Positions 1 through 64,000 of a DNA stretch of 64,000 bases are shown here, piece by piece. Positions within the stretch are counted from its first letter, which is position 1. The number at the start of each line of letters is the position of its first letter. The notes beneath the pieces were generated by a model. The model did no database searches and was not told the origin of the DNA. It was given only the letters and a program-made list of their open reading frames with translations. The stretch is from Desulfobulbaceae bacterium. GTDB lineage: Bacteria > Desulfobacterota > Desulfobulbia > Desulfobulbales > Desulfobulbaceae. A program made the translations under genes and the position numbers. The stretch spans positions 1 through 64,000 of the forward strand of contig JALSNC010000276.1 of the NCBI GenBank assembly GCA_026987195.1, read 5' to 3'.

Positions 1-118
1 GTGCAGGCGCGTTTGTTCGCTATAGCCCCTCTATGCGGACAAACGCGACCGTGCAAAGATGCGCTGCCTGTGAGCGCTTACAACCATCGGTCTGTCCGGC
101 CACAATGGTGTAAGCGCG
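1..118. repeat. Family A palindromic repeat, copy 1 (truncated by window edge)
   Basis: Bases 1-80 are essentially identical to 1301-1380. The core is an inverted repeat, with CGCGTTTGT facing ACAAACGCG around a GCTATAG centre, and it ends in TGTGAGCGCTTAC. A second piece (about 81-118) resembles the left part of the copy near 9930, with CACAATGGTGTAAGCGC. It lies just downstream of the Nudix gene stop (minus strand). It is intergenic and has no coding potential. Confidence 0.75.
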
Positions 119-119
119 C

Positions 120-542
120 TCAGTAGACGCCATCGAAATAGTCGGCAACGATCCGCGCATGGTCAAAGACCAGCGGCGGCAGGTTGTCCCGGGTGAAGAT
201 GCGGGCCTGCGCGGCATCGTCGGCTGCCACCGGTGTTCCCTCGGCAGTGGCGATGAAGACGGTTGACGCCGTATGCTGGCGTGGATCGCGATTCGGGTCC
301 GAATAGGTATGGAACTGGCGGACCAGGCGCACGTCCAGGCCGGTCTCCTCCCGTGCTTCCCGCACGGCCGCCGCTTCGAACGATTCCCCGTAGTCCACGA
401 ACCCTCCCGGCAGGGCCCAGCCATGGGGCGGATTCTTACGTCTGATGAGGACGATGCCGCCACCGGTCTCGATGATGATGTCGACGGTGGGCACGGGATT
501 CCTGTACACAGGGATCTCGGCCCCGCAGTTTGGACAGCGCAT
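120..542 (-). CDS. Nudix hydrolase with N-terminal zinc-ribbon-like CxxC
   Basis: A 140-residue Nudix pyrophosphohydrolase that would hydrolyse a nucleoside diphosphate linked to another moiety; the substrate cannot be told. The Nudix box is complete ([13 protein letters not shown] followed by REAREETG). The protein begins [11 protein letters not shown], so a small CxxC motif precedes the fold, as in ADP-ribose/NADH-type Nudix proteins. The start at 542 is preferred over an upstream in-frame start because GGGAGG lies just upstream of this ATG. It is on the same strand as the HAD gene upstream, but a degenerate repeat fragment separates them, so co-transcription is uncertain. Confidence 0.88.
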
Positions 543-572
543 GGTGCCTCCCTTGAGAACGCAACAGTCCGT

Positions 573-627
573 TGCTAAGGGCAACCACCTGAACAGGCCG
601 ATACTTTTGGTAAAGGCTCAGCCACGC
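573..627. repeat. Degenerate copy of the GGTAAWAGTTCA repeat family
   Basis: The spacer between the HAD and Nudix genes contains AACAGTCCGTTGCTAAGGGC, then AACCACCTGAA and CTTTTGGTAAAGG. These match in order the pieces of the better-preserved copies at 12203-12263 and 33650-33703. The match was made by eye and the copy is decayed. Confidence 0.45.
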
Positions 628-1218
628 TCAGAGGCAGAGGGCCCGGATCTCACGCCAGTTGCTGACCGTGGCCAGGCCGTGGCGGTGGTCGCGGTTCCAG
701 GGCTGGGAAAAGACAATGGGCCGGATGCCGGCCGACGCCAGTTGCAGGCAGGTTTCGGCCCGGTCATCAATGAAGTGGGTCAGGCCGTGCTCCAGGATGT
801 GCCGGGGTTTGTCGTCGTGGGCGCCCATGGCCACGATGCGGATTCGCGGCAGGGTGGAGGGGGGCAGCACCGTCCGCATCCAGGCACGTACCGGTTCCGG
901 GTCCGGCCGGGCCGTGACCACGGCGACAGGGGCCACCTCGGTCAGCTCGCCCAGGACCTCCACCGCGCCCGGCATGGGCCTGAGGCCCGTTCCCACGGAG
1001 TCGAGGAGGATCTCCATGAAGATGGAGTGGATGATCTCCGCGTCCATGTCCAGGCACCGTTCCACGGCAAAACAGGTGATGTCCTCCAGGCGGATGTCGC
1101 AACGATGATATTTTTCGCAGGCCAGCCGCAGGAAGGCCTCGGCCGTATCGGCGATCACGCCGTCGAAATCGAATCCGAGCCGGCCGGGATCGATCTTTTC
1201 TGAAGGGCCGTGTGCCAT
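628..1218 (-). CDS. HAD-superfamily hydrolase
   Basis: A haloacid-dehalogenase-type phosphatase of about 196 residues. Motif I is FDFDGVIADT near the N-terminus (nucleophile and acid/base Asp). Motif II is the VVTARP region, and a DD pair in HFIDDRAETC fits motif IV. The helical cap is short. A GTG at 1236 is in frame, but the ATG at 1218 gives the conventional N-terminus, and the GTG lies inside the adjoining family A repeat. The substrate is unknown; small phosphorylated metabolites are usual for the family. Confidence 0.82.
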   Translation of the reverse strand: MAHGPSEKIDPGRLGFDFDGVIADTAEAFLRLACEKYHRCDIRLEDITCFAVERCLDMDAEIIHSIFMEILLDSVGTGLRPMPGAVEVLGELTEVAPVAVVTARPDPEPVRAWMRTVLPPSTLPRIRIVAMGAHDDKPRHILEHGLTHFIDDRAETCLQLASAGIRPIVFSQPWNRDHRHGLATVSNWREIRALCL

Positions 1219-1228
1219 GGAGATGTAA

Positions 1229-1381
1229 CCCCTCACAGGGTTGGCAACTATGCGGTTTCACAACCTCAGAGCTGTAAGCGTTCACAGGTAGTGCATATTT
1301 GTGCAGGCGCGTTTGTTCGCTATAGCCCCTCTATGCGGACAAACGCGACCGTGCAAAGATGCGCTGCCTGTGAGCGCTTAC
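1229..1381. repeat. Family A palindromic repeat, copy 2
   Basis: It begins TAACCCCTCACAGGG, as do the copies at 9908 and 36678 (TAACCCCTCACGGG). Then come GCTGTAAGCGTTCACAGG, the inverted-repeat core with GCTATAG, and the right arm TGTGAGCGCTTAC. The core at 1301-1380 matches window bases 1-80. It sits in the spacer between two minus-strand genes. Confidence 0.75.
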
Positions 1382-1460
1382 ATGGAGATGTCGCGGCAGA
1401 AAGGAGAGAGCGGCACCGGCGGCCGTGCCGCCGGTGTCCGTCCGCATGCGCCAGGCCGTT

Positions 1461-2312
1461 CTACTTGACCGTGGCGTCCTCGATAATGGCGTCATACTTG
1501 TAGCCGGCGCCGAAGTCCTTGTTCGCATGCAGGACCCCTTCGACCACCACCACCGACCCCACCTTGGGGTCTGCCTGGGTCGTGACGACCAGGTCATGGG
1601 TGTTCTTGAGCGGGTTGCCGGAGCCATCCTGCAGGTGGACCCAGTTCTTGCCCATGATCATGTGCGAGACCTTCATCACCTGGCCGCGGACCCGGACCTT
1701 CTTGCCGTTGAGCTTGGCGGCCTGATCGAAGCACTCGCCCACCGTATAGGCATTCTCGCCTTTGGCCTTGTCCACCTTGACATCAGCCGACGGGACAATG
1801 GCCCCTGCCGATCCGCTGGGATTGGCGGCACTGCCGGCCATGGCCGGTGGCATGGCCGCCCCCATGCCGCCGTGCGGCGAGGCCGCGCCTTCGGCCTGCA
1901 GGGCATCGGCGAAGCTCTCGCCGCCGCTGCCGGAGCCGTGGGGGGCGGCCTGGATCCGCCCGCTGCCACCCAGGCCGGAGGAGAAGATGATCTTGTCAAA
2001 GGTCCGTTTCAGGGTCTTGGAATGGAAGTTGGCCATCTCCATGCCCGGGTTGCAGACCACCTCCTCGCCCACCTTGACCTGACTCTCCGGAATGGCGACC
2101 CAGACCTTGCCCCGGGCCGTGTCCACCTGGAGATAGGTGTACCCGGCGGCATTGATGGTCTCCACCACTTTGCCCTTGACCGGTTTGCCGTTGAGATCTG
2201 CCTGGACAGGAGCAGCGGCGGCCTTCTGACCGGCGCTGTCGGCGGCCAGGGCCGGGCTGCCGAGCATGAGGAGGAGGGCTGCACTGATAATGAGAAAACG
2301 CGATTGCTGCAT
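1461..2312 (-). CDS. Exported protein with C-terminal OB-fold domain (NrfJ-like)
   Basis: A 283-residue secreted protein. Residues 1-23 form a signal peptide ending SPALAA. Residues about 45-110 hold a module with AGYTYLQVDTARGKVWVA, typical of the NrfJ-like proteins found with c-type cytochrome systems. A Gly/Ala/Ser-rich linker follows. The C-terminal part (about 200-283) reads as an OB-fold (GKKVRVRGQVMKV, then a WVHLQDGSG turn). Such OB-fold periplasmic proteins are often mis-called nucleic-acid-binding; export argues against that. The exact role is unknown. Confidence 0.7.
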   Translation of the reverse strand: MQQSRFLIISAALLLMLGSPALAADSAGQKAAAAPVQADLNGKPVKGKVVETINAAGYTYLQVDTARGKVWVAIPESQVKVGEEVVCNPGMEMANFHSKTLKRTFDKIIFSSGLGGSGRIQAAPHGSGSGGESFADALQAEGAASPHGGMGAAMPPAMAGSAANPSGSAGAIVPSADVKVDKAKGENAYTVGECFDQAAKLNGKKVRVRGQVMKVSHMIMGKNWVHLQDGSGNPLKNTHDLVVTTQADPKVGSVVVVEGVLHANKDFGAGYKYDAIIEDATVK

Positions 2313-2401
2313 GGAATATCTCCCTGTTACGAATTCATGGAAAGCGGCGTCGGCCGGCCTGAATATGGGGCCGACCCGTGCCGACGAGGAAACATATAAG
2401 A

Positions 2402-2423
2402 GGTTGACCGTCGACTGTCAACC
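2402..2423. promoter_or_regulatory. Inverted repeat upstream of the OB-fold gene
   Basis: GGTTGAC and GTCAACC are exact inverted arms around an 8-base spacer, 90 bases upstream of the start at 2312 and downstream of the SGNH gene stop. There is no T-tract on either side, so it looks more like an operator than a terminator. The function is inferred only from position. Confidence 0.3.
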
Positions 2424-2467
2424 ATTGAAGATCGTGGCCAGATGACGGTTCGGCGACCGGGGCCGGC

Positions 2468-3004
2468 TCACGCCGCCACCAGGTGGCTGCGGATTGCGTC
2501 GGCCCAGATGGTATAGCCTCGGCTGCTCAGGTGGATGCCATCGTCCAGGAAACAGGGCCTGGTGACCGGTTCACAGTGGCTGGTGAAGGGGGCGACCAGG
2601 TCGAGGATGTGGCAGGAGGTGGCACGGGCAACCTGGCGCAACTGGTGGTTGGCCGCCTCGATCCGCTCTTCGGCCAGCCAGTCCAGGCGCATGGGCGTCA
2701 TGGAGTGGATGGTGACCGGCACGCCCGGACAGAGGTCGTGGATCCGCGGCAGCATGGTCTTGAGGATCTGCGGGAAATAGAGGTCCTCCATGAGCAGGTT
2801 GTTGGTCCCGGACATGATCAGGATCCGGTCCACCGCCGGTGCCGCCTGCAGTTCGGCAGGAAGGCGGGCGGCCAGCTCCTCCACCCGTTCTCCGGCCCGG
2901 CCGCGGTTGACGACCGTGTATTCCGGCAGCAGGCTGTCCCAGTCTCCCCATTCCACCAGCGAGTCGCCCAGAAACAGGAGCACGGGCCGTGGCGCGATAC
3001 TCAT
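2468..3004 (-). CDS. SGNH/GDSL-type esterase/lipase
   Basis: A 178-residue SGNH hydrolase. Block I is LGDSLVEWG with nucleophile Ser15. Block III is MSGTNN, and block V is DDGIHLS with the catalytic Asp and His. There is no signal peptide, so it is probably cytoplasmic. The ATG overlaps the glgX stop by four bases (ATGA), so the two are translationally coupled. The family takes acyl-esters, including acyl-CoA and acetylated sugars; the coupling to glgX hints at a carbohydrate ester substrate, but that is speculation. Confidence 0.85.
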   Translation of the reverse strand: MSIAPRPVLLFLGDSLVEWGDWDSLLPEYTVVNRGRAGERVEELAARLPAELQAAPAVDRILIMSGTNNLLMEDLYFPQILKTMLPRIHDLCPGVPVTIHSMTPMRLDWLAEERIEAANHQLRQVARATSCHILDLVAPFTSHCEPVTRPCFLDDGIHLSSRGYTIWADAIRSHLVAA

Positions 3005-5127
3005 GACCCTCCACCTCCCTCTGTACTGCCCCGTCGGGACTGGAGGACGATACAGGCCATGGCGGCCACCGGCACCCCGGCCCCGGGGTCAATGGTCTCC
3101 GCCCGCCCGGCATCGATGAAATCCCGGGGCGGCGACACGCCGGTGTCGATGATCTTCTTCCAGCAGCGCTCCCTGTGCAGAGCGGGCGGAGGCGGGACGA
3201 TGAAGGTGGCCTCCCGGTCCCGGTGACCGTTGAGCATGACAAAGAAGTCGTCATCCTCCCCCTCCGGGATGCCCGAGCCGTTCAGGGTGAAGGCCAGGGT
3301 GTGGCAGTCCGGGGACCAGTCCTGCTCCCCCGGCCGCAAACCCTGCCAGGAGATCTCCTCCAGGTGGGCGGGCAGCTCCTCGGCGGTACGGGTCAGGAAG
3401 AATTCATCCCTGCGGAATACGGGATGCGCCTTGCGCAGGGCGATCAGCATACGGAAGAAGCGCAGCAGGTGCTGCTTCTGCCGCGCCAGCCGCCAGTCGA
3501 TCCAGCTTATCTCGTTATCCTGGCACCAGGCGTTGTTGTTGCCCCGCTGGCTGCGGCCGAACTCGTCACCGGCCACCATCATGGGCACGCCCTGGGAAAG
3601 AAACAGGATCACGGCCATGGTCCGCATCCTCCTGAGACGCATCTGCAGGATCCTGGGGTTGCGGGTGGGACCCTCGACACCGCTGTTCCAGCTCAGGTTG
3701 TTGTTGTCGCCGTCCCGGTTGTCCTCGCCGTTGGCCAGGTTGTGTTTCTCGTTGTAGCTGACAAGATCAGCCAGGGTGAAGCCGTCGTGGCTGGTGATGA
3801 AATTGATGGAATTGCAGGGCCTGCGGCCGCTGTGCTGGTAGAGATCCGAGCTGCCGGCGATGCGGGTGGCCAGGGCCGGTACCTGGCCCGGGTCACCCCG
3901 CATGAAGGCGCGGACATCGTCGCGGAAGCGGCCGTTCCATTCCGCCCAGCGGTGGTGGGGCGAGAAGGAGCCCACCTGGTAGAGGCCGGCGGCGTCCCAG
4001 GCCTCGGCGATGATCTTGGTGTCCGCCAGGATCGGGTCCTCGGCGATCATCTCCACCACCGGCGGATTGCTCAGTACCTCGCCGTTCTGGTCGCGGCCGA
4101 GGATGGAGGCCAGGTCGAAGCGGAAACCGTCCACGTGCATCTCCACCACCCACCAGCGCAGGGCGTCCATGATCAGGGTGCGGACGATGGGATGGTTGCA
4201 GTTGCAGGTGTTGCCGCAGCCGGAGAAGTTGAGATAGGCACGGGTCCAGGGGTCGAGCAGGTAGTAGATCGTGTTGTCGATGCCGCGGAAGCTGATGGTG
4301 GGGCCGTCGGCACCGCCTTCGCCGGTATGGTTGTAGACGATGTCGAGGATCACCTCGATACCGGCCCGGTGCAGGGCCCTGACCATGTCGCGGAATTCGT
4401 CCAGCGGCCGTTTCGGATCACTGCAGTACGCCGCCTTGGGGGCAAAGAAGGAAAGCGGGCTGTAGCCCCAGTAGTTCTTCAGCCGCTGGCCGGTCTCGGG
4501 ATTGACAAAGGTGGTTTCGTTCTCGTTGAACTCGGTCACCGGCATCAGCTCCACCGCCGTGATGCCCAGTTTCCGCAGGTAGGGGATTTTTTCGGTGACT
4601 CCCCTGAAGGTGCCCGGGTGGCGGACCCGGGAGGAGGGGTGCCGGGTGAAGCCGCGCACGTGCATCTCGTAGATGATGGTGTCGCGCAGCGGCGTGTTCA
4701 GGGGACGGTCGCCCTGCCAGTCGTAATCGGGCAGAGGAAGTCGGCAGCAGGGCCGGGTCCCCAGGCAGGGCCGTGCTTCACCCCAGCGGTGGGGGCAGAG
4801 GGCGCGGCCATAGGGATCGAGCAGGACCCGCCGGTCATCGTAGAAGTGGCCGCTGCCAGCGGGATCAAAGGGGCCGGCCATGCGATAGCCGTAACAGACA
4901 TCGGCGGGCAGGCCGCTGAGATGGGCGTGCCAGACATCACCGGTTCTGTGTTCCTGCCGGTCCAGGGAGATCTCCACGGTATCGGCCCCCGGGTCGGCGC
5001 CGTTGCCGAGGACCAGGGTCACCGCCGTGGCATGCCGCGAGAAGACAGCAAAGTTGACACCTGCCGGGGTAGGGGTCGCCCCCAGGGGCATGGGGCTGCC
5101 GGCCTCGACGCGAAAGGGCTTTTTCAT
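3001..5127 (-). CDS. glgX: Glycogen debranching enzyme GlgX (alpha-1,6-glucosidase, GH13)
   Basis: A 708-residue GH13 isoamylase-type enzyme that removes alpha-1,6 branches from glycogen limit dextrins. An N-terminal CBM48 module is followed by the (beta/alpha)8 barrel. The four conserved regions are visible: DIVYNHTGEG; GFRFDLAS with the catalytic Asp near residue 335; the acid/base Glu in IIAEAWDAAG near 372; and the transition-state Asp in SHDGFTLADL near 445. Length is normal for GlgX. It is first in a two-gene operon with the SGNH hydrolase. The start has only a weak ribosome site but matches the expected N-terminus. Confidence 0.93.
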   Translation of the reverse strand: MKKPFRVEAGSPMPLGATPTPAGVNFAVFSRHATAVTLVLGNGADPGADTVEISLDRQEHRTGDVWHAHLSGLPADVCYGYRMAGPFDPAGSGHFYDDRRVLLDPYGRALCPHRWGEARPCLGTRPCCRLPLPDYDWQGDRPLNTPLRDTIIYEMHVRGFTRHPSSRVRHPGTFRGVTEKIPYLRKLGITAVELMPVTEFNENETTFVNPETGQRLKNYWGYSPLSFFAPKAAYCSDPKRPLDEFRDMVRALHRAGIEVILDIVYNHTGEGGADGPTISFRGIDNTIYYLLDPWTRAYLNFSGCGNTCNCNHPIVRTLIMDALRWWVVEMHVDGFRFDLASILGRDQNGEVLSNPPVVEMIAEDPILADTKIIAEAWDAAGLYQVGSFSPHHRWAEWNGRFRDDVRAFMRGDPGQVPALATRIAGSSDLYQHSGRRPCNSINFITSHDGFTLADLVSYNEKHNLANGEDNRDGDNNNLSWNSGVEGPTRNPRILQMRLRRMRTMAVILFLSQGVPMMVAGDEFGRSQRGNNNAWCQDNEISWIDWRLARQKQHLLRFFRMLIALRKAHPVFRRDEFFLTRTAEELPAHLEEISWQGLRPGEQDWSPDCHTLAFTLNGSGIPEGEDDDFFVMLNGHRDREATFIVPPPPALHRERCWKKIIDTGVSPPRDFIDAGRAETIDPGAGVPVAAMACIVLQSRRGSTEGGGGS

Positions 5128-5128
5128 C

Positions 5129-5157
5129 TTGACATCGGATAATAATTATTATATACG
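5129..5157 (+). promoter_or_regulatory. Putative sigma-70 promoter in the glgX/DUF1566 divergent spacer
   Basis: TTGACA at 5129-5134, a 17-base spacer, then TATACG at 5152-5157, pointing to the gene at 5239. The spacer includes the palindrome ATAATAATTATTAT. The whole interval 5128-5238 is strikingly AT-rich compared with its surroundings, as expected for a divergent promoter region. Confidence 0.5.
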
Positions 5158-5238
5158 TATGATAATGAATTATATCTTTTTCAGGCAAGCTATCTTACCC
5201 GGTTTTTCTTTTTTTCAAAACCCTTGCGGAGGAATATT

Positions 5239-6174
5239 ATGGGGCTGTTTGAAGTGCTCGATCTTGCTGGCTCACCGACCATTGACTGGGAGATGACTCC
5301 GGAGTACACCTTTGGCACCTTTGAGAGCTGGGGCGGCAAGGAACGGGTCCGCAGCAGGAAGGAGCGGATCTACTACTTCTTCATCGACGCCTGGGATGAT
5401 ACGCCCAGGCTGTGTCTCATGGAGCGCGGCATCAAGCATGCAAGGGTGGTGGCCGAGATCCTGGCGCCGCGGGAGATGGTGGAGCGGTGTGTCCGGGAGG
5501 CCGGCAAGGTCGCCATCTACGAGCGTACCCACGCCATCAACCAGGAGCTGAAGCAGTGGCTGCTGGACAATGTCATCGAGGCGACGGATGATGCCTATAT
5601 CGTTGCTCTCCACGACGAGGAGAAACCGGGCCTGGGGGCAACCGGTCTGCCCGGCCGGGACGAGCCCGTCCCCGGCATCACCAGGGTGAGCCTGCCCAGC
5701 CGGCCCGCGCAGATGGTGGAGGAGGATGTGGTGGCCCTGGTGAAGGAGTACAACTTTGTCGATATCGAGCGGAACCCGGATGGTCGCTTCGACAACTACC
5801 TGGTCGACAACGGCGACGGGCTGACGGTCACCGACCTGGTCACCGGTCTCATGTGGCAGCGGGGCGGGACCGATATCATGAGCTACCGTTCCCAGAAACT
5901 GGCCGTGGAAGAGCTCAACCGGGAGGGATTCGCCGGCCACAGCGACTGGCGGCTGCCGACCATGGCCGAGGCGCTTTCCCTGATGGAGCGGGAAAAGAAT
6001 GCGTGGGATCAGTTCCTCCACCCTTGCTTTTCTTCTGAGCAGCCCTTCATTTTTGTCGATGCCACCCGTCGGCCGGGCGGCTACTGGTTCGTCGACTACA
6101 AGCATGGCCGGGCCTTCTGGTCATCGGGCACCATCCCGGGTGGTTTCGGCAGGCTCTGCCGGGCGGAAAAATGA
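5239..6174 (+). CDS. DUF1566 (Lcl C-terminal-like) domain protein
   Basis: A protein of 311 residues. The N-terminal 150 residues are not recognised; they are acidic, without a signal peptide, and contain a run of charged helix (about 70-120). The C-terminal part (about 190-310) is a DUF1566 domain: VTDLVTGLMWQRGG, HSDWRLPTMAEAL, and a final GGFGRLCRAEK in place of the usual VRCV ending. The ATG at 5239 follows GGAGGAA at good spacing. The fold occurs in many extracytoplasmic and sensory proteins. Position beside a stand-alone receiver suggests signalling, but this is weak. Confidence 0.75.
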   Translation: MGLFEVLDLAGSPTIDWEMTPEYTFGTFESWGGKERVRSRKERIYYFFIDAWDDTPRLCLMERGIKHARVVAEILAPREMVERCVREAGKVAIYERTHAINQELKQWLLDNVIEATDDAYIVALHDEEKPGLGATGLPGRDEPVPGITRVSLPSRPAQMVEEDVVALVKEYNFVDIERNPDGRFDNYLVDNGDGLTVTDLVTGLMWQRGGTDIMSYRSQKLAVEELNREGFAGHSDWRLPTMAEALSLMEREKNAWDQFLHPCFSSEQPFIFVDATRRPGGYWFVDYKHGRAFWSSGTIPGGFGRLCRAEK

Positions 6175-6269
6175 TCTTTTCCCAAAAAAGCTGTTGAAGA
6201 GAGGATTACCAAAATGTAAGGTAATAAGAGATGTCATCTGTCCTTCATACGAGCCGGGAGTGAAAACCA

Positions 6270-6644
6270 TTGAAACGGATACTGGTTGTTGACGACGAAG
6301 AACAGATTCGCTCAATGCTCACCCAGATGCTGGAGCATGAGGGCTACGAAGTCCATGCGGCCGAAAACGGTGAAGAGGGCATGACGCTCATCGGCCGCTA
6401 TGCCTTTGATCTGGTCATAACCGATATGATCATGCCGGTGAAGGATGGCCTGAAGTTCATCATGGAACTGGTCCGCGAGTATCCTGATCTCAAGATCATG
6501 GCCATCTCCGGCGGCGGTGCCATCAAGGCGGAACGGTACCTGACCATGGCCAGTTACCTGGGCGACATCGCCACCCTGGAAAAGCCCTTCAAGCGGGATG
6601 TTCTCCTGGAGATGGTGAAGCAGCAGTTCGCACCGCCAACCTGA
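6270..6644 (+). CDS. Stand-alone response-regulator receiver domain
   Basis: A CheY-like single-domain receiver of 124 residues. The acidic pocket is VVDDEE (8-11), the phospho-acceptor is Asp52 in ITDMIMP, the switch Ser80 is in AISGGG, and the conserved Lys105 is in LEKPF. There is no output domain. Translation most likely starts at TTG 6270, preceded by GGGAG at correct spacing. No histidine kinase lies next to it; the DUF1566 gene is 95 bases upstream and may be co-transcribed. Confidence 0.88.
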   Translation: MKRILVVDDEEQIRSMLTQMLEHEGYEVHAAENGEEGMTLIGRYAFDLVITDMIMPVKDGLKFIMELVREYPDLKIMAISGGGAIKAERYLTMASYLGDIATLEKPFKRDVLLEMVKQQFAPPT

Positions 6645-6663
6645 GGATATGGATCTCTGACAT

Positions 6664-6707
6664 GCCAACAGAAAAGGCCGGCGCTTGCGCCGGCCTTTTC
6701 TGTTGGC
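6664..6707. terminator. Bidirectional intrinsic terminator (perfect palindrome)
   Basis: A long perfect inverted repeat: CAACAGAAAAGGCCGGCGC on the left and its exact complement on the right around a 2-base centre. A GC-rich stem is flanked by AAAA and TTTT, so it serves both the plus-strand receiver gene and the minus-strand carboxypeptidase gene that converge here. Confidence 0.9.
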
Positions 6708-6741
6708 TGTCTGCCGCCCGCAGTCGGTATTCCCGGGCCCG

Positions 6742-7776
6742 TCAGTTCACCCGGGCCACCTGCCTGTTGTCCCCGCTTTTCTCCAGCCGGGCGAGGCGGA
6801 TCTGCTGCTTGCGCCTGAAGCCATATTCCACCAGGGTCCTGAGATCGTCCCACATGGTCTCGCTGCCCATGATGGCGACGATGATGGAATCGCCGTTGCG
6901 GCTGAACTGGCCGACATAGGTCTGCCGGGCCGCAGCCGTGTAGCCGGTCTTTCCGCCCACGGCGCCCTTGAGCCGCCACAGGGCCTTGTTGTGATTGCGC
7001 AGGACCTTGCCAAAGGAGGTGCGGACCTTTACCTGGCGCACCCGACTGGCGAATTCCTCGTCCTGCATGGCGCGCCGGAAGATGGTGGCCAGGTCCCGGG
7101 CCGTGGAGTGCTGGCCCCTGGCAGTGAGACCGGTGGCGGTCCGGCAGACGGTATTGCGTGCCCCCCACAGCCGGGCGCGCAGGGTCATCATCTCGGCAAA
7201 GTCGGGTTCGCTGCCGGCGATCTTCTCGGCCAGGGCCACGCTGGCATCGTTGGCCGAGGCCAGGAGCACGGCATTGATCAGGTCGTCGGCCTTGTACTGT
7301 TTGCGGGTATCGAGATAGATCTTGGAGCGGGGCATCCTGGATGCGTGACGGCTGACCTCCACGGTGTCCGTGTCCTTGAGAGATTTCATGGCGATCAGGC
7401 CGGTCAGCACCTTGATGGTGGATGCGGGCTGGCGTGGCTGGTCAGGGGCCTTGGCAAAGATGGTCTCTCCGGTCTTGGCATCGATGATGATGACACTGCG
7501 GGAGCTGATCCGCCGTGCCACGCCGGTGGAAGAGGGACCGGACCTGCGGAAGCTGCGCGCCTGCAGCTTGACCGCCGAGATGTTGTGGGGCCGGCCGAGG
7601 GTGATCCAGCCGGCCGTGGCCGTGCCGGCACGCCGGTCCTGTCCCGACGTCGGAGTGACCCGCTGTTTTACCGTGTCCCTGAGGATCGGGATCCGGGCCG
7701 CCTGCAGCGGGGCCGGCAGCCAGGCCCCGGCCAGGCAGAGGAGAAGGATGAGGAAAAAGGATCGCAAAGACACCAT
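6742..7776 (-). CDS. Penicillin-binding D-Ala-D-Ala carboxypeptidase (S11 family)
   Basis: A 344-residue periplasmic serine DD-peptidase trimming peptidoglycan stem peptides. The signal peptide is MVSLRSFFLILLLCLAGAW followed by a cleavable ALQA-like end. All three penicillin-binding motifs are present: SxxK as PASTIKVLTGL, SxN as ASANDASVA, and KTG as GGKTGYTAAA. The start at 7776 was chosen because it places the signal peptide at the N-terminus; longer in-frame starts at 7860 and 7890 would bury it and sit close to the likely transcription start. There is no C-terminal amphipathic anchor as in PBP5, and the domain after KTG is short. Confidence 0.87.
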   Translation of the reverse strand: MVSLRSFFLILLLCLAGAWLPAPLQAARIPILRDTVKQRVTPTSGQDRRAGTATAGWITLGRPHNISAVKLQARSFRRSGPSSTGVARRISSRSVIIIDAKTGETIFAKAPDQPRQPASTIKVLTGLIAMKSLKDTDTVEVSRHASRMPRSKIYLDTRKQYKADDLINAVLLASANDASVALAEKIAGSEPDFAEMMTLRARLWGARNTVCRTATGLTARGQHSTARDLATIFRRAMQDEEFASRVRQVKVRTSFGKVLRNHNKALWRLKGAVGGKTGYTAAARQTYVGQFSRNGDSIIVAIMGSETMWDDLRTLVEYGFRRKQQIRLARLEKSGDNRQVARVN

Positions 7777-7891
7777 GGAGTGGATGCAGGATATTGGATT
7801 GTTGATGGAGAATCCGGCACGGCCGGACCAGGCTGTCAGGTCACTGCCGTTGCCGACCATGAAAGGTGCGCCGCCCCGTACAGCGGGCATA

Positions 7892-7929
7892 CGCTATAAA
7901 TTTTTATAGCGAATACACGCCACTGTCAA
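7892..7929 (-). promoter_or_regulatory. Promoter and overlapping palindrome of the carboxypeptidase gene
   Basis: On the minus strand TTGACA (7929-7924) and TATAAA (7908-7903) are separated by 15 bases, somewhat short. The minus-10 lies within a perfect 20-base palindrome (7892-7911, CGCTATAAA and TTTATAGCG arms), which could bind a repressor. No other operator-like site is visible in 7777-7960. Confidence 0.5.
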
Positions 7930-8015
7930 GGAATTTGCTCCCCGGAGCGGGAAAAAGCGGTGCCGGCAGATGGCCGCCCTCGGCCGTGCGCGGGCACGAC
8001 AGGAGGCGATAGCAA

Positions 8016-8043
8016 TTGACAATGTTCAACTCATCGGTAATTA
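8016..8043 (+). promoter_or_regulatory. Putative sigma-70 promoter of the acyl-CoA ligase gene
   Basis: TTGACA at 8016-8021, 16-base spacer, TAATTA at 8038-8043, in a locally AT-rich stretch 107 bases ahead of the ATG at 8150. It is the only recognisable promoter-like signal between the divergent carboxypeptidase and ligase genes. Confidence 0.5.
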
Positions 8044-8149
8044 TTCAAAAATTAAACTGTTCCCCGGGTCAGTGGATCCGATGGTCCGGGGCAACGGGAG
8101 GCCGGGGCAGCGCCCCCATGCCGTATCCGACACAGCAACTGGGACGCAC

Positions 8150-9886
8150 ATGGAAACTTCAGTCGACCACCACCAGGTGGCCGGTGGCAATCTGCCCGTC
8201 GTCCAGAAGGATGCCGTCACCCTCAACGAGCTGATCGACAACAGTTGTCGCAGGTATGGCGAGCTGCCTGCCCTGGGCATGGCCCTGGAGCAACCGCTCA
8301 CCTACGGACGGCTGCATGCCCTGATCCTTGCCCTGGCCCGGCAGTTGCGGAGGAACGGCGTCGGTCACGGCTCCCGGGTCGCCATCCTCGGTGAGAACTC
8401 GCATCGCTGGGGCATGGCATATCTGGCCGTTGTCCGCCTGGGGGCCATTGCCGTGCCCATCCTTCCCGACCTGCCCGAGGCGGACGTGCACCATATCCTG
8501 GGCGAGATGGAGTGCCGGGTCCTCTTCCTCTCCAGACGTCAGGCCGAGAAGGTCTATGACCTGGAGGAAAAACCGCCGCTCCTGGTCAGCCTCGACGATT
8601 CCCTGGACGAGACCGGCATCCTGGAGCTTAAGCCTTTTTCGGCCCTGCTGGAGGAGGCGGAACAGGCGGACACGGATGCCGGCGGCGAGGAGGAACCCTT
8701 TGCCGGGGTCTCCGGCAGCGACCTGGCCTCGATCCTCTATACCTCCGGTACCTCGGGTTTCTCCAAGGCGGTCATGCTCAGCCATGCCAATCTCTGTGCC
8801 AATGCCTGCTCCGCAGGTCGCATCATCGACCTGGAGCCCGGGTCGGTCTTCCTTTCGGTCCTGCCCATCTCCCATACCTACGAATTCACGGTCGGCTTCA
8901 TCCTGCCCCTGCTCAAGGGCTGCTGCATACTCTATGCCGGCAAGACACCGACTCCGGCCGTGCTGCAGAAGATCTGTGCCCGCGAACGGCCCCATGCCAT
9001 GCTGGTGGTGCCCCTGATCCTGGAGAAGATCTACAAGAAACGGGTCCTGCCCGCCATCGAGAAGAGCAGGGCGCTCTCCTTCTGCTGCCGTTTCCGCTGG
9101 GGCCGACGGCTGGTTTTCCGCCGCATCGGCCTGCGCCTGCTGGAGTTCTTCGGCGGTCGTCTGCAGATCATGGGCATCGGCGGCGCCTCGCTCAACCCCG
9201 AGGTGGAGGCGTTTCTCCGCGACGCCGGTTTCCCCTTCATCGTCGGGTACGGCCTCACCGAGTGCGCGCCGCTCATCGCCGCCGGTCCGCCCGGTGACGC
9301 CTCGGTGGTCCACGGTTCCACCGGCAAACCGATCCCCGCTGTCGAGGTGCGGATCGGCCGGCCCGATCCGGAGACCGGTGTCGGCGAGATCCTGGTGCGG
9401 GGTCCCAACGTGATGCAGGGATACTGGGGCGATCCCGAGGCCACGGATCGGAGCTTCACCGGGGACGGCTGGCTGCGCACCGGTGATCTCGGTCTCCTGG
9501 ACGGGGCGGGCAACCTGCACATCCGGGGGCGTTCCAAGTCGATCATCGTCATGGCCAATGGTGAGAATGTCTATCCCGAGGCCATCGAGCACCGGCTCAA
9601 TGCCTACCCCTTCGTGGCGGAGTCCCTGGTGGTGGAGAACAGGGGTATGCTCGAGGCCTGGATCTACCCGGACTATGATTTCATCGACGCCGAGACCCGC
9701 GGCCAGTCCAGGCAGCAGCGCTATGTCTACCTCACCTCTCTGCTGGACCGGATGCGGGTCGAGGTCAACGGACAGCTGGCCTCCTCCTCCCGGCTCTCCC
9801 GGGTACTCGAGCGGCGCGAACCCTTCATCAAGACAGCGACCCACAAGATCAAACGGTATCTCTACTCCGCGGACGCCATGCCGTAG
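8150..9886 (+). CDS. AMP-forming acyl-CoA synthetase (long-chain fatty acid type)
   Basis: A 578-residue ANL-superfamily adenylating enzyme, expected to activate a carboxylic acid to acyl-AMP and then acyl-CoA. The P-loop-like A3 motif YTSGTSGFSKAVMLSH is near residue 200. A VGYGLTECAP segment is near 365, TGDLG near 444 (ribose-binding Asp), and the C-terminal hinge region KSIIVMANGENVYP near 463. The start at 8150 gives the normal domain boundary; the upstream in-frame extension is low-quality sequence. The next gene is a FadL-type porin, so uptake and activation of long-chain fatty acids or hydrocarbons is a reasonable inference. Confidence 0.87.
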   Translation: METSVDHHQVAGGNLPVVQKDAVTLNELIDNSCRRYGELPALGMALEQPLTYGRLHALILALARQLRRNGVGHGSRVAILGENSHRWGMAYLAVVRLGAIAVPILPDLPEADVHHILGEMECRVLFLSRRQAEKVYDLEEKPPLLVSLDDSLDETGILELKPFSALLEEAEQADTDAGGEEEPFAGVSGSDLASILYTSGTSGFSKAVMLSHANLCANACSAGRIIDLEPGSVFLSVLPISHTYEFTVGFILPLLKGCCILYAGKTPTPAVLQKICARERPHAMLVVPLILEKIYKKRVLPAIEKSRALSFCCRFRWGRRLVFRRIGLRLLEFFGGRLQIMGIGGASLNPEVEAFLRDAGFPFIVGYGLTECAPLIAAGPPGDASVVHGSTGKPIPAVEVRIGRPDPETGVGEILVRGPNVMQGYWGDPEATDRSFTGDGWLRTGDLGLLDGAGNLHIRGRSKSIIVMANGENVYPEAIEHRLNAYPFVAESLVVENRGMLEAWIYPDYDFIDAETRGQSRQQRYVYLTSLLDRMRVEVNGQLASSSRLSRVLERREPFIKTATHKIKRYLYSADAMP

Positions 9887-9907
9887 TCGCCGGGCCCGCT
9901 TGTCCGT

Positions 9908-10063
9908 AACCCCTCACGGGATGGCTAATCATCGGTTTGTCCGACCACAATGGTGTAAGCGCTCTCAGGGACCGCAGATTTGTGCGGTCGTGCCTGGCCG
10001 CTATAGCCTACCTATGCGGGCAGGCACGACCGTGCATAGATGCGGTTCCTGTGAGCGCTTACG
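9908..10063. repeat. Family A palindromic repeat, copy 3 (full length)
   Basis: The best full copy. TAACCCCTCACGGGATGG is followed by the outer arms GTAAGCGCTCTCAGGGACCG and GCGGTTCCTGTGAGCGCTTA, which face each other around an inner inverted repeat with GCTATAG in the middle (GTCGTGCCTG and CAGGCACGAC). It occupies most of the 301-base spacer between the ligase and the FadL-type gene. The rest of the spacer holds a weak TTGTTC/TATGCT promoter-like pair and a small hairpin. Confidence 0.8.
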
Positions 10064-10187
10064 CTTGTTCTTTGCATGGCCCGCCGGATATGCTATGAAC
10101 CCTTTGGACCCGGAGGAGAACCTTGCTCCGCCAGGGTCGGCAGGTGATGGCAGGGAAAGATGAATCACACAGTAAAAAGGAGGAATG

Positions 10188-11420
10188 ATGAAAAGAAAAA
10201 TTCTGCTTGCAGGCCTTGGCGGAGTGCTGGTCGCGGCCACCGCCCACGGCTCGGCCTACCGGATTCCAGAGCAGTCGGTGAATTCCACGGCCCGGGCCGG
10301 CGCCTACGTCGCCCACACTCCGGCCGCCGATGCCAGCTATTTCAATCCGGCCAACATGGCCTGGCTGGAGGACCGGGGCCTGCTCGAGGCCGACCTTACC
10401 TGGATCGACCTGCCGTCGATCAGCTACGACGATAACCGGACCCCGGCCTATGACGGCAAGTCGGAAAGCGAGGATTTCCTGATCCCCACCTTCTTCGCCG
10501 TCTCACCCGATTACAACAATTTTCGCATCGGACTCAGCCTCACCTATCCCGCCGGCCTGTCCAAGGAATGGAAGCAGCCCTATCCCAGGACCTTTGCCGA
10601 GGAGTTCACCCTCAAGGTCATCGAATTCAACCCCACGGTTTCCTACCGGATCAACGACATGGTCTCGCTGGCCGCCGGTTTCCGGGTCATCTACGCCGAT
10701 GCCAGTGTCAAGAGCAGTGGACTCATCGTGCCGCCCTCGGTCACGGCCAGCCGCTCCATGGACGGCGATACGTGGGAGATGGGCTATAACCTGGCACTGA
10801 GCTTCAGGCCGGTGCCGGAGAGCAACCTCAGTGTCACCTATCGCTCCAAGGTGGATCTCGACCTGGAGGGACACGCCGATCTCGCCACCTCGGCCGGACC
10901 GTCCGTCTACTCCGGGTCCGCCGAGGTGACCGTACCACTGCCGGCGGTCCTGGCCGTGGCCGGATCCTACACCTTTTTTGACCAGTTGACCGTTGAGCTG
11001 GAATACGACCGGACCTTCTGGTCCGAGTATGACGATCTCGATTTCCGCTACCCGGTCTCCCTGGGCAATCCCTACCTCATCGGCGCCTTTGACAATCCCA
11101 AGGCCAAGAACTGGGAGGATACCGACACCTGGCGGATCAGCGTCACCTATGACATGAAGAACGATTTCGTCCTCATGGCCGGTTTTGCCATTGACGACAA
11201 CCCCATCCCCGATGCCACCCTGGGCTTCGACCTGCCCGACGCGGACGCCAAACTCTACTCGGTGGGGCTCCGCTACCAGGCCACCGACAATCTGAATCTC
11301 GGCATCGCCTACCTCTATGACGACAAGGAGAAGCGGACCGTGGTCAACTCCATGGTGGACGGCAGTTTCGACCACATCGGCGCGCATCTGCTCACCGTGG
11401 GGCTCAGTTACAGCTTCTGA
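10188..11420 (+). CDS. OmpP1/FadL-family outer-membrane transporter
   Basis: A 410-residue outer-membrane beta-barrel of the FadL/TodX family for hydrophobic substrates. It has a signal peptide (MKRKILLAGLGGVLVAATA) and then the family's N-terminal hatch signature, GSAYRIPEQSVNSTARAGA followed by SYFNPANMAWL. Many alternating beta strands follow, and the C-terminus ends GLSYSF with the terminal Phe used for BAM recognition. Two tandem ATGs occur (10185, 10188); the second is better spaced from AAGGAGG. It works with the acyl-CoA ligase upstream. Confidence 0.9.
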   Translation: MKRKILLAGLGGVLVAATAHGSAYRIPEQSVNSTARAGAYVAHTPAADASYFNPANMAWLEDRGLLEADLTWIDLPSISYDDNRTPAYDGKSESEDFLIPTFFAVSPDYNNFRIGLSLTYPAGLSKEWKQPYPRTFAEEFTLKVIEFNPTVSYRINDMVSLAAGFRVIYADASVKSSGLIVPPSVTASRSMDGDTWEMGYNLALSFRPVPESNLSVTYRSKVDLDLEGHADLATSAGPSVYSGSAEVTVPLPAVLAVAGSYTFFDQLTVELEYDRTFWSEYDDLDFRYPVSLGNPYLIGAFDNPKAKNWEDTDTWRISVTYDMKNDFVLMAGFAIDDNPIPDATLGFDLPDADAKLYSVGLRYQATDNLNLGIAYLYDDKEKRTVVNSMVDGSFDHIGAHLLTVGLSYSF

Positions 11421-11447
11421 CCGTTTACCGGAACCCTCCCGGCAGAC

Positions 11448-11479
11448 CGGCCCGGCGTCATGCCGGGCCGTTTTTTTTT
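11448..11479 (+). terminator. Intrinsic terminator of the FadL-type gene
   Basis: A 9-bp perfect stem CGGCCCGGC/GCCGGGCCG with a 5-base loop, followed by nine T. It stands 28 bases after the stop codon. Confidence 0.93.
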
Positions 11480-11566
11480 GGGGGGTGACCGCAGGAAACA
11501 GACGTTGTTCAGTCGTCAGGCTCCAGGTATAGCAAAGTGGTTGCCGCTGGCAGTGAAGCGCCGCCT

Positions 11567-12187
11567 TCAGCCCAGCAGCAGGGTGTTGGCAAAGCTGATG
11601 ACGGGCATGATCAGGCGCGGGATGATGCCGGTATAGAAGAGGACCAGGAGGAGAATGAAGCCAAAGGGCTCGAGCCGGGCATAGCTGCGGGCCGTGGCCG
11701 GTGGCAGCACGCCCATCAGGACCTTGGACCCGTCCAGGGGCGGTATGGGCAGGCAGTTGAAGACCGCGAGCATGATGTTGATCCAGACACTTGCCACCAG
11801 CATGCCCAGCAGGGGCCGGAAGATGAAGACCGGCAGCACCGGCACCATGACCAGCAGCTTGGCCAGGATGGCGCTGGCAACGGCCAGGACGACATTGGCG
11901 GCCGGACCGGCCAGGGCCACCAGCAGCATACCCTTCTGCGGATCCTTGAAGAAAGAGGGGTTCACCGGAACCGGCTTGGCCCAGCCGATCTTCATGATGA
12001 TAAAGGCGATGACCCCCAGGGGGTCGAGGTGCTTGAGCGGGTTCAATGTCAGGCGACCTGCATTTTTTGCCGTCGGATCACCGAGATGGTAGGCCACGTA
12101 TCCGTGGGCCAGCTCGTGAAAGGTGAGAGCGAAGAGAAAGGGCGGCGCCAGGATGATCAGTTGCTGTATGAAGTGGTTGATGTCCAT
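11567..12187 (-). CDS. Site-2-protease family (M50B) membrane metalloprotease
   Basis: A 206-residue integral membrane zinc protease. HELAHG (His24, Glu25, His28) is the metal and catalytic motif in the first transmembrane region; the second zinc ligand region is in NCLPIPPLDGSKVL. About five hydrophobic segments are visible. There is no PDZ or CBS domain, so this is the short form widespread in bacteria, whose substrates are mostly unknown. The start at 12187 gives the family N-terminus MDINHFIQQL; sequence upstream of it belongs to a repeat. Confidence 0.87.
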   Translation of the reverse strand: MDINHFIQQLIILAPPFLFALTFHELAHGYVAYHLGDPTAKNAGRLTLNPLKHLDPLGVIAFIIMKIGWAKPVPVNPSFFKDPQKGMLLVALAGPAANVVLAVASAILAKLLVMVPVLPVFIFRPLLGMLVASVWINIMLAVFNCLPIPPLDGSKVLMGVLPPATARSYARLEPFGFILLLVLFYTGIIPRLIMPVISFANTLLLG

Positions 12188-12202
12188 GGATACTCTGTCG
12201 GA

Positions 12203-12263
12203 AAAAGGTAATAGTTCACTGCTATCAGCAACTAGCTGAAAATAGCAATATCTTTGGTAAAAG
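12203..12263. repeat. GGTAAWAGTTCA-family repeat copy
   Basis: It reads GGTAATAGTTCACTGCTATC, then AGCAACTAGCTGAAAATAGC, and ends TTTGGTAAAAG. This is the same order of blocks as the right flanks of the large palindromes at 30484 and 33545, read on the opposite strand. It lies 16 bases upstream of the M50 protease start. It occupies part of the 341-base interval 12188-12528; the remainder holds the hairpins at 12354-12417. Confidence 0.7.
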
Positions 12264-12353
12264 AAACAAGGATTAAGTCCATGGCCGGACTGCAGATACC
12301 ATAAGAAGAAAACCGGAAAAATCGAGGGAAACTTGCACACCGGTCCGGGCTTT

Positions 12354-12417
12354 CCTGCCAGAATGGCACGCTCCCGTGCCATTCTGGCAGGCCGGCAGGG
12401 TGTGCGGCCGGCCTGCC
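12354..12417. repeat. Two consecutive perfect hairpins
   Basis: The first is a 17-bp perfect stem, CCTGCCAGAATGGCACG (12354-12370) facing 12375-12391 with a 4-base loop. The second is GGCAGGCCGG (12386-12395) facing CCGGCCTGCC (12408-12417). The two overlap by a few bases and so are mutually exclusive. Neither is followed by a T-tract. They lie between the divergent M50 and 70-residue-peptide genes. Confidence 0.65.
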
Positions 12418-12528
12418 ATTCCGTATCGATCTGTTTTTCCGTGAATATGCTGATTGGCACGGATGTGGCAATACAAAAGGCAAAGAACAGGAAAATTCAA
12501 GATCAGCCACAGTCCGGGAGGAACGATC

Positions 12529-12741
12529 ATGACTGCAAAGAATATCGCCAGAACCCGCACCACCGTCAAGACAGCAACCTCTGCCAACACCGGCGTTGCC
12601 GGCACCACCCTGGCCACGGTTGGCGCGGCCGGCCTGCTCATCGGTCTCTGGGCCTTTGCCAGCCTGGTCGGCGGCCTGGTCGCCACCGGCGGGCCCCTTG
12701 CCCTGGTCCGGGCCTGGTTCGGAGCCGTCACCGGCATGTAA
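12529..12741 (+). CDS. Small membrane protein, 70 residues, unknown function
   Basis: Not recognised. It begins with a basic, Thr-rich N-terminus (MTAKNIARTRTTVKTATSAN) followed by one long hydrophobic, Gly/Ala/Leu-rich stretch (about 22-66) that could form one bent or two short transmembrane helices. GGGAGG lies seven bases before the ATG, and a very strong terminator starts 30 bases after the stop. This monocistronic arrangement argues that it is real and well expressed. Possible roles are a small membrane subunit or regulator; nothing in the sequence decides. Confidence 0.7.
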   Translation: MTAKNIARTRTTVKTATSANTGVAGTTLATVGAAGLLIGLWAFASLVGGLVATGGPLALVRAWFGAVTGM

Positions 12742-12770
12742 GAAGCCTGCCGGCCGGAAGATCCACGGGA

Positions 12771-12804
12771 ACCCGCGCGCATGAAGATGCGCGCGGGTTT
12801 TTTT
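12771..12804 (+). terminator. Intrinsic terminator of the small membrane protein gene
   Basis: A 12-bp perfect stem ACCCGCGCGCAT (12771-12782) facing 12787-12798, GAAG tetraloop, then seven T. This is one of the strongest terminators in the window. Confidence 0.95.
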
Positions 12805-12805
12805 G

Positions 12806-12972
12806 TATGAGTGATGGCGTCGCAAAACGTCCGGTCTACTGCGTTGTAGCGGGTATGGCCAATGCTCGACGTACTCCATGTACGCCTCCGCTTGGCCGAC
12901 ACCGCTACGCCTTGTATGTCGAACGTTTATGCTGAGCCATCTTTAGAGTGTGATGGACTTTTTACGGGTCCA
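12806..12972. repeat. Imperfect palindromic intergenic repeat
   Basis: GTAGCGGGTATGGCCAATGC and its partner TTGGCCGACACCGCTAC face each other around GACGTACTCCATGTACGCC. The outer pieces GGCGTCGCAAAACGTCCGG and ATGTCGAACGTT flank it, and GATGGACTTTTTACGGGTCC closes the spacer. Similar wording (GGCATCGCAAAAAGTCCC) occurs near 41768. It fills the space between the terminator and the convergent tRNA nucleotidyltransferase gene. Confidence 0.5.
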
Positions 12973-12975
12973 TCA

Positions 12976-15672
12976 TTAGTGACTTGCCTGTTCTTCCCCT
13001 GGTCCGGCAGGGTATTCCCTCTGTATCACCTCCAGGGCCTGGTCGCGGCTGGTGACCACACCGTTGAGCTGCAGCTCGACGATGTGGTTGATCATGGCCC
13101 GGAATTCCGGACCGGGCCGATGGCCCATGGCCTGCAGGTCCCGGCCGTTGATCAGCGGTTCCACGTTGCGCAGGCTGGTGACGAACTGGGAGACCGCCTT
13201 CTGGATATACTTCTTGCGGGCAATGGCCATCAGGTAGAGGAGTCCCTCGTTCTCCAGGTCCGAGAGCAGCCAGTAGATCTCGGACGGTTTCATGAACGGC
13301 CTGCGCAGCATGTCGTGGGCGATCCGTTCCACCTCGGTCTTCTGGCGGACCAGCAGTTTCTTCTGCTTCTTCGGCACCTCGAACCGGTCGCAGAAACTGA
13401 TCAGTTCCCGTACCCGTGATCTGCTCATGATGGCCAGGATGTAGACCATCCAGGGTTCGCATTGCTCTTTCAGGTAGAGCAGCTTGAACCAGGAGATGGC
13501 GCGTCCGGCCTGGGTCAGGACGTGGATGAAGCGTCGGTCGATCTTCAGGTTGGGGCGCAGGTCGGGCCAGAGAAAGGGGAAGAGATCGAAATCCGCCATC
13601 CGCCGCAGGGCAGGAATGGGGTTGTCCTCGGAGAGGATGAGTTTAAGTTCGGTGAAGAAACGGGGACCGGAGAAACGGTTGAAGAGGTTCATCCGTACCG
13701 CGTTCTTCATCAGTTTCCGGGTATGGCGGGTGATGCGGAAGTCCAGTCGCTGCTCGAAGCGGATGGCCCGGAAGATGCGGGTGGGATCCTCGACAAAGCT
13801 CAGGTTGTGGAGGACGTTGATCCTGCGCTCCTTGAGATCGTTCTGGCTGTTGAAAAAGTCCACCAGGGTACCGAACCGGTTCGGGTTGAGATGGATGGCC
13901 ATGGCATTGATGGTGAAGTCGCGGCGGAACAGGTCCAGCTTGATGGATGAGAGTTCCACCGTGGGGATGGCGGCAGGGTATTCGTAATATTCCAGCCGCG
14001 CCGTGGCCACATCGATGCGCAGGCCGTCGGGCAGAAGCACCGTGGCGGTGCCGAACTTTTCATGGGTCCGTACCTGGGCCTGCCTGCGGCGGGCGAACTC
14101 CCGGGCAAAACGGATGCCGTTTCCCTCGATGACGATGTCGATGTCCAGGTTGCGGATGCGGAGCAGCAGGTCACGGACAAAGCCGCCCACCACGTAGGCG
14201 TTGACCCCCAGCTCGGCCGCGGTCTCCCCGGCCTCGCGCAGGAGCTGGACGATGTCGCGCTTCAGCCCCTCGCTGATCAGGCTGCTCAGGTTGCGGGTCC
14301 GTTCCACCGACGGATGTTCATCCTCCTGGAGCAGGTTCCTGGGCAGGCTGGACGGGTCGTTGACCAGGAGGTTCAGCAGGTCGGTGCGGGTGATGACGCC
14401 GCGGATCTCGTCGCCGCTGACCACCGGGATGAGCCGCTGCCGGTGTTCGATGATCAGTTCCTGGATATCGGCCAGGGTGGCGGTCTCGGGCAGGGTGGCG
14501 ATCTCGGTGGTCATGTAATCGCCCACCGGCAGGTGGCCCAGCTTGTGGAAGATGGCCTTTTCCACCACCCGCCTGGAGATGATGCCCAGCAGGCCCCGGG
14601 GATTGGTGTTGTTCTCCCGGTCCGCCGGGATTTCGACCACCGGCAGCACCGTGACATTGTACCGGGTGAGCAGGGTGTTGGCCTCGCTGATGGTGATCTC
14701 CGGGGTCACCGCGATCACGGGCGAGGACATCAGTTCCCGGGCCACGGCCCGGGGACGGATGTGGCGGTGCAGGAGATGGATCAGCTTTTCCTCGGCCTGG
14801 ATCAGGGTCATGTTGCGCACCGTGGCCGAGGCGGCCGAGGCATGGCCGCCGCCGCCGAAATCCCGGGCAATGGCGCCGACATTGACCTCCGGGATCCGGC
14901 TGCGGGCGATGAGATAGATCCGCTCGCCCATGCAGAGCAGGGCAAAGAGGACATCAATATTTTCCATCACCATCAGGCGGCGGACGATGACCGCAAAGTC
15001 GTCCACGTAGCGGGGTGTGGTCAGCTTGGTCACCGCGACCTCCACCGACCGGATCGAATAGGAGGTGGTGTTTTTCAGCAGCCTGCCCAGGATCTCCACC
15101 TGTTCGGAGGAGAGCTCGTGGGAGACGAACTGGGCGACGATGTCCAGGTTGGCGCCATGCTCCAGCAGCCAGGATGCGGCTGTCAGGTCGTCGGGAGTGG
15201 TGGTGGAGAAGAGAAAGGAGCCCGTATCTTCGTAGATGCCCAGGGCCATGAGGGTGGCCTCGTCCGGGGTGGGGACGATATGGCGCTGCCGGAAGAGGCG
15301 GGTGAAGATGGTGGCCGTGGAGCCCACCGGTTCCACAACCTCCAGGGTGCCGTGCATGTCACCGGGTGCATCCGGGTGGTGGTCATAGAGGTGCAGCTCC
15401 AGACCGGGGTTCCGCAGGCATTCCTGCAGCCGGTCGATGCGGGAGGGCTGGCGGGTATCGACCACGATCAGCCGTGTGACCTTTTGCAGGTCGATGTGCT
15501 TGATCTTCTTGAATTCGTAGATGTTGCGGAATTCCTCGGCCAGGAAGGCGCGCAGGTTTTTCTCCTGGGAGCCGGAAAAGACGAGATGGGCGCCGGGATA
15601 GAGCCGCCTGGCGGCCACCATGGCGGCAAGACCGTCGAAGTCGGCATTGAGGTGGGTGGTGATGACATCCAT
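12976..15672 (-). CDS. tRNA nucleotidyltransferase with N-terminal DHH phosphoesterase and CBS pair
   Basis: An 898-residue three-part protein. Residues about 1-310 are a DHH/DHHA1 phosphoesterase: THLNADFDGLAA at the N-terminus, YDHHPD, and GGGGHASAA in DHHA1. About 320-470 are two CBS domains. About 490-898 are a class II poly(A)/CCA nucleotidyltransferase: YVVGGFVRDLLLRI, the metal pair in LDIDIVIEG, RRDFTINAMA, and DPTRIFRAIRFEQR. In Desulfobacterota and Aquificae such fusions are A-adding or CCA-adding enzymes for tRNA 3' ends; whether this one adds CC, A or CCA cannot be read. The start MDVITTHLNADF at 15672 matches the family; an upstream TTG is less likely. Confidence 0.88.
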   Translation of the reverse strand: MDVITTHLNADFDGLAAMVAARRLYPGAHLVFSGSQEKNLRAFLAEEFRNIYEFKKIKHIDLQKVTRLIVVDTRQPSRIDRLQECLRNPGLELHLYDHHPDAPGDMHGTLEVVEPVGSTATIFTRLFRQRHIVPTPDEATLMALGIYEDTGSFLFSTTTPDDLTAASWLLEHGANLDIVAQFVSHELSSEQVEILGRLLKNTTSYSIRSVEVAVTKLTTPRYVDDFAVIVRRLMVMENIDVLFALLCMGERIYLIARSRIPEVNVGAIARDFGGGGHASAASATVRNMTLIQAEEKLIHLLHRHIRPRAVARELMSSPVIAVTPEITISEANTLLTRYNVTVLPVVEIPADRENNTNPRGLLGIISRRVVEKAIFHKLGHLPVGDYMTTEIATLPETATLADIQELIIEHRQRLIPVVSGDEIRGVITRTDLLNLLVNDPSSLPRNLLQEDEHPSVERTRNLSSLISEGLKRDIVQLLREAGETAAELGVNAYVVGGFVRDLLLRIRNLDIDIVIEGNGIRFAREFARRRQAQVRTHEKFGTATVLLPDGLRIDVATARLEYYEYPAAIPTVELSSIKLDLFRRDFTINAMAIHLNPNRFGTLVDFFNSQNDLKERRINVLHNLSFVEDPTRIFRAIRFEQRLDFRITRHTRKLMKNAVRMNLFNRFSGPRFFTELKLILSEDNPIPALRRMADFDLFPFLWPDLRPNLKIDRRFIHVLTQAGRAISWFKLLYLKEQCEPWMVYILAIMSRSRVRELISFCDRFEVPKKQKKLLVRQKTEVERIAHDMLRRPFMKPSEIYWLLSDLENEGLLYLMAIARKKYIQKAVSQFVTSLRNVEPLINGRDLQAMGHRPGPEFRAMINHIVELQLNGVVTSRDQALEVIQREYPAGPGEEQASH

Positions 15673-15768
15673 GGCCACATGATACACGATGTCGGGCAAA
15701 GATGCAGGCAATAGCCCGGAAAAAGCGATGCGGATCCTGCCTGCAAATCCCTGTCATGGTGCAATCCG

Positions 15769-16674
15769 TTACAGGTAGATATGTATGAGGCGGTGGACGA
15801 GGGGCAGTGTCAGGAAGGAGAACAGGATGCCCAGCCCCACCATGGCCGAGGTGAGGCGCGGTTTGAGGCCGGCGATGGAGGCGAGGGCGCCGGCCGTGAC
15901 CATGGGCGGCATGGCGGTTTCGAACAGGGAGACCTGAACCGGAATGCCCTCCAGGCCCAGGAGACGGCAGAGGGCCAGGAAAAGGATGGGGATCAGCAGC
16001 AGGCGGATCAGCAGGCCGGCGGCAAAGGGCATCAGGTCGGCGCCGGGCAGGAGAAGGCGCATCTGGAAACCGATGGCCACCAGGACCACCGGCACCAGGG
16101 AGCCGGCGGCAAGGGTCAGGACCCTGTCCAGGGGCTGGAGGTACGCCTGGATCGGCAGGAAGGTGGCGGCGAGCAGGGCGATGAAGGGCGGAAAGAGGAC
16201 CACCCGGCGCAGGATCCCGGCAGGGGTGATGGTGGAGCCGCCGTAGATGGCCAGGATCAGGGTGCCGTAGGTGGACAGGGCGAGAAAGGAGCCGAACTGG
16301 TCGTAGAGGATGGCCCACGAGACCGCGCTGCTGCCGAAGAACTGCTCCACCATGGGGATGCCGAGAAAAGAGGTGTTGCCCAGCGGCACCACCAGCAGCA
16401 GGGCGCCGGTGGTCTCCCGCGACCAGCGCATGGCCCGGCAGAGCAGCAGAACCAGGAGGCCGGAACAGAGGACCACCAGCCATGGCATGAGGACCGGGGT
16501 CAGCATGGCCCGGGAAAAGTGGAGCCCCGGGACCTGGCGCAGAATCAGGGCCGGCAGGGCGATGTAGATCACATACAGGTTCAGGCTGCGGTCCGTGTCC
16601 GCCGGAAAGACCGGCAGAAAACGGAGCAGGTAACCGGCGGCCAGGAGCAGGAGGAGGGAGAGGGTCTGTTCCAT
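15769..16674 (-). CDS. AEC-family (auxin efflux carrier-type) permease
   Basis: A 301-residue inner-membrane carrier with about ten hydrophobic segments in two similar halves. The N-terminal half has the family feature NLYVIYIALPALILRQV, with Asn and Pro in an unwound helix. Bacterial AEC carriers transport malate, malonate or other organic acids; the substrate is not assignable here. It begins one base after the antiporter gene stop on the same strand, so the two form an operon. Confidence 0.85.
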   Translation of the reverse strand: MEQTLSLLLLLAAGYLLRFLPVFPADTDRSLNLYVIYIALPALILRQVPGLHFSRAMLTPVLMPWLVVLCSGLLVLLLCRAMRWSRETTGALLLVVPLGNTSFLGIPMVEQFFGSSAVSWAILYDQFGSFLALSTYGTLILAIYGGSTITPAGILRRVVLFPPFIALLAATFLPIQAYLQPLDRVLTLAAGSLVPVVLVAIGFQMRLLLPGADLMPFAAGLLIRLLLIPILFLALCRLLGLEGIPVQVSLFETAMPPMVTAGALASIAGLKPRLTSAMVGLGILFSFLTLPLVHRLIHIYL

Positions 16675-16675
16675 G

Positions 16676-18502
16676 TCAGCGATCAGCGTTCAGAAGCCGG
16701 GAGTTGAAAGACGTCTCCGGAGCCAGGGAGATCACGGTCCAGCCGGCCGCGGGGGCAGGCGGTTCCTCCACGGTGAAGATATGCAGCCTTTCCCGGGGAG
16801 AGATCGCGAAGAGGGGAAGGATCTCCCTGCCGTGACGCCGCCGCAGGGCGGCAAGGTCAAGGTCGTTGTCCAGCCTGGTGGCCATGGGTCGCCAGCCCCT
16901 GGCCAGCAGCGCCGACAGGCTGGAAAAGGTGACATCGCTGCCGAACAGGGTCTTGCCCGCCAGGTGGGGCGAGGCGCGCCGCTGCCGGGACAGGTCCTGT
17001 TCCTCCATGGTCTGCAGGGTGTAGACCTCGCGGGCACCGAATTCCATGCGGTAGTGCATGCAGGCCAGGGTATTGAGGGAGCCGTGGGCGGAAAGCGCCA
17101 GCATCCGGCCCATACCCACCAGGTCGAGCTGCCGGTCTGCCTGCTCCGAGACCGGGTTGCCGAAGAATACCCGCAGGCCCGCCTCCATGGCCCGCTCTAT
17201 CCGGTTGAGGCTGGTGTCGATGAGCAGGGGACGGAATCCGGCCTCCTGCAGGCTGCGGGCCAGGGCAATGGCCACATGGTTGGCGCCGATGACAAGAATA
17301 CCTCTGGGATCGGGTTCCGAGACACCGAGGGCCCGGGCAATGAATCCGGCCGTTGAACTCTGCAGCACCACCGTGGCGATGATGACCATGAAGGTCAGCG
17401 GTACCAGCAGGGGCGCCTCGGCGTGGCCGGCCTGCTCCAGGCGCAGGGCGAAGAGGGCCGAGATGGCGGCGGCGACGATGCCCCTCGGCGCCACCCACGA
17501 GAGGAGGTGGCGCTCGGGCCAGCTCAGGCGGGAGCCCAGGGCCGAGATCATGACGCCCAGGGGCCGGGCAAGAAACTGGATGGCCAGGAGAACGAAAACA
17601 GCGGGCCAGCCCAGGCGGACAAAATCGGCAAAATCGATGCGGGAGGCCAGGACGATGAACAGGACCGAGATGAGGAGCACGCTCAGGGACTCCTTGAAGT
17701 CGAGGATCTCTTCCACGTGGACATCCCTCATGTTGGCCAGCCACATACCCAGCACCGTGACCGCGAGGAGACCCGATTCATGGTGGAGGTGGTTGCAGAG
17801 CGTGAAGACGATGATGACCAGGGCCAGGGTGGCGACGTTGTGGAGATATTCGGGCAGCCAGTGGCGGCGCAGGATGGTGCCGTAGAGATAGCCGGCGCCG
17901 ATGCCGGAGCAGAGACCGACGGCGACAATCCTGGCAAAGGAGGCCACCGTGTTGCCCAGGGCGTTGCCGCCGCTGCCCGAGAGGATGAACTCGTAGACGA
18001 GCACGGCAAGGGTGGCCCCCACCGGGTCGATGACGATGCCCTCCCACCTCAGGACATTGGCCACTGCCGCGGTGGGACGGACGGTGCGGAGAAGGGGAAC
18101 GATCACCGTCGGCCCGGTGACCACGGTGATGGCACCGAAGAGAAACGAGAGCTGCCATGAGAAGTCCAGTGCCAGGTGCGTCACCAGGGTGGTGATGAGC
18201 CACGTCACCAGGACGCCCACGGAAACCAGGTTGCGCACCACCCTGCGCAGGCCGGCGATCTGGTGGAAACGCAGGGAGAGGCTGCCTTCGAAGAGGATGA
18301 TGGCCACGGAGAGCGAGATAAAGGGGAAGAGAAGAGGCCCGAACAGGAGGTTGGCATCGAGCACGCCCGTTACCGGGCCGGCCAGGATGCCTGTCAGAAG
18401 AAGAAAGAGGATTGCCGGCAGCCGGACCCGCCAGGCGATCCACTGGCAGAGGATCCCGGCAAGAACCACCAGGGAGATGGCAAGGGCGGCGTCTGTCTGC
18501 AT
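16676..18502 (-). CDS. CPA1-type cation/H+ antiporter with C-terminal TrkA-N domain
   Basis: A 608-residue membrane protein. Residues about 1-400 carry around 12 transmembrane helices of the Na+/H+ exchanger family, with GAITVVTGPTVIVPLL and EGIVIDPVGATLAV containing the ion-binding Asp region. Residues about 415-540 are an NAD-binding TrkA-N fold (RGILVIGANHVAIALARSL). Use of TrkA-N suggests NAD(H)-gated Na+ or K+ exchange. The start at 18502 follows AGGAG at good spacing. Co-transcribed with the AEC carrier. Confidence 0.87.
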   Translation of the reverse strand: MQTDAALAISLVVLAGILCQWIAWRVRLPAILFLLLTGILAGPVTGVLDANLLFGPLLFPFISLSVAIILFEGSLSLRFHQIAGLRRVVRNLVSVGVLVTWLITTLVTHLALDFSWQLSFLFGAITVVTGPTVIVPLLRTVRPTAAVANVLRWEGIVIDPVGATLAVLVYEFILSGSGGNALGNTVASFARIVAVGLCSGIGAGYLYGTILRRHWLPEYLHNVATLALVIIVFTLCNHLHHESGLLAVTVLGMWLANMRDVHVEEILDFKESLSVLLISVLFIVLASRIDFADFVRLGWPAVFVLLAIQFLARPLGVMISALGSRLSWPERHLLSWVAPRGIVAAAISALFALRLEQAGHAEAPLLVPLTFMVIIATVVLQSSTAGFIARALGVSEPDPRGILVIGANHVAIALARSLQEAGFRPLLIDTSLNRIERAMEAGLRVFFGNPVSEQADRQLDLVGMGRMLALSAHGSLNTLACMHYRMEFGAREVYTLQTMEEQDLSRQRRASPHLAGKTLFGSDVTFSSLSALLARGWRPMATRLDNDLDLAALRRRHGREILPLFAISPRERLHIFTVEEPPAPAAGWTVISLAPETSFNSRLLNADR

Positions 18503-18701
18503 GGTCTGACTCCTGGAAAAAAACGGGCCGGGGCAGGTGCGGCTGCGGCGGGGTGGTCGAAAATACCGGCCCATGATACCGTCATGCACCGGTTCGGGAC
18601 AAGGTTTTTTTGCCGGCCGTTCCGGCCGCACTCGCTGCCGGCGGCCCGAAACCGGGCAACGGGGCCGGGTGCTGACCGGCCGGGCATCGGTGTGTTGTTG
18701 C

Positions 18702-18730
18702 TTGACAAATCATCTTTTTCCAGTTATAAA
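18702..18730 (+). promoter_or_regulatory. Strong sigma-70 promoter for tRNA-Gly and the rimP-nusA-infB operon
   Basis: Consensus TTGACA (18702-18707), exact 17-base spacer, TATAAA (18725-18730). It is the only clear promoter in the 345-base spacer 18503-18847; the rest of that spacer shows no gene or repeat. Confidence 0.85.
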
Positions 18731-18847
18731 TACTTTCTCTAACTAAAGTGGTCCGAGCTGGAACCGGGCCACGGCCACACCGTTTGATGAAAATCATCGC
18801 GGACAGCATGCTACGTCCCGGACGATTTTCGGCACAGGAAATGACGG

Positions 18848-18923
18848 GCGGGTGTAGCTCAGTTGGCAGAGCACAAGCTTCCCAAGCTTGGGGTCGCGGG
18901 TTCGAGCCCCGTTGCCCGCTCCA
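18848..18923 (+). tRNA. tRNA-Gly (anticodon CCC)
   Basis: A 76-base cloverleaf. Acceptor GCGGGTG pairs with TGCCCGC (two G-U wobbles). The D arm is GCTC/GAGC, the anticodon stem CAAGC/GCTTG with loop TTCCCAA, and the T arm GCGGG-TTCGAGC-CCCGT. The CCA end is encoded (18921-18923). The anticodon CCC at the loop centre reads GGG. Confidence 0.97.
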
Positions 18924-19011
18924 CGCGTTGAGGCGCACCGCGTGTTCCGTGCCGCCGGCTGGCGGCTGATCGGGATTGCGGATCATACACCGGGATGACC
19001 GGTGTACGCAA

Positions 19012-19035
19012 AAGTGGGCTTTGCCCGCTTTTTTT
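19012..19035 (+). terminator. Intrinsic terminator or attenuator between tRNA-Gly and rimP
   Basis: AAGTGGGC and GCCCGCTT pair (one G-T) around TTT, followed by a T run. It separates the tRNA from rimP. No second promoter is obvious before rimP, so partial read-through or antitermination may feed the operon. The next 120 bases contain three CAGGTG direct repeats and no gene. Confidence 0.8.
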
Positions 19036-19157
19036 ATTGCCTAATATCCGAAAATCAGGGACCGGGGGGCCAGGTGTCAGGTGCCAGGTGGCGGGAGACA
19101 GGAAACAGGAAATTTCGTGCCGTCTGCGGCGAGTATCCGGAGGAAACCAGGCAGGTC

Positions 19158-19619
19158 GTGAGCAGGGGAACAGACAGGATCATCAACACCATCCGGGAGT
19201 TTGCCGAGCCGGTGCTGGCCGGCCTGGGGCTCGAGCTTGTCGAGATTCAGTTCCGGCCCGAGGCCCATGGCTGGGTGCTGCGGCTCTTCATCGACAAGGA
19301 GGGCGGTGTCACCATCGACGACTGTGCCGATGTGAGCCGCGAGATCAGCGCCTGGCTGGAGGTGGAGGATCTCATCGAGCACAGCTATCACCTGGAGGTC
19401 TCCTCGCCCGGACTGGAGCGGCCCCTCAGGAGGCGGCAGGACTTTGAGCGCTTCAGCGGCCGCAGGGCCAGGATCAAGCTGAAGGAGCCGGTGGGTGAAC
19501 AGAGGGTCTTTGTCGGCACCCTGGCCGGGCTCGAAGAGGAAATGGTGGTGCTCCTGGTGGATGGTCGGGAACACCGGTTTGCACTGAATATGATTTCCAG
19601 GGCCCGCCTCTCGCTGTAG
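19158..19619 (+). CDS. rimP: Ribosome maturation factor RimP
   Basis: A 153-residue cytoplasmic protein needed for 30S subunit maturation. An N-terminal alpha/beta domain (IREFAEPVLAGLGLELVEI) and the family hallmark DDCADVSREI, then YHLEVSSPGLERPLRR, leading to the SH3-like C-terminal domain. GTG at 19158 is the likely start: GGAGGAA lies about 13 bases upstream and the protein has normal RimP length. The longer frame upstream would run through the terminator hairpin. First gene of the conserved rimP-nusA-infB operon. Confidence 0.9.
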   Translation: MSRGTDRIINTIREFAEPVLAGLGLELVEIQFRPEAHGWVLRLFIDKEGGVTIDDCADVSREISAWLEVEDLIEHSYHLEVSSPGLERPLRRRQDFERFSGRRARIKLKEPVGEQRVFVGTLAGLEEEMVVLLVDGREHRFALNMISRARLSL

Positions 19620-19693
19620 AGGGTACCGCGGGCCGCAAGATGAGCGGGGCGGACGGAGCGCGGGCTGCGCCTGCCGGAGCTGGAGTGAAAAGA

Positions 19694-21238
19694 ATGTCAG
19701 GTACGGAAAATTTGAAACGGATTCTCGATCAGATCTGCCGGGACAAGGGGATTGACCGGTCCCTGCTCATTGATGCCATCGAGGAGGCTGTCCGTTCCGC
19801 GGTCAGGAAAAAGTATGGCAGTCGCCGGGACATCGAGGTGCAGTTCAATGAGGAGCTGGGGGAAATCGAAGTCTTCCAGTACCGCACCGTGGTGGAGGAG
19901 GTCTTTGACGAGGAGACCGAGATCTCGCTCGAGGAGGCCAGGAAACTGGATCCCGAGGTCGAGCTGGAGGACGATCTGGGCGAGAAGATGGACAATATCG
20001 CCGACCTCGGCCGAATCGCCGCCCAGTCCGCCAAACAGGTCATCATCCACCGCATGCGCGACGCCGAGCGCGAGGTGATCTATGACCTGTTCCGTGACCG
20101 CGAGGGCACCATTGTCAATGGTATTGTCCAGCGTTTTGAACGTGGCAACATGATCGTCAATCTGGGCCGGACCGATGCGGTCCTGCCACGGGAGGGCCAG
20201 ATTCCCAAGCGCTCCTTCAAGCAGGGCGACCGGATCAGGGCCTACCTCAAGGAGGTGCGTCAGGATACGCGCGATGCCCAGCTCATCCTCGACCGGACCA
20301 GCAACGAGTTTCTGATCAAGCTGTTCGAGATGGAGGTTCCGGAGATCGCCGAGGGAATCGTCCAGATCAAGGGCGCAAGCCGGGAGCCCGGCTTCCGGGC
20401 CAAGATCGCCGTGGTTTCCATCGAGTCGGATGTCGATCCGGTGGGTGCCTGTGTCGGCCTCAAGGGTTCGCGGGTGCAGAACGTGGTCCAGGAACTGCAG
20501 GGTGAGCGGATTGATATCGTGCCCTGGAGCCCTGATCCGGCCAAGTATGTCTACAATGCCCTGGCACCGGCCGATGTCTCCATGGTCATTGTCGACGAGG
20601 AGAACAAGTCGCTCCTGGTGGTGGTGCCCGATGACCAGCTCTCCCTGGCCATCGGCCGTCAGGGCCAGAATGTCCGGTTGGCGTCGCGCCTTCTGGGCTG
20701 GCGCATCGACGTCAAGAGCGAGTCCCGCTATGCCAACCTGGAGGACAGCGGCTACCAGAGCCTGCTGGCCGTGGAGGGGATTGACGAGAACCTGGCCGAC
20801 CGTCTCTTCGCCGCCGGCATCACCTCGGCCGCGGTTCTGGCCGGTACCGAAACCGACCGGCTGGTGGAGGTCGGCCGGCTTGAGCCGGAGCAGGCGGAAG
20901 AGATGAAGGCGCTTGCCGCTGATGTGGAGGTGCCCATGAGCGAGGCCGAGGCACTCTTTGCCCCGCGCGCAGGGGAGCAGGCGGAAGAGGCAGGGATGCC
21001 GGACGCGACGACGGATGCGGCAGGCGAAACCACCGCGGATGCACCGGCGGACGCTGCAGCCGGAACAGAGGATGCGCAGGCCGGTGCCGAGGCAGAGTCT
21101 GAAGGCGAAGAGGAGGGCGTGGCCGGGGAGTCACCGGCAGGCAACCGGCCGGACGGGGAGCCGGAAGATGGGGCCGGTGGAGGCGACGATTCGCCGGAAG
21201 ACGGACAGGAGAGCGGGACAGGAGAAGACGAGGCCTGA
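19694..21238 (+). CDS. nusA: Transcription elongation/termination factor NusA
   Basis: A 514-residue RNA polymerase-binding factor. N-terminal domain about 1-130, S1 about 135-200 (GTIVNGIVQRFERGNMIVNL), two KH domains about 205-345 (CVGLKGSRVQNVVQEL and LAIGRQGQNVRLASRL), then one helix-hairpin-helix region (LLAVEGIDENLADRLFAAG). It ends in an unusual tail of about 90 residues, almost only Ala, Glu, Asp, Gly and Pro. The start at 19694 follows GGAG. The stop overlaps the ylxR start (TGATG). Confidence 0.95.
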   Translation: MSGTENLKRILDQICRDKGIDRSLLIDAIEEAVRSAVRKKYGSRRDIEVQFNEELGEIEVFQYRTVVEEVFDEETEISLEEARKLDPEVELEDDLGEKMDNIADLGRIAAQSAKQVIIHRMRDAEREVIYDLFRDREGTIVNGIVQRFERGNMIVNLGRTDAVLPREGQIPKRSFKQGDRIRAYLKEVRQDTRDAQLILDRTSNEFLIKLFEMEVPEIAEGIVQIKGASREPGFRAKIAVVSIESDVDPVGACVGLKGSRVQNVVQELQGERIDIVPWSPDPAKYVYNALAPADVSMVIVDEENKSLLVVVPDDQLSLAIGRQGQNVRLASRLLGWRIDVKSESRYANLEDSGYQSLLAVEGIDENLADRLFAAGITSAAVLAGTETDRLVEVGRLEPEQAEEMKALAADVEVPMSEAEALFAPRAGEQAEEAGMPDATTDAAGETTADAPADAAAGTEDAQAGAEAESEGEEEGVAGESPAGNRPDGEPEDGAGGGDDSPEDGQESGTGEDEA

Positions 21239-21483
21239 TGCAGCGGGGTCATGTTCCCATCAGGACATGCCGCGGCTGCGGCCGCAGGGCGCCGAAGCGG
21301 GAGCTGGTCCGCCTGGTCCTGCGGCAGGGTCGCCTGATCGAGGATCCGGAACAGACCATGGATGGCCGGGGCGCCTACTGTTGCCCGGACGATACCTGCC
21401 GGCAGCGGTTTATGAACAACAGGAAGATACTGAGGTTGGCGTTTCGTAATAGTTCGTCGCTATCGGCAACCACCTTACCATAG
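21238..21483 (+). CDS. ylxR: YlxR/DUF448 family RNA-binding protein
   Basis: An 81-residue YlxR protein. It has the hallmark PIRTCRGCGRRAPKRELVRL, then GRGAYCCPDDTCRQRF. It binds RNA or associates with transcription/translation machinery and always sits between nusA and infB. The ATG overlaps the nusA stop. Its last dozen residues (NSSSLSATTLP and the stop) are encoded by a copy of the dispersed GGTAAWAGTTCA repeat, so the natural C-terminus was probably replaced when the repeat arrived. Confidence 0.9.
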   Translation: MQRGHVPIRTCRGCGRRAPKRELVRLVLRQGRLIEDPEQTMDGRGAYCCPDDTCRQRFMNNRKILRLAFRNSSSLSATTLP

Positions 21484-21485
21484 CC
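21448..21485. repeat. GGTAAWAGTTCA-family repeat copy inside the ylxR 3' end
   Basis: GTAATAGTTCGTCGCTATCG followed by GCAACCACCTTACC. This matches the left block of the repeat family; here it is translated as the C-terminus of YlxR and supplies the stop codon. Confidence 0.6.
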
Positions 21486-21539
21486 TACTTTAGGAAGTTT
21501 CGCCTACAGGCCTGACGAGAACGAGGACAGGAGTATTTG

Positions 21540-24272
21540 ATGAGCAGGGTCCGTATATACGAGCTGGCAAAGGAAGCCGGTGTCAAGAGCAAGGAGCTGG
21601 CCGACAAGCTGATCGCGATGGGGTATCCCATCAAGAGCCACAGCTCCACCGTTGACGACGACATGGCGGCTGATATTCGCCGCAAGGTCTTGCGTCAGGC
21701 GGTGACCGAGATGACGTCAAAACCTGTTGATGTCAAGAAACGCAGCACCGTGGTGCGCCGCAGGCCGGCCACGGTGGTCCGCCGCCGCTCCAAGGCACAG
21801 AAGGAAGAGGCGGCCAGGCAGGAGGAGGCCCGGGCCGCGGATGCGGCCGAGACCGAGGCCCGGGAACAGACCGAGGCCGTGGCCGGTGAGGCCGCTGCCC
21901 CCGAGACCGTTGCCGGAAGCCGGGAGACGGAAGCTGCCGGGACGGCTGCCGCCGGTGAGGAGCAGGTGGAGCCGCGGGAAGGCGGGCCATCGGAAGAGAT
22001 GGCCGCAGAGGAGACCGTCGGGACGGCCGCAGAGCCGGCCGACGAGACTGGCGAGGCCGCAGCGCCTGCTGAGGAGCGGGAAGCGAAGACAGAGGAGCCG
22101 GAGGCCGGGGCAGAGGCAGAGGCAAAGTCGCCCGAGCCTGCCAGGCGGCCCAGGGGCCTGGCCAAGGTCGTGGGCCGGGTGGAGATCGTGGTGCCGGAGA
22201 AGAAGTCGCGTCCGCCGCGGCGGCCTGCCCGGACCGGGCGGCCCCAGCCCGTGGGCGCGGGACCGGTTCCCCCGGCCGAACCCGGCAGGGCCGGCGGCAA
22301 GAGCCGCAAGAAGGGCAAACGGGTGGTGGCCATCGGCAACGGCGAGGGCGACCATGCCCGCAGGTTCGGCAAGGCCGGCCGCAAGGGGAGGCGGCGGATC
22401 GACTTCACCCATGGTGACGTGGAGTTCATGCGGCCGCGCAAGGGGCGCAAGAAACGGGACGCGGCCCGCAAGGAGAAGGCCCGGCAGCAGGTGGTGGCCG
22501 AGACCAAGGCCATCAAGAAACGGATCAAGGTGGTGGAGACCATCAGCGTCGGTGATCTTGCCAGACGCATGGGGGTCAAGGCCAGCGAGGTGATCGCCAA
22601 GCTGATGGGACTCGGTGTCATGGCCACCCTCAACCAGGCCCTGGACGTGGACACCGCCACCCTGGTCGCAGCCGACTTCGGCTACGAGGTCGAACAGGCG
22701 ATGACCGAGGAGCTGGAGGTTGCCGCCCTCCAGGAGCTGGAAGAGGAAAAGGGCGGCGAGCCGCAACCGCGGCCGCCGGTGATCACGGTCATGGGCCATG
22801 TCGACCACGGCAAGACCTCGATCCTGGACGCCATCCGCCAGACCGATGTCGCCGAGGGCGAGGCCGGCGGCATCACCCAGCACATCGGCGCCTACCATGT
22901 ACAGGCGCCCTCGGGTGACCTGACCTTTGTCGATACCCCCGGTCATGCCGCCTTTACCGAGATGCGCTCCCGGGGCGCCAAGGTGACCGACATCGTCATC
23001 CTGGTCGTGGCGGCGGACGACGGGGTCATGGACCAGACCAAGGAGGCCATTGCCCATGCCAGGGCCGCCGATGTTCCCATCGTGGTCGCGGTCAACAAGA
23101 TCGACAAGGACAATGCCGATCCGGAACGGGTCAAGCGGGAGCTGGGCGAGTTCGGGCTCATCCCCGAGGAGTGGGGCGGCGATACCATCTACTGCGAGAC
23201 CTCGGCCAAGAAACACATCGGCATCGAAAATCTGCTCGAACAGACCCAGCTCCTGGCCGAGATCCTGGAGCTGAAGGCGGATCCCGCCCGGCGGGCCCGG
23301 GGCACGGTCATCGAGGCCCAGCTCCATAAGGGACGCGGTCCGGTGGCCACGGTCCTGGTCCAGGAGGGGACCCTGCACGTGGGCGATTTCTTTGTCGCCG
23401 GCATGTACAACGGCAAGGTGCGGATGCTGATCAACGACCGCGGCGAGCAGGTCCAGGAGGCCGGACCTTCCATCCCGGTGGAGGTGCAGGGGCTCACCGG
23501 TGTGCCCGAGGCCGGTGACGAGTTCGTGGTCCTGGCGGACGAGAAGATGGCCAAGGCCCTGGCCCATTCCCGCCAGCTCAAGGCACGGGAGACCGAACTG
23601 GCCGCGGCCTCCAAGGTCTCGCTGGACAACCTGTTCGAGAAGATGGCCGAGCAGGAGGTCAAGGAGCTGCGGGTCGTGCTCCGGGCCGATGTCCAGGGTA
23701 CCCTGCAGGCCTTCGGCCAGGCAGCGGAAAAGCTTTCCACCGACGAGATCCGGGTCCGGGTCCTGCACGAGGGCACCGGTTCCATCACCGAGAACGATGT
23801 GCACCTGGCCGCGGCCTCCGACGCCATCATCATCGGTTTCAACGTCCGGCCCTCGGTCAAGGTCAAGGAGGTGGCGGAACGGGAGCAGGTGGATGTCCGT
23901 TCCTATGACGTCATCTACCATGCCCTGGAGGACATAGAAAAGGCCATGGTCGGCATGCTCGAGCCCACCTACGAGGAGCGGGTCATCGGCACGGCCGAGG
24001 TCCGCGAGACCTTCCAGGTGCCCAAGGTGGGCACCGTGGCCGGCTGTTTTGTCGTGGACGGCAAGATCGAGCGCAATGCCAGGGTACGGGTCCTGCGGGA
24101 CGGCGTGGTGATCTACAACGGCACCATCAAGTCGCTGAAGCGGTTCAAGGACGATGTCAGGGAAGTGGTTTCCGGCTACGAATGCGGCATCGGGGTCGAG
24201 AATTTCAACGACATCAAGGTGGGCGATACCCTGGAGGCCTATGTCCTCGATGAAGTGGAGGCAACCCTCTGA
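21540..24272 (+). CDS. infB: Translation initiation factor IF-2
   Basis: A 910-residue initiation GTPase that brings fMet-tRNA to the 30S subunit. A first IF2_N helix domain ([20 protein letters not shown]) is followed by a long Ala/Glu/Arg linker (about 60-320) and a second IF2_N ([20 protein letters not shown] near 335). The GTPase domain has [12 protein letters not shown] near 418, DTPGHAAF near 465 and NKIDKD near 519. Domains II to IV complete the protein. ATG 21540 follows AGGAG; a TTG directly before it is in frame but too close to the ribosome site. Confidence 0.95.
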
Positions 24273-24283
24273 TCACTGCTGTC

Positions 24284-24685
24284 ATGGATTTTGATTTCAC
24301 CCTGCCCGGACTGGGCCGGCCGCGGAGTTCCCGGCCGGACCGTGTCGCAGAGGCCATCAAGAACGAACTGTCGGTCCTGCTGCTGCGGGAAGTGCGGGAT
24401 CCGCGCCTGGCGCGGGTGTCCATCTCCCGGGTTGTCATGAGCCCGGACCTCAAGCTGGCGAAGATCTTTTTCCTCGTCCCTGCCGGGACTGGCCATAAGG
24501 CGGCGGTAAAGGGCATGGAACGGGCGCGGGGGTTTTTCCGTACCCACCTGGCGCGGACCCTGAACCTGCGCTATACACCCTCGTTGAGCTTCTTCTACGA
24601 CTCCAGCAACGACGAGATCGAACGGATCGAGGGGTTGCTGCACCGCCTGGAGCAGGAAAGGGAAGACGATGTGTCCGGTTCCTGA
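24284..24685 (+). CDS. rbfA: Ribosome-binding factor A
   Basis: A 133-residue KH-like 30S maturation factor. Conserved segments: RPDRVAEAIKNELSVLLL near the N-terminus, EVRDPRLARVSISRVVMSPD, and the C-terminal LRYTPSLSFFYDSSND. It is placed 11 bases after infB and overlaps the following nrnA start by 17 bases, as in a compact operon. Confidence 0.92.
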   Translation: MDFDFTLPGLGRPRSSRPDRVAEAIKNELSVLLLREVRDPRLARVSISRVVMSPDLKLAKIFFLVPAGTGHKAAVKGMERARGFFRTHLARTLNLRYTPSLSFFYDSSNDEIERIEGLLHRLEQEREDDVSGS

Positions 24686-25658
24686 GGAGCTGCTCGCCGC
24701 GGTGCGCAGCCGGGGCCGGGTGGTGCTGGCCACCCATGTCAACCCGGACGGCGACGCCCTGGGGTCCCAGCTGGCACTGGCGGATATCCTGGCGGGGATG
24801 GGCAGGGAGGTGCTCTGCTACCTGGAGGAGCCGGTACCCCACCTCTACCGGTTCCTGCCCGGCAGTGAGCGGGTGGTGACGGATCTGGACAGGGTCTTCA
24901 CCTTTGTCGAAAAGGCGGCCGGCGATATCCTCTGCATCAGTCTCGACTGCGGTGATCTGCAGCGTCTGGGGAAGAGCGGCAGCCGGCTCGGCGCCATCCA
25001 TCCCTTTGCGGTCATCGACCACCACCGGGGCAACAACGGCTTTGGCGACCTGGCCTGGATCGAGGCCGACCGGTCCTCCACCGGCGAGATGGTCTATGAC
25101 CTGGCCATGGAACTGGGGCGGGATATTTCCCCTGCCGCCGCCACCTGCCTCTACACAGCCATTGTCACCGATACCGGTTCGTTCCGCTACGAGTCCACCT
25201 CCAGCCATACCTTTGCCGTGGCCGGCGAGCTCGTGGCCCGTGGTGTGCGGCCCGACGACATGGCGGCCAGGCTGTTCGACAACTACTCCGTGGGCCGGCT
25301 GCAGCTTCTGCAGCGGGTGCTGGCCACCCTGGAGATGTATGGTGGCAACCGGATCGCCGTGATCCGGGTGACCGCGTCGATGCTCCGCGAGACCGGCACC
25401 ACCCTGGAGGACACGGAGAATTTCATCAACCTGCCCCGGGCCGTGGATACGGTGGCGGTGGCGGTCTTTCTCAAGGAGAAGACAGGGGTTGTCTCCGTGA
25501 GCCTGCGGGCCAGGGGCGGTTGTGACGTCTCCAGGGTGGCGGCCCGGTTTGGCGGCGGCGGTCACCGCAATGCCTCCGGTTTCCGCATGGCCGGCCGCAG
25601 TCTCGACGAGGTTCGGGATCTCCTGGTGCCGGTCCTGGAGAAGGAGCTCGGGCAGTAG
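24669..25658 (+). CDS. nrnA: DHH-family oligoribonuclease / pAp phosphatase NrnA
   Basis: A 329-residue DHH/DHHA1 phosphoesterase that degrades nano-RNAs and 3'-phosphoadenosine 5'-phosphate. Motif I is THVNPDGDALGSQ near residue 20, motif II SLDCGD, the DHH motif VIDHHRG near residue 115, and the DHHA1 glycine-rich loop GGGHRNASGF near 296. The overlap with rbfA implies translational coupling. Located in the usual place between rbfA and truB. Confidence 0.9.
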   Translation: MCPVPEELLAAVRSRGRVVLATHVNPDGDALGSQLALADILAGMGREVLCYLEEPVPHLYRFLPGSERVVTDLDRVFTFVEKAAGDILCISLDCGDLQRLGKSGSRLGAIHPFAVIDHHRGNNGFGDLAWIEADRSSTGEMVYDLAMELGRDISPAAATCLYTAIVTDTGSFRYESTSSHTFAVAGELVARGVRPDDMAARLFDNYSVGRLQLLQRVLATLEMYGGNRIAVIRVTASMLRETGTTLEDTENFINLPRAVDTVAVAVFLKEKTGVVSVSLRARGGCDVSRVAARFGGGGHRNASGFRMAGRSLDEVRDLLVPVLEKELGQ

Positions 25659-25660
25659 CC

Positions 25661-26413
25661 GTGGCAGGACGACAGCCGGTGCTGATCGACGGCCAGGAGT
25701 TCGTGGCCGGTGTTTTTCCAGTGGACAAGCCCCGGGGGATGACCTCCTTTGCCGTGGTGCGCCGGGTCCGGCACCTGCTGGGCATCAGGAAGGTGGGCCA
25801 TGCCGGTACCCTGGATCCCTTTGCCACCGGCCTGCTGATCCTGTGCGCCGGCCGGCCGGCCACCCGGCATATCGAGCATTTCATGGCCGGCCGCAAGGAG
25901 TACCGGGCCCTGCTGCAGCTCGGCGTGGAGACCGAGACCCAGGACCCCGAGGGCAGGGTGACCGCCCGAGCCCCGGTGCCGGCCCTGTCCCTGGAGGAGA
26001 TCCGGACATGCCTCGGAGAGTTTGTCGGCAGGCGCATGCAGGCGCCGCCACCCTTTTCCGCGGCCAAGCACAAGGGCAAACCGCTCTATCACTATGCCCG
26101 CCGGGGAATCGTCATCGCCAAGGAGCCGCGGCCGGTGGAGGTGTACAGTATCGACTGCCTGGGCTATGATCCTGCCCCTGGTCGGCTTGACATCACGGTT
26201 TCCTGCAGTCGCGGCACCTATATCCGGGTGCTGGCCGCCGAGATCGGGGCCCGCATCGGTTGCGGCGCCCACCTGCTCGAATTGCGGCGAACCGCCAGCG
26301 GCGCCTTCAGCGTTGACGAAAGCGTGGACGGGGAACGGCTCTTTGCCGACAACGGACTGCACCACCTGCTTGCCGGTATGATTCCGGTTGAGGAGGCGGT
26401 GAAGAAATGGTAA
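25661..26413 (+). CDS. truB: tRNA pseudouridine-55 synthase
   Basis: A 250-residue TruB that makes the T-loop pseudouridine 55 in tRNAs. Catalytic Asp52 lies in GHAGTLDPFATG. Also seen: VDKPRGMTSF, QAPPPFSAAKHKGKPLY, and the SRGTYIRVLAAEIG segment. A GTG start at 25661 follows the nrnA stop by two bases. The C-terminal PUA domain is very short, as in many bacterial TruBs. Confidence 0.94.
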   Translation: MAGRQPVLIDGQEFVAGVFPVDKPRGMTSFAVVRRVRHLLGIRKVGHAGTLDPFATGLLILCAGRPATRHIEHFMAGRKEYRALLQLGVETETQDPEGRVTARAPVPALSLEEIRTCLGEFVGRRMQAPPPFSAAKHKGKPLYHYARRGIVIAKEPRPVEVYSIDCLGYDPAPGRLDITVSCSRGTYIRVLAAEIGARIGCGAHLLELRRTASGAFSVDESVDGERLFADNGLHHLLAGMIPVEEAVKKW

Positions 26414-26429
26414 CGTAAAATGAAAATTC

Positions 26430-26472
26430 GGCATGTCAGCGGTCCGGCAAGAGACTGCTGGCATGCCTTTTT
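26430..26472 (+). terminator. Intrinsic terminator between truB and rpsO
   Basis: GGCATGTCAGC (26430-26440) pairs with GCTGGCATGCC (26457-26467), with one T-G wobble, and is followed by five T. It separates rpsO from the truB operon; any rpsO promoter must lie in 26473-26580, where I see no strong match. Confidence 0.85.
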
Positions 26473-26595
26473 GCCGTTTTCCCGGGACATCCCCTCTGGC
26501 CCGGAACCGGAAGCGGCCGTATCCAGACTCCAGCGGAGGCTGAGGGACAACAAGGCTTCCCTGGCAGCGGAAGGAACCCATCAGGAGGTTTTATT

Positions 26596-26865
26596 GTGGC
26601 ACAGACAACGGAAAAGAAGAAAGAGATCATTGAAAAATTCAAAACCCACGACACCGATACCGGCTCCTGCGAGGTACAGATCGCGCTGCTCTCCGAGCGG
26701 ATCGCCTACCTGACCGAGCATTTCAAGACCCATCCAAAGGATCATCATTCGCGCCGCGGCCTGCTCAAGCTGGTCGGTCAGCGTCGCAGCCTGCTCAAAT
26801 ACCTGAAAAAAAGAGACATCACCAGGTACCGTTCCCTGATCAAGGAACTCGGTATCCGCAAGTAG
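26596..26865 (+). CDS. rpsO: 30S ribosomal protein S15
   Basis: An 89-residue S15, binding 16S rRNA helices 20-22. The diagnostic stretch is [23 protein letters not shown] start at 26596 with AGGAGG seven bases upstream. Followed by a hairpin and pnp, the conserved rpsO-pnp arrangement. Confidence 0.97.
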
Positions 26866-26879
26866 AAGGAACCCTGCCA

Positions 26880-26908
26880 CGCCCGGACAGCGGAGTGCTG
26901 TCCGGGCG
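26880..26908 (+). terminator. Strong rpsO 3' hairpin
   Basis: A 12-bp perfect stem CGCCCGGACAGC with a GGAGT loop, 15 bases after the rpsO stop, followed by CGGCTTTTC. The T-tract is short and offset, so it may work as a partial terminator and as a 3'-end barrier to exonucleases. Confidence 0.75.
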
Positions 26909-26942
26909 CGGCTTTTCTGGCCCGGCGGACCTGGAATCAGAA

Positions 26943-27038
26943 CACGCACAGAGACACAAAGGATGGGGTACCGGTTGCCTGTGCCCGGAAAGCATCCGGG
27001 CGGCATCCTGCTCCCCATCCTTTGTGCCTCTTTGTGTT
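26943..27038 (+). promoter_or_regulatory. Long imperfect hairpin in the pnp leader
   Basis: ACACGCACAGAGACACAAAG plus GATGGGG faces CCCCATCCTTTGTG plus CCTCTTTGTGT around a smaller inner stem-loop (CCCGG...CCGGG). It is a stem of about 25 bp in the untranslated leader of pnp, 73 bases before the ATG. In E. coli the pnp leader hairpin is cut by RNase III and mediates PNPase autoregulation; an analogous role is inferred from position and shape only. Confidence 0.55.
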
Positions 27039-27110
27039 GCGTCAGTCGACGGATTCCGGGTCGCCGCCAACCCATACACGATCCGGCATATCCGGAGACA
27101 GGAGTAATCT

Positions 27111-29198
27111 ATGTACAAGAAAGTTGAAGCCGACGTCGGCGCCTGCACCATGACCTTTGAGACCGGCAAGATGGCGCGGCAGGCCAATGGCGCCGTGGTC
27201 GTCTCCTGCGGCGACACCATGGTGCTGGTCACGGCGGTGGCCGAGAAGAAGACCAAGGATATGGGCTTCCTGCCCCTGACCATCGAGTACCAGGAACGGA
27301 TGTATGCGGCCGGCCGTATCCCGGGCAGCTATTTCCGCCGCGAGATCGGGCGTCCCAGCGAGAAGGAGGTGCTGACCTGCCGGCTCATCGACCGGCCCCT
27401 GCGGCCGCTTTTCCCCAAGGGATACTGCAGCGAGACCCAGGTCATCATCACCGTCTTTTCCGCGGACCAGGAGATCGACCCCGATATCCTGGCCATGAAC
27501 GGCGCCTCGGTGTCCCTGGCCATCTCCGATATCCCCTGGAACGGCCCCATTGCCGCGGCCCGCGTCGGCTACGTGGATGGCGAGTATATCCTCAATCCCA
27601 CCAGGAGCCAGCTCGAACAGTCGCAGATGAACCTGGTGGTGGCCGGCACCGAGACCGCAGTGGTTATGGTGGAGGGCCGTACCGGCGAACTGGCCGAAGA
27701 CGTGATCCTGGAGGCGATCTTCTTCGCCCATGAGGGCATCCAGCCGCTGATCGCGATGCAGAACGAACTGCGCCGGGAGATCGGCCGGCCCAAGCGGCAG
27801 GTGGTGGCGCCGGAGATCAACGAGACCCTCAGGGCCCGGGTGGAAGAGGTTGCCGCCGCCGGCATGGAGGAGGTTGTCACCACGGCCGACAAGATGGCCC
27901 GCGGCGAGCGTTACGACCAGCTCAAGGAAGAGGTCCTGGCGCAGATAGACGAGGAACTCTACGAGTCCGAATCCGAGGTCCTGGATCTGCTCTCCGACTT
28001 CAAGAAGTCCCTGATGCGGGACCGTATCGTCAACCGGAGCCAGCGCATCGACGGCCGCGCCTTTGACCAGGTCCGGCCCATCGAGTGCGAGGTCGGGGCC
28101 CTGCCCCGGGCCCACGGGTCGGCTCTGTTCACCCGCGGCGAGACCCAGGCCATGGTCATCGCCACCCTGGGCAGCGAGCGGGACGAACAGCACCTGGAGG
28201 GGCTGGGCGGTGACGTCTACCGTCGCTTCATGCTCCATTACAACTTTCCGCCCTTCTGCGTGGGTGAGGTCCGGTTCCTGCGCGGCCCCAGCCGCCGCGA
28301 CATCGGCCACGGCACCCTGGCCCGGCGCGGCATCGAGGCGGTCCTGCCATCGGACGAGGAGTTTCCCTACACCATCCGTGTGGTCTCCGAGGTCCTGGAG
28401 TCCAACGGTTCCTCCTCCATGGCCACGGTCTGCGGCGCCAGCCTGGCCCTGATGGATGCCGGGGTGCCGGTCAAGGCCCCGGTTTCCGGTGTGGCCATGG
28501 GCCTGATCAAGGAGGATGACAAGGTGGTGGTTCTGACCGATATCCTCGGTGACGAAGACCACCTGGGCGATATGGATTTCAAGGTGGTGGGAACCAGCGA
28601 GGGGATCACCGCCCTGCAGATGGACATCAAGATCGACGGTGTGGACCGCGAGGTCATGGGGCGGGCCCTGGCCCAGGCCAGGGAGGCACGCCTCCATATC
28701 CTCGACAGGATGGCCCGTGCCATCAGCGAGCCCAGGGAGGCGGTCTCCGAACATGCGCCCAAGTACATCTCCATCAAGATCCATCCGGACAAGATCCGGG
28801 ATATCATCGGCCCAGGCGGCAAGGTGATCCGCGAGATGACCGCCGAATATGATTCCAAGATCGATGTCGAGGATGACGGCACGGTCAAGATCTTCAGCAA
28901 TAACTCGGAACAGTCCAAGGCCCTGGTGGCCCGCATCGAGGAGATGACCGCCATGCCCGAGGTGGGCAAGATCTACGAGGGCGAGGTCCGGACCATCAAG
29001 GACTTTGGCGCCTTTGTCCAGATCCTGCCCGGGACCGACGGCATGGTCCACATCTCGGAGCTGAAGAAGGAGCGGGTCAACAAGGTGACCGATGTCCTCA
29101 AGGAGGGCGACATGGTCCGGGTCAAGGTGATCGATATCGATAACCGCGGCCGGATCCGTCTCAGCCGCAAGGCGGCGCTGGCGCCCGGCGAGGAGTAG
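27111..29198 (+). CDS. pnp: Polyribonucleotide nucleotidyltransferase (PNPase)
   Basis: A 695-residue phosphorolytic 3'-5' exoribonuclease. Two RNase PH-like halves (first with [14 protein letters not shown], second with [19 protein letters not shown] and [12 protein letters not shown]), a KH domain near 555-615 ([20 protein letters not shown]), and a C-terminal S1 domain ([20 protein letters not shown]). ATG follows GGAG. Normal length. The trimer usually associates with RNase E in the degradosome. Confidence 0.97.
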
Positions 29199-29204
29199 GC
29201 CGTC

Positions 29205-29660
29205 ATGGACAAGGTCCCTGTCCGCTTCACCTGGCTCGAAAGCCGTCATGCCCGGGACCTGGCCCTGCCGCTCTATGCGACGGGCCTGGCCGCCGGCATG
29301 GATGTGCAGGCGGCGGTGGATGAGCCGCTGACCATGGCTGCGGGTGATATCGTTCTGGTGCCGTCAGGCTTCGCCGTTGCCATCACCCCCGGCTATGAGC
29401 TCCAGGTACGGCCCCGGTCCGGGCTGGCCGTCGGCCACGGCATCACGGTGATCAACGCGCCGGGCACCATTGATGCTGATTACCGCGGCGAGGTCAGGAT
29501 CGGCCTGGTCAACCTGGGCCGGCAATCCTTTGTCATCCGGCGGGGTGACCGCATCGCCCAGCTGGTGCTGGCCCCGGTCTGCCGGGCCCGGCTGGAGGTG
29601 GTGGAACGGCTGGACCGGACCGCACGCGGCAGCGGCGGTTTCGGCCATACCGGGATTTAG
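29205..29660 (+). CDS. dut: Deoxyuridine 5'-triphosphate nucleotidohydrolase
   Basis: A 151-residue trimeric dUTPase, hydrolysing dUTP to dUMP. Motif 1 is GMDVQAA in place of the usual AGxDLxA. Motif 2 is [12 protein letters not shown], motif 3 [14 protein letters not shown] with the catalytic Asp, motif 4 [11 protein letters not shown], and motif 5 [10 protein letters not shown]. The start is six bases after the pnp stop. Confidence 0.94.
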
Positions 29661-29673
29661 GGGCGGCAGGGGC

Positions 29674-30483
29674 GTGCGGTTCTGTGTCCTCGGCAGCGGT
29701 TCCAGGGGCAACTGCACCCTGGTCGAGTCGGAGCGTACCAGCCTCCTCATCGATGCCGGTTTCTCCGGACGCGAGATCGGCCGGCGCCTGACCGCCATCG
29801 GTCGCCGGCCTGAAGAGCTCGACGCCATCCTGGTGTCCCACGAACACGGGGATCACATCAGGGGGGTGGGCATCCTCTGCCGGCGCTACACCCTGCCCCT
29901 GCATATCAACCGGCCAACGCTGCAGGCGGCCGAGGGGCAGCTCGGCAGGGTCGAGGAAGTGTGTAAGTTCGCCACCGGCGAGCCCTTTGTCCTGGGAGAC
30001 CTGCGGATCCACCCCTTTTCCGTTTCCCACGATACTGCCGATCCGGTGGGGTTCGTCATCTCCGACGGCTGCTGCCGGTTCGGCTACTGTACCGATACCG
30101 GCAGGGTGACCAGGCTGATTGCCCATCACCTGCGCGCCTGCCAGGGCTTAGTCCTCGAGGCCAACCATGATCCGCGGATGCTGATGGACGGTCCCTATCC
30201 ACCGGCCCTGAAGCAGCGCGTCCGTTCCGGCAGCGGGCACCTTGCCAACGGCGATGCCGCGGCCCTTGCCGCCACGCTCGCCGCCGGCAGCCTGCGCAAG
30301 CTTGTGCTGGCCCATGTCAGCGAAACCAACAACCGGCCCGAGCTGGTGCTGCAGGCGGTCCGTGACCGCCTGGGAAACCTGTGTCACCGCCTGTCCATCA
30401 CCGTGGCCGAGCAGGACAGGCCCGGCCGCATGGCCCATCTTTCCGGGCCACCAGTGGTGGAACCATCCGCCCGCCGGTCCTGA
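29674..30483 (+). CDS. Metallo-beta-lactamase-fold hydrolase (WalJ/YycJ-like)
   Basis: A 269-residue MBL-fold protein. It begins VRFCVLGSGSRGNCTLVE, the signature of the YycJ/WalJ exonuclease-like group. The metal motif is SHEHGDHIRG, followed by a C-terminal LAHVSETNNRP where the last metal histidine is expected. The likely start is GTG 29674, 13 bases after dut. Homologues act in DNA mismatch repair or cell-wall coordination; the role here is open. Its stop codon directly abuts a family B repeat. Confidence 0.82.
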   Translation: MRFCVLGSGSRGNCTLVESERTSLLIDAGFSGREIGRRLTAIGRRPEELDAILVSHEHGDHIRGVGILCRRYTLPLHINRPTLQAAEGQLGRVEEVCKFATGEPFVLGDLRIHPFSVSHDTADPVGFVISDGCCRFGYCTDTGRVTRLIAHHLRACQGLVLEANHDPRMLMDGPYPPALKQRVRSGSGHLANGDAAALAATLAAGSLRKLVLAHVSETNNRPELVLQAVRDRLGNLCHRLSITVAEQDRPGRMAHLSGPPVVEPSARRS

Positions 30484-30653
30484 GTAAAAGTTCAGCAGCA
30501 CGCCATCTGTACGCCCTCGCGGCTGGCCGCATATAGCGGGCTATGGACGACCAGCCACGATCACGCACAGCTGACGCACTGCTGAACTTTTACCAAAGGT
30601 GTTGCTATTTTCAGGTAGTTGCTGATATCGGTGAACTATTCCAACTATTACGG
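30484..30653. repeat. Family B nested palindromic repeat, copy 1
   Basis: It starts the base after the hydrolase stop. Outer arms GTAAAAGTTCAGCAG and CTGCTGAACTTTTAC are perfect inverted repeats. Inside is a second hairpin (GGCTGG and CCAGCC around a GCTAT core). The right flank, GTTGCTATTTTCAGGTAG then CGGTGAACTATT, is the portable block also found alone at 12203, 21448 and 54250. About 95 % alike by eye to copy 2 at 33545. Confidence 0.85.
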
Positions 30654-30671
30654 TCCTGATGCGGAGGGAAT

Positions 30672-31412
30672 GTGAAACCGGGTCTCCTGCTGTGGATGCT
30701 GAGTGTACTGCTCCTGGCGGCGCCGGTATCGGCGCGGAGCTTTCTCGTCCTTACCGAGGACCTGCCGCCGGTGCATTTTGAACAGGACGGCAAGGTCGTC
30801 GGCATCGCCACCGAGGTGGTCGAGGCGATCTTCCGGCAGGCGGGCCTGGAGCCGTCCATCAGGATCTATCCCTGGAAACGGGCCTACCAGATCGCCCTGC
30901 GCACAAAGGATTCTTTCATCTTCACCATCAACCGTACCCGGGAACGGGAACATCTCTTCAAGTGGATCGGTCCGATCCTGCAGAAGCGGACCTGCCTGTT
31001 CAGGCTCAGGTCCCGCCGGGATATCCGGGTCAGGACTCTCGATGATGTCAGGAAGTACACCACGGCCGTGATCCTGGGGTATGCCCTCACCGACCGCCTC
31101 CTCGACGAAGGGTTTGCCGAAAACCGTGAACTGATCGTCACCCACAACAAGAAATCCCAGATCCGGGTCTTTCTCAGCGGTCACGCCGATCTGATCACCG
31201 GCAACGAGTACACCCTGGCCTGGGCCCTGCGCAAAGAGGGATATTCCATGGACATGGTGGAGCCGGTCCTGGTGATGACGGAAAGGGGGTACTACCTGGC
31301 CGCCAATCCATCCGTGGATGACGCCGTCATCCGGCGATTGCAGCAGGCCAGCGACGTGGTGGCCCAGAGCGGGGCCATTCCAGGGATCATCAAGAAATAC
31401 ATGGAGTTTTGA
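30672..31412 (+). CDS. Periplasmic solute-binding (SBP_bac_3-type) sensor protein
   Basis: A 246-residue exported protein. Signal peptide 1-21 (LLLWMLSVLLLAAPVSA). The remainder matches the type-3 solute-binding fold: LTEDLPPVHFEQDGKVVGIA, then PWKRAYQIALRTKDSFIFTI, a pattern typical of the polar-amino-acid-like proteins linked to signalling. No permease or ATPase genes are nearby; the next gene, overlapping by four bases, is a membrane sensor kinase. It probably presents a ligand to that kinase rather than serving an ABC importer. GTG start after GGAGGG. Confidence 0.82.
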   Translation: MKPGLLLWMLSVLLLAAPVSARSFLVLTEDLPPVHFEQDGKVVGIATEVVEAIFRQAGLEPSIRIYPWKRAYQIALRTKDSFIFTINRTREREHLFKWIGPILQKRTCLFRLRSRRDIRVRTLDDVRKYTTAVILGYALTDRLLDEGFAENRELIVTHNKKSQIRVFLSGHADLITGNEYTLAWALRKEGYSMDMVEPVLVMTERGYYLAANPSVDDAVIRRLQQASDVVAQSGAIPGIIKKYMEF

Positions 31413-33544
31413 AGACTTCTTCCTTCCGTTTCCCCGGGGGAGGCCGTACAGGCCGCAAGCTCATCTGGAGGGTGTTTCTCTTCAGCTCGCTGATCACCCT
31501 TCTCCTGACGGCCCTGCAGCTCTACCTCGATTTCAGGGCCGATGTCGCCGGTATCAACTCCTTTCTCGAGTCCATCCAGCGGACCGACCTCAGGCCCATT
31601 GCCCAGAGTGTCTGGATCCTCGATGATGTCCAGGTCAACCTGCAGCTGGAGGGCCTTATCCATCGTCAGGATATCGTCTATGCCGCTGTCGAGGTGGAGG
31701 ACGGTCCCGGCTGGCACCGGGGCAGCCCCATTCCCCGGCGAGCCATCACCGCCACCTTTCCGCTCCACTATGAGCATCACGGCAAGGATGAGCTGCTGGG
31801 CCGCCTCAGGGTCGCCGCCTCCCTGGAGGGCGTCTACGGCCGTCTGCTGCGACGGGTCAAGGTCATCCTGCTTGCCAACGGTATCAAGACCTTTCTGGTC
31901 ATCGGTTTTGCCCTGCTTATCTTCCAGTACATGGTGACCAGGCACCTGGTTCACATGGCCGCCTTTGTCCAGGATCTCGAGGTGCACAGGCAGCAGCCGC
32001 CCCTGCGTCTCGACCGCCCCTCCTCCCGCGCGCCCGACGAGCTCGATCTGGTTGTCAACGGTATCAACCATATGCGCCAGCGCGGATATCAGACCTTCTG
32101 CGCCCTTCGGGAGAGGGAGCAGCGCCTGCGTCTGTTCTTCGATTCCACCGAAGAGGCCATCTTCGGTGTGGGCCTGGATGGTCGCTGTACCTTTGCCAAC
32201 CAGGCCTGCCTGCGGCTGCTCGGCCACGCGGACCAGCGGGAGGTCCTGGAAAAGGACATTGTCAGCCTGGTCCAGCCCCCCTCCTGCCCAGGTGGTTCCG
32301 GCAGGCGGATCAGGAGCCTGGTCTTTGCCGCCATGCGCGGCGAACGTTCGGTGAGCAGCGACGAGGAAAAACTCTGCCGGGGCGACGGCGGATGGCTGCC
32401 CATTGCCCTGCGGGTCTACCCGGTGCTCGAGTGCGGTCGCTGCCGGGGAGCCGTGGTTTTTTTCGCCGATATCAGTGAGCAGCAGCGGTTGCAGCATGAA
32501 AAGCATCTCCTTGCCCGGGTGGTGCACCAGTCACCGCTGTCAGTGGTCATTTCCGATGCCAGGGGCAAGATCACCTATGTTAATCCGGGCTTTGAGAAGA
32601 TAACCGGCTATGGTGCGGACGAGGTGGTCGGGCGCAGACCATTTTTCCTCCACAACGATCTGCTCGATCCGCACCAGTACCGCAGGATCAGGGCAACCCT
32701 CCGCCGGGGTGAGCAGTGGCGGGGCCGCCTGACCAACACCACCCGCTCCGGAGCTGTCTTCAACCTCGATACCGTGATCTCGGCGGTGCGGGGTACCGAC
32801 GGCAGGGTGACCAACCTGGTCGCCGTTTCCCGTGATATCACCCGCGAGATGGAGCTGCAGGATCAGCTCCATCACGCCCAGAAACTGGAGGCCATCGGCA
32901 AGCTGTCCGCCTCCATTGCCCACGAGTTCGGCAATCCGCTGCTGGGAGTGCGCTTCGCGGTGAGGGACATCAAGACCAGGTTTACCCGGGATTCCGAGGA
33001 GTACCGGATGATGGACCTTGCGGAGCGGGAATGCGACCGGATGAAGAAGATGATCCGCGATCTGCAGCATTTCAACCGGCCGACAACCGGGGTCAGGGCC
33101 CGCTTCCCCCTCCACGACATCCTTGATGACATCCTCCTTTTTCACCGGCGCTTTCTCGTCTCCCGCCGGATCCGTCTCCTGAAGCGGTATACCGGGGAAC
33201 CGGTGTATATTCTTGCCGTGGAGGATCAGATCAGGCAGGTATTCGTGAATCTGCTGCTCAATGCCGGTGAGGCCATGGGGCGGGAGGGAGGTACGATCAC
33301 GGTGAGCACCGAGGTGCGGGGGAAGATGGTGGCCGTCTCCATCGGCGACACCGGTGTCGGCATACGGGCCGAGCACCTGGATCATGTCTTTGAGCCCTTT
33401 TTCACCACCAAGCTCGAAGTCGAGGGCACGGGTCTGGGACTGCCGGTCTCCTACGGCATTGTCACCGGCCATGGCGGTGATATAACGGTCCGGTCGATAC
33501 CGGGCAGGGAGACGGTCTTTACCGTCACCCTGCCCCTGGCCTGA
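31409..33544 (+). CDS. Membrane PAS-domain sensor histidine kinase
   Basis: A 711-residue hybrid-free kinase. TM1 about 20-40, a periplasmic loop of about 120 residues, TM2 about 155-180 (LANGIKTFLVIGFALLIFQ), a degenerate HAMP-like stretch, PAS1 about 235-345, PAS2 about 365-480 (YVNPGFEKITGYGADEVVGR), HisKA with phospho-acceptor His505 in SIAHEFGNPL, then HATPase (N box NLLLNAGEAM, G boxes GDTGVGI and GTGLGLPVSYGIV). TTG start overlaps the preceding stop, so binding protein and kinase are made together. No cognate regulator is adjacent. Confidence 0.88.
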   Translation: MKTSSFRFPGGGRTGRKLIWRVFLFSSLITLLLTALQLYLDFRADVAGINSFLESIQRTDLRPIAQSVWILDDVQVNLQLEGLIHRQDIVYAAVEVEDGPGWHRGSPIPRRAITATFPLHYEHHGKDELLGRLRVAASLEGVYGRLLRRVKVILLANGIKTFLVIGFALLIFQYMVTRHLVHMAAFVQDLEVHRQQPPLRLDRPSSRAPDELDLVVNGINHMRQRGYQTFCALREREQRLRLFFDSTEEAIFGVGLDGRCTFANQACLRLLGHADQREVLEKDIVSLVQPPSCPGGSGRRIRSLVFAAMRGERSVSSDEEKLCRGDGGWLPIALRVYPVLECGRCRGAVVFFADISEQQRLQHEKHLLARVVHQSPLSVVISDARGKITYVNPGFEKITGYGADEVVGRRPFFLHNDLLDPHQYRRIRATLRRGEQWRGRLTNTTRSGAVFNLDTVISAVRGTDGRVTNLVAVSRDITREMELQDQLHHAQKLEAIGKLSASIAHEFGNPLLGVRFAVRDIKTRFTRDSEEYRMMDLAERECDRMKKMIRDLQHFNRPTTGVRARFPLHDILDDILLFHRRFLVSRRIRLLKRYTGEPVYILAVEDQIRQVFVNLLLNAGEAMGREGGTITVSTEVRGKMVAVSIGDTGVGIRAEHLDHVFEPFFTTKLEVEGTGLGLPVSYGIVTGHGGDITVRSIPGRETVFTVTLPLA

Positions 33545-33703
33545 GGTAAAAGTTCAGCAGCACGCCATCTGCACGCGCTCGCGGCTGGCCGCATAGCCGG
33601 CTATAGACGGCCGGCCACGATCACGCACAGCTGACGCACTGCTGAACTTTTACCAAAGGTGTCGCTATTTTCAGGTAGTTGCTGATAGCGGTGAACTATT
33701 ACG
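33545..33703. repeat. Family B nested palindromic repeat, copy 2
   Basis: It begins directly after the kinase stop with GGTAAAAGTTCAGCAGCACG. The same outer inverted arms, inner GCTGGCCG hairpin and right flank ending CGGTGAACTATTAC as copy 1. Both large copies bracket the binding-protein/kinase pair in direct orientation, 3.06 kb apart. Confidence 0.85.
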
Positions 33704-33738
33704 GCCTGAGGGGTCGGCCGGTGCCGCCCGCGGAGTAC

Positions 33739-34653
33739 TCAGCCCCGGGGGTGGAACCGGCTGTGGATCGACTTGAGACGGGAGATGTCGACCTTGGTGT
33801 AGATCTGGGTTGTAGTGATATCGGAATGGCCCAGCATCATCTGTACCGAGCGGAGATCAGCGCCGCCTGCCAGCAGGTGGGTGGCAAAGGAGTGCCGGAG
33901 CATGTGCGGACTCACCGGCCTGTCGATCCCGGCTCCCCTGGCGATCTCGCCGATGATCTGCCAGAAGCGGTTGCGGGTCATGGCCCGGCCACGGTTGCTG
34001 ACAAAGAGCAGCGGGCTCGGCCTGTTTTTGAGGATCAGGGGCCGACCATGATCCAGGTACTCCTGGATTCGCTGTCGGGTGGCCTCGGCAAAGGGGATCA
34101 TCCGCTCCTTGTTGCCCTTGCCCAGGATGCGGACATGGCCGCCGGCCAGGTTGCACCCTTTGACCGGCAGGGAGACAAGCTCCGAGACCCTGAGACCGGT
34201 GGCGTAGAGCAGGTGCAGCATGGCGCAGTTGCGCAGGGCGAGGGGGGCGGGATCTGTCGGCGGGGTGAGCATTCTGCTGACCTCGCTGATGTTGAGAGCC
34301 TTGGGCAGGCTGCGGCCGGTGCGGGGCGGGTCGATGTCCGCCACCGGACTGGCCGTTATCAGGCCCTGACCTGCGAGAAAGGCAAAAAAGGAGCGCAGGG
34401 CTGCCAGACGGCGGGCATTGCTGCGCGCTCCGGTGCCGTGGTCGTGGCAGTACCGGAAAAAGGCCTGCACGTGATGGAGCCGGATCTGGTCGGGTTGCCT
34501 GATCCTGTGCTGCTGGAGAAAGTCGAGAAAGAGAGCGAGATCGGAAGAGTAGGCCTGTATGGTGTTGGCGGCAAGACGTTGCTGAACAGTGAGGTGCTGC
34601 ACAAACCGCTCCACCGTTTCGGCAAGCGGAGACATGCTGTCCACAGGTGGCAT
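33739..34653 (-). CDS. xerD: Tyrosine recombinase XerD/XerC type
   Basis: A 304-residue integrase-fold recombinase. SAM-like core-binding domain about 10-100, catalytic domain about 115-295 with the full set: Arg155 (ATGLRVSEL), Lys179 (ILGKGNKER), His250 and Arg253 (HMLRHSFATHLL), His276 (MLGHSDITTTQIY) and Tyr285. Length and core fit chromosome-dimer resolution enzymes acting at dif, not phage integrases. No dif-like site was identified here, and XerC versus XerD cannot be told confidently. Confidence 0.85.
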   Translation of the reverse strand: MPPVDSMSPLAETVERFVQHLTVQQRLAANTIQAYSSDLALFLDFLQQHRIRQPDQIRLHHVQAFFRYCHDHGTGARSNARRLAALRSFFAFLAGQGLITASPVADIDPPRTGRSLPKALNISEVSRMLTPPTDPAPLALRNCAMLHLLYATGLRVSELVSLPVKGCNLAGGHVRILGKGNKERMIPFAEATRQRIQEYLDHGRPLILKNRPSPLLFVSNRGRAMTRNRFWQIIGEIARGAGIDRPVSPHMLRHSFATHLLAGGADLRSVQMMLGHSDITTTQIYTKVDISRLKSIHSRFHPRG

Positions 34654-34708
34654 GGTTTCCGGTCCCGGGGCAGGTGGAGAGAAAGCGGGCCTGAACGGCT
34701 ACCGGCAG

Positions 34709-34724
34709 CGGTGAACTATTACGT
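34709..34724. repeat. GGTAAWAGTTCA-family remnant
   Basis: CGGTGAACTATTACG, the terminal block of the family, alone in the spacer between xerD and rpsU. Confidence 0.4.
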
Positions 34725-34766
34725 CGTCATCTTCGGGGCGACAGGCAGGCCGCCCCGGAGATGAGC

Positions 34767-34961
34767 CTAGTATCGGTTTCTCATCCTGTTGTATTTGCGA
34801 AGTTTTCTCAGCGCTTCTGCTGCTTTGCGCCGTTTTTTGACGCTGGGTTTTTCGTAGTATTCACGCCGTTTCAGCTCGCGCTTGATACCATCAATCTGCA
34901 GCTTTTTCTTCAGCTGGCGGATAGCGTACTCAAGGTCACCCCTGACTTCTACTTCGATCAT
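34767..34961 (-). CDS. rpsU: 30S ribosomal protein S21
   Basis: A 64-residue basic S21. Characteristic run KRELKRREYYEKPSVKKRRK followed by KLRKYNRMRNR. S21 supports initiation by assisting Shine-Dalgarno pairing. The ATG at 34961 has AAAGGA upstream. It has its own promoter and a leader of about 130 bases. Confidence 0.95.
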   Translation of the reverse strand: MIEVEVRGDLEYAIRQLKKKLQIDGIKRELKRREYYEKPSVKKRRKAAEALRKLRKYNRMRNRY

Positions 34962-34997
34962 AATAGAATCACATCCTTTGACTTTTGGAGACTCCGT

Positions 34998-35055
34998 GGT
35001 CCGGGAGCCGATGTGCCGAGGTGGTGAAAGATCTTCGGTACGTGGCTCGGACCAT
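34998..35055 (-). promoter_or_regulatory. Structured rpsU leader
   Basis: Between promoter and start the transcript can fold: GGTCCGAGCC pairs with GGCTCCCGGACC, and ACCATGGACATCCATGGT adds a perfect palindrome just upstream (35050-35067). It may be an autoregulatory leader, but no known riboswitch was recognised. Confidence 0.4.
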
Positions 35056-35096
35056 GGATGTCCATGGTTTTCGGATTGAAATTAATAAAAAATTAT

Positions 35097-35125
35097 AATT
35101 TATCCCGGCTGGAGAGATCTGTCAA
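35097..35125 (-). promoter_or_regulatory. Promoter of rpsU
   Basis: On the minus strand TTGACA (35125-35120), 17-base spacer, TAAATT (35102-35097). The minus-35 overlaps the stop codon of the upstream oxidase gene, and the region after it is AT-rich. Confidence 0.65.
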
Positions 35126-36573
35126 TCATATTTTCTGTCGATGCGGAGATGCCGGGGGCTGGGGCTGGCGTCCGGGGTCGACACCTTGCTGTCTGCCGTG
35201 AACTGCGAGAAGATCTTGCCGGGGTTGAGGATGCCTGCCGGATCAAAAAGGTGCTTGATCCGCTGCATCAGGTCCAGGGCCACCGGATCGACCTCCATGG
35301 GCAGGAAGGCCGACTTGGTGATGCCGATGCCATGCTCGCCGGACAGGGTGCCGCCCAGCTCGACAACCTGCCGGAAAAGTTCCTTCCTTGCGGCGAGTGC
35401 CCTGTCCTGTTCCTGCCGTTCCCTGCGGTCGAACATGATGTTGACATGGATGTTGCCGTCACCGGCGTGACCGAAGGTGAGGATGGTCAGGCCGTAGCGT
35501 CCGGCCAGGGAGGAGGTGAATTCCACCAGGTCGGGGATCCTGGAGCGTGGAACGACCACGTCTTCACTGATCTTGTCGGGCCTGAGGGCAAAGGTGGCTG
35601 GAGAAATAGACCGGCGTGCCTGCCAGAGCTCTTCCCTTTCCGTGTCGTTCTCCGCCCGCCTGCAGGTGAGGTCCTGGCCTTTCAGGAATTCCTCGAGTCG
35701 TTGCCGCTGGCGCGCGACCTCAGCGTGGCTGCCATCGAATTCGAGAATCAGCAGGGCCTGGGTCCGGGGTGGCGGGGGATGGTCGAGGCGGTCCCGCACC
35801 ACCTGGATGGCGGTTGCATCCATGTATTCCAGGGTGCAGGGAGTGAGGCCGGTCCTGAAAATCGCGGCAACCAGGGTGGTGGCCGAGCGCAGGGAGGAGA
35901 ATGTGAGCAGGAAGGTCTCCCGGGCCGCCGGCAGGGGCACGAGCCGCAGGACAAGGCGGGTGAAGACCCCCAGGGTTCCCTCCGAACCGATGAAAAGACG
36001 GGTCAGGTCATAGCCCACCACGCCCTTTTCCGTGCGCACTCCGGTCCTCATGATCTCGCCGGTGGGCAGAACCACCTCCAGGCCGATGACATAGTCACGG
36101 GTAACACCGTACTTGACGGCACTGGGACCGCCGGCGCATTCTGCCACGTTGCCGCCCAGGCTGCAGAATTTCAGACTGGCCGGGTCGGGTGGATACTTCA
36201 GCCGGTGGCGGGCGAGTCGGGCCTGCAGCTCGCCGGTGATAACCCCGGGTTCCACCACGGCGATCATGTTGGCGGTGTCGATTTCGATGATCCGGTTCAT
36301 ACGCCCCATGGCGAGGACCAGGCCACCCCGCACGGGCAGGGAACCGCCGGTCATGCCACTGCCGGCACCGCGGGGGATGACCGGAAAACGGTACCGGTTG
36401 GCGAGCCTGAGGATGCCGCTGATCTGGCCCGGCGAATCGGGGAAGGCCACCGCCTCGGGCATGAATGATCTGCCGGTGCCGTCGAAGCTGTAACAGGCGC
36501 ATTCCTCGGTCGAGGTGGCAAGGTGGGCCTTGCCGACGATCTTTTCCAGGGCATGGATGATTTCCCGTTTCAT
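35122..36573 (-). CDS. FAD-linked 2-hydroxyacid oxidase (GlcD/D-lactate dehydrogenase type)
   Basis: A 483-residue flavoprotein oxidising D-lactate, glycolate or a similar 2-hydroxyacid. PCMH-type FAD domain about 35-220 (VIPRGAGSGMTGGSLPVRGG, CSLGGNVAECAGGPSAVKYG), then FAD-oxidase C domain with FGHAGDGNIHVN and a final GEHGIGITK. There is no fused iron-sulfur domain and no glcE/glcF gene beside it, so its electron acceptor is unknown. Start 36573 (MKREIIHALEK) gives normal length; an upstream in-frame start adds 14 unlikely residues. Confidence 0.88.
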   Translation of the reverse strand: MKREIIHALEKIVGKAHLATSTEECACYSFDGTGRSFMPEAVAFPDSPGQISGILRLANRYRFPVIPRGAGSGMTGGSLPVRGGLVLAMGRMNRIIEIDTANMIAVVEPGVITGELQARLARHRLKYPPDPASLKFCSLGGNVAECAGGPSAVKYGVTRDYVIGLEVVLPTGEIMRTGVRTEKGVVGYDLTRLFIGSEGTLGVFTRLVLRLVPLPAARETFLLTFSSLRSATTLVAAIFRTGLTPCTLEYMDATAIQVVRDRLDHPPPPRTQALLILEFDGSHAEVARQRQRLEEFLKGQDLTCRRAENDTEREELWQARRSISPATFALRPDKISEDVVVPRSRIPDLVEFTSSLAGRYGLTILTFGHAGDGNIHVNIMFDRRERQEQDRALAARKELFRQVVELGGTLSGEHGIGITKSAFLPMEVDPVALDLMQRIKHLFDPAGILNPGKIFSQFTADSKVSTPDASPSPRHLRIDRKYD

Positions 36574-36677
36574 GGTGGCAAGGATACCAGATTCCGGGTC
36601 CGTTGTCACAGACACCGGACAGTGAGGAGCGGTCCGAGCGCCGGGATTCGGGCTTCTTGAGCCGGAAAAACGGCATG

Positions 36678-36896
36678 TAACCCCTCACGGGATGACCAGC
36701 CATCGGTGTTTCCGGCCACAATGATGTACGCGCTCTCAGGGGCCGCAGATTCGGAGTCTGCGCTTACCTCTCAGGCGTGCCTGACCGCAGAGGTAAGCGA
36801 CCGCAGGGAGACTCCGATAGCCTACCTGTGCAGGCAGGCACGACCGTGCAGAGAGGTAAGCGAAGACTCCGTGCGGTCCCTGTGAGCGCTTGCTGC
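36678..36896. repeat. Family A palindromic repeat, copy 4 (expanded)
   Basis: It starts TAACCCCTCACGGGATGACC and ends GTCCCTGTGAGCGCTTGC. The usual inner hairpin has been enlarged by extra inverted segments (CGGAGTCT with AGACTCCG, and CTTACCTCT with AGAGGTAAG), giving about 60 more bases than copy 3. It makes up most of the 488-base spacer 36574-37061. Confidence 0.75.
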
Positions 36897-36913
36897 GGGC
36901 AGTCTCAAGCGTG

Positions 36914-36944
36914 TGCAGATGGCGTGCTGCTGAACTTTTATTCT
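36914..36944. repeat. Partial family B repeat (left arm, inverted)
   Basis: GTGTGCAGATGGCGTGCTGC followed by TGAACTTTTA is the reverse complement of the left arm of the family B repeats at 30484 and 33545. It lies directly next to family A copy 4. Confidence 0.65.
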
Positions 36945-37061
36945 GATTTTCTGGCAGATGTGGTAGTATGCGTCGCAGTTTCAGGAGCTGCGAATCCGGA
37001 ACAGAAGGAGAGGCGGGTCGAACGGCGCCGGCGACCGCCCCTCCTGTGCATGGTGTGAGGA

Positions 37062-39062
37062 TCACGACTCTTCCAGGGTGAACCTGTCGGTCTCTTTCTG
37101 CAGGACCTTGACAATGGAACTGAGCCGGCCGGCACTCTCCTCGACCTTGTGGCTGCACTTGCGGGAGTTGTCGGCCAGCTCGCTCACCTCGCTGATGTCG
37201 CGGGCGATTTCGCTGGCAACGGCCGAGCTCTGGGCCACGTTCTCGTTGACCTCGGCAATACCCTGAGCCGCCTCGTTGACGTTGGCCGCGATATCGGCAG
37301 TGGCGGTGTTCTGCTGCTCCACGGCCGCGGCGATGGTGGAGACGATCTCGTTGACATTACCGATCACCTGGGTGATCTGACTGATCTCGCTGACAGTGTC
37401 GTTGGTGGAGGCCTGGATAGATTCGATCCGCTGTTTGATCTCGCCGGTCGCTTCGGCGGTCTGCCGGGCCAGCTCCTTGATCTCGTTGGCCACCACGGCA
37501 AAGCCCTTGCCCGCCTCGCCGGCCCTGGCCGCCTCGATGGTGGCATTGAGAGCCAGGAGGTTGGTCTGCTCCGAGATCTCGGTGATCACCTCGGTGACCT
37601 TGGAGATCTCCAGAGCCGCCTGTCCCAGGGTGTTGACCTTCTCGGACGAGCTCCTGGCGATCTCCACCGCCTCGCCGGTGATCCGGTTGGCCTTGTCCGT
37701 GCTTGCCGAGATCTCACGCACCGCCGAGGTCATCTCCTCCACCGCGGTGGCGACGACGTTGACGTTGGCGGCCGCCTGTTCGCTGGCCATGGAGACCGTG
37801 CCCATGTTGGCGCTCATCTCCTCGGTGGCGGCGGCCACCGCAGTGGCCCGCTCCGCCGACTGCTCGGCATTCTGCGCCATCTCCCCGGCGGCTTTGCCCA
37901 GATCGCCGGAGGTCATGGCCATCCGCCGGCTCTCGTCGATGAGCCGGCCGACGAGCTGCTGCAGGCTCCGGACCATGGTCCGCAGACCGCCCAGCAGGCT
38001 GTCTTCGCGGCACCTGGTGCCGGAAAAATCGATGGCCAGGTCGCCGCCGGCAATCCGGTGGGTCATCTCGACCATCTCTGACGGCTCACCGCCGAGAAGG
38101 CCGAGAATGGAGCGGGCATTGAGGAGCAGGATGACCAGGATCACGGTGATACAGACCAGACCGCCGGCAATGAGGATGATCCTGGTGCGGGCGGCGAGAC
38201 GGTGGGTCTCCCGGGCAAGGCTGCGGCCGGTCTTCCGGACCAGGGCGCTGTTGTCTTCCCTGATATTGTCGATGGTCGTGTTGAGGGCCCTGATGATACC
38301 TGCGGATTCACTGCTGAGGATGGTATCGATCTGCTCCTCGTTGGTGTCGATCAGCTCCTCGAAGGTGTCGTTGATCTCCTGGGCCTGGGCCCGGGCGGCG
38401 GTCATGTCCAGGGCGAGATAGACCGTGCCGATGACCTCGCCCTCGGAGATGATCTCCTGCCTGAGCACCAGGACATCGGGATCGTCCTGGCCGGCCTTGA
38501 TGATCCTGTCCACGTCCGGACGTCCCCTGGCAGGGAGGAAGGATCTGAGTTTGGTGTTTTTCCGGTTCAGGTAGCGGGTCAGCGGCCGGTGCTGCTGATC
38601 GAGGTAAAAGGCAAAGACCACGGCCGGATTCCTGTGCGCACTGCGCACATAGCCGTTCAGGGCGCTGTAGTCGCGGGCGATGACTGCGGACTCGGCCACC
38701 CGGGCCAGAAGGCGGACCAGGCTGGCTCCGCTTTCGTGGCGCAGGGTGCGCAGGCTCTTCTGGATCAGGGTGTTGGTACGGTCCAGGGCCTGGCGGGAGG
38801 ATTCGGTCAGGGTATCGGTAACGGTCTCGGTCATGACCGTCAGCTTGTTCTTCAGTTCGCCGGCGAGTGCCCTGAGATTCTGCTCCATGTTTTTTTCCAT
38901 GGCCTGAAAGGCCTGGCCGATCATGGCGTTGAGTTGGCTGCCGTTTCGGTTCTGCGCATAGACAATGAAGGTCACGGCGCCACCGATGGCGATCAGAAGG
39001 GCAATGGAAACCGGCAGGATCAGCTTTGCGCGAAAGTTGTTCTGCAAGAAGGAATGTGCCAT
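37062..39062 (-). CDS. Methyl-accepting chemotaxis protein
   Basis: A 666-residue transmembrane chemoreceptor. TM1 about 12-34, a periplasmic ligand domain to about 285, TM2 about 290-312 ([19 protein letters not shown]), HAMP to about 365, then the cytoplasmic signalling helices. The hairpin tip is intact: [20 protein letters not shown], then [18 protein letters not shown]. There is no C-terminal NWETF-type tether. Ligand unknown. Clear GGAG before the ATG. No che genes are nearby. Confidence 0.92.
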
Positions 39063-39258
39063 GATCGTGCTCCGAAAGATCAGAAATAATTAACTGGACT
39101 TTAAAGAAATTTTATCATCTCGTTTGCGGGGAGTAAAATTTTTTCTTGCCATTCTGGCCTTTGGACCCCTGGTCCCGCTGGCAGTTGCAACGGCAGGGGG
39201 GCAGTGACGGGGTGCCGGGGAGCGGTGATCCCTATGCCTGGAGAAGGAGAAGAAAGAG

Positions 39259-40191
39259 ATGGGAAAGATGCGTCTGGCCCTCATCGCCGGGGGCACGTCG
39301 GGCGAGCGTGAGGTGTCGCTGAAAGGGGCGGCCGAGGTGGCCAGGGCCCTGGACAGGGAGAGATATGAGGTGATCCGTTACGATCCGGCCACGGACCTCG
39401 CGCGGCTGGCCGCGGACGCGCCCGGCCTGGATGTGGCCTTCATTCTCCTGCATGGCCTGCACGGGGAAGATGGCACCATGCAGGGATTTCTCGACCTGCT
39501 CTCCATCCCCTACCAGGGGTCGGGCGTCCTGGGCAGTGCCCTGGCCATGGACAAGAATCTGGCCAAGACCCTCTACCGGCTGCACGGTCTGCCGGTGGCC
39601 GACTGGGAGATGGCCGGGCCGGCAGACCTGGAAGATCCGGGCCGGATTCTCGACCGTCTCCGGCTGCCCCTGGTCATCAAGCCGGTGCGGCAGGGCTCGT
39701 CCATCGGCATGTCCGTCGTCAGGAAGGCCGAAGAGCTGGTGCCGGCCCTGGAGACGGCCTTTGCCCACGATGCCGAGGTGATGGTGGAGGAGTTCGTCCG
39801 TGGCCGCGAGATCACGGTGGGGGTGCTCGGCAACCGGGAGCTGGAGCCGCTGCCGGTGGTGGAGATCATTCCTGACAGCCGCTTCGAGTTCTTTGATTAC
39901 GAGGCCAAGTACCAGCCCGGCGCCACCCGGGAGGTCTGCCCGGCCGATATTGACACCCGGCTGCGCGACAGGGCGTGGCAGTATGCCCTCTCCGCCCACC
40001 GTGCCCTGCACCTGCGCGGCTACAGCCGGACCGACATGATCATCTCGGGTGATGAGCTCTATCTCCTGGAGACCAATACCATTCCCGGCATGACACCCAC
40101 CAGCCTCCTGCCCCAGGCCGCCGCAGAGGCCGGGTATTCCTTTCCCGTTCTGCTGGACCGGCTCATCGAGCTGGCCCTTGCCGCGGAGTAA
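39259..40191 (+). CDS. ddl: D-alanine--D-alanine ligase
   Basis: A 310-residue ATP-grasp ligase making D-Ala-D-Ala for peptidoglycan. N-terminal AGGTSGEREVSLKGA, the HGLHGEDGTMQGFLDLL segment, PVRQGSSIGMS, and the metal/ATP motif LLETNTIPGMTPTSLLPQAA. Good ribosome site GGAGAAGG upstream. It stands alone, not in a mur cluster. Confidence 0.95.
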   Translation: MGKMRLALIAGGTSGEREVSLKGAAEVARALDRERYEVIRYDPATDLARLAADAPGLDVAFILLHGLHGEDGTMQGFLDLLSIPYQGSGVLGSALAMDKNLAKTLYRLHGLPVADWEMAGPADLEDPGRILDRLRLPLVIKPVRQGSSIGMSVVRKAEELVPALETAFAHDAEVMVEEFVRGREITVGVLGNRELEPLPVVEIIPDSRFEFFDYEAKYQPGATREVCPADIDTRLRDRAWQYALSAHRALHLRGYSRTDMIISGDELYLLETNTIPGMTPTSLLPQAAAEAGYSFPVLLDRLIELALAAE

Positions 40192-40196
40192 GGGGT

Positions 40197-40361
40197 CTGG
40201 TGACAGTTCATCGCTGTCGGCAAACGTTTTGCCTGACCGGTGTCTTTTACGGGGCCTGTCGGAGGCAGGATGGTTTCCGGCAGGGGATTCGCCGAGGCCT
40301 GCTGAACCTGTACAGAGGTTCCGGCAGGTCAACGTGGTTGATGATAGCGGTGAACTATTAT
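40197..40361. repeat. Inverted pair of GGTAAWAGTTCA-family ends (MITE-like)
   Basis: The left end GGTGACAGTTCATCGCTGTC faces the right end GATAGCGGTGAACTATTA. Between them lie about 120 bases with secondary inverted words (GTTTTGCCTG, CAGGTCAACG). This is the only place where two family ends face outward as in a miniature transposable element. It lies between the convergent ddl and serS genes. Confidence 0.6.
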
Positions 40362-40387
40362 GGAGAAGGGGGGCCTGATGTCGGGGT

Positions 40388-41659
40388 TCAGAACCGTTTT
40401 TCGAAGTAGGGTTGCAGGACCCGGGGCAGCTTGACCGTGCCGTCCTCCTGCTGGTAATTTTCCAGGATCGCCAGCAGGGTGCGGCCCACGGCCAGACCGG
40501 AACCGTTGAGGGTGTGGACCAGGCGGCTCTTCTTCTGTCCTTCCGGCCGGTACCTGATCCCGGCCCGCCGGGCCTGAAAGTCGAGGAAATTGGAACAGGA
40601 GGAGATCTCGCGAAAGGTGTTCTGGCCGGGCAGCCACACCTCGATGTCATAGGTCTTGGTGGCCGAAAATCCGAGGTCCCCGGAGCAGAGTGTGACAACC
40701 CGGTAGGGCAGCTCCAGGAGCTGCAGCACCTCTTCCGCGTCAGCCAGCAGGCTTTCCAGCTCCGCGTCCGAGGTCTCGGGGGTGGTGAGCTTGACCAGTT
40801 CCACCTTGTCGAACTGGTGCTGCCGGATGAGGCCACGGGTATCCTTGCCGTAGGAGCCCGCCTCGGAACGGAAGCAGGGGGTGTAGGCCGTGTACTTGAC
40901 GGGCAGGTCGCCTTCGGCCAGGGTCTGGCCGGCGTGGATATTGGTCACCGGCACCTCGGCGGTGGGAATCAGCCATAGATCCCAGCCCTCGATCTTGAAC
41001 AGATCCTCCTTGAACTTGGGCAGTTGGCCGGTTCCGGTCATGGCGGCGGAGTTGACCATGAAGGGCGGCAGTACCTCGGTATAGCCGTGGCGCTGGGTGT
41101 GGAGATCGAGAAAGAAATTGATCAGGGCCCGCTCGAGCCGGGAACCGAAGCCCTTGAGGAGTGAGAAACGCGCGCCGGCCATCCGGGCCGAGGTCTCGAA
41201 GTCGAGGATGCCGAGTTGCTCGCCGATCTCCCAGTGGGGCCGGGGCGGAAAGGAGAACTCGGGGATTTTTCCCCATCTCCTGACCTCCACGTTGTCGGCA
41301 TCGTCGCGGCCGGCCGGCACCGTGTCATGGCAGATGTTGGGAATGGAGAGCACGATCTCCTCCAGTTCCCGCTGCACCTCTGCCAGTTCGCTGTCCAGGG
41401 CCTTGATCCGGGCCGAGACCTCCCGCATCTCGGTGATCCGGGATTCGGCGCCGTCCTGGTCGCCCTTCTTTTTGAGCTCGGCGATCTGCGCCGATACCCT
41501 GTTGCGCCGGTTTTTCAGGGACTCGACCTCGCCGAGCAGGGTGCGCCGCCGGCTGTCTGTCTCGGCAAAGCGGTCGATGAGTTCTGTGTCCATGCCGCGG
41601 TGGCGGCATTTTTCCCGGACCAGGTCGATGTTTTCCCTGATGAAGCGTAGCTCAAGCAT
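40388..41659 (-). CDS. serS: Seryl-tRNA synthetase
   Basis: A 423-residue class II synthetase. The N-terminal coiled-coil arm (about 30-105, with [20 protein letters not shown]) binds the tRNA-Ser long variable arm. Class II motif 2 region [20 protein letters not shown] and motif 3 [20 protein letters not shown] are clear. Start 41659 ([10 protein letters not shown]) is the family start; the upstream in-frame ATG adds 19 poor residues. Confidence 0.96.
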
Positions 41660-41965
41660 GGTGGTGTGGGCTGTAAGCGGATAATGGGGTAGTGTGGTGA
41701 TCCTGCCGAACAGCACCGTGGCCGGCCGCTGTCGTCGTGACGGATCACGGGGTTTTTTGCCTCTGACGGCATCGCAAAAAGTCCCTTCTGCGGCCAGCCG
41801 CAGGCAGGTGCATGGTGCGCTGCCGGACCTTTACGTTTAGCATGGCACCGGCGGAAAGGCAATGGCTAATCGGTTCGCTCCTCGTGGACGTCGGGGATTC
41901 AGCAATTGCTTTTATGGGTCTGGTTTGCTACCTTCTGTTCTGCCCGCGTCAGGCAATGCCACACC

Positions 41966-42745
41966 ATGACTCATTACCCGGGAGCCCCGGTGGAACTGCA
42001 GAACAACCTCGTCATATTCCTGTCGGAACTGCGCCGCTCGGCCCGCCTCCTCGCCATCAGCCTGGTGGCGCTGACCCTGCTCCTTTTTTTTCTCTCATCG
42101 GGCCTGCTCGCCACCTTCCAGGGCCATCTGCAGGAGAAACTCTATTTCTTTTCCGTGGCCGGACCGTTTCTGGCCCATGTCAAGGTCGCCTTTTTCGGAG
42201 CACTCTATATCCTGATGCCCCTGCTGATGTATGTGCTCTGGAAGGCGCTCGGCAGGCCCTTCGGGGTCACCGGTTCCAGGCTGTTCTGGTTTGTTGCCGC
42301 CACCTGTCTGCTGTTCTATGCAGGCACCATCTTCTGCTACCTGGTGACCCTGCCCTTCGGGGTCAGGTTTTTGCTCAGCTACCAGTCCGAGGAGATGAAG
42401 GCGGTGATTTCCATCGGCCGCTTCGTTAATTTCGTCACCATCTTCATTCTTGCCTTCGGCCTGATCTTCGAACTGCCGGTGTTCATGATCTTCAGCGCCC
42501 AGGTGGGACTGATCCGGCGGGCCACCTTTGAGCGCAACCGCCGCTACGCAGTGCTGATCATCGCCATCCTGGCCGCCCTGCTCACCCCCACTCCGGACGT
42601 GGTGAACATGGCCCTCATGGGGCTGCCCCTCTATCTCCTCTACGAGGCGGGAATCCTGGTCATCCGTCTGTTGCGGATCGAAGAGCGGCCCAGGGGGCTT
42701 CCGGCAGGGAAAACCGGGAGCGGCGAAAAAAGCGGGGGGAGCTGA
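41966..42745 (+). CDS. tatC: TatC-family twin-arginine translocase subunit
   Basis: A 259-residue protein with six hydrophobic segments. It has FLSELRRSARLLAIS near the N-terminus (the conserved F-x-EL-R region), later RFVNFVTIFILAFGLIFELP, then LLTPTPDVVNMALMGLPLYL, all typical of TatC. The sequence is rather divergent and no tatA/tatB is adjacent. Start 41966 places the ELR motif normally; longer starts add unrelated residues. Tat export fits a lifestyle with periplasmic redox enzymes. Confidence 0.82.
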   Translation: MTHYPGAPVELQNNLVIFLSELRRSARLLAISLVALTLLLFFLSSGLLATFQGHLQEKLYFFSVAGPFLAHVKVAFFGALYILMPLLMYVLWKALGRPFGVTGSRLFWFVAATCLLFYAGTIFCYLVTLPFGVRFLLSYQSEEMKAVISIGRFVNFVTIFILAFGLIFELPVFMIFSAQVGLIRRATFERNRRYAVLIIAILAALLTPTPDVVNMALMGLPLYLLYEAGILVIRLLRIEERPRGLPAGKTGSGEKSGGS

Positions 42746-42764
42746 TGCCTGTGCAGGTGCCGGA

Positions 42765-43211
42765 TCAGAATTCGAGGCAGCGGATACCGTTCTGCAGCAG
42801 AAGGGCGGCGGTAATGCCGGTCCTGGGCCGAACACCGCAGGAAGGGCTGCGCGCCTTGAGCAGGGCCAGCCGGATATCCTGGGCCCTGGCAATGGCCAAT
42901 ACCTGGCGGGCTCCGCGGAGGAATTGCTCTGTCCGGTCCGTTCCCTGCCGGTCGATCACCCTGGCCGTGCCGGCAAGAACAGCGAAACCGTCGCCACCCA
43001 CCAGGTCGGCGGCGGTACGGGGGGTGGGCAGGCCGCCAAGCTGCTCCGGGCAGACAGGGATCCAGTGGTATCGGTGCAGCAGGTGGCGGCATTCAGCACT
43101 TGGTCTGCTGCCTCCGTCGTACCTGGTGCAGAGCCCGGTCAGACAGGCGCTGACCAGGCAGCGCGGCAGGCGCGGTCCTGCCGCGGCTCGGAGTGCATCG
43201 GCTCTGGTCAT
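42765..43211 (-). CDS. DUF523 family protein
   Basis: A 148-residue protein of unknown function. Signature: VSACLTGLCTRYDGG near the N-terminus, PVCPEQLGGLPTPR in the middle, and LLKARSPSCG near the C-terminus. The conserved cysteines suggest metal or cluster binding. Bacterial DUF523 proteins often flank RNA- or stress-related genes. It is transcribed opposite to tatC and the FtsB-like gene and starts 30 bases from the latter. Confidence 0.82.
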   Translation of the reverse strand: MTRADALRAAAGPRLPRCLVSACLTGLCTRYDGGSRPSAECRHLLHRYHWIPVCPEQLGGLPTPRTAADLVGGDGFAVLAGTARVIDRQGTDRTEQFLRGARQVLAIARAQDIRLALLKARSPSCGVRPRTGITAALLLQNGIRCLEF

Positions 43212-43241
43212 TCTGGCATCCGGCTCCAGGTGGAAAAGAGT

Positions 43242-43577
43242 ATGAGTCCCCGGCGACCCCGAAAGCGGCTGTCTGCTCAGGAACAGAGGACACTGCGTCG
43301 CGTGATCCTCATCGTTCTGGCTGTCGGCCTTCTCTGGCTCCTGTTCGCGCCCGGACACGGCCTGCTTCGGTACCGCCGTCTGCAGCACAGGGTGCAGTCC
43401 CTGGCCGAGGAGAACCGGGACCTGGAACGGCGCAATGATGCGTTGCGGCAGGAGATCAGGAGGTTACGCACCGATGACCGTTACCTGGAAGAGCTGGCCA
43501 GGAAAAAATATGGTCTGCTCAGGGAAGATGAAACAGTCTACGAGTTCGGGGCGGCGGAAAAAAAGAAAAAAAAATAA
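43242..43577 (+). CDS. FtsB/DivIC-type septum formation initiator protein
   Basis: A 111-residue single-pass membrane protein. Basic N-terminus, one TM (about 22-40, VILIVLAVGLLWLLF), then a heptad-type coiled coil (about 48-85) ending LEELARKKYGLLREDETVY, the FtsB/DivIC hallmark. A lysine-rich tail closes the protein. It acts in the divisome with FtsL/FtsQ. Confidence 0.83.
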   Translation: MSPRRPRKRLSAQEQRTLRRVILIVLAVGLLWLLFAPGHGLLRYRRLQHRVQSLAEENRDLERRNDALRQEIRRLRTDDRYLEELARKKYGLLREDETVYEFGAAEKKKKK

Positions 43578-43689
43578 TCGAAGAATGCCCGGAGGGCACC
43601 GGCTGACGGCTCTCCCTCCGGGCCTGCGGCATCTGGCCGGGATATATATGGCAGCAGGGCCGGACCGCACGGGTCCGGTCGGCTCATGC

Positions 43690-43905
43690 TCAGGAGAATC
43701 CCGATTTCGAGGAACACCCGGACAGCGCCCCCGAGGGGATGGAGGGTCTGTGGGATCCCACGCGGAAATGGGAGGCCGAAATGGTCTTGGTGACGTCAAG
43801 GCTGCCGCAGGCAGGACACTTGACGGTCTCTGTCGACGAGGACGAGGTGGTCAGCACCTCGAAGTGTTTCTTGCAGTCCCTGCAGACGAATTCATAGATT
43901 GGCAT
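43690..43905 (-). CDS. FmdB-type zinc-ribbon protein
   Basis: A 71-residue FmdB/CxxC_CxxC_SSSS domain: MPIYEFVCRDC with C8/C11 and KCPACGS with C30/C33, between which TTSSSSTETVK gives the family its name. Probably a regulatory or metal-binding zinc ribbon. The Ser/Gly-rich tail is not conserved. Confidence 0.88.
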   Translation of the reverse strand: MPIYEFVCRDCKKHFEVLTTSSSSTETVKCPACGSLDVTKTISASHFRVGSHRPSIPSGALSGCSSKSGFS

Positions 43906-43933
43906 GGTATGCTTCTCCCTCTGTGGTTGAATC

Positions 43934-44050
43934 TTGGTAAAAGTCCAGGAATGTCAAAGTCGTTGCTGATAGCCGTGAGTTCTTGCGAATCTTGCGGCAA
44001 CGGATATGGTCTTCCATGCTGCCGCAGGCGGAACAGCTGTGAGCGCTTGC
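43934..44050. repeat. Mixed remnants of repeat families B/C and A
   Basis: TTGGTAAAAGTCC and CGTTGCTGATAGCCGTGAG come from the GGTAAWAGTTCA family. Some 60 bases on, CTGTGAGCGCTTGCC matches the right arm of family A. All lie in the spacer between the FmdB-type and uracil-DNA-glycosylase genes. Confidence 0.4.
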
Positions 44051-44162
44051 CAGTGAACGGTTACGATTCTGGTCGCAGTCACAAACAGGTATGAGGAAAG
44101 CCGGGCTGTCTTGCTGCCGCGGCCGCTTCTGATCTTATCAAAAATAAGCATCGGAGTTCCAC

Positions 44163-45053
44163 TTGTCAGCAAAAAAAACAGGAACAGATCGTCCTGAGAT
44201 CAGGACGCCTGACCCGGCGGCCGCTCTCCTGGTGGCACAGGAAGTGCGCCGCCTGCTGCGTTTTCATCTTGCCCTGGGCCTGGATGTCTATCCGGCCAGC
44301 GGACAGTTGCGGTCGTTTCTCGATGCTCACTCCGCCGACCGGCCCGGGCCGGTCACCCCACCGGCCGCCCTGCGCCGGCAGCGTCCCGGCCCGGAGCCCG
44401 GAAGGCGACAGGCCGTGGAATCCCGCCAGCCGGCCGATGCGGCCCTGGAGGAACTTGGACGAGCCGTGCAGGCATGCAGCCTCTGCGGCCTGGCGGAAAA
44501 CGGGCCGCATCGGAGCCGGGGGACAGGTGCCGAGGCGCCCCGGCTCCTGGTGGTAGGCGACTGGGCTCTTCGGGACAGGAGTGGTGCCGGCCGGATCTTC
44601 GGTCCCGGCGAGGACGAGATGCTCGCCAGGATGATGACGGCCCTCGGCCTTGGCAGGGATGACTATCATGTCACCAATGTGCTCAAGTGTTCTCCGGCCA
44701 CCGCCTCACCGCCATCCCGTGCCACTGCGGCCTGCCGTCCATGGCTCGAGCGTGAGATCGCCATCCTCCGGCCGCAGCTGATCTGCGCCATGGGCGAACT
44801 GGCAACGCAGGTGCTGACCGGCAGCAGCCAGCCCCTGGCCAGGCTGCATGGCCGGTTCCATGGCTGTCGATACGCAGCGGACCGGACCCCGCAGGTCCTG
44901 CCGACCTACCATCCTCGTCTTCTGCTCAGACAGCAGGAACTGAAAAAGGTTGCCTGGCAGGACCTGCAGAAGATACGCCGGTATCTGGCCCGGAGCAGGG
45001 GCCGTACCCGGCATCGTGCCCCGACGGCGGTGCCACGGCGGTCAACCCCCTGA
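44163..45053 (+). CDS. Family-4-like uracil-DNA glycosylase with atypical motif A
   Basis: A 296-residue protein with an extra N-terminal segment of about 100 residues. The core matches iron-sulfur uracil-DNA glycosylases. All four cluster cysteines are seen (CSLC, then NVLKC and ACRPWL), plus PTYHPRLLLRQ as the HP motif. Motif A is unusual: VVGDWALRDRSG stands where GEAPGxxE is expected, although FGPGEDEMLARM follows as usual. Activity or specificity may therefore differ. TTG start at 44163 follows GGAG. Confidence 0.75.
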   Translation: MSAKKTGTDRPEIRTPDPAAALLVAQEVRRLLRFHLALGLDVYPASGQLRSFLDAHSADRPGPVTPPAALRRQRPGPEPGRRQAVESRQPADAALEELGRAVQACSLCGLAENGPHRSRGTGAEAPRLLVVGDWALRDRSGAGRIFGPGEDEMLARMMTALGLGRDDYHVTNVLKCSPATASPPSRATAACRPWLEREIAILRPQLICAMGELATQVLTGSSQPLARLHGRFHGCRYAADRTPQVLPTYHPRLLLRQQELKKVAWQDLQKIRRYLARSRGRTRHRAPTAVPRRSTP

Positions 45054-45125
45054 CCACGAAACAGATCTAAACGTGCCGGTATTTCAATGGAGTTGCCAAT
45101 GGGCGAAGAACGTAGGAGAGGTACC

Positions 45126-45662
45126 ATGCAGCAGTCCATTCTTCTGGTCGATGATGAGGATATGTTCCGTGAACGGCTTGGCCGAGCCTTTACCGCCCGT
45201 AAATACACTGTTTATCTTGCTGCCGGTTACCGGGAGGCCATGGCCCTGATTCGCAGGCACTGTCCGGACATGGCGGTGGTGGACCTGAAGATGCCCGACA
45301 AAAGCGGTCTCGATGTCCTCCGTGACGGCCTGGCCCTGCATCCGGCGATGCGCATCGTGGTGCTGACCGGTTACGGCAGCATCGCCACCGCCACCGAGGC
45401 CATCAGGGCCGGCGCGGTTTCCTACCTGCCCAAGCCTGCCGATGTGGACGATATCCTGTGCGCATTCAAAGGGGAGTCCCGCACCGCCAGCGGGGAGAAC
45501 GAGGAAGAGTTTCCGGTTCCCTCCCTTGCCCGCATGGAATGGGAGCACATCAACAGGGTGCTTCACGACTGTGGTGGCAATATCTCCGCTGCAGCGAGAA
45601 AGCTGGGTCTGCACCGGCGGACCCTGCAGCGGAAGCTGAATAAGTTTCCCCCGCTCCAGTAA
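45126..45662 (+). CDS. RegA/ActR/PrrA-type redox response regulator
   Basis: A 178-residue two-domain regulator. Receiver: acidic pair Asp9/Asp10, phospho-acceptor Asp53 (VVDLKMPDKSG), VLTGYGS, and KPAD with Lys104. Output: Fis-type HTH, HINRVLHDCGGNISAAARKL then GLHRRTLQRKLNK, close to the RegA/PrrA/ActR family that controls redox genes. No RegB-like kinase is adjacent. ATG 45126 follows GGAGAGG. It lies 414 bases upstream of the cytochrome operon on the same strand, so it is a plausible regulator of it. Confidence 0.87.
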   Translation: MQQSILLVDDEDMFRERLGRAFTARKYTVYLAAGYREAMALIRRHCPDMAVVDLKMPDKSGLDVLRDGLALHPAMRIVVLTGYGSIATATEAIRAGAVSYLPKPADVDDILCAFKGESRTASGENEEEFPVPSLARMEWEHINRVLHDCGGNISAAARKLGLHRRTLQRKLNKFPPLQ

Positions 45663-45731
45663 GGGCCGGATTCCCAAACACCCGCCCATCATCCCCCCCT
45701 GGTGCGCCACCACGCCTGCCCAGGAAATTTC

Positions 45732-45774
45732 TGTGGCACAATGTGGTGCGACAAATTGCCACATTGCAATACCA
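45732..45774 (+). promoter_or_regulatory. Candidate operator cluster upstream of the selenocytochrome operon
   Basis: The 414-base interval 45663-46076 has no gene. It contains TGTGGCACAATGTGG and, after 7 bases, AAATTGCCACATTGC: the words TGTGGCA and TGCCACA are exact inverted repeats, and AATGTGG occurs on both strands. The site could bind the adjacent Fis-type regulator. A sigma-54 reading (GG and GC 11 apart) is off by one base. Confidence 0.4.
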
Positions 45775-46076
45775 CGACATGGTGGTAGGCTTCTGGCTAT
45801 CTCCACGAATAAGAAACGGTTTTTCAGCAGCCGGATATTTTCTCCCACCGGGCCTCCGGCCGTTCTGATACCCGTTGGTCGATGTCCGGTTCCCGGCCGG
45901 CCCATGGTGCGGCAGACCGCATCTCCGTGGCGAGCCTGTCCATGATTTTACACTGTTCCCTGCAGCGGACCCCTGGCTGCGGGAACGGTTTGCGGCTTTT
46001 TCCATTTTTTCAGTTGCTGTAAGGGGAACAACGGCTTCGTTGTATCGTCAACAACCAAAAAGGAGGAGCAACTAGA

Positions 46077-47432
46077 ATGAAAAGAAAGACACAGGGAATG
46101 CTGATCGCAACCACTTTCCTGGGCCTTGCCCTGGCCTTTGGCACGGCCGGGCCGCTCGCTGCCCAGGAAGCGGACTCGAGCAGTGCCTGCATCGACTGTC
46201 ACACCGACCTGGAGGAGATGGACAGTTACGGTGCGGCATCGGCCAGTGGCGGTGCCGCCATCGCGGGCTGAGGCGTTTCTGCCCCTCAGGTGAGGGGCCG
46301 GGATACCTATGGTGTTGCCAAGGATTTCGTCGAGTCCGTTCACGGCGAGATCGGCTGTATCAACTGTCACAAGGGCCACAATGTCGAGGACAAGGACGAG
46401 GCCCACAAGGACATGATCAAGGACCCGTCTGAAGAGGGTGGCGGCGGTGTCTGCCAGGAATGTCACGAGGAGATCACCTCCACCTACAAGGATGCTATGC
46501 ACTACAAGCTGACCGGTATCCTGGATATCGTCGGCACCATCACCTCGCCGCACAAGATGGAGGACACCCTCCTGCCCGAGGCCTGGGAACTGGACTGTGC
46601 CGACTGTCATGCCAGCTGCGGCTCCTGTCATGTCGCCTGGCCGGCAGTGGCCAAGGGCGGTCTGCTCGACCGGCACCGGTTCAAGAAGACCCCGCCCATG
46701 GACAAGACCTGCTATGCCTGCCACGGTTCCCGTTTCGCCGGTGAGTACATGGGCAAGCTGGGCGCCACCGCCGACGTCCATTACGAAAAAGGCCAGATGG
46801 TCTGCACGGACTGCCATTCCGCCGACCACCTGCACAACACCCAGCCCAAGGGCGTGAAACGGTACTATGCCACCAAGACGGTGCGCTGCGAAGAGTGCCA
46901 TCCCGATGCCGCCAGGCCGGGCCGCTCCAAGGTGGCCATGCACAATGCGCATCCGGAAGGAACGCTCGCCTGCGCCGTCTGTCATGCCAACACCTACTTC
47001 AACTGTGCCAACTGCCATGTAACGCTGGACATCAAGAAGCCGGGCCAGGTCAAGGTCATCTTCCCGTCCGAGCCGCTCTATACGTTCAAGATCGGGACCA
47101 ACATCGACCGCAGCCCCGAAAATCCATACAAGTACAACCTGGTGCGTCATACGCCCATGAAAAAGGACTCCCTGGCATCGCTGCGCTACTGGCAGGCGGT
47201 CCTCAAGGGCAAGCCCGGTCCCGAGGACCTGGTCGCCAACTATGACGCCCTGCCGACCTGGAACTCCGCCTCTGTGCACAGTATCCAGCGCCGGACCAAA
47301 CAGAACCGCTCCTGTAATGCTTGTCATGGCCACAAGGAACTCTTCCTCACCAAGGCAGACCTGGCCAAGGACGAACCAAAAGCCAATCTGAAGATTATCG
47401 TGGAGAAGATTCCGGCCGAGATCAAGAAGTAA
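46077..47432 (+). CDS. Selenocysteine-containing undecahaem c-type cytochrome (in-frame UGA at 46269-46271)
   Basis: One reading frame of 452 codons with a single internal TGA read as Sec65. Signal peptide 1-29 (LGLALAFGTAGPLAAQ). Eleven CxxCH haem sites: CIDCH at 38, then CINCH at 94, CQECH, CADCH, CGSCH, CYACH, CTDCH, CEECH, CAVCH, CANCH and CNACH near the C-terminus. Evidence for recoding: the frame is identical on both sides, haem motifs flank the TGA, the upstream part has AAGGAGG and a signal peptide while the downstream part has neither, and a SECIS-like hairpin follows. It would be a periplasmic electron carrier or reductase working with the two rhodaneses downstream. I recall, unverified, that cytochromes near rhodanese genes in Geobacter (ext cluster) have a similar feature. 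selA/B/C are not in the window. Confidence 0.87.
46269..46307 (+). promoter_or_regulatory. Bacterial SECIS-like element for Sec65
   Basis: UGA followed at once by a hairpin. The apical stem GCCCCTC/GAGGGGC (46281-46287 with 46292-46298) is 7 bp with loop AGGU (46288-46291). The lower stem 46272-46280 with 46299-46307 pairs G-C, G-C, C.A, G-U, U-A, U-G, U-G, C-G, U.C. The loop GGU is 18-20 bases after the UGA; in E. coli fdhF it is at 19-21, also in an AGGU context. This is the expected SelB binding form. Confidence 0.85.
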
Positions 47433-47453
47433 GCGCTCACGGCACCGCAGAGA
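47430..47453. repeat. Family A arm fragment at the cytochrome stop codon
   Basis: GTAAGCGCTCACGGCACCGC resembles the left arm of family A (GTAAGCGCTCTCAGGGACCG); its second to fourth bases are the TAA stop of the cytochrome gene. Confidence 0.35.
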
Positions 47454-47488
47454 TCATCATGCACAAGCACGAATAAAGGAGTATTTCA

Positions 47489-48445
47489 ATGAATAGAACG
47501 CTGTTACATTCCGTGATTTTCATGCTGTTGCTGGCCGTGGCGGGCTTTGTCTCCGCGCCGGCGACGGTCGAGGCGGGAACCACCCCCCTGGTGACCACCC
47601 AGTGGCTGGCCAAGAACCTGGGCGCCAAGAACCTGGTGATCATCGATGTCAGGACCGAAACCAACTACGGGGTCGGTCATATTCCCGGTTCCTTCAATAT
47701 TCCCTATGTCGGCTGGGAGCCCTTCAACGAGAAGCGGCAGTGCCAGCTGATGCCGACGCCAGAGGAATTCACCAAAATGCTGCAGGCCATCGGTGTCAAC
47801 AAGGACTCGCACGTGGTCGTCTATGACCACGGCAACTCCATCGGCGACGCCACCAAGGGCGCGGCGACGGTCTGGATCCTCGAGGCCATGGGCCATACCA
47901 GGGTCTCCTATCTCAACGGCGGCTTCACCAAGTGGACCTTTGAGGGCCGCATCATCGACAACAAGAAGCCCAAGGCCAGCCCCGGCAACTTCGTGGCCCG
48001 GCTGGACGCCTCCAAGGTGGCCGGGCTGAAGGATGTCGTTGCCAGAATGAAGAAGAAGGGCGTTGTCCTGGTGGATGCCAGGAATTCCAACCAGCACTTT
48101 GGTGACGACAAGCGCGGTGACGTGGAGCGCTACGGGCACATTCCGGGTTCCATCAGCCTGCCGGCACCGTTTCTGAACAATGCCGGTGCCAACCGCGCAC
48201 CCGCCACCATCAGGGATGCCGGCCAGCTGGCAGAGATGGTCAGGGGTGTCGGCATCCCTGCCGACAAGAAGACGGAGATCATCGTCTACTGTAATACCGG
48301 CCAGTTCGCAGGGCTGGATTATGTTGTTCTCCATGATATCCTGGGCTACAGGAATGTCAGTGTCTACGACGGCTCCATGCTCGAATATGGCGCTGACGAG
48401 GACCTGCCCCTGGTCAGGTTCGCCTGGGGATCCACTGCCAAGTAG
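47489..48445 (+). CDS. Periplasmic tandem-domain rhodanese with active-site Cys268
   Basis: A 318-residue exported thiosulfate-sulfurtransferase-type protein. Signal peptide 1-29. Two rhodanese domains (about 35-160 and 175-315). The N-terminal domain has VVVYDHGNSIG where the active loop would be and is catalytically inactive, as usual. The C-terminal loop is VYCNTGQFAG with Cys268, able to form a persulfide. Good ribosome site (AAAGGAG). 56 bases after the selenocytochrome stop and clearly in the same operon. A role in delivering sulfane sulfur or selenium to or from the cytochrome is inferred. Confidence 0.9.
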   Translation: MNRTLLHSVIFMLLLAVAGFVSAPATVEAGTTPLVTTQWLAKNLGAKNLVIIDVRTETNYGVGHIPGSFNIPYVGWEPFNEKRQCQLMPTPEEFTKMLQAIGVNKDSHVVVYDHGNSIGDATKGAATVWILEAMGHTRVSYLNGGFTKWTFEGRIIDNKKPKASPGNFVARLDASKVAGLKDVVARMKKKGVVLVDARNSNQHFGDDKRGDVERYGHIPGSISLPAPFLNNAGANRAPATIRDAGQLAEMVRGVGIPADKKTEIIVYCNTGQFAGLDYVVLHDILGYRNVSVYDGSMLEYGADEDLPLVRFAWGSTAK

Positions 48446-48474
48446 CGTCTATTTACTGATCATGGAGGAATAGT

Positions 48475-49422
48475 ATGAAAAGTGTTTGCAGACTGAAAGC
48501 GTCTTTCATCGGCGTACTGCTGTTCATGTTCTGTCTGCCGGGCCTGGCGCTGGCGGCGGAAAGTTCCCTGGTGAGCGTTGACTGGCTTGCCAAGAATCTG
48601 AAAAAGAAGGATCTTGTGATCCTCGATGTCAGTGAGTTCATCCATTACGAGAAGGGCCATATCCCCGGCGCCGTCAAGGCCTTCGGCCCCTGGATGACCA
48701 TGAACCGTGACTTTGTCGGCTTCATGATGCCCGACCAGGAGACCCTGGTCGAGATGCTGCGCAGTTACGGGGTCAACAATGAGTCCTTTGTTGTTGTCTA
48801 CGACGAGGGGATCACTTCCAAGGACACGGCCAAGAGTGCCCGCGCTCTCTGGACCCTGCATACCCTGGGGCATACCAGGGTCGCCATCCTCGATGGCGGC
48901 ATGGCGGCCTGGGAACAGACGGAAAAACCGGTTTCCACCAAGGCCGCGGCGCCGCTGACAGGAAATTTCAGCGGCAAACTGGTGGCGGCCAAGGTGGCCA
49001 CCCTGGCCGAGGTCCGCAGGAAACTCGGCTCGTCCGGGGTCGCCTTTGTGGATAACCGGCTGCCGGAATACTACTTCGGTCACGAGAAGAATTCCGAGAT
49101 CAGCCGGGCCGGGCACCTGCCCGGAGCCCTGCTCTGGCCGGAGGAGTACATGACCATTGCCGGTGAGGATTTCGCGCCGTCCTACTTCAGGAAAAAGGAT
49201 GAGCTGGCACAGATGGCCAGGGGTATCCACCTGCCTGCGGACAAGAACGCCGAGATCATCACGTACTCCAACCACGGGCTTGCCGCAGCCATGGGCTACT
49301 TTGTGCTCCATGACCTGCTGGGGTACAGAAACGTCAAGCTCTATGACGGCTCGATCCTGGAGGCCGCCGAGGTCAAGGAAGTCCCCATGGTGGTCAATGC
49401 CTGGGGCTGGGAAAAGAGGTAA
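48475..49422 (+). CDS. Periplasmic tandem-domain rhodanese paralogue with Ser265 replacing Cys
   Basis: A 315-residue exported protein paralogous to the preceding one: the same two-domain layout, with shared blocks such as VLHDLLGYRNVKLYDGS against VLHDILGYRNVSVYDGS. Signal peptide 1-27 (ALAA cleavage). The active loop reads TYSNHGLAAA: Ser265 (codon TCC, 49267-49269) replaces the catalytic Cys. It therefore cannot make a persulfide in the normal way and may bind substrate or act as a partner subunit. GGAGGAA precedes the ATG; 29 bases after the first rhodanese. Confidence 0.88.
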   Translation: MKSVCRLKASFIGVLLFMFCLPGLALAAESSLVSVDWLAKNLKKKDLVILDVSEFIHYEKGHIPGAVKAFGPWMTMNRDFVGFMMPDQETLVEMLRSYGVNNESFVVVYDEGITSKDTAKSARALWTLHTLGHTRVAILDGGMAAWEQTEKPVSTKAAAPLTGNFSGKLVAAKVATLAEVRRKLGSSGVAFVDNRLPEYYFGHEKNSEISRAGHLPGALLWPEEYMTIAGEDFAPSYFRKKDELAQMARGIHLPADKNAEIITYSNHGLAAAMGYFVLHDLLGYRNVKLYDGSILEAAEVKEVPMVVNAWGWEKR

Positions 49423-49545
49423 GCCGGCAAGGCTGGATCCACCCGGGTCACAGCCGCAATCAACCATGACAACCGTTCGGTCCCCGGCACCACGGGACGG
49501 ACGTCTCCGGATGCCCTGAGCTGGCAGCCCGGGGTTGTGCACACG

Positions 49546-49576
49546 AAAAGAGGCGGGTTGACCCGCCTCTTTTTTG
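49546..49576. terminator. Bidirectional terminator after the rhodanese operon
   Basis: AAAAGAGGCGGG and CCCGCCTCTTTTTT form a 12-bp stem with TTGA loop. The T run on the plus strand ends the selenocytochrome-rhodanese operon; the A run serves the convergent pqqD-like gene on the minus strand. Confidence 0.92.
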
Positions 49577-49614
49577 TTCGCTGGCACGGATCTCCTCTGC
49601 AGCCGGCAATCGAT

Positions 49615-50001
49615 TTATTCTTCCATCCGCAGTGCCACCAGGCCGCGTTTGCCCAGTTCGCGGACAAAGGCGCTGACCGCGATCTCCGCCTCCCGGCTGC
49701 CAAGGCCGTTGCGGCGGGCAAAGATCTCCGCGATCTCCCGGACACTGCGCCGGTTGTCGATCATCTCCCAGACAGAACCGCCCATGGCGTCCAGTTGCAG
49801 TTTCCTGACAATGACAGGGGATGACCGGGCGGCCACGCGACGAAAGATACCCTGGAACCAGGGCTTGACCTCAACCGGATAACTGAGCAGGATACCCTCG
49901 TCGTTCCGGTGCTGTCCGGCCTCGGGGTTGCGGACCGGGATGCAGGCAAGGGCCTGCTGCCGGGGAATGGATGGCTGGTTCCGTTTCCTGAAAAAGGCCA
50001 T
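49615..50001 (-). CDS. PqqD-family (peptide-binding) protein
   Basis: A 128-residue protein. The C-terminal 80 residues match PqqD-like domains, which act as RiPP recognition elements: LDAMGGSVWEMIDNRRSVRE and a wHTH-like IAEIFARRNG. The N-terminal 45 residues (basic then Pro-rich) are not typical. No radical-SAM enzyme or precursor peptide is obvious nearby. It is the last gene of a minus-strand set with two unknown proteins and an ABC exporter. Confidence 0.75.
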   Translation of the reverse strand: MAFFRKRNQPSIPRQQALACIPVRNPEAGQHRNDEGILLSYPVEVKPWFQGIFRRVAARSSPVIVRKLQLDAMGGSVWEMIDNRRSVREIAEIFARRNGLGSREAEIAVSAFVRELGKRGLVALRMEE

Positions 50002-50037
50002 GATCTCGGGAGTTCCATGGATGTGGCGGTCCGGCGG

Positions 50038-50922
50038 TCAGCTGGCGGTGTAGCGTTGCCTGATCGCCTGGACCAGATCGTGTGGTATTGCCCGGTTACT
50101 TGCGCAACGCAGGCCGAGGATGACATTCTTCTCCGGTATCTGCCAGACGGTCAGCAGGTGGCAGGCCTTCCTGCGCTGCAACCGCCGCAGTATTCTGCGG
50201 GGGATGGAGTCGTCGCTCTGCCAGGTACATTCCCGGGGACCGGTGTCCCGGACCTGGCAGGTCCCCCGGGCCAGGCGATCGCCGAAATCGGCCAGAGACC
50301 TGCCACGCAGCAGTTCAGCCGCCGGCCTGAAGCGGAGCAGGGAGACAAAGAGATGGTCGAGGCGAAAATCGATGGTGAAGCTGCCGGGCAGAAAACGTTG
50401 TCCCAGCAGTCGAGTGCGGGCCGGCAGCAGGGCCCGGATGTCGAAGACAGCCCACAGGTGCTCTTTTCCCGGGGCCTGCAGCCGCAGGGAGTTCAGGAGC
50501 GGCGCACAGTGTTCGTCTCCCGTGTTCCCGGCCGGGTGGAAGCGCAGAAGCACGGATCTGGCGGTGGCGGAATTGTACAGCAGCAGGCCCGGGCCGCCGG
50601 TTGCGCCCTGGCACCACTGGAAGCCGTGTGCCTGCCAGCCGGCAAAGGCAGCAAGCCACTCCGGTGGCGGCTGCCAGGGGACCAGCGGGTGGTCCCCCAG
50701 TGATCGTTTAAGTTTCGCCAGTACCCGGGCGGCGGAAAATCGTCCGCCCGTCTCCTCCCACCGGATCTCGAACACGGGACGGTAGTCCTCCTCGAACAGG
50801 AGGTAACGCTCCAGGATCACGGCCGGATGCCAGGGGGCAGGTACCTGGAGGCGGATACCGTTCCAGCCGATTTCCTGCCAGGCCGCCGTGTCCGTCGGGT
50901 GTGCCACGAGGGATGGCGGCAC
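50038..50922 (-). CDS. Unknown protein, 294 residues
   Basis: Not recognised. No signal peptide or transmembrane segment; Trp- and Arg-rich with alternating beta strands (EIGWNGIRLQVPAPWHPAVI, later a repeated HLFVSLLRF-like pattern). GTG start at 50922 lies four bases after the stop of the upstream gene, so translation is coupled. The PqqD-like gene follows after 36 bases. It presumably belongs to the same exporter-linked system. Confidence 0.65.
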   Translation of the reverse strand: MPPSLVAHPTDTAAWQEIGWNGIRLQVPAPWHPAVILERYLLFEEDYRPVFEIRWEETGGRFSAARVLAKLKRSLGDHPLVPWQPPPEWLAAFAGWQAHGFQWCQGATGGPGLLLYNSATARSVLLRFHPAGNTGDEHCAPLLNSLRLQAPGKEHLWAVFDIRALLPARTRLLGQRFLPGSFTIDFRLDHLFVSLLRFRPAAELLRGRSLADFGDRLARGTCQVRDTGPRECTWQSDDSIPRRILRRLQRRKACHLLTVWQIPEKNVILGLRCASNRAIPHDLVQAIRQRYTAS

Positions 50923-50926
50923 GGGC

Positions 50927-51514
50927 TCAACGGGGAATCAGCGCGTCCCAGTCCACGTCGCTGGGTGCCCGGGTGGCGCAGGGAGCATCCCTGCGGCTGG
51001 CGCAGGTCTTGTTGAAGCACTTTCGTTCCGCCTCGATGCGGTCGGGCAGCGAGAGCTTGACCATGTTGCCGGTGGCCTCGTCCGGGTTTTTCAGGTTGTG
51101 CTGCAGGGACAGGCTGATCCGGTTGCCGTTCTTGTCGCGGAAGCGCCATTTCCAGGACTTGACGATACCGAAGGTGTCGCCGGTGAACTCGTCGGGCTCA
51201 CCGAAACGGCGTTTGTATTCCTTGAACAGCTTGCGATAGAACTTTTCGCTGGAATCCAGGTATTTCAGCTTGATCTTGACGATCTGGCCCGGGTTGGCGC
51301 AGACACCATACTCGATGATGCCCTTGCGGAAGCCGCCGATATGGTCCACCACCACCTGTTTGAGGAAGTTGCGGTAGCTGATGTAGTCATAGTCGTCGAT
51401 GGAGGAGCCCAGGCGGAAACCGCCGATCTCGTGCGGCACCCTTTCCGCAGCCGACGGAACAGCGGCCAGGAGCAGAATGGTGAACAGAAGAGAGGTGATA
51501 TATCGCAGGATCAT
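50927..51514 (-). CDS. Exported protein of unknown function
   Basis: A 195-residue protein. N-terminal signal peptide MILRYITSLLFTILLLAA followed by VPSAAE. The mature part is charged, with three cysteines near the C-terminus and no recognised domain; it contains a KFYRKLFKEYKRRFGEPDEF helix. Start at 51514 chosen because GAGGGA precedes it and it begins the signal peptide. Positioned between the ABC exporter and the 294-residue protein. Confidence 0.65.
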   Translation of the reverse strand: MILRYITSLLFTILLLAAVPSAAERVPHEIGGFRLGSSIDDYDYISYRNFLKQVVVDHIGGFRKGIIEYGVCANPGQIVKIKLKYLDSSEKFYRKLFKEYKRRFGEPDEFTGDTFGIVKSWKWRFRDKNGNRISLSLQHNLKNPDEATGNMVKLSLPDRIEAERKCFNKTCASRRDAPCATRAPSDVDWDALIPR

Positions 51515-51655
51515 TTTCTTTCCCTCGCTGAAGAGAGGACGGTTGACGGAACAGGGCCCACCGTTGCCGGAACGGCCGTGATCCTCTCTATAATAAAATA
51601 CATCATACAGCAGGATTGTACAGAGCCGGGCGGACATTTGCGGTTCATTGCTTCA

Positions 51656-54220
51656 TCACTGTCCCGGCCGGGCCTGATGATGGCTCTGGACCAGGGCATG
51701 GAAGGCGCCTTTTTTGGCCATCAGTTCCTCGTAGGTGCCCTGTTCGATGAGTGATCCCGATTTGAGGACAAAGATACGGTCATAGGAGGGCGCCAGGTCC
51801 AGCCGGTGAATGACCGCGATCACTGTCTTGTTGCCACGGAACCGGTTGTCCATCAGTTCCTGGATCCGTGCCTGGGAGGCATTGTCCAGGCTGGCCGTGG
51901 CCTCGTCCATGATCAGGATCCCTGTATCCTTGAGAAAGGAACGGGCAATGGCCAGTTTCTGCTTCTGGCCACCGGAGAGCCGGTCCCCCTTGCTGCCGAT
52001 ATTGAAATCAAGACCGATATCGAGGACTTCGCCGAGCAATCCTTCCCTGGTAAAGGCGTCCAGGGCCAGCTGTACCAGGTGCTGGTTGTCCTTGAGTTCC
52101 TGTTTCATGGCGCCGAACAGGATGTTGTCGCGCAGGGTGTGGCTGTAGAGATACTCCGAGGGGCAGTAGGGGATGAAGTCCTTTTCCTCCTCAAAGGCAG
52201 GAAGCCGGGCCATGGTCCCCTGGTCGAGGAACTGTTCGGCCGCCCTGCAGCAGACATTGAGGTCGATCTTCATCACCTCCTCGAGAAAGACGTGACGGGC
52301 GGCCAGGATCTTGTCGCTCAGCCCGGGGTCCAGGCGGACGATATTGTGGCGGCCGGGAATGAACCGGAGGGCGAGGATCAGCAGCAGGTCCCGCTCTTCC
52401 TTCTGCCGCGGCACCTTTCCCCCGCTGTTGCGTACCAGCTCGTTGTAACGTTCGAGTTCCTCGGGCCGCATGGGACTGCCGCGGAAGAAGAATTCGTCCG
52501 TTCCCAGGTCCTTGAGCAGTTCCACGGTATGGCGGGCTATACCGTAGCCCAGCACCAGCAGGGGGTCTTCAAGCCCGGCGGAGCGCAGGAAGTCCCGGAA
52601 CATGGTGTCCTGCGGCAGCCTGTCGGTCTCGAAACGCCCGCTCAGGCTGTCGCCGAAGATCAGGTTGTCGCGTATGCTGGAATAGGAGAGGAACCTGCCG
52701 GCATCGTAGACCTCGATGACGCGGGTGAATTCCCTGTTCAGTTCACCTGAGATGATCTGCCGCATCCGCAGGAACTTGTTCTTGAGCGGCAGGACCCGCT
52801 GCCGTGGAATGATGGAATTGAACCCGAACCGCAGGACATCGTCCTCCAGGCCCACGTCGCGGATCACCCGGATCAGCGTCTCCCGGTCGATCTTCTCCTC
52901 GCGCCCCGCGGCCCGGACCCCGTAGAGGAGGTTGTCGCGGATGGTGCCGGTGAAGATGAATGGATGCTGTGCGATCATGGTGATGTTCCTGCTGACGTCC
53001 GCCTTGGTGAGTGTTGCCACGTCCTTGCCGTCGATGAGGATGGAGCCGCTGGTGGCATCGTAGAGCTGGGCGATGAGCAGGGCAAGGGTGGATTTGCCGG
53101 AGCCGGAAAAGCCCACCAGGGCAACCTGTTCATTGGGGTTGATCCGCATGGTGATGCGGTCGAGCAGGCTGACGCCGGAGTCGACGGTGAAGCCCACGCT
53201 CTTGACATCGATGGCGCCCTGCAGGTCATAGGGCTCCCTTCCCTCGGGCAGCAGGGGATGGGGCGGATCGATATCGAAGATCTTCATGATCTGCCGGTAC
53301 CGGATCTGCGCGTCCTGCAGGGACTGGTAGTACTCCAGCATCTCTTTCCACGGGTCATAGACCTTCTCGTAGGCCGACAGAAAGGCCACCAGGGCACCGA
53401 GGGTGAACTCGCCGTGGATGGCCAGGTAGCCGCCGACCAGAAACAGGATGAAGGGCCCCATGGACTGGAACAGGTTGTTGGCGAACTTGATACCGTATTT
53501 GACGATGAACAGCTTTTTCAGGTAGCCGTACAGGGTGCGGATGTGGTCCTGGATCCGCTGTTCCTCAAGCCGGAAGCTGCCGTTGGAATGGATCTCGTGG
53601 ATGCCGGAGATCGCCTCGTTGACCACGTTGGCCATGGCGCGGGTGGTCTTGATCCGTTTCTTGTTGAGCCGGTTGTAGCGTTTCTGCAGCAGCGGGATGA
53701 CGATCAGCTCCAGGGGATAGATGGAGATGCTGAGCAGGGCGAGCAGGGGGCTCAGACTGTACATGAAGCCGAGAAAGACCAGGAAGGTGAGCACCGAGGT
53801 GAGGGGGATGGCCAGGGCGCCGCCCAGGAAAAAACCGATGGCGTTCAGCTCCGAGGTCATGGCCGAGATCACGGTGCCGGGCTGCATCTTGCGATAGAAC
53901 TGCAGGGGAAGCTGGAGGATATGGTTGTAGAGCTCGGTGCGCATCTCCACCAGGATCTTCTGGCCGATGATGACCTGGAGGACGTTGATGGCGTACTTGG
54001 TGACACCGGCCAGGATCACGGCACCGATGTAGAGGCCGCAGTAGAGATAGAGCAGTTCAAGATCCTTGAGATGGATGGCCTCGTTGATGATCCGTTTCTG
54101 CATCTCCAGGGGAAAGACCTTGAAGAAGAGACTGGCCAGGATGATGGCGAGCAGCAGGAGCTGCATCAGCCGGTGGCGGCGGAGGATCCAGTAGAAAAGA
54201 GAGCGCTGGGTAACTCGCAT
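51656..54220 (-). CDS. ABC exporter (fused membrane and ATPase domains) with large NBD insertion
   Basis: An 854-residue half-transporter. TM domain about 15-300 (six helices, type IV exporter). NBD from about 335: Walker A GFSGSGKST (370-378), Q-loop Gln418, signature LSGGQ (748-752), Walker B ILIMDEA (768-774), H-loop His805. Normally about 75 residues separate Q-loop and signature; here about 330 do. The insert contains further copies of the post-Q-loop segment: TIRDNLLYG (426-434), SIRDNLIFG (515-523) and TLRDNILFG (695-703). Probably exports a lipid, peptide or polymer. Follows an anti-sigma gene on the same strand. Confidence 0.85.
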   Translation of the reverse strand: MRVTQRSLFYWILRRHRLMQLLLLAIILASLFFKVFPLEMQKRIINEAIHLKDLELLYLYCGLYIGAVILAGVTKYAINVLQVIIGQKILVEMRTELYNHILQLPLQFYRKMQPGTVISAMTSELNAIGFFLGGALAIPLTSVLTFLVFLGFMYSLSPLLALLSISIYPLELIVIPLLQKRYNRLNKKRIKTTRAMANVVNEAISGIHEIHSNGSFRLEEQRIQDHIRTLYGYLKKLFIVKYGIKFANNLFQSMGPFILFLVGGYLAIHGEFTLGALVAFLSAYEKVYDPWKEMLEYYQSLQDAQIRYRQIMKIFDIDPPHPLLPEGREPYDLQGAIDVKSVGFTVDSGVSLLDRITMRINPNEQVALVGFSGSGKSTLALLIAQLYDATSGSILIDGKDVATLTKADVSRNITMIAQHPFIFTGTIRDNLLYGVRAAGREEKIDRETLIRVIRDVGLEDDVLRFGFNSIIPRQRVLPLKNKFLRMRQIISGELNREFTRVIEVYDAGRFLSYSSIRDNLIFGDSLSGRFETDRLPQDTMFRDFLRSAGLEDPLLVLGYGIARHTVELLKDLGTDEFFFRGSPMRPEELERYNELVRNSGGKVPRQKEERDLLLILALRFIPGRHNIVRLDPGLSDKILAARHVFLEEVMKIDLNVCCRAAEQFLDQGTMARLPAFEEEKDFIPYCPSEYLYSHTLRDNILFGAMKQELKDNQHLVQLALDAFTREGLLGEVLDIGLDFNIGSKGDRLSGGQKQKLAIARSFLKDTGILIMDEATASLDNASQARIQELMDNRFRGNKTVIAVIHRLDLAPSYDRIFVLKSGSLIEQGTYEELMAKKGAFHALVQSHHQARPGQ

Positions 54221-54249
54221 CAGACAATGGCTGGTTGGTACTTGATCTC

Positions 54250-54300
54250 GGGTAACAGTTCGCCGCCATCGGCAACCACCTGAAAGACTGGGCTTTTACC
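54250..54300. repeat. GGTAAWAGTTCA-family repeat copy
   Basis: GGTAACAGTTCGCCGCCATC, then GGCAACCACCTGAAAG and CTTTTACCC. It lies between the ABC exporter and the anti-sigma gene (116-base spacer). Confidence 0.65.
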
Positions 54301-54336
54301 CTTGAAATGACGGGACGTTTACGCCTGGCCGGGGCA

Positions 54337-55035
54337 TCAGTCGACCAGCGCAAAGACCTGATCGTTTTCTTTCCAGATCTTCACCGTATTGGCCGAATAT
54401 TGCAAGATATATTTTCTGGGCTGTGAAAGGGGAAAGGTCAGGTCACGGGCATTTATGATAAAGAGCGAGACCCTGTCTGTTCCGTGGCCATAGAGGAGCC
54501 AGGCAACATTGCATCGGCCCAGCACGCATAGCCTGCCGCCGATGAGGTGGTAGCCCCTGTCGAGCATCGCGGGGACCTGTACCCGGAATCCGAGCCTGCG
54601 GCTGAGCCGGGCCGAGAGTTCGCCGGCAGTGCCGGGGATGAAGTCGGTGGCCTGGATATTGTGGTGATCGGCAAAGGCAAGACGGCCGATTTCATCCAGG
54701 GAGTGCAATCCCTGGCGTTGCGCCGGCAGCAGGAAGAGCAGCAGCAGGATACCGAGCAGGGCGACAACCGGCACCAGGAACCAGGGGCGGACAGGAATGC
54801 GACCCCTGCGGCCCCGGTCGGACTCCAGGTTTTTTTCCAGCATGGTCAGGAGATGGTCCGACACCGGTTCCGGCCGCAGGGCGGTGGCCAGGGTCTCTTC
54901 CAGCTTCCGGTCCAGGGCGTGGATCTGCCGGCAGTGCTCGCAGGTTTCCAGGTGTTGCCGGCACTCCGGCGGCAGGCCCGACCCGTTGTCGTTGAGCAGG
55001 GTGTCGGCAAAGCGGCTGCAGTCATCGTGCTTCAT
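54337..55035 (-). CDS. Membrane-anchored zinc-finger anti-sigma factor
   Basis: A 232-residue protein with a ZAS-type N-terminus, HLETCEHC (His28, Cys32, Cys35), binding the sigma factor. One transmembrane helix about 85-103 (VPVVALLGILLLLFLLP). The periplasmic C-terminus (about 105-232) is a sensor-like domain of unknown type. Start overlaps the sigma gene by four bases. It would hold the sigma factor inactive until an envelope signal arrives. Confidence 0.85.
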   Translation of the reverse strand: MKHDDCSRFADTLLNDNGSGLPPECRQHLETCEHCRQIHALDRKLEETLATALRPEPVSDHLLTMLEKNLESDRGRRGRIPVRPWFLVPVVALLGILLLLFLLPAQRQGLHSLDEIGRLAFADHHNIQATDFIPGTAGELSARLSRRLGFRVQVPAMLDRGYHLIGGRLCVLGRCNVAWLLYGHGTDRVSLFIINARDLTFPLSQPRKYILQYSANTVKIWKENDQVFALVD

Positions 55036-55655
55036 GATTTCACCTCCTGTACTGACGGTGATGGACTGCGGTGCAACCGTTTTTCTGACAGATGGACGAT
55101 CTTGCCGTCGTTTCTGTCCCGGTTCAGGTACTCCAGCATGATCCGTTTCAGGTGGGCCCGCCCCCGGTTGAGCCGGGACATGACCGTACCGATGGGCGTG
55201 TCCAGCAGATCGGCGATCTCGCGGTAGCGCATCTCCTCCATGTAATAGAGCAGCAGAACCGTACGATACTGCTCCGGCAGCTCATCCAGGGCCCGGTGGA
55301 CCTCGGTGGCGAGTTCCTTCTCCTCGAACCGGCGGCTGATCTCTTCTTCGCCGGCCATGGCGTCGAGCATGGCGAGATAGTGGTCATTGTCAAAGGGCAG
55401 GGGGGCGCGGGCGGCCCGTTTCCTTTCCTTGAAGAAGGTGTTGCGCAGGATGGAGAAGAGCCAGCTCCTGCATTTGTCCTGGTCACGCAACTGGTGGAAT
55501 TTCTCAAAGGCGATCAGCATGGTTTCCTGGACCATGTCTTCGGCATCGTACCTGTTGCCGCTGTACTTGAGGGCCATGTTGTACAGGAACGGGACATGGA
55601 CAAAGGCCAGGTCACGGAAGAGCTGTTTCTTGTTCTTTTTCCGGAAGGCAAACAT
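55032..55655 (-). CDS. ECF-type RNA polymerase sigma factor
   Basis: A 207-residue sigma-70-family factor with regions 2 and 4 only. Region 2: AEDMVQETMLIAFEKF and WLFSILRNTFFKERKR. Region 4: LPEQYRTVLLLYYMEEMRYR, then GTVMSRLNRGRAHLKR. Translationally coupled to the anti-sigma gene. Probably controls itself and the exporter cassette downstream. Confidence 0.92.
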   Translation of the reverse strand: MFAFRKKNKKQLFRDLAFVHVPFLYNMALKYSGNRYDAEDMVQETMLIAFEKFHQLRDQDKCRSWLFSILRNTFFKERKRAARAPLPFDNDHYLAMLDAMAGEEEISRRFEEKELATEVHRALDELPEQYRTVLLLYYMEEMRYREIADLLDTPIGTVMSRLNRGRAHLKRIMLEYLNRDRNDGKIVHLSEKRLHRSPSPSVQEVKS

Positions 55656-55748
55656 GGTGTCCTCCCCGGGTTAGGGTGGCAGGCCGAGGGGCCCGGAGCA
55701 GGTGACCATCGGATACTTGCTCTATTACTGTTTGATGATTCGGGACAC

Positions 55749-55760
55749 GGGGTTATTCCC
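55749..55760 (-). promoter_or_regulatory. Candidate ECF-type minus-35 element upstream of the sigma gene
   Basis: On the minus strand GGGAATAACCCC, resembling the GGAAT-AACC minus-35 of many ECF promoters, about 95 bases upstream of the sigma start. The matching minus-10 (ATCATC or CAAACAG region) is not convincing, so autoregulation is only suggested. Confidence 0.3.
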
Positions 55761-55786
55761 GGGGGGCAGAAGAAAAGGGCCTGCCT

Positions 55787-57745
55787 TCAGTAGGCCATGT
55801 AGCTCAGCGATTTGAGGATCAGGGCAAAACCCATGGCGAACATGCCGGTCAGGCCCATGCCGCAGGAAAAACCGGCCAGCAGAACCGGTGCGTACTGCCG
55901 CCACATGGAGCCGTAGCGTTTGTGGAAATAATAGCGGCCCAGCAGGGCGCCGGCCACCTCGAGCAGGATGCCGTGCGGCGTCGACTGGCCCAGGCCGCGG
56001 ACCACGCCATAGATCAGGAGTACCGGCAGGCCGAGCACCGAGAGGATCATGTACATCACCAGGCCCAGACCCAGGCCCGAGACCACGTAGTTGCCGTTGA
56101 GGGCCTGGAAGAAGAGGGAGTTGCCTTCAAGGGTCGAGGTCTGCATGAGCAGGGTGTTGAGGGCCTGCAGGTGCCACAGCTCCTGGGCATAGGGATAGCT
56201 GGCCGACGGGATGGGGGCCAGGCGCCAGATGAACTGGGAGAAGAGCAGGCTTGAGACCATGACGATGGGAAAGACCACAAGCTCCGCCTTGATGATACCG
56301 CGCAGGGAGGTGCCGGTGAGCTCGATCTCCCTGAAGCCCACCGTGGCGGCGCCATAGTTGTGGATAGGGATCGGCGCGTACCAGATCTCGATGCCCTGGT
56401 AGCCGAAATACTTGGCACCGGCGATGAAACTGGCCTCCCGCACCAGGGGCAGGCTGACGAACTGGCCGGCAATACCCTCCATCCGGGCGGTGATGTAGGA
56501 GATGACCGGGGTATAGATGAACCCGTAACCGAGAAAGAAGATCCAGGGAAAGTTGGGTACCAGCCAGACGCAGAGCAGGACATAGGCGAGGGTGGAGCAG
56601 ACATAGATGCCGATGGCGATCCAGAAGTTGAAATCACCGCGGCCCGGCGGCGGATTGAACAGGTCGTGCCAGGTGCCCCGCCTGGCCTCTTCTTCCCGGA
56701 AGGAACGGATCACCGTCCAGACACCGATGACGCCGATGGCCAGGCCCAGGCCGATGCCGAAGCTCATGTAGAAGTCGAAATTGTTGGCAAAGACCGTGTC
56801 CACCGTGCCCATGCCCTCATGCCAGCGGTGAAGGACGCCGTGTCGCCAGAGAATCGGGTTGAGAACAACAGTGATGAGCAGGCCGATCAGGCCGCCGATC
56901 ACGGCCCAGAACGGCAGGACCATGCCGACGAAGACCAGGCCCAGGTCGAGCTGGAGACCGGTGGCCACGGCGGGCAGGGCCCGTTCGGTGTGCCGGGTCA
57001 GCTCGATCCAGGGAATGGGGATGAGGCGGATCGGTTCCGTGAACAGCAGGCCGGAGACCACCGGCAGCAGGACATAGACGGCGCCGAAGGCAAGGCCGAT
57101 GACGCCGCCGATGGAAAAGATGCGCCATTTCCAGCCGGTCTTCTTGTCTTCGGCCGATTCGGCCAGGGCCATGGTGCCCAGGGCGCCCACCGGGGCCATG
57201 GGAAAGGGCAGTTTTTCCACATCCGAGGTGATCCGGTACAGGGCATAACCGAGACCGAAATGATCGACCCGCTGGATGACCTGCGAGCCGACCAGGAGCA
57301 GGATCGGGATCAGCCAGTCGCGATGGAAAAAGGTGCGCAGGGCCATGGATTCCGACGAGGCCGCCGGCGCCACCCAGGTGGGGATGAACTCGGTCACGCC
57401 CAGCATCTTGGCGGCATCGGACTGGACCAGGTACTGGTTCCAGAGCAACCCCTGGAACGGCGAGGCCAGGGCGGCGCCCGCCATGTAGTAGAGCATGAAG
57501 ATCTCTTGTTGTTTGAGGCTGGTATGGGCCCGTTTGGCGATCTCGGCAAAGAGGATGATGGTCACCCAGCGGGCCGCCGGGCCGATGCCCGAACCGATGA
57601 CAAGCTGCAGGTACATGGAACCGGGCATCATCAGGAAGCCGATGAACACGGCGCCCACCACCGTCTTCCAGTCAAAACCCTCTTCAAAGTGATCCGGGGT
57701 TTTGAGCAGGTCCCGGTATTCTTTCAGTTCCTTGTCGTCGTACAT
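55787..57745 (-). CDS. OPT-like polytopic membrane transporter, 652 residues
   Basis: An integral membrane protein with about 14-16 hydrophobic segments and long loops. It resembles the oligopeptide-transporter superfamily (QLVIGSGIGPAARWVTIILF, later SGLGLGLVMYMILSVLGLPV). It is the second OPT-like gene in tandem; 51 bases separate it from the first on the same strand. Substrate unknown. No extracytoplasmic binding protein is encoded here. It is the last gene of a cluster led by the giant permease. Confidence 0.7.
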   Translation of the reverse strand: MYDDKELKEYRDLLKTPDHFEEGFDWKTVVGAVFIGFLMMPGSMYLQLVIGSGIGPAARWVTIILFAEIAKRAHTSLKQQEIFMLYYMAGAALASPFQGLLWNQYLVQSDAAKMLGVTEFIPTWVAPAASSESMALRTFFHRDWLIPILLLVGSQVIQRVDHFGLGYALYRITSDVEKLPFPMAPVGALGTMALAESAEDKKTGWKWRIFSIGGVIGLAFGAVYVLLPVVSGLLFTEPIRLIPIPWIELTRHTERALPAVATGLQLDLGLVFVGMVLPFWAVIGGLIGLLITVVLNPILWRHGVLHRWHEGMGTVDTVFANNFDFYMSFGIGLGLAIGVIGVWTVIRSFREEEARRGTWHDLFNPPPGRGDFNFWIAIGIYVCSTLAYVLLCVWLVPNFPWIFFLGYGFIYTPVISYITARMEGIAGQFVSLPLVREASFIAGAKYFGYQGIEIWYAPIPIHNYGAATVGFREIELTGTSLRGIIKAELVVFPIVMVSSLLFSQFIWRLAPIPSASYPYAQELWHLQALNTLLMQTSTLEGNSLFFQALNGNYVVSGLGLGLVMYMILSVLGLPVLLIYGVVRGLGQSTPHGILLEVAGALLGRYYFHKRYGSMWRQYAPVLLAGFSCGMGLTGMFAMGFALILKSLSYMAY

Positions 57746-57796
57746 GGCAGAGTATGCGTCAGTCGTTGCCGTGATTGGCGCTGCAAGGGTGTGGCC

Positions 57797-59791
57797 TCAG
57801 TTGGGCAGAACCTGGTAGGCGCCGTCGGTGAAGAGACCGACGATGGCCCAGGTGCCGCCCATGAACAGGTCACCGATGACCAGGCCGATGAAGAAGAGCC
57901 GCAGTCTCTTGAACAGGACCACTCCCCCGTAGCGCATGCAGACCGCATTGCAGAGCCAGCCCAGAAAAAAGGAGAACCAGAGGATACGCATGGCCGAGGA
58001 GTAGGCGGTCAGGTAACCGATGGGATGCAGGGGCCACCAGTAGAACCGGTGATAGCAGGCCACCAGCACCAGCATGAGCAGGGCGCCGGCACCGGAAAAG
58101 ATCCTGACCCAGTGGCCGGCCTCGACCCCTGTCTCGTTGAGACGGACCACGTTCTCGTAGACATTGAGGGTGGTCCTGGTCGCCCATTCGAGCTGCAGTT
58201 CGCGGATACCGTACCTGTAGCAGAGGGCGAGCATGGCCGCAAAGGAGACCACCACCGCCAGCAGCAGGGTGGCGCCGATGCCGAACAGCAGCATCCTCCG
58301 GCTGGCCATCCGGTTGTGGATCCTGCGGGCATGGAGGAGCGAGGGCATGAGGGACTCGCGCAGGTCGACAAAGAGCACCTTCTGGCTGACCGCGGCGATC
58401 AGCAGGCCGACATGGGTGAAGATGCCGGGGCCGAAAAGGATCAGCAGGCCGTCGATGGGGGCGGCGGTGAGGGTGAAGTAGGCCAGGCCGCCCTGGGTGA
58501 TGATCCTGGAGGCCACCAGGGAGATCATGAAGAAGGCGGCCACCATGAGCAGCGCGGTCTCCATGCGCATGCCGAACCAGGTGGCCCAGAGGACAATGGC
58601 CATCATGCCCAGCACCGAGATCCAGAAGGAGAGCCGGACCGAGAACCATTCGGTCTGCACCGCTACGGGCCTGGTGGAGCAGGAGACCTTCACCACCTCC
58701 AGCAGGTGGTGCCGGGCCAGCCAGAGGAGGAAGAGAAAGAAGACCCCGTAGGCGCCGATCATCTGGGTTTCTTCGGGCCGGGCCAGGGTGGGGCCGAAGG
58801 TGACGCCCAGGGAGGCGGCGGGGATGTTGTAGCCCAGCATGCCGAGCAGACCGTAGAGCATGCCGCCGGCGAGAAAGAAGAACCAGAAGGAGAGGGAGAG
58901 CTGCTTGGAGGTGAGAAAGGCAAAACCGATGAAGACCGGGTAGATGTAGATCTTGAGCTTGTGGAAGCCCGAGAGCAGGCCGTGCTTGGGAAAGTAGGGG
59001 CCGGCCAGGATCAGGGTCGGAATCTGGGGTACGGACGGGTAGTAGAAGTGGAGACCGTTGAGCAGGTGCAGGGCCACGGGGATGGAGATGCCCCAGATCA
59101 TGTAGGGATTGAGGAAAAAGGAGGCCAGTCCCCCGTCGTCATAGGCCTCCTCCATGAGCCTGGGTACGCAGAGCAGCGGAAAGTTCACCCGTTCGTTGTG
59201 GACCCACTGGCGGCTGAACAGGTTGATCAGCGAGACCATGACCGTGTAGCAGAGCAGGATGAAGAGGCCCCAGGTGCACAGCGGCGTGATCCAGTCCTGC
59301 CACGGGATGTGGGTCAGCACCTGCAGCCAGTCCATGCGGCGGCCGTGGACCAGGCCGTTGTAGAGCCCCTCGATGGCCCCGGGGCCCGGGTAGAGCTGCT
59401 CGGGCAGGAGCGGCTGCAGGACCTGTTTCCAGTTGTTCTCGGCAGTGGCGAACTGGAACGGGGCGGTGAGATTGATGAAAAAGGTCCGGGTCAGGCCGGT
59501 ATAGGCGATACCGGCACCAAGGACCATCTGGATCCAGATCACCAGCAGCTCCCGGCCGGTGATGATGCGGTTGCGGGGCAGGATGCGTCCCAGCATGCCC
59601 GCCAGGATGGTGGTGAGCAGCAGGATGTAGAACGGGGCAAGGGGGAAGTGACCGCCGCCCAGGGGAGTGGACTGGTGAAAGATGTTGTTGATGGGGGTCA
59701 GGGCGCAGATCACCCCGGCCAGGACAAGGCCGACAAGGATGGCCCGCAGCCGGACGGGATACCCGGACTCCTCTGTCCGCGACGTGTTCAT
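57797..59791 (-). CDS. OPT-like (DUF6785/6784-type) polytopic membrane protein, 664 residues
   Basis: A membrane protein with about 14 transmembrane segments; GRELLVIWIQMVLGAGIAYT near the N-terminus and ITQGGLAYFTLTAAPIDGLL in the second half are characteristic of this OPT-related family. It overlaps the giant permease gene by four bases (ATGA), so the two are coupled. Together with the next gene it may form a heteromeric transporter. Confidence 0.72.
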   Translation of the reverse strand: MNTSRTEESGYPVRLRAILVGLVLAGVICALTPINNIFHQSTPLGGGHFPLAPFYILLLTTILAGMLGRILPRNRIITGRELLVIWIQMVLGAGIAYTGLTRTFFINLTAPFQFATAENNWKQVLQPLLPEQLYPGPGAIEGLYNGLVHGRRMDWLQVLTHIPWQDWITPLCTWGLFILLCYTVMVSLINLFSRQWVHNERVNFPLLCVPRLMEEAYDDGGLASFFLNPYMIWGISIPVALHLLNGLHFYYPSVPQIPTLILAGPYFPKHGLLSGFHKLKIYIYPVFIGFAFLTSKQLSLSFWFFFLAGGMLYGLLGMLGYNIPAASLGVTFGPTLARPEETQMIGAYGVFFLFLLWLARHHLLEVVKVSCSTRPVAVQTEWFSVRLSFWISVLGMMAIVLWATWFGMRMETALLMVAAFFMISLVASRIITQGGLAYFTLTAAPIDGLLILFGPGIFTHVGLLIAAVSQKVLFVDLRESLMPSLLHARRIHNRMASRRMLLFGIGATLLLAVVVSFAAMLALCYRYGIRELQLEWATRTTLNVYENVVRLNETGVEAGHWVRIFSGAGALLMLVLVACYHRFYWWPLHPIGYLTAYSSAMRILWFSFFLGWLCNAVCMRYGGVVLFKRLRLFFIGLVIGDLFMGGTWAIVGLFTDGAYQVLPN

Positions 59792-62700
59792 GCCTGCCTC
59801 TCCGCAAGTTCCTGTTCACTTTTCTGCAGCAGGGCCGCATATTCCGCATGGCCTTCCGTGTCCAGGGAACGCCAGATGAGCAGCTGTTTGCGCAGGGTGT
59901 GGAGAAATGACCTGTTGACCCGGCGCCAGAGAGTCACCTCCCCCGAGGCCCGGGTCAGGGTGATGGTGATCTCCATGAAATCCTCGCCCTCGCCGGCCGG
60001 GCAGAAACTGATGTCCACCCACTGCATGATACCGAAATCAAAGGGGGCCAGCCAGACCTTGCAGCGCAGGTGCAGGCAGCCCGCGGCCATGGGCAGGGTG
60101 CCGGGCACGGCCCGGCCGGCGGCCTCGGTGTCGAGCAGCTCCACCTCGCTGGTGGAGAAGAGACCGTGCGAGATGTCCCGGTGGCCGAGGAGATAGCTGT
60201 AGAGAAAGCCGCAGATCGAGGCATGTTCGTGGTAGCGCATGAGAAAGGGCAGGGTGACCCGGATGGTGTCGTCGTCGGTCTCGGGGATGGACCAGCTCCG
60301 GTTGACGTCGGGTATGGCGATGTGGGCGGCGACCCTGGACGGATAGATCACCGACAGCAGGACCACGCCCATGACCAGGACCATGGCCGCCACGCCCGCC
60401 GTGGAGGAGTAGTTGACCGTGATCCCCTGCCAGAGACTGGTGCCGGCCAGCAGGCCGGCGCTGGTCTGGGCCAGGAGGTAGCCCAGGACCACCGACAGGA
60501 TAGCGAAGGCCAGGGCCTCGGCGATGAAGAGAAAGGAGACATGGGTGGGTGCCAGGCCCACCGAGGTGTAGACCGCGATCTCGTTTTTCCGCTCAAAGAC
60601 CGAGCTGATCATGGTGTTGAGGACGATGAGGATGGAGATCAGCATCGGAATCATGATGTTGGGCATGCCCGAGTAGCTCATGGTGTCGGTGGCGTTGTAG
60701 AGGTAGACACCGTTCTGTTCGCCGCTGAACAGGGCCAGGCTGAACCGGTCGGTGAACTGCCGGGCCAGGACCGGGTTCGGGGCTGTCGGCGGCCGCAGGG
60801 CCACGGCCCGCAGAGAGCCGCCCAGCTTGAGCAGGGTCGCCGCCGGCACAATCAGGATCTGGTCCGGCGGGATATGATGGTAGCGCCCCTGGAAGGTCCG
60901 CACGTCCTCACCCGATTCCAGGGCCTCCTTTTCCACCTCGCGCATCTCCATGGTGGTCTCGGCAGGGAAGATGGCCGGGGTCAGGATCTCGCCGTCCAGG
61001 TCCGGCTGCTGCTGGAGCCGTTTCTCCGAGAATACGCCGGTTACCCGCAGTCGCATGCCCCAGAGGTCGAGCATTGCGGTTTCCGGCCGGTCGGGATCGA
61101 TGTCAAGGCGCCCGGCCAGCCCCGATGGAATCAGAACCGCGTTGTCCTCGCCACGCCTGAACCAGCGGCCCCTGACCAGGATCCGGTCCAGGCCGCTGAC
61201 CCGGGGTTCGTCGGCTGACAGTCCGGTCAGGCCCTGGAAACGGTACCCCCTGCCCCGGTGGCGGACCATGATCCGGCCGGCCCGGGTGGGCTCGTCGCCG
61301 GCCAGCCAGACGCGGGGCGCCACGGTCACGTCACCGTCGAACAGGGACTCGAAGATGGCCAGGGATTCCTCGGGCAACTGGTGCCAGTCGATGTTCTTGA
61401 GCAGCAGTCCCTGGTAGGTGGGCGCGGCGTCGAACTGGAGCCGGTTCTGGCGGCGCAGGGATTGCACGGTGGTGAAGCTCATGATGGTGAAGGTGAGGAT
61501 GATCAGGGTCAGGCAGGTGAGGGCGGTACGCAGCCGCCGCCGGCGCAGGTTGGAGACACCGAGGAAGAAGGCGGCGGCAAAGGCCTTCCATGTGGAGATC
61601 TCCTCGGGCCGTTTGTGGGAGGCGCGCCGCTGGAGCAGGGTCATCTCGTCTTCGAAGCGGAGGATGATGATCATGGTGACCAGGAAGGAAAGGCCGATGA
61701 TGAAGAAGGCGAGGATGACCACGGTGGGACTGTAGGCCAGCTCGAAGGCCGGGTGGACCCGGGCGATGAGGAGGATCAGGATCAGGAGGATGGCGCAGAA
61801 GGCGATGATCCGTTTGTAGATGGAGACGAAACCGAAGAGGAGCCGTTCCATGCAGAAGGCAAAGGGCACGAACAGGGCGATGTAGAAGAGGACGCCGAAG
61901 AGGACATCCTTCTGGGTCGACTCCACCCGGTCGTAGACGCGGCTGGCCAGGGCCCAGGCCCGGCTCGACTCCTCGGTGAAGGTCGTGTAGCGGTATTCGG
62001 CCAGGGCCTTTTTTGCCCGGGCAAGGGCGGCCAGCCCCTCCTCCTGCAGGTCCGTTATCCGCTGGTCATGGATGCCGTGCTCCTCCAGGTTGCGGATCCT
62101 CGGTGACAGCAGGGACCACATGTCCCGGGCCGCGAGATAGGAGGTATGGAAGAGGGAGGGATGGTCGTCCACCAGGTAGCCGCTGCCGAGAGGATCCTGT
62201 GTGCTGCCGTTGGTCAGGATCATCTTCTTCTGCAGGACAGTGTCCGAAAGCGTCAGTTTGAGGCGGGTGCCGGGTTCGAGGAATATGGAGGCGATGATGG
62301 AGCGGCGGGTGTCGATGCGTGAATACCAGTAGCGCACCGGCGGTGCCTCGCGGCGGCCGTCGATGAGCTGCAGCTTTGTCATGTAGCGCAGGCTGCGCGG
62401 CTCCAGCAGGTTGAAGATCGTGGTCTGGCGGCAGTTGAACAGCACCAGGTCGGTGTTCATGGAACGGCGCCGCATCTTGACCCGGTAGGCCGGCTTGCCG
62501 GTCTGTTTCTTGTCAATGGCCCAGATCACGGAGCCGTCGTTCCTGGAGAAGCGGTAGCCTTCAAGGATCACCTTGTCCTGGAGGTGTTTTTTGTCCGCCA
62601 CCCCTTTGATGAGAAACCTGCCCTCGAGGTCAGTGATGAGGTGATAGCGGGCCGGTCCCTGGAAGGCGAGCAGGGTGGTGCCCGGTGCCGGATGTTCGGC

Positions 62701-64000
62701 AAAGAGTTCGCCGTGCAGGAGCAGGGTGGCCCGGCCGGAGACAGTGGCGAATCCGTTGCGGATATAGCCCGGTTCCAGTGATTCGGCCCGGTCCAGGCCG
62801 CGGAGCAGATGGGCAACCAGGCGCCATTGGGCCAGGACCCGGGACCAGTCGATCCGATCCGGGGTGTCGTAGGGCGTGCCCCAGAGAGTGCGCAGGTCAT
62901 CGGTGGTGGCCAGGGTCAGGCCGGGCAGACCGGCCAGGGCGCTGACCTCGCCGCCGAGCTGAGGACGATCGGGCAGCAGGTCCTGCCAGGGGTTGAGGCG
63001 GTCCGGCCGCAGGGTGGAGAGGAAGTCGGGGCTTCCGGCCGGCGCATCGGCGGCCGCATCACGGAGCGCAGCGTGCAGATCACGGTAGCCCGAGGTCCGG
63101 TTGATGATGGAGCGCAGGGGATAGTAGAGAAAACCGCGGTTGAAAGCAGCGAGGCCGTCTCCATGGCTGGAGAGATGGAGGGAGACCAGTGCCCGGGGTT
63201 CAAAGTCTGCCATAAGGGCCCGGAAACGGCGCGCTGCCTTGAGACGGCGCCGTTTCTCCCGTATCTCGTCGAGCACGGCCTGGTGGCGGGCCATGGCTTC
63301 GCCCACCAGGGGCAGAAGCTCGTTCGTTTCCGTATCGTCCATGTCGCTGAATTCGTTGCGCCAGCTCAGCCGGCGCAGGAGCATGCGGCGGGCGGCCAGT
63401 TTTTTGATCCTGCTCTCGGTGGTGGCGGTTGCCGCCGACAGGCGCAACCGCATCAGTTGCGTGGACAGTTCGTCGATCTTCAGCTTGATGGTATGGTTGA
63501 GGGCATCCTGGAGTGTGGTTCCGTCGTCGGGCCGGAGTTGCCCCTCCCGGTAGCGGGTCAGGACCTGGAGAAAGGCCTGTTTCTCCTTTTTGCTCGCCTT
63601 GAGCTTCCTGTCCTGCCGGCGCAGGTCCCGGGAACGGGCGCTGATGGCCCAGATGGTCTCGCGCATGCCGGCCTGGCTCTGGCTGTGGCTGTCCGAGGCG
63701 ATGAGCAGAAACGGCCGCCGCGGCGGCTGCTCGGCGAGGTGGCGGGCCAGGGCGAGCAGGCCGGCCGCGGACAGGGCCTCGTCGGCGCCGGGAGCGCGGC
63801 CGGGAATGAAGGCCGTGGAATCAAAGAAGGCCTCGACAACGATGAGCTGGTTTTCCAGCTTTTTGTCGCTGCCCGGGTAGAGGGCGTAGATGTTCTGCGC
63901 TGCCGCGGCTTCCCACGCCATTCGGCTGGTGATGGTGGCGGTGCTGCCGGCCAGGCCCTTCGGGTCCATGGCCGGATCCGGGATAAGGGTGGTCAGGCGG
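59788..64000 (-). CDS. Giant FtsX-type permease with N-terminal M28-like domain (5' end beyond window)
   Basis: At least 1400 residues; the frame stays open to base 64000, so the start shown by ATG 63969 may be internal. About 1-130 resemble an M28 aminopeptidase fold (FFDSTAFIPGRAPGADEALS, then LLALARHLAEQPPRRPFLLI) but lack clear metal His/Asp ligands. Coiled-coil stretch to about 280, a carboxypeptidase-regulatory-like beta module near 430-500 (HLITDLEGRFLIKGVADK), transmembrane helices from about 690, a MacB-like entry helix near 808, FtsX transmembrane core about 1093-1206, and a soluble tail. An ATPase partner is expected outside the window. Confidence 0.75.
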   Translation of the reverse strand, partial: RLTTLIPDPAMDPKGLAGSTATITSRMAWEAAAAQNIYALYPGSDKKLENQLIVVEAFFDSTAFIPGRAPGADEALSAAGLLALARHLAEQPPRRPFLLIASDSHSQSQAGMRETIWAISARSRDLRRQDRKLKASKKEKQAFLQVLTRYREGQLRPDDGTTLQDALNHTIKLKIDELSTQLMRLRLSAATATTESRIKKLAARRMLLRRLSWRNEFSDMDDTETNELLPLVGEAMARHQAVLDEIREKRRRLKAARRFRALMADFEPRALVSLHLSSHGDGLAAFNRGFLYYPLRSIINRTSGYRDLHAALRDAAADAPAGSPDFLSTLRPDRLNPWQDLLPDRPQLGGEVSALAGLPGLTLATTDDLRTLWGTPYDTPDRIDWSRVLAQWRLVAHLLRGLDRAESLEPGYIRNGFATVSGRATLLLHGELFAEHPAPGTTLLAFQGPARYHLITDLEGRFLIKGVADKKHLQDKVILEGYRFSRNDGSVIWAIDKKQTGKPAYRVKMRRRSMNTDLVLFNCRQTTIFNLLEPRSLRYMTKLQLIDGRREAPPVRYWYSRIDTRRSIIASIFLEPGTRLKLTLSDTVLQKKMILTNGSTQDPLGSGYLVDDHPSLFHTSYLAARDMWSLLSPRIRNLEEHGIHDQRITDLQEEGLAALARAKKALAEYRYTTFTEESSRAWALASRVYDRVESTQKDVLFGVLFYIALFVPFAFCMERLLFGFVSIYKRIIAFCAILLILILLIARVHPAFELAYSPTVVILAFFIIGLSFLVTMIIILRFEDEMTLLQRRASHKRPEEISTWKAFAAAFFLGVSNLRRRRLRTALTCLTLIILTFTIMSFTTVQSLRRQNRLQFDAAPTYQGLLLKNIDWHQLPEESLAIFESLFDGDVTVAPRVWLAGDEPTRAGRIMVRHRGRGYRFQGLTGLSADEPRVSGLDRILVRGRWFRRGEDNAVLIPSGLAGRLDIDPDRPETAMLDLWGMRLRVTGVFSEKRLQQQPDLDGEILTPAIFPAETTMEMREVEKEALESGEDVRTFQGRYHHIPPDQILIVPAATLLKLGGSLRAVALRPPTAPNPVLARQFTDRFSLALFSGEQNGVYLYNATDTMSYSGMPNIMIPMLISILIVLNTMISSVFERKNEIAVYTSVGLAPTHVSFLFIAEALAFAILSVVLGYLLAQTSAGLLAGTSLWQGITVNYSSTAGVAAMVLVMGVVLLSVIYPSRVAAHIAIPDVNRSWSIPETDDDTIRVTLPFLMRYHEHASICGFLYSYLLGHRDISHGLFSTSEVELLDTEAAGRAVPGTLPMAAGCLHLRCKVWLAPFDFGIMQWVDISFCPAGEGEDFMEITITLTRASGEVTLWRRVNRSFLHTLRKQLLIWRSLDTEGHAEYAALLQKSEQELAERQA

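Follow-up and report, generated by a model that had tools for sequence, protein, structure and literature searches.

Introduction

Multihaem cytochromes carrying selenocysteine (Sec) have been proposed before. The ExtKL selenocytochrome (NCBIfam NF040886, Geobacter and Desulfobulbales), proposed as a selenoprotein in 2007 (PMC1914089), is an exported multihaem cytochrome c of about five haems with one predicted Sec located after the haems in an IPDGUPTPNR context. Its cluster in Geobacter is linked to selenite/tellurite reduction (PMC5877670) and includes a rhodanese-family lipoprotein, ExtH (PMC6148476). A 2026 inventory of 119 selenoprotein families lists ExtKL, the GSU2204 family and an octahaem cytochrome of the tetrathionate reductase family (TIGR04315), some members of which are annotated with Sec (PMC13188914). 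The periplasmic thiosulfate sulfurtransferases, or rhodaneses (PF00581), are also related to the locus described here through its partner genes. A looser functional parallel may exist with the SoxAX and TsdA cytochromes, in which a chalcogen-bearing residue, Cys in these proteins, at one of a few c-type haems probably handles thiosulfate sulfur.

Here we analyzed a 64,000-nt window of contig JALSNC010000276.1 (GCA_026987195.1) from a member of the Desulfobacterota, whose closest named relatives are hydrothermal-vent Desulfobulbaceae metagenome assemblies. A preliminary description had interpreted one frame of this window as an undecahaem cytochrome gene recoded at an in-frame UGA, and had suggested a redox-active or sulfur/selenium-binding center next to a haem wire. 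Our analysis strongly supported Sec decoding, although the idea of a selenocytochrome was not new in view of ExtKL and the octahaem family. The preliminary description had also missed the strongest functional clue, a conserved rhodanese partner, with which the suggested center is consistent.

Results

A single reading frame with an in-frame TGA encodes an eleven-haem cytochrome

The sequence at 46077-47432 (+) is one frame of 451 codons ending in TAA, with a single TGA at codon 65 (46269-46271, +). A Shine-Dalgarno-like AAGGAGGAG at 46060-46068 (+) precedes the ATG at 46077, and a basic start, hydrophobic core and AAQ sequence pointed to an apparent signal peptide at about residues 1-30 (46077-46166, +). 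The translation contains 11 CxxCH motifs, one before and ten after the TGA, and matched Pfam Cytochrome_C7 and Cytochrom_c3_2, with PF14522 detected in 45 of 45 family members. Without read-through, the locus would yield a 64-residue peptide and a 380-residue ORF lacking a signal peptide, which begins at GTG 46290, the first start codon after the TGA in this frame.

The same assembly (designated G000) encodes the Sec machinery: SelA (E 2.9e-167), SelB (384 bits, over the curated cut-off), tRNA-Sec (73 bits, over the gathering score; ARAGORN anticodon tca) and SelD. Interestingly, there are two SelD genes over cut-off (contig C98:11666-12616 and contig C301:5602-6531), each with an in-frame TGA of its own, so that both look like selenoproteins.

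The TGA is conserved at one alignment column

The relatives fell into standalone proteins 70-97% identical to the window protein (group A), 34-38% identical proteins fused to a C-terminal tandem rhodanese (group B), and similar fusions without the TGA (group C). In all 38 distinct TGA-bearing relatives of groups A and B the TGA occupied the same alignment column. In contrast, the eleven group C sequences carried Tyr (10) or Cys (1) at this position, which could be explained by a codon path from TGA to TGC to TAC. The predominance of Tyr over Cys is unusual and would hide the family from searches that rely on Sec/Cys pairs. A profile search of a sample of 395 genomes of the phylum gave matches in 63, of which, by our count, about 46 held a cytochrome hit with an in-frame TGA, most of the rest being rhodanese-only hits. 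Extraction of a subset of these showed the same U column, in a GxGU[GA]G-like context, in about 40 more sequences forming groups D, E and F; one sequence (L112) was cut off at the site and another (L096) did not cover it. Four weak named hits were other multihaem cytochromes without a TGA at this site.

A phylogenetic tree placed all non-TGA members in one well-supported clade, sister to the fused Sec group and nested among Sec members. On that rooting Sec is ancestral and was lost once, with the caveats of midpoint rooting and long branches. SelA was found in 34 of 36 family-bearing genomes tested. The two exceptions were G170 (94% complete), which has the TGA form, and G128 (100% complete, two contigs), the only fully complete genome without SelA in this test, which has the Tyr form.

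These results bear directly on the trivial explanation of an ordinary stop, that is, a split gene, a pseudogene or a sequencing error, for which the only arguments are that translation table 11 reads TGA as a stop and that Sec has not been measured. The same TGA was present in many independent assemblies, no stop-split homologue was found, and dN was far below dS on both sides of the TGA (e.g., 0.145/0.62 before and 0.054/0.78 after, for the window gene against sequence L007). Together with the covarying hairpin described below, this made the explanation extremely unlikely as far as sequence can show.

A SECIS-like hairpin follows the UGA

A perfect 7-bp hairpin, with GCCCCUC and GAGGGGC strands closing an AGGU loop, lies at 46281-46298 (+), just downstream of the UGA. 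The hairpin kept its distance in relatives, with AGGU, GUU or GGUC-like loops. Folding of the single window hairpin against dinucleotide shuffles was not significant alone (z −1.7), and an Rfam scan of 44000-50000 gave only chance-level matches and no SECIS model. Against shuffles that preserved the protein and the codon usage of the gene, the mean z was −1.62 in group A (19 sequences), a modest effect, −3.18 in group B (19 sequences) and +0.13 in the Sec-less group C (11 sequences), which lacks the hairpin. The covariation was carried by groups B and E, where stem pairs changed on both sides: offsets 16/26 were C-G, T-A or A-T, offsets 17/25 were T-A, C-G or G-C, and offsets 14/28 were G-C or C-G, while the GUU loop was kept in 32 of 33 sequences. 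Taken together, the machinery, the conserved column and the hairpin leave very little doubt, at the level of sequence, that the UGA at codon 65 is decoded as Sec.

The cytochrome is paired with rhodanese

Two exported tandem rhodaneses with PF00581 domains follow directly in the window, at 47489-48445 (+) and 48475-49422 (+). The first keeps the catalytic-loop Cys (YCNTGQ) in the window and in many relatives, whereas the second has Ser at this place (YSNHG), as do group A relatives, and may be a non-catalytic partner. Group A loci with enough flank had both genes. In groups D, E and F nearly all loci had a rhodanese immediately downstream; two relatives (L136 and L137) had one upstream only, two others (L108 and L109) had enough downstream flank but no rhodanese match on either side, and a few had too little flank. 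Group E partners were mostly short single-domain rhodaneses with YCK.GGR. Groups B and C are true fusions, and the AlphaFold model of one fusion was of high confidence only in the rhodanese half, its PDB matches all being rhodanese-type sulfurtransferases. The fusion in one lineage and adjacency in the others is strong evidence for a functional unit, and we consider such a unit highly probable. No catalogued rhodanese fused to an eleven-haem selenocytochrome was found in the libraries and papers searched, and literature searches for such a fusion or for selenocytochromes of this kind found none, although most subscription journals were outside their coverage.

An ActR/PrrA/RegA-type response regulator lies just upstream at 45087-45662 (+). 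It adjoins the operon in one relative (L035) but lies elsewhere or was not found in other relatives, and so may not be part of the system.

The protein differs from ExtKL and the octahaem family

The window protein gave no match to NF040886, and neither it nor nine relatives reached any NCBIfam cut-off. Its Sec follows the first haem in a GxGUG context rather than the haem domain, and the ExtKL of this genome is a separate gene with its own TGA at contig C256:3159-4328, indicating that two unrelated selenocytochromes coexist. The window protein also did not match TIGR04315, the model of the eight-haem family; relatives matched far below its cut-off, and the best match in the genome itself had no TGA and was below cut-off. 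The table of 119 families contained no entry that fits this protein (PMC13188914).

The co-occurrence of a rhodanese-like protein and a selenocytochrome in the ExtHIJKL cluster of Geobacter raised the possibility that the present unit reduces selenite or tellurite, or handles selenium. Rhodanese 2 indeed matched ExtH weakly (E 2e-20, 73 bits, below its cut-off of 200), but only through the rhodanese domain. No porin or ExtI-like gene adjoins the locus in the window, the cytochrome is not homologous to ExtKL, and the link of ExtI to selenite is itself by deletion phenotype. We therefore regard this function as improbable.

An 88% identical gene is present in G006, a genome with exactly the chromosome length (3,596,428) of Desulfolithobacter dissulfuricans GF1, a cultured sulfur disproportionator (PMC9751629). 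A recent predictor reported 22 known and no new selenoprotein genes there, without its text showing whether this gene was among the 22.

Haem ligands and the proposed role of Sec65

Across 90 sequences only nine non-motif His (89, 110, 142, 200, 235, 253, 289, 292 and 401) were conserved family-wide for eleven haems. His358 was added in most of groups A, B, E and F but was absent in C and rare in D. This finding suggested that at least one haem may lack a conserved distal His, leaving room for an open catalytic haem or for Sec65 or Met241 as a ligand. The AlphaFold model of the cytochrome alone was not usable (mean pLDDT 53), and the cytochrome part of the fusion model was also of low confidence.

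Our preferred explanation, held with moderate confidence and without protein, activity or expression data, is that the gene makes a periplasmic eleven-haem cytochrome c, whose UGA at codon 65 is decoded as Sec by SelB and tRNA-Sec at the hairpin, and which works as one unit with the adjacent or fused rhodanese. In the proposed chemistry, the rhodanese takes sulfane sulfur from thiosulfate or polysulfide as a Cys persulfide and passes it to Sec65 to give a selenenyl sulfide (Se-S). Electrons arriving through the haem chain would split this bond and release sulfide, that is, a cytochrome-type thiosulfate/sulfane-sulfur reductase, or the same steps would run backwards to oxidize sulfide. Sulfur transfer to Sec, its direction and the substrate are inferred: sulfane-sulfur redox chemistry at Sec appears about as likely as not, and the reductive direction is only tentative. 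Group C has Tyr at the site, which cannot carry sulfur, so either group C works differently or the sulfur-carrier role is wrong.

The Tyr form suggests that Sec may instead, or also, be a haem ligand. In this alternative, Sec65 would be an axial selenolate ligand of a c-type haem, by analogy with Cys-ligated haems, setting its potential or forming the catalytic site, while the rhodanese supplies substrate but does not load Sec with sulfur. The shortage of conserved His is consistent with this reading, as are the residues replacing Sec, since both Tyr and Cys can probably serve as haem ligands. However, the residues around Sec are Gly-rich, the spacing to the neighboring haem motif is loose, and the other missing ligands could be non-conserved His or Met241, making this alternative rather unlikely on present evidence, which includes no usable structure of the cytochrome part.

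More broadly, it remains possible, though somewhat less likely than not, that the protein represents a previously uncatalogued, phylum-wide selenoenzyme in which Sec works directly with a c-type haem, as selenolate ligand or selenenyl-sulfide carrier, in sulfane-sulfur redox with a rhodanese. It would then be a third selenocytochrome family and a new route of thiosulfate/sulfur reduction or disproportionation in Desulfobacterota, with one lineage that replaced Sec mostly by Tyr. How sulfate-reducing and sulfur-disproportionating bacteria first handle thiosulfate and elemental sulfur is still unclear, and, if our reading is right, a widespread electron-transfer protein of these bacteria has gone unnoticed because its gene looks broken at the UGA.

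Elsewhere in the window, at 51656-54220 (−), an ABC transporter of 854 aa showed an ATPase region matching family models in two separate stretches, as if a long segment were inserted.
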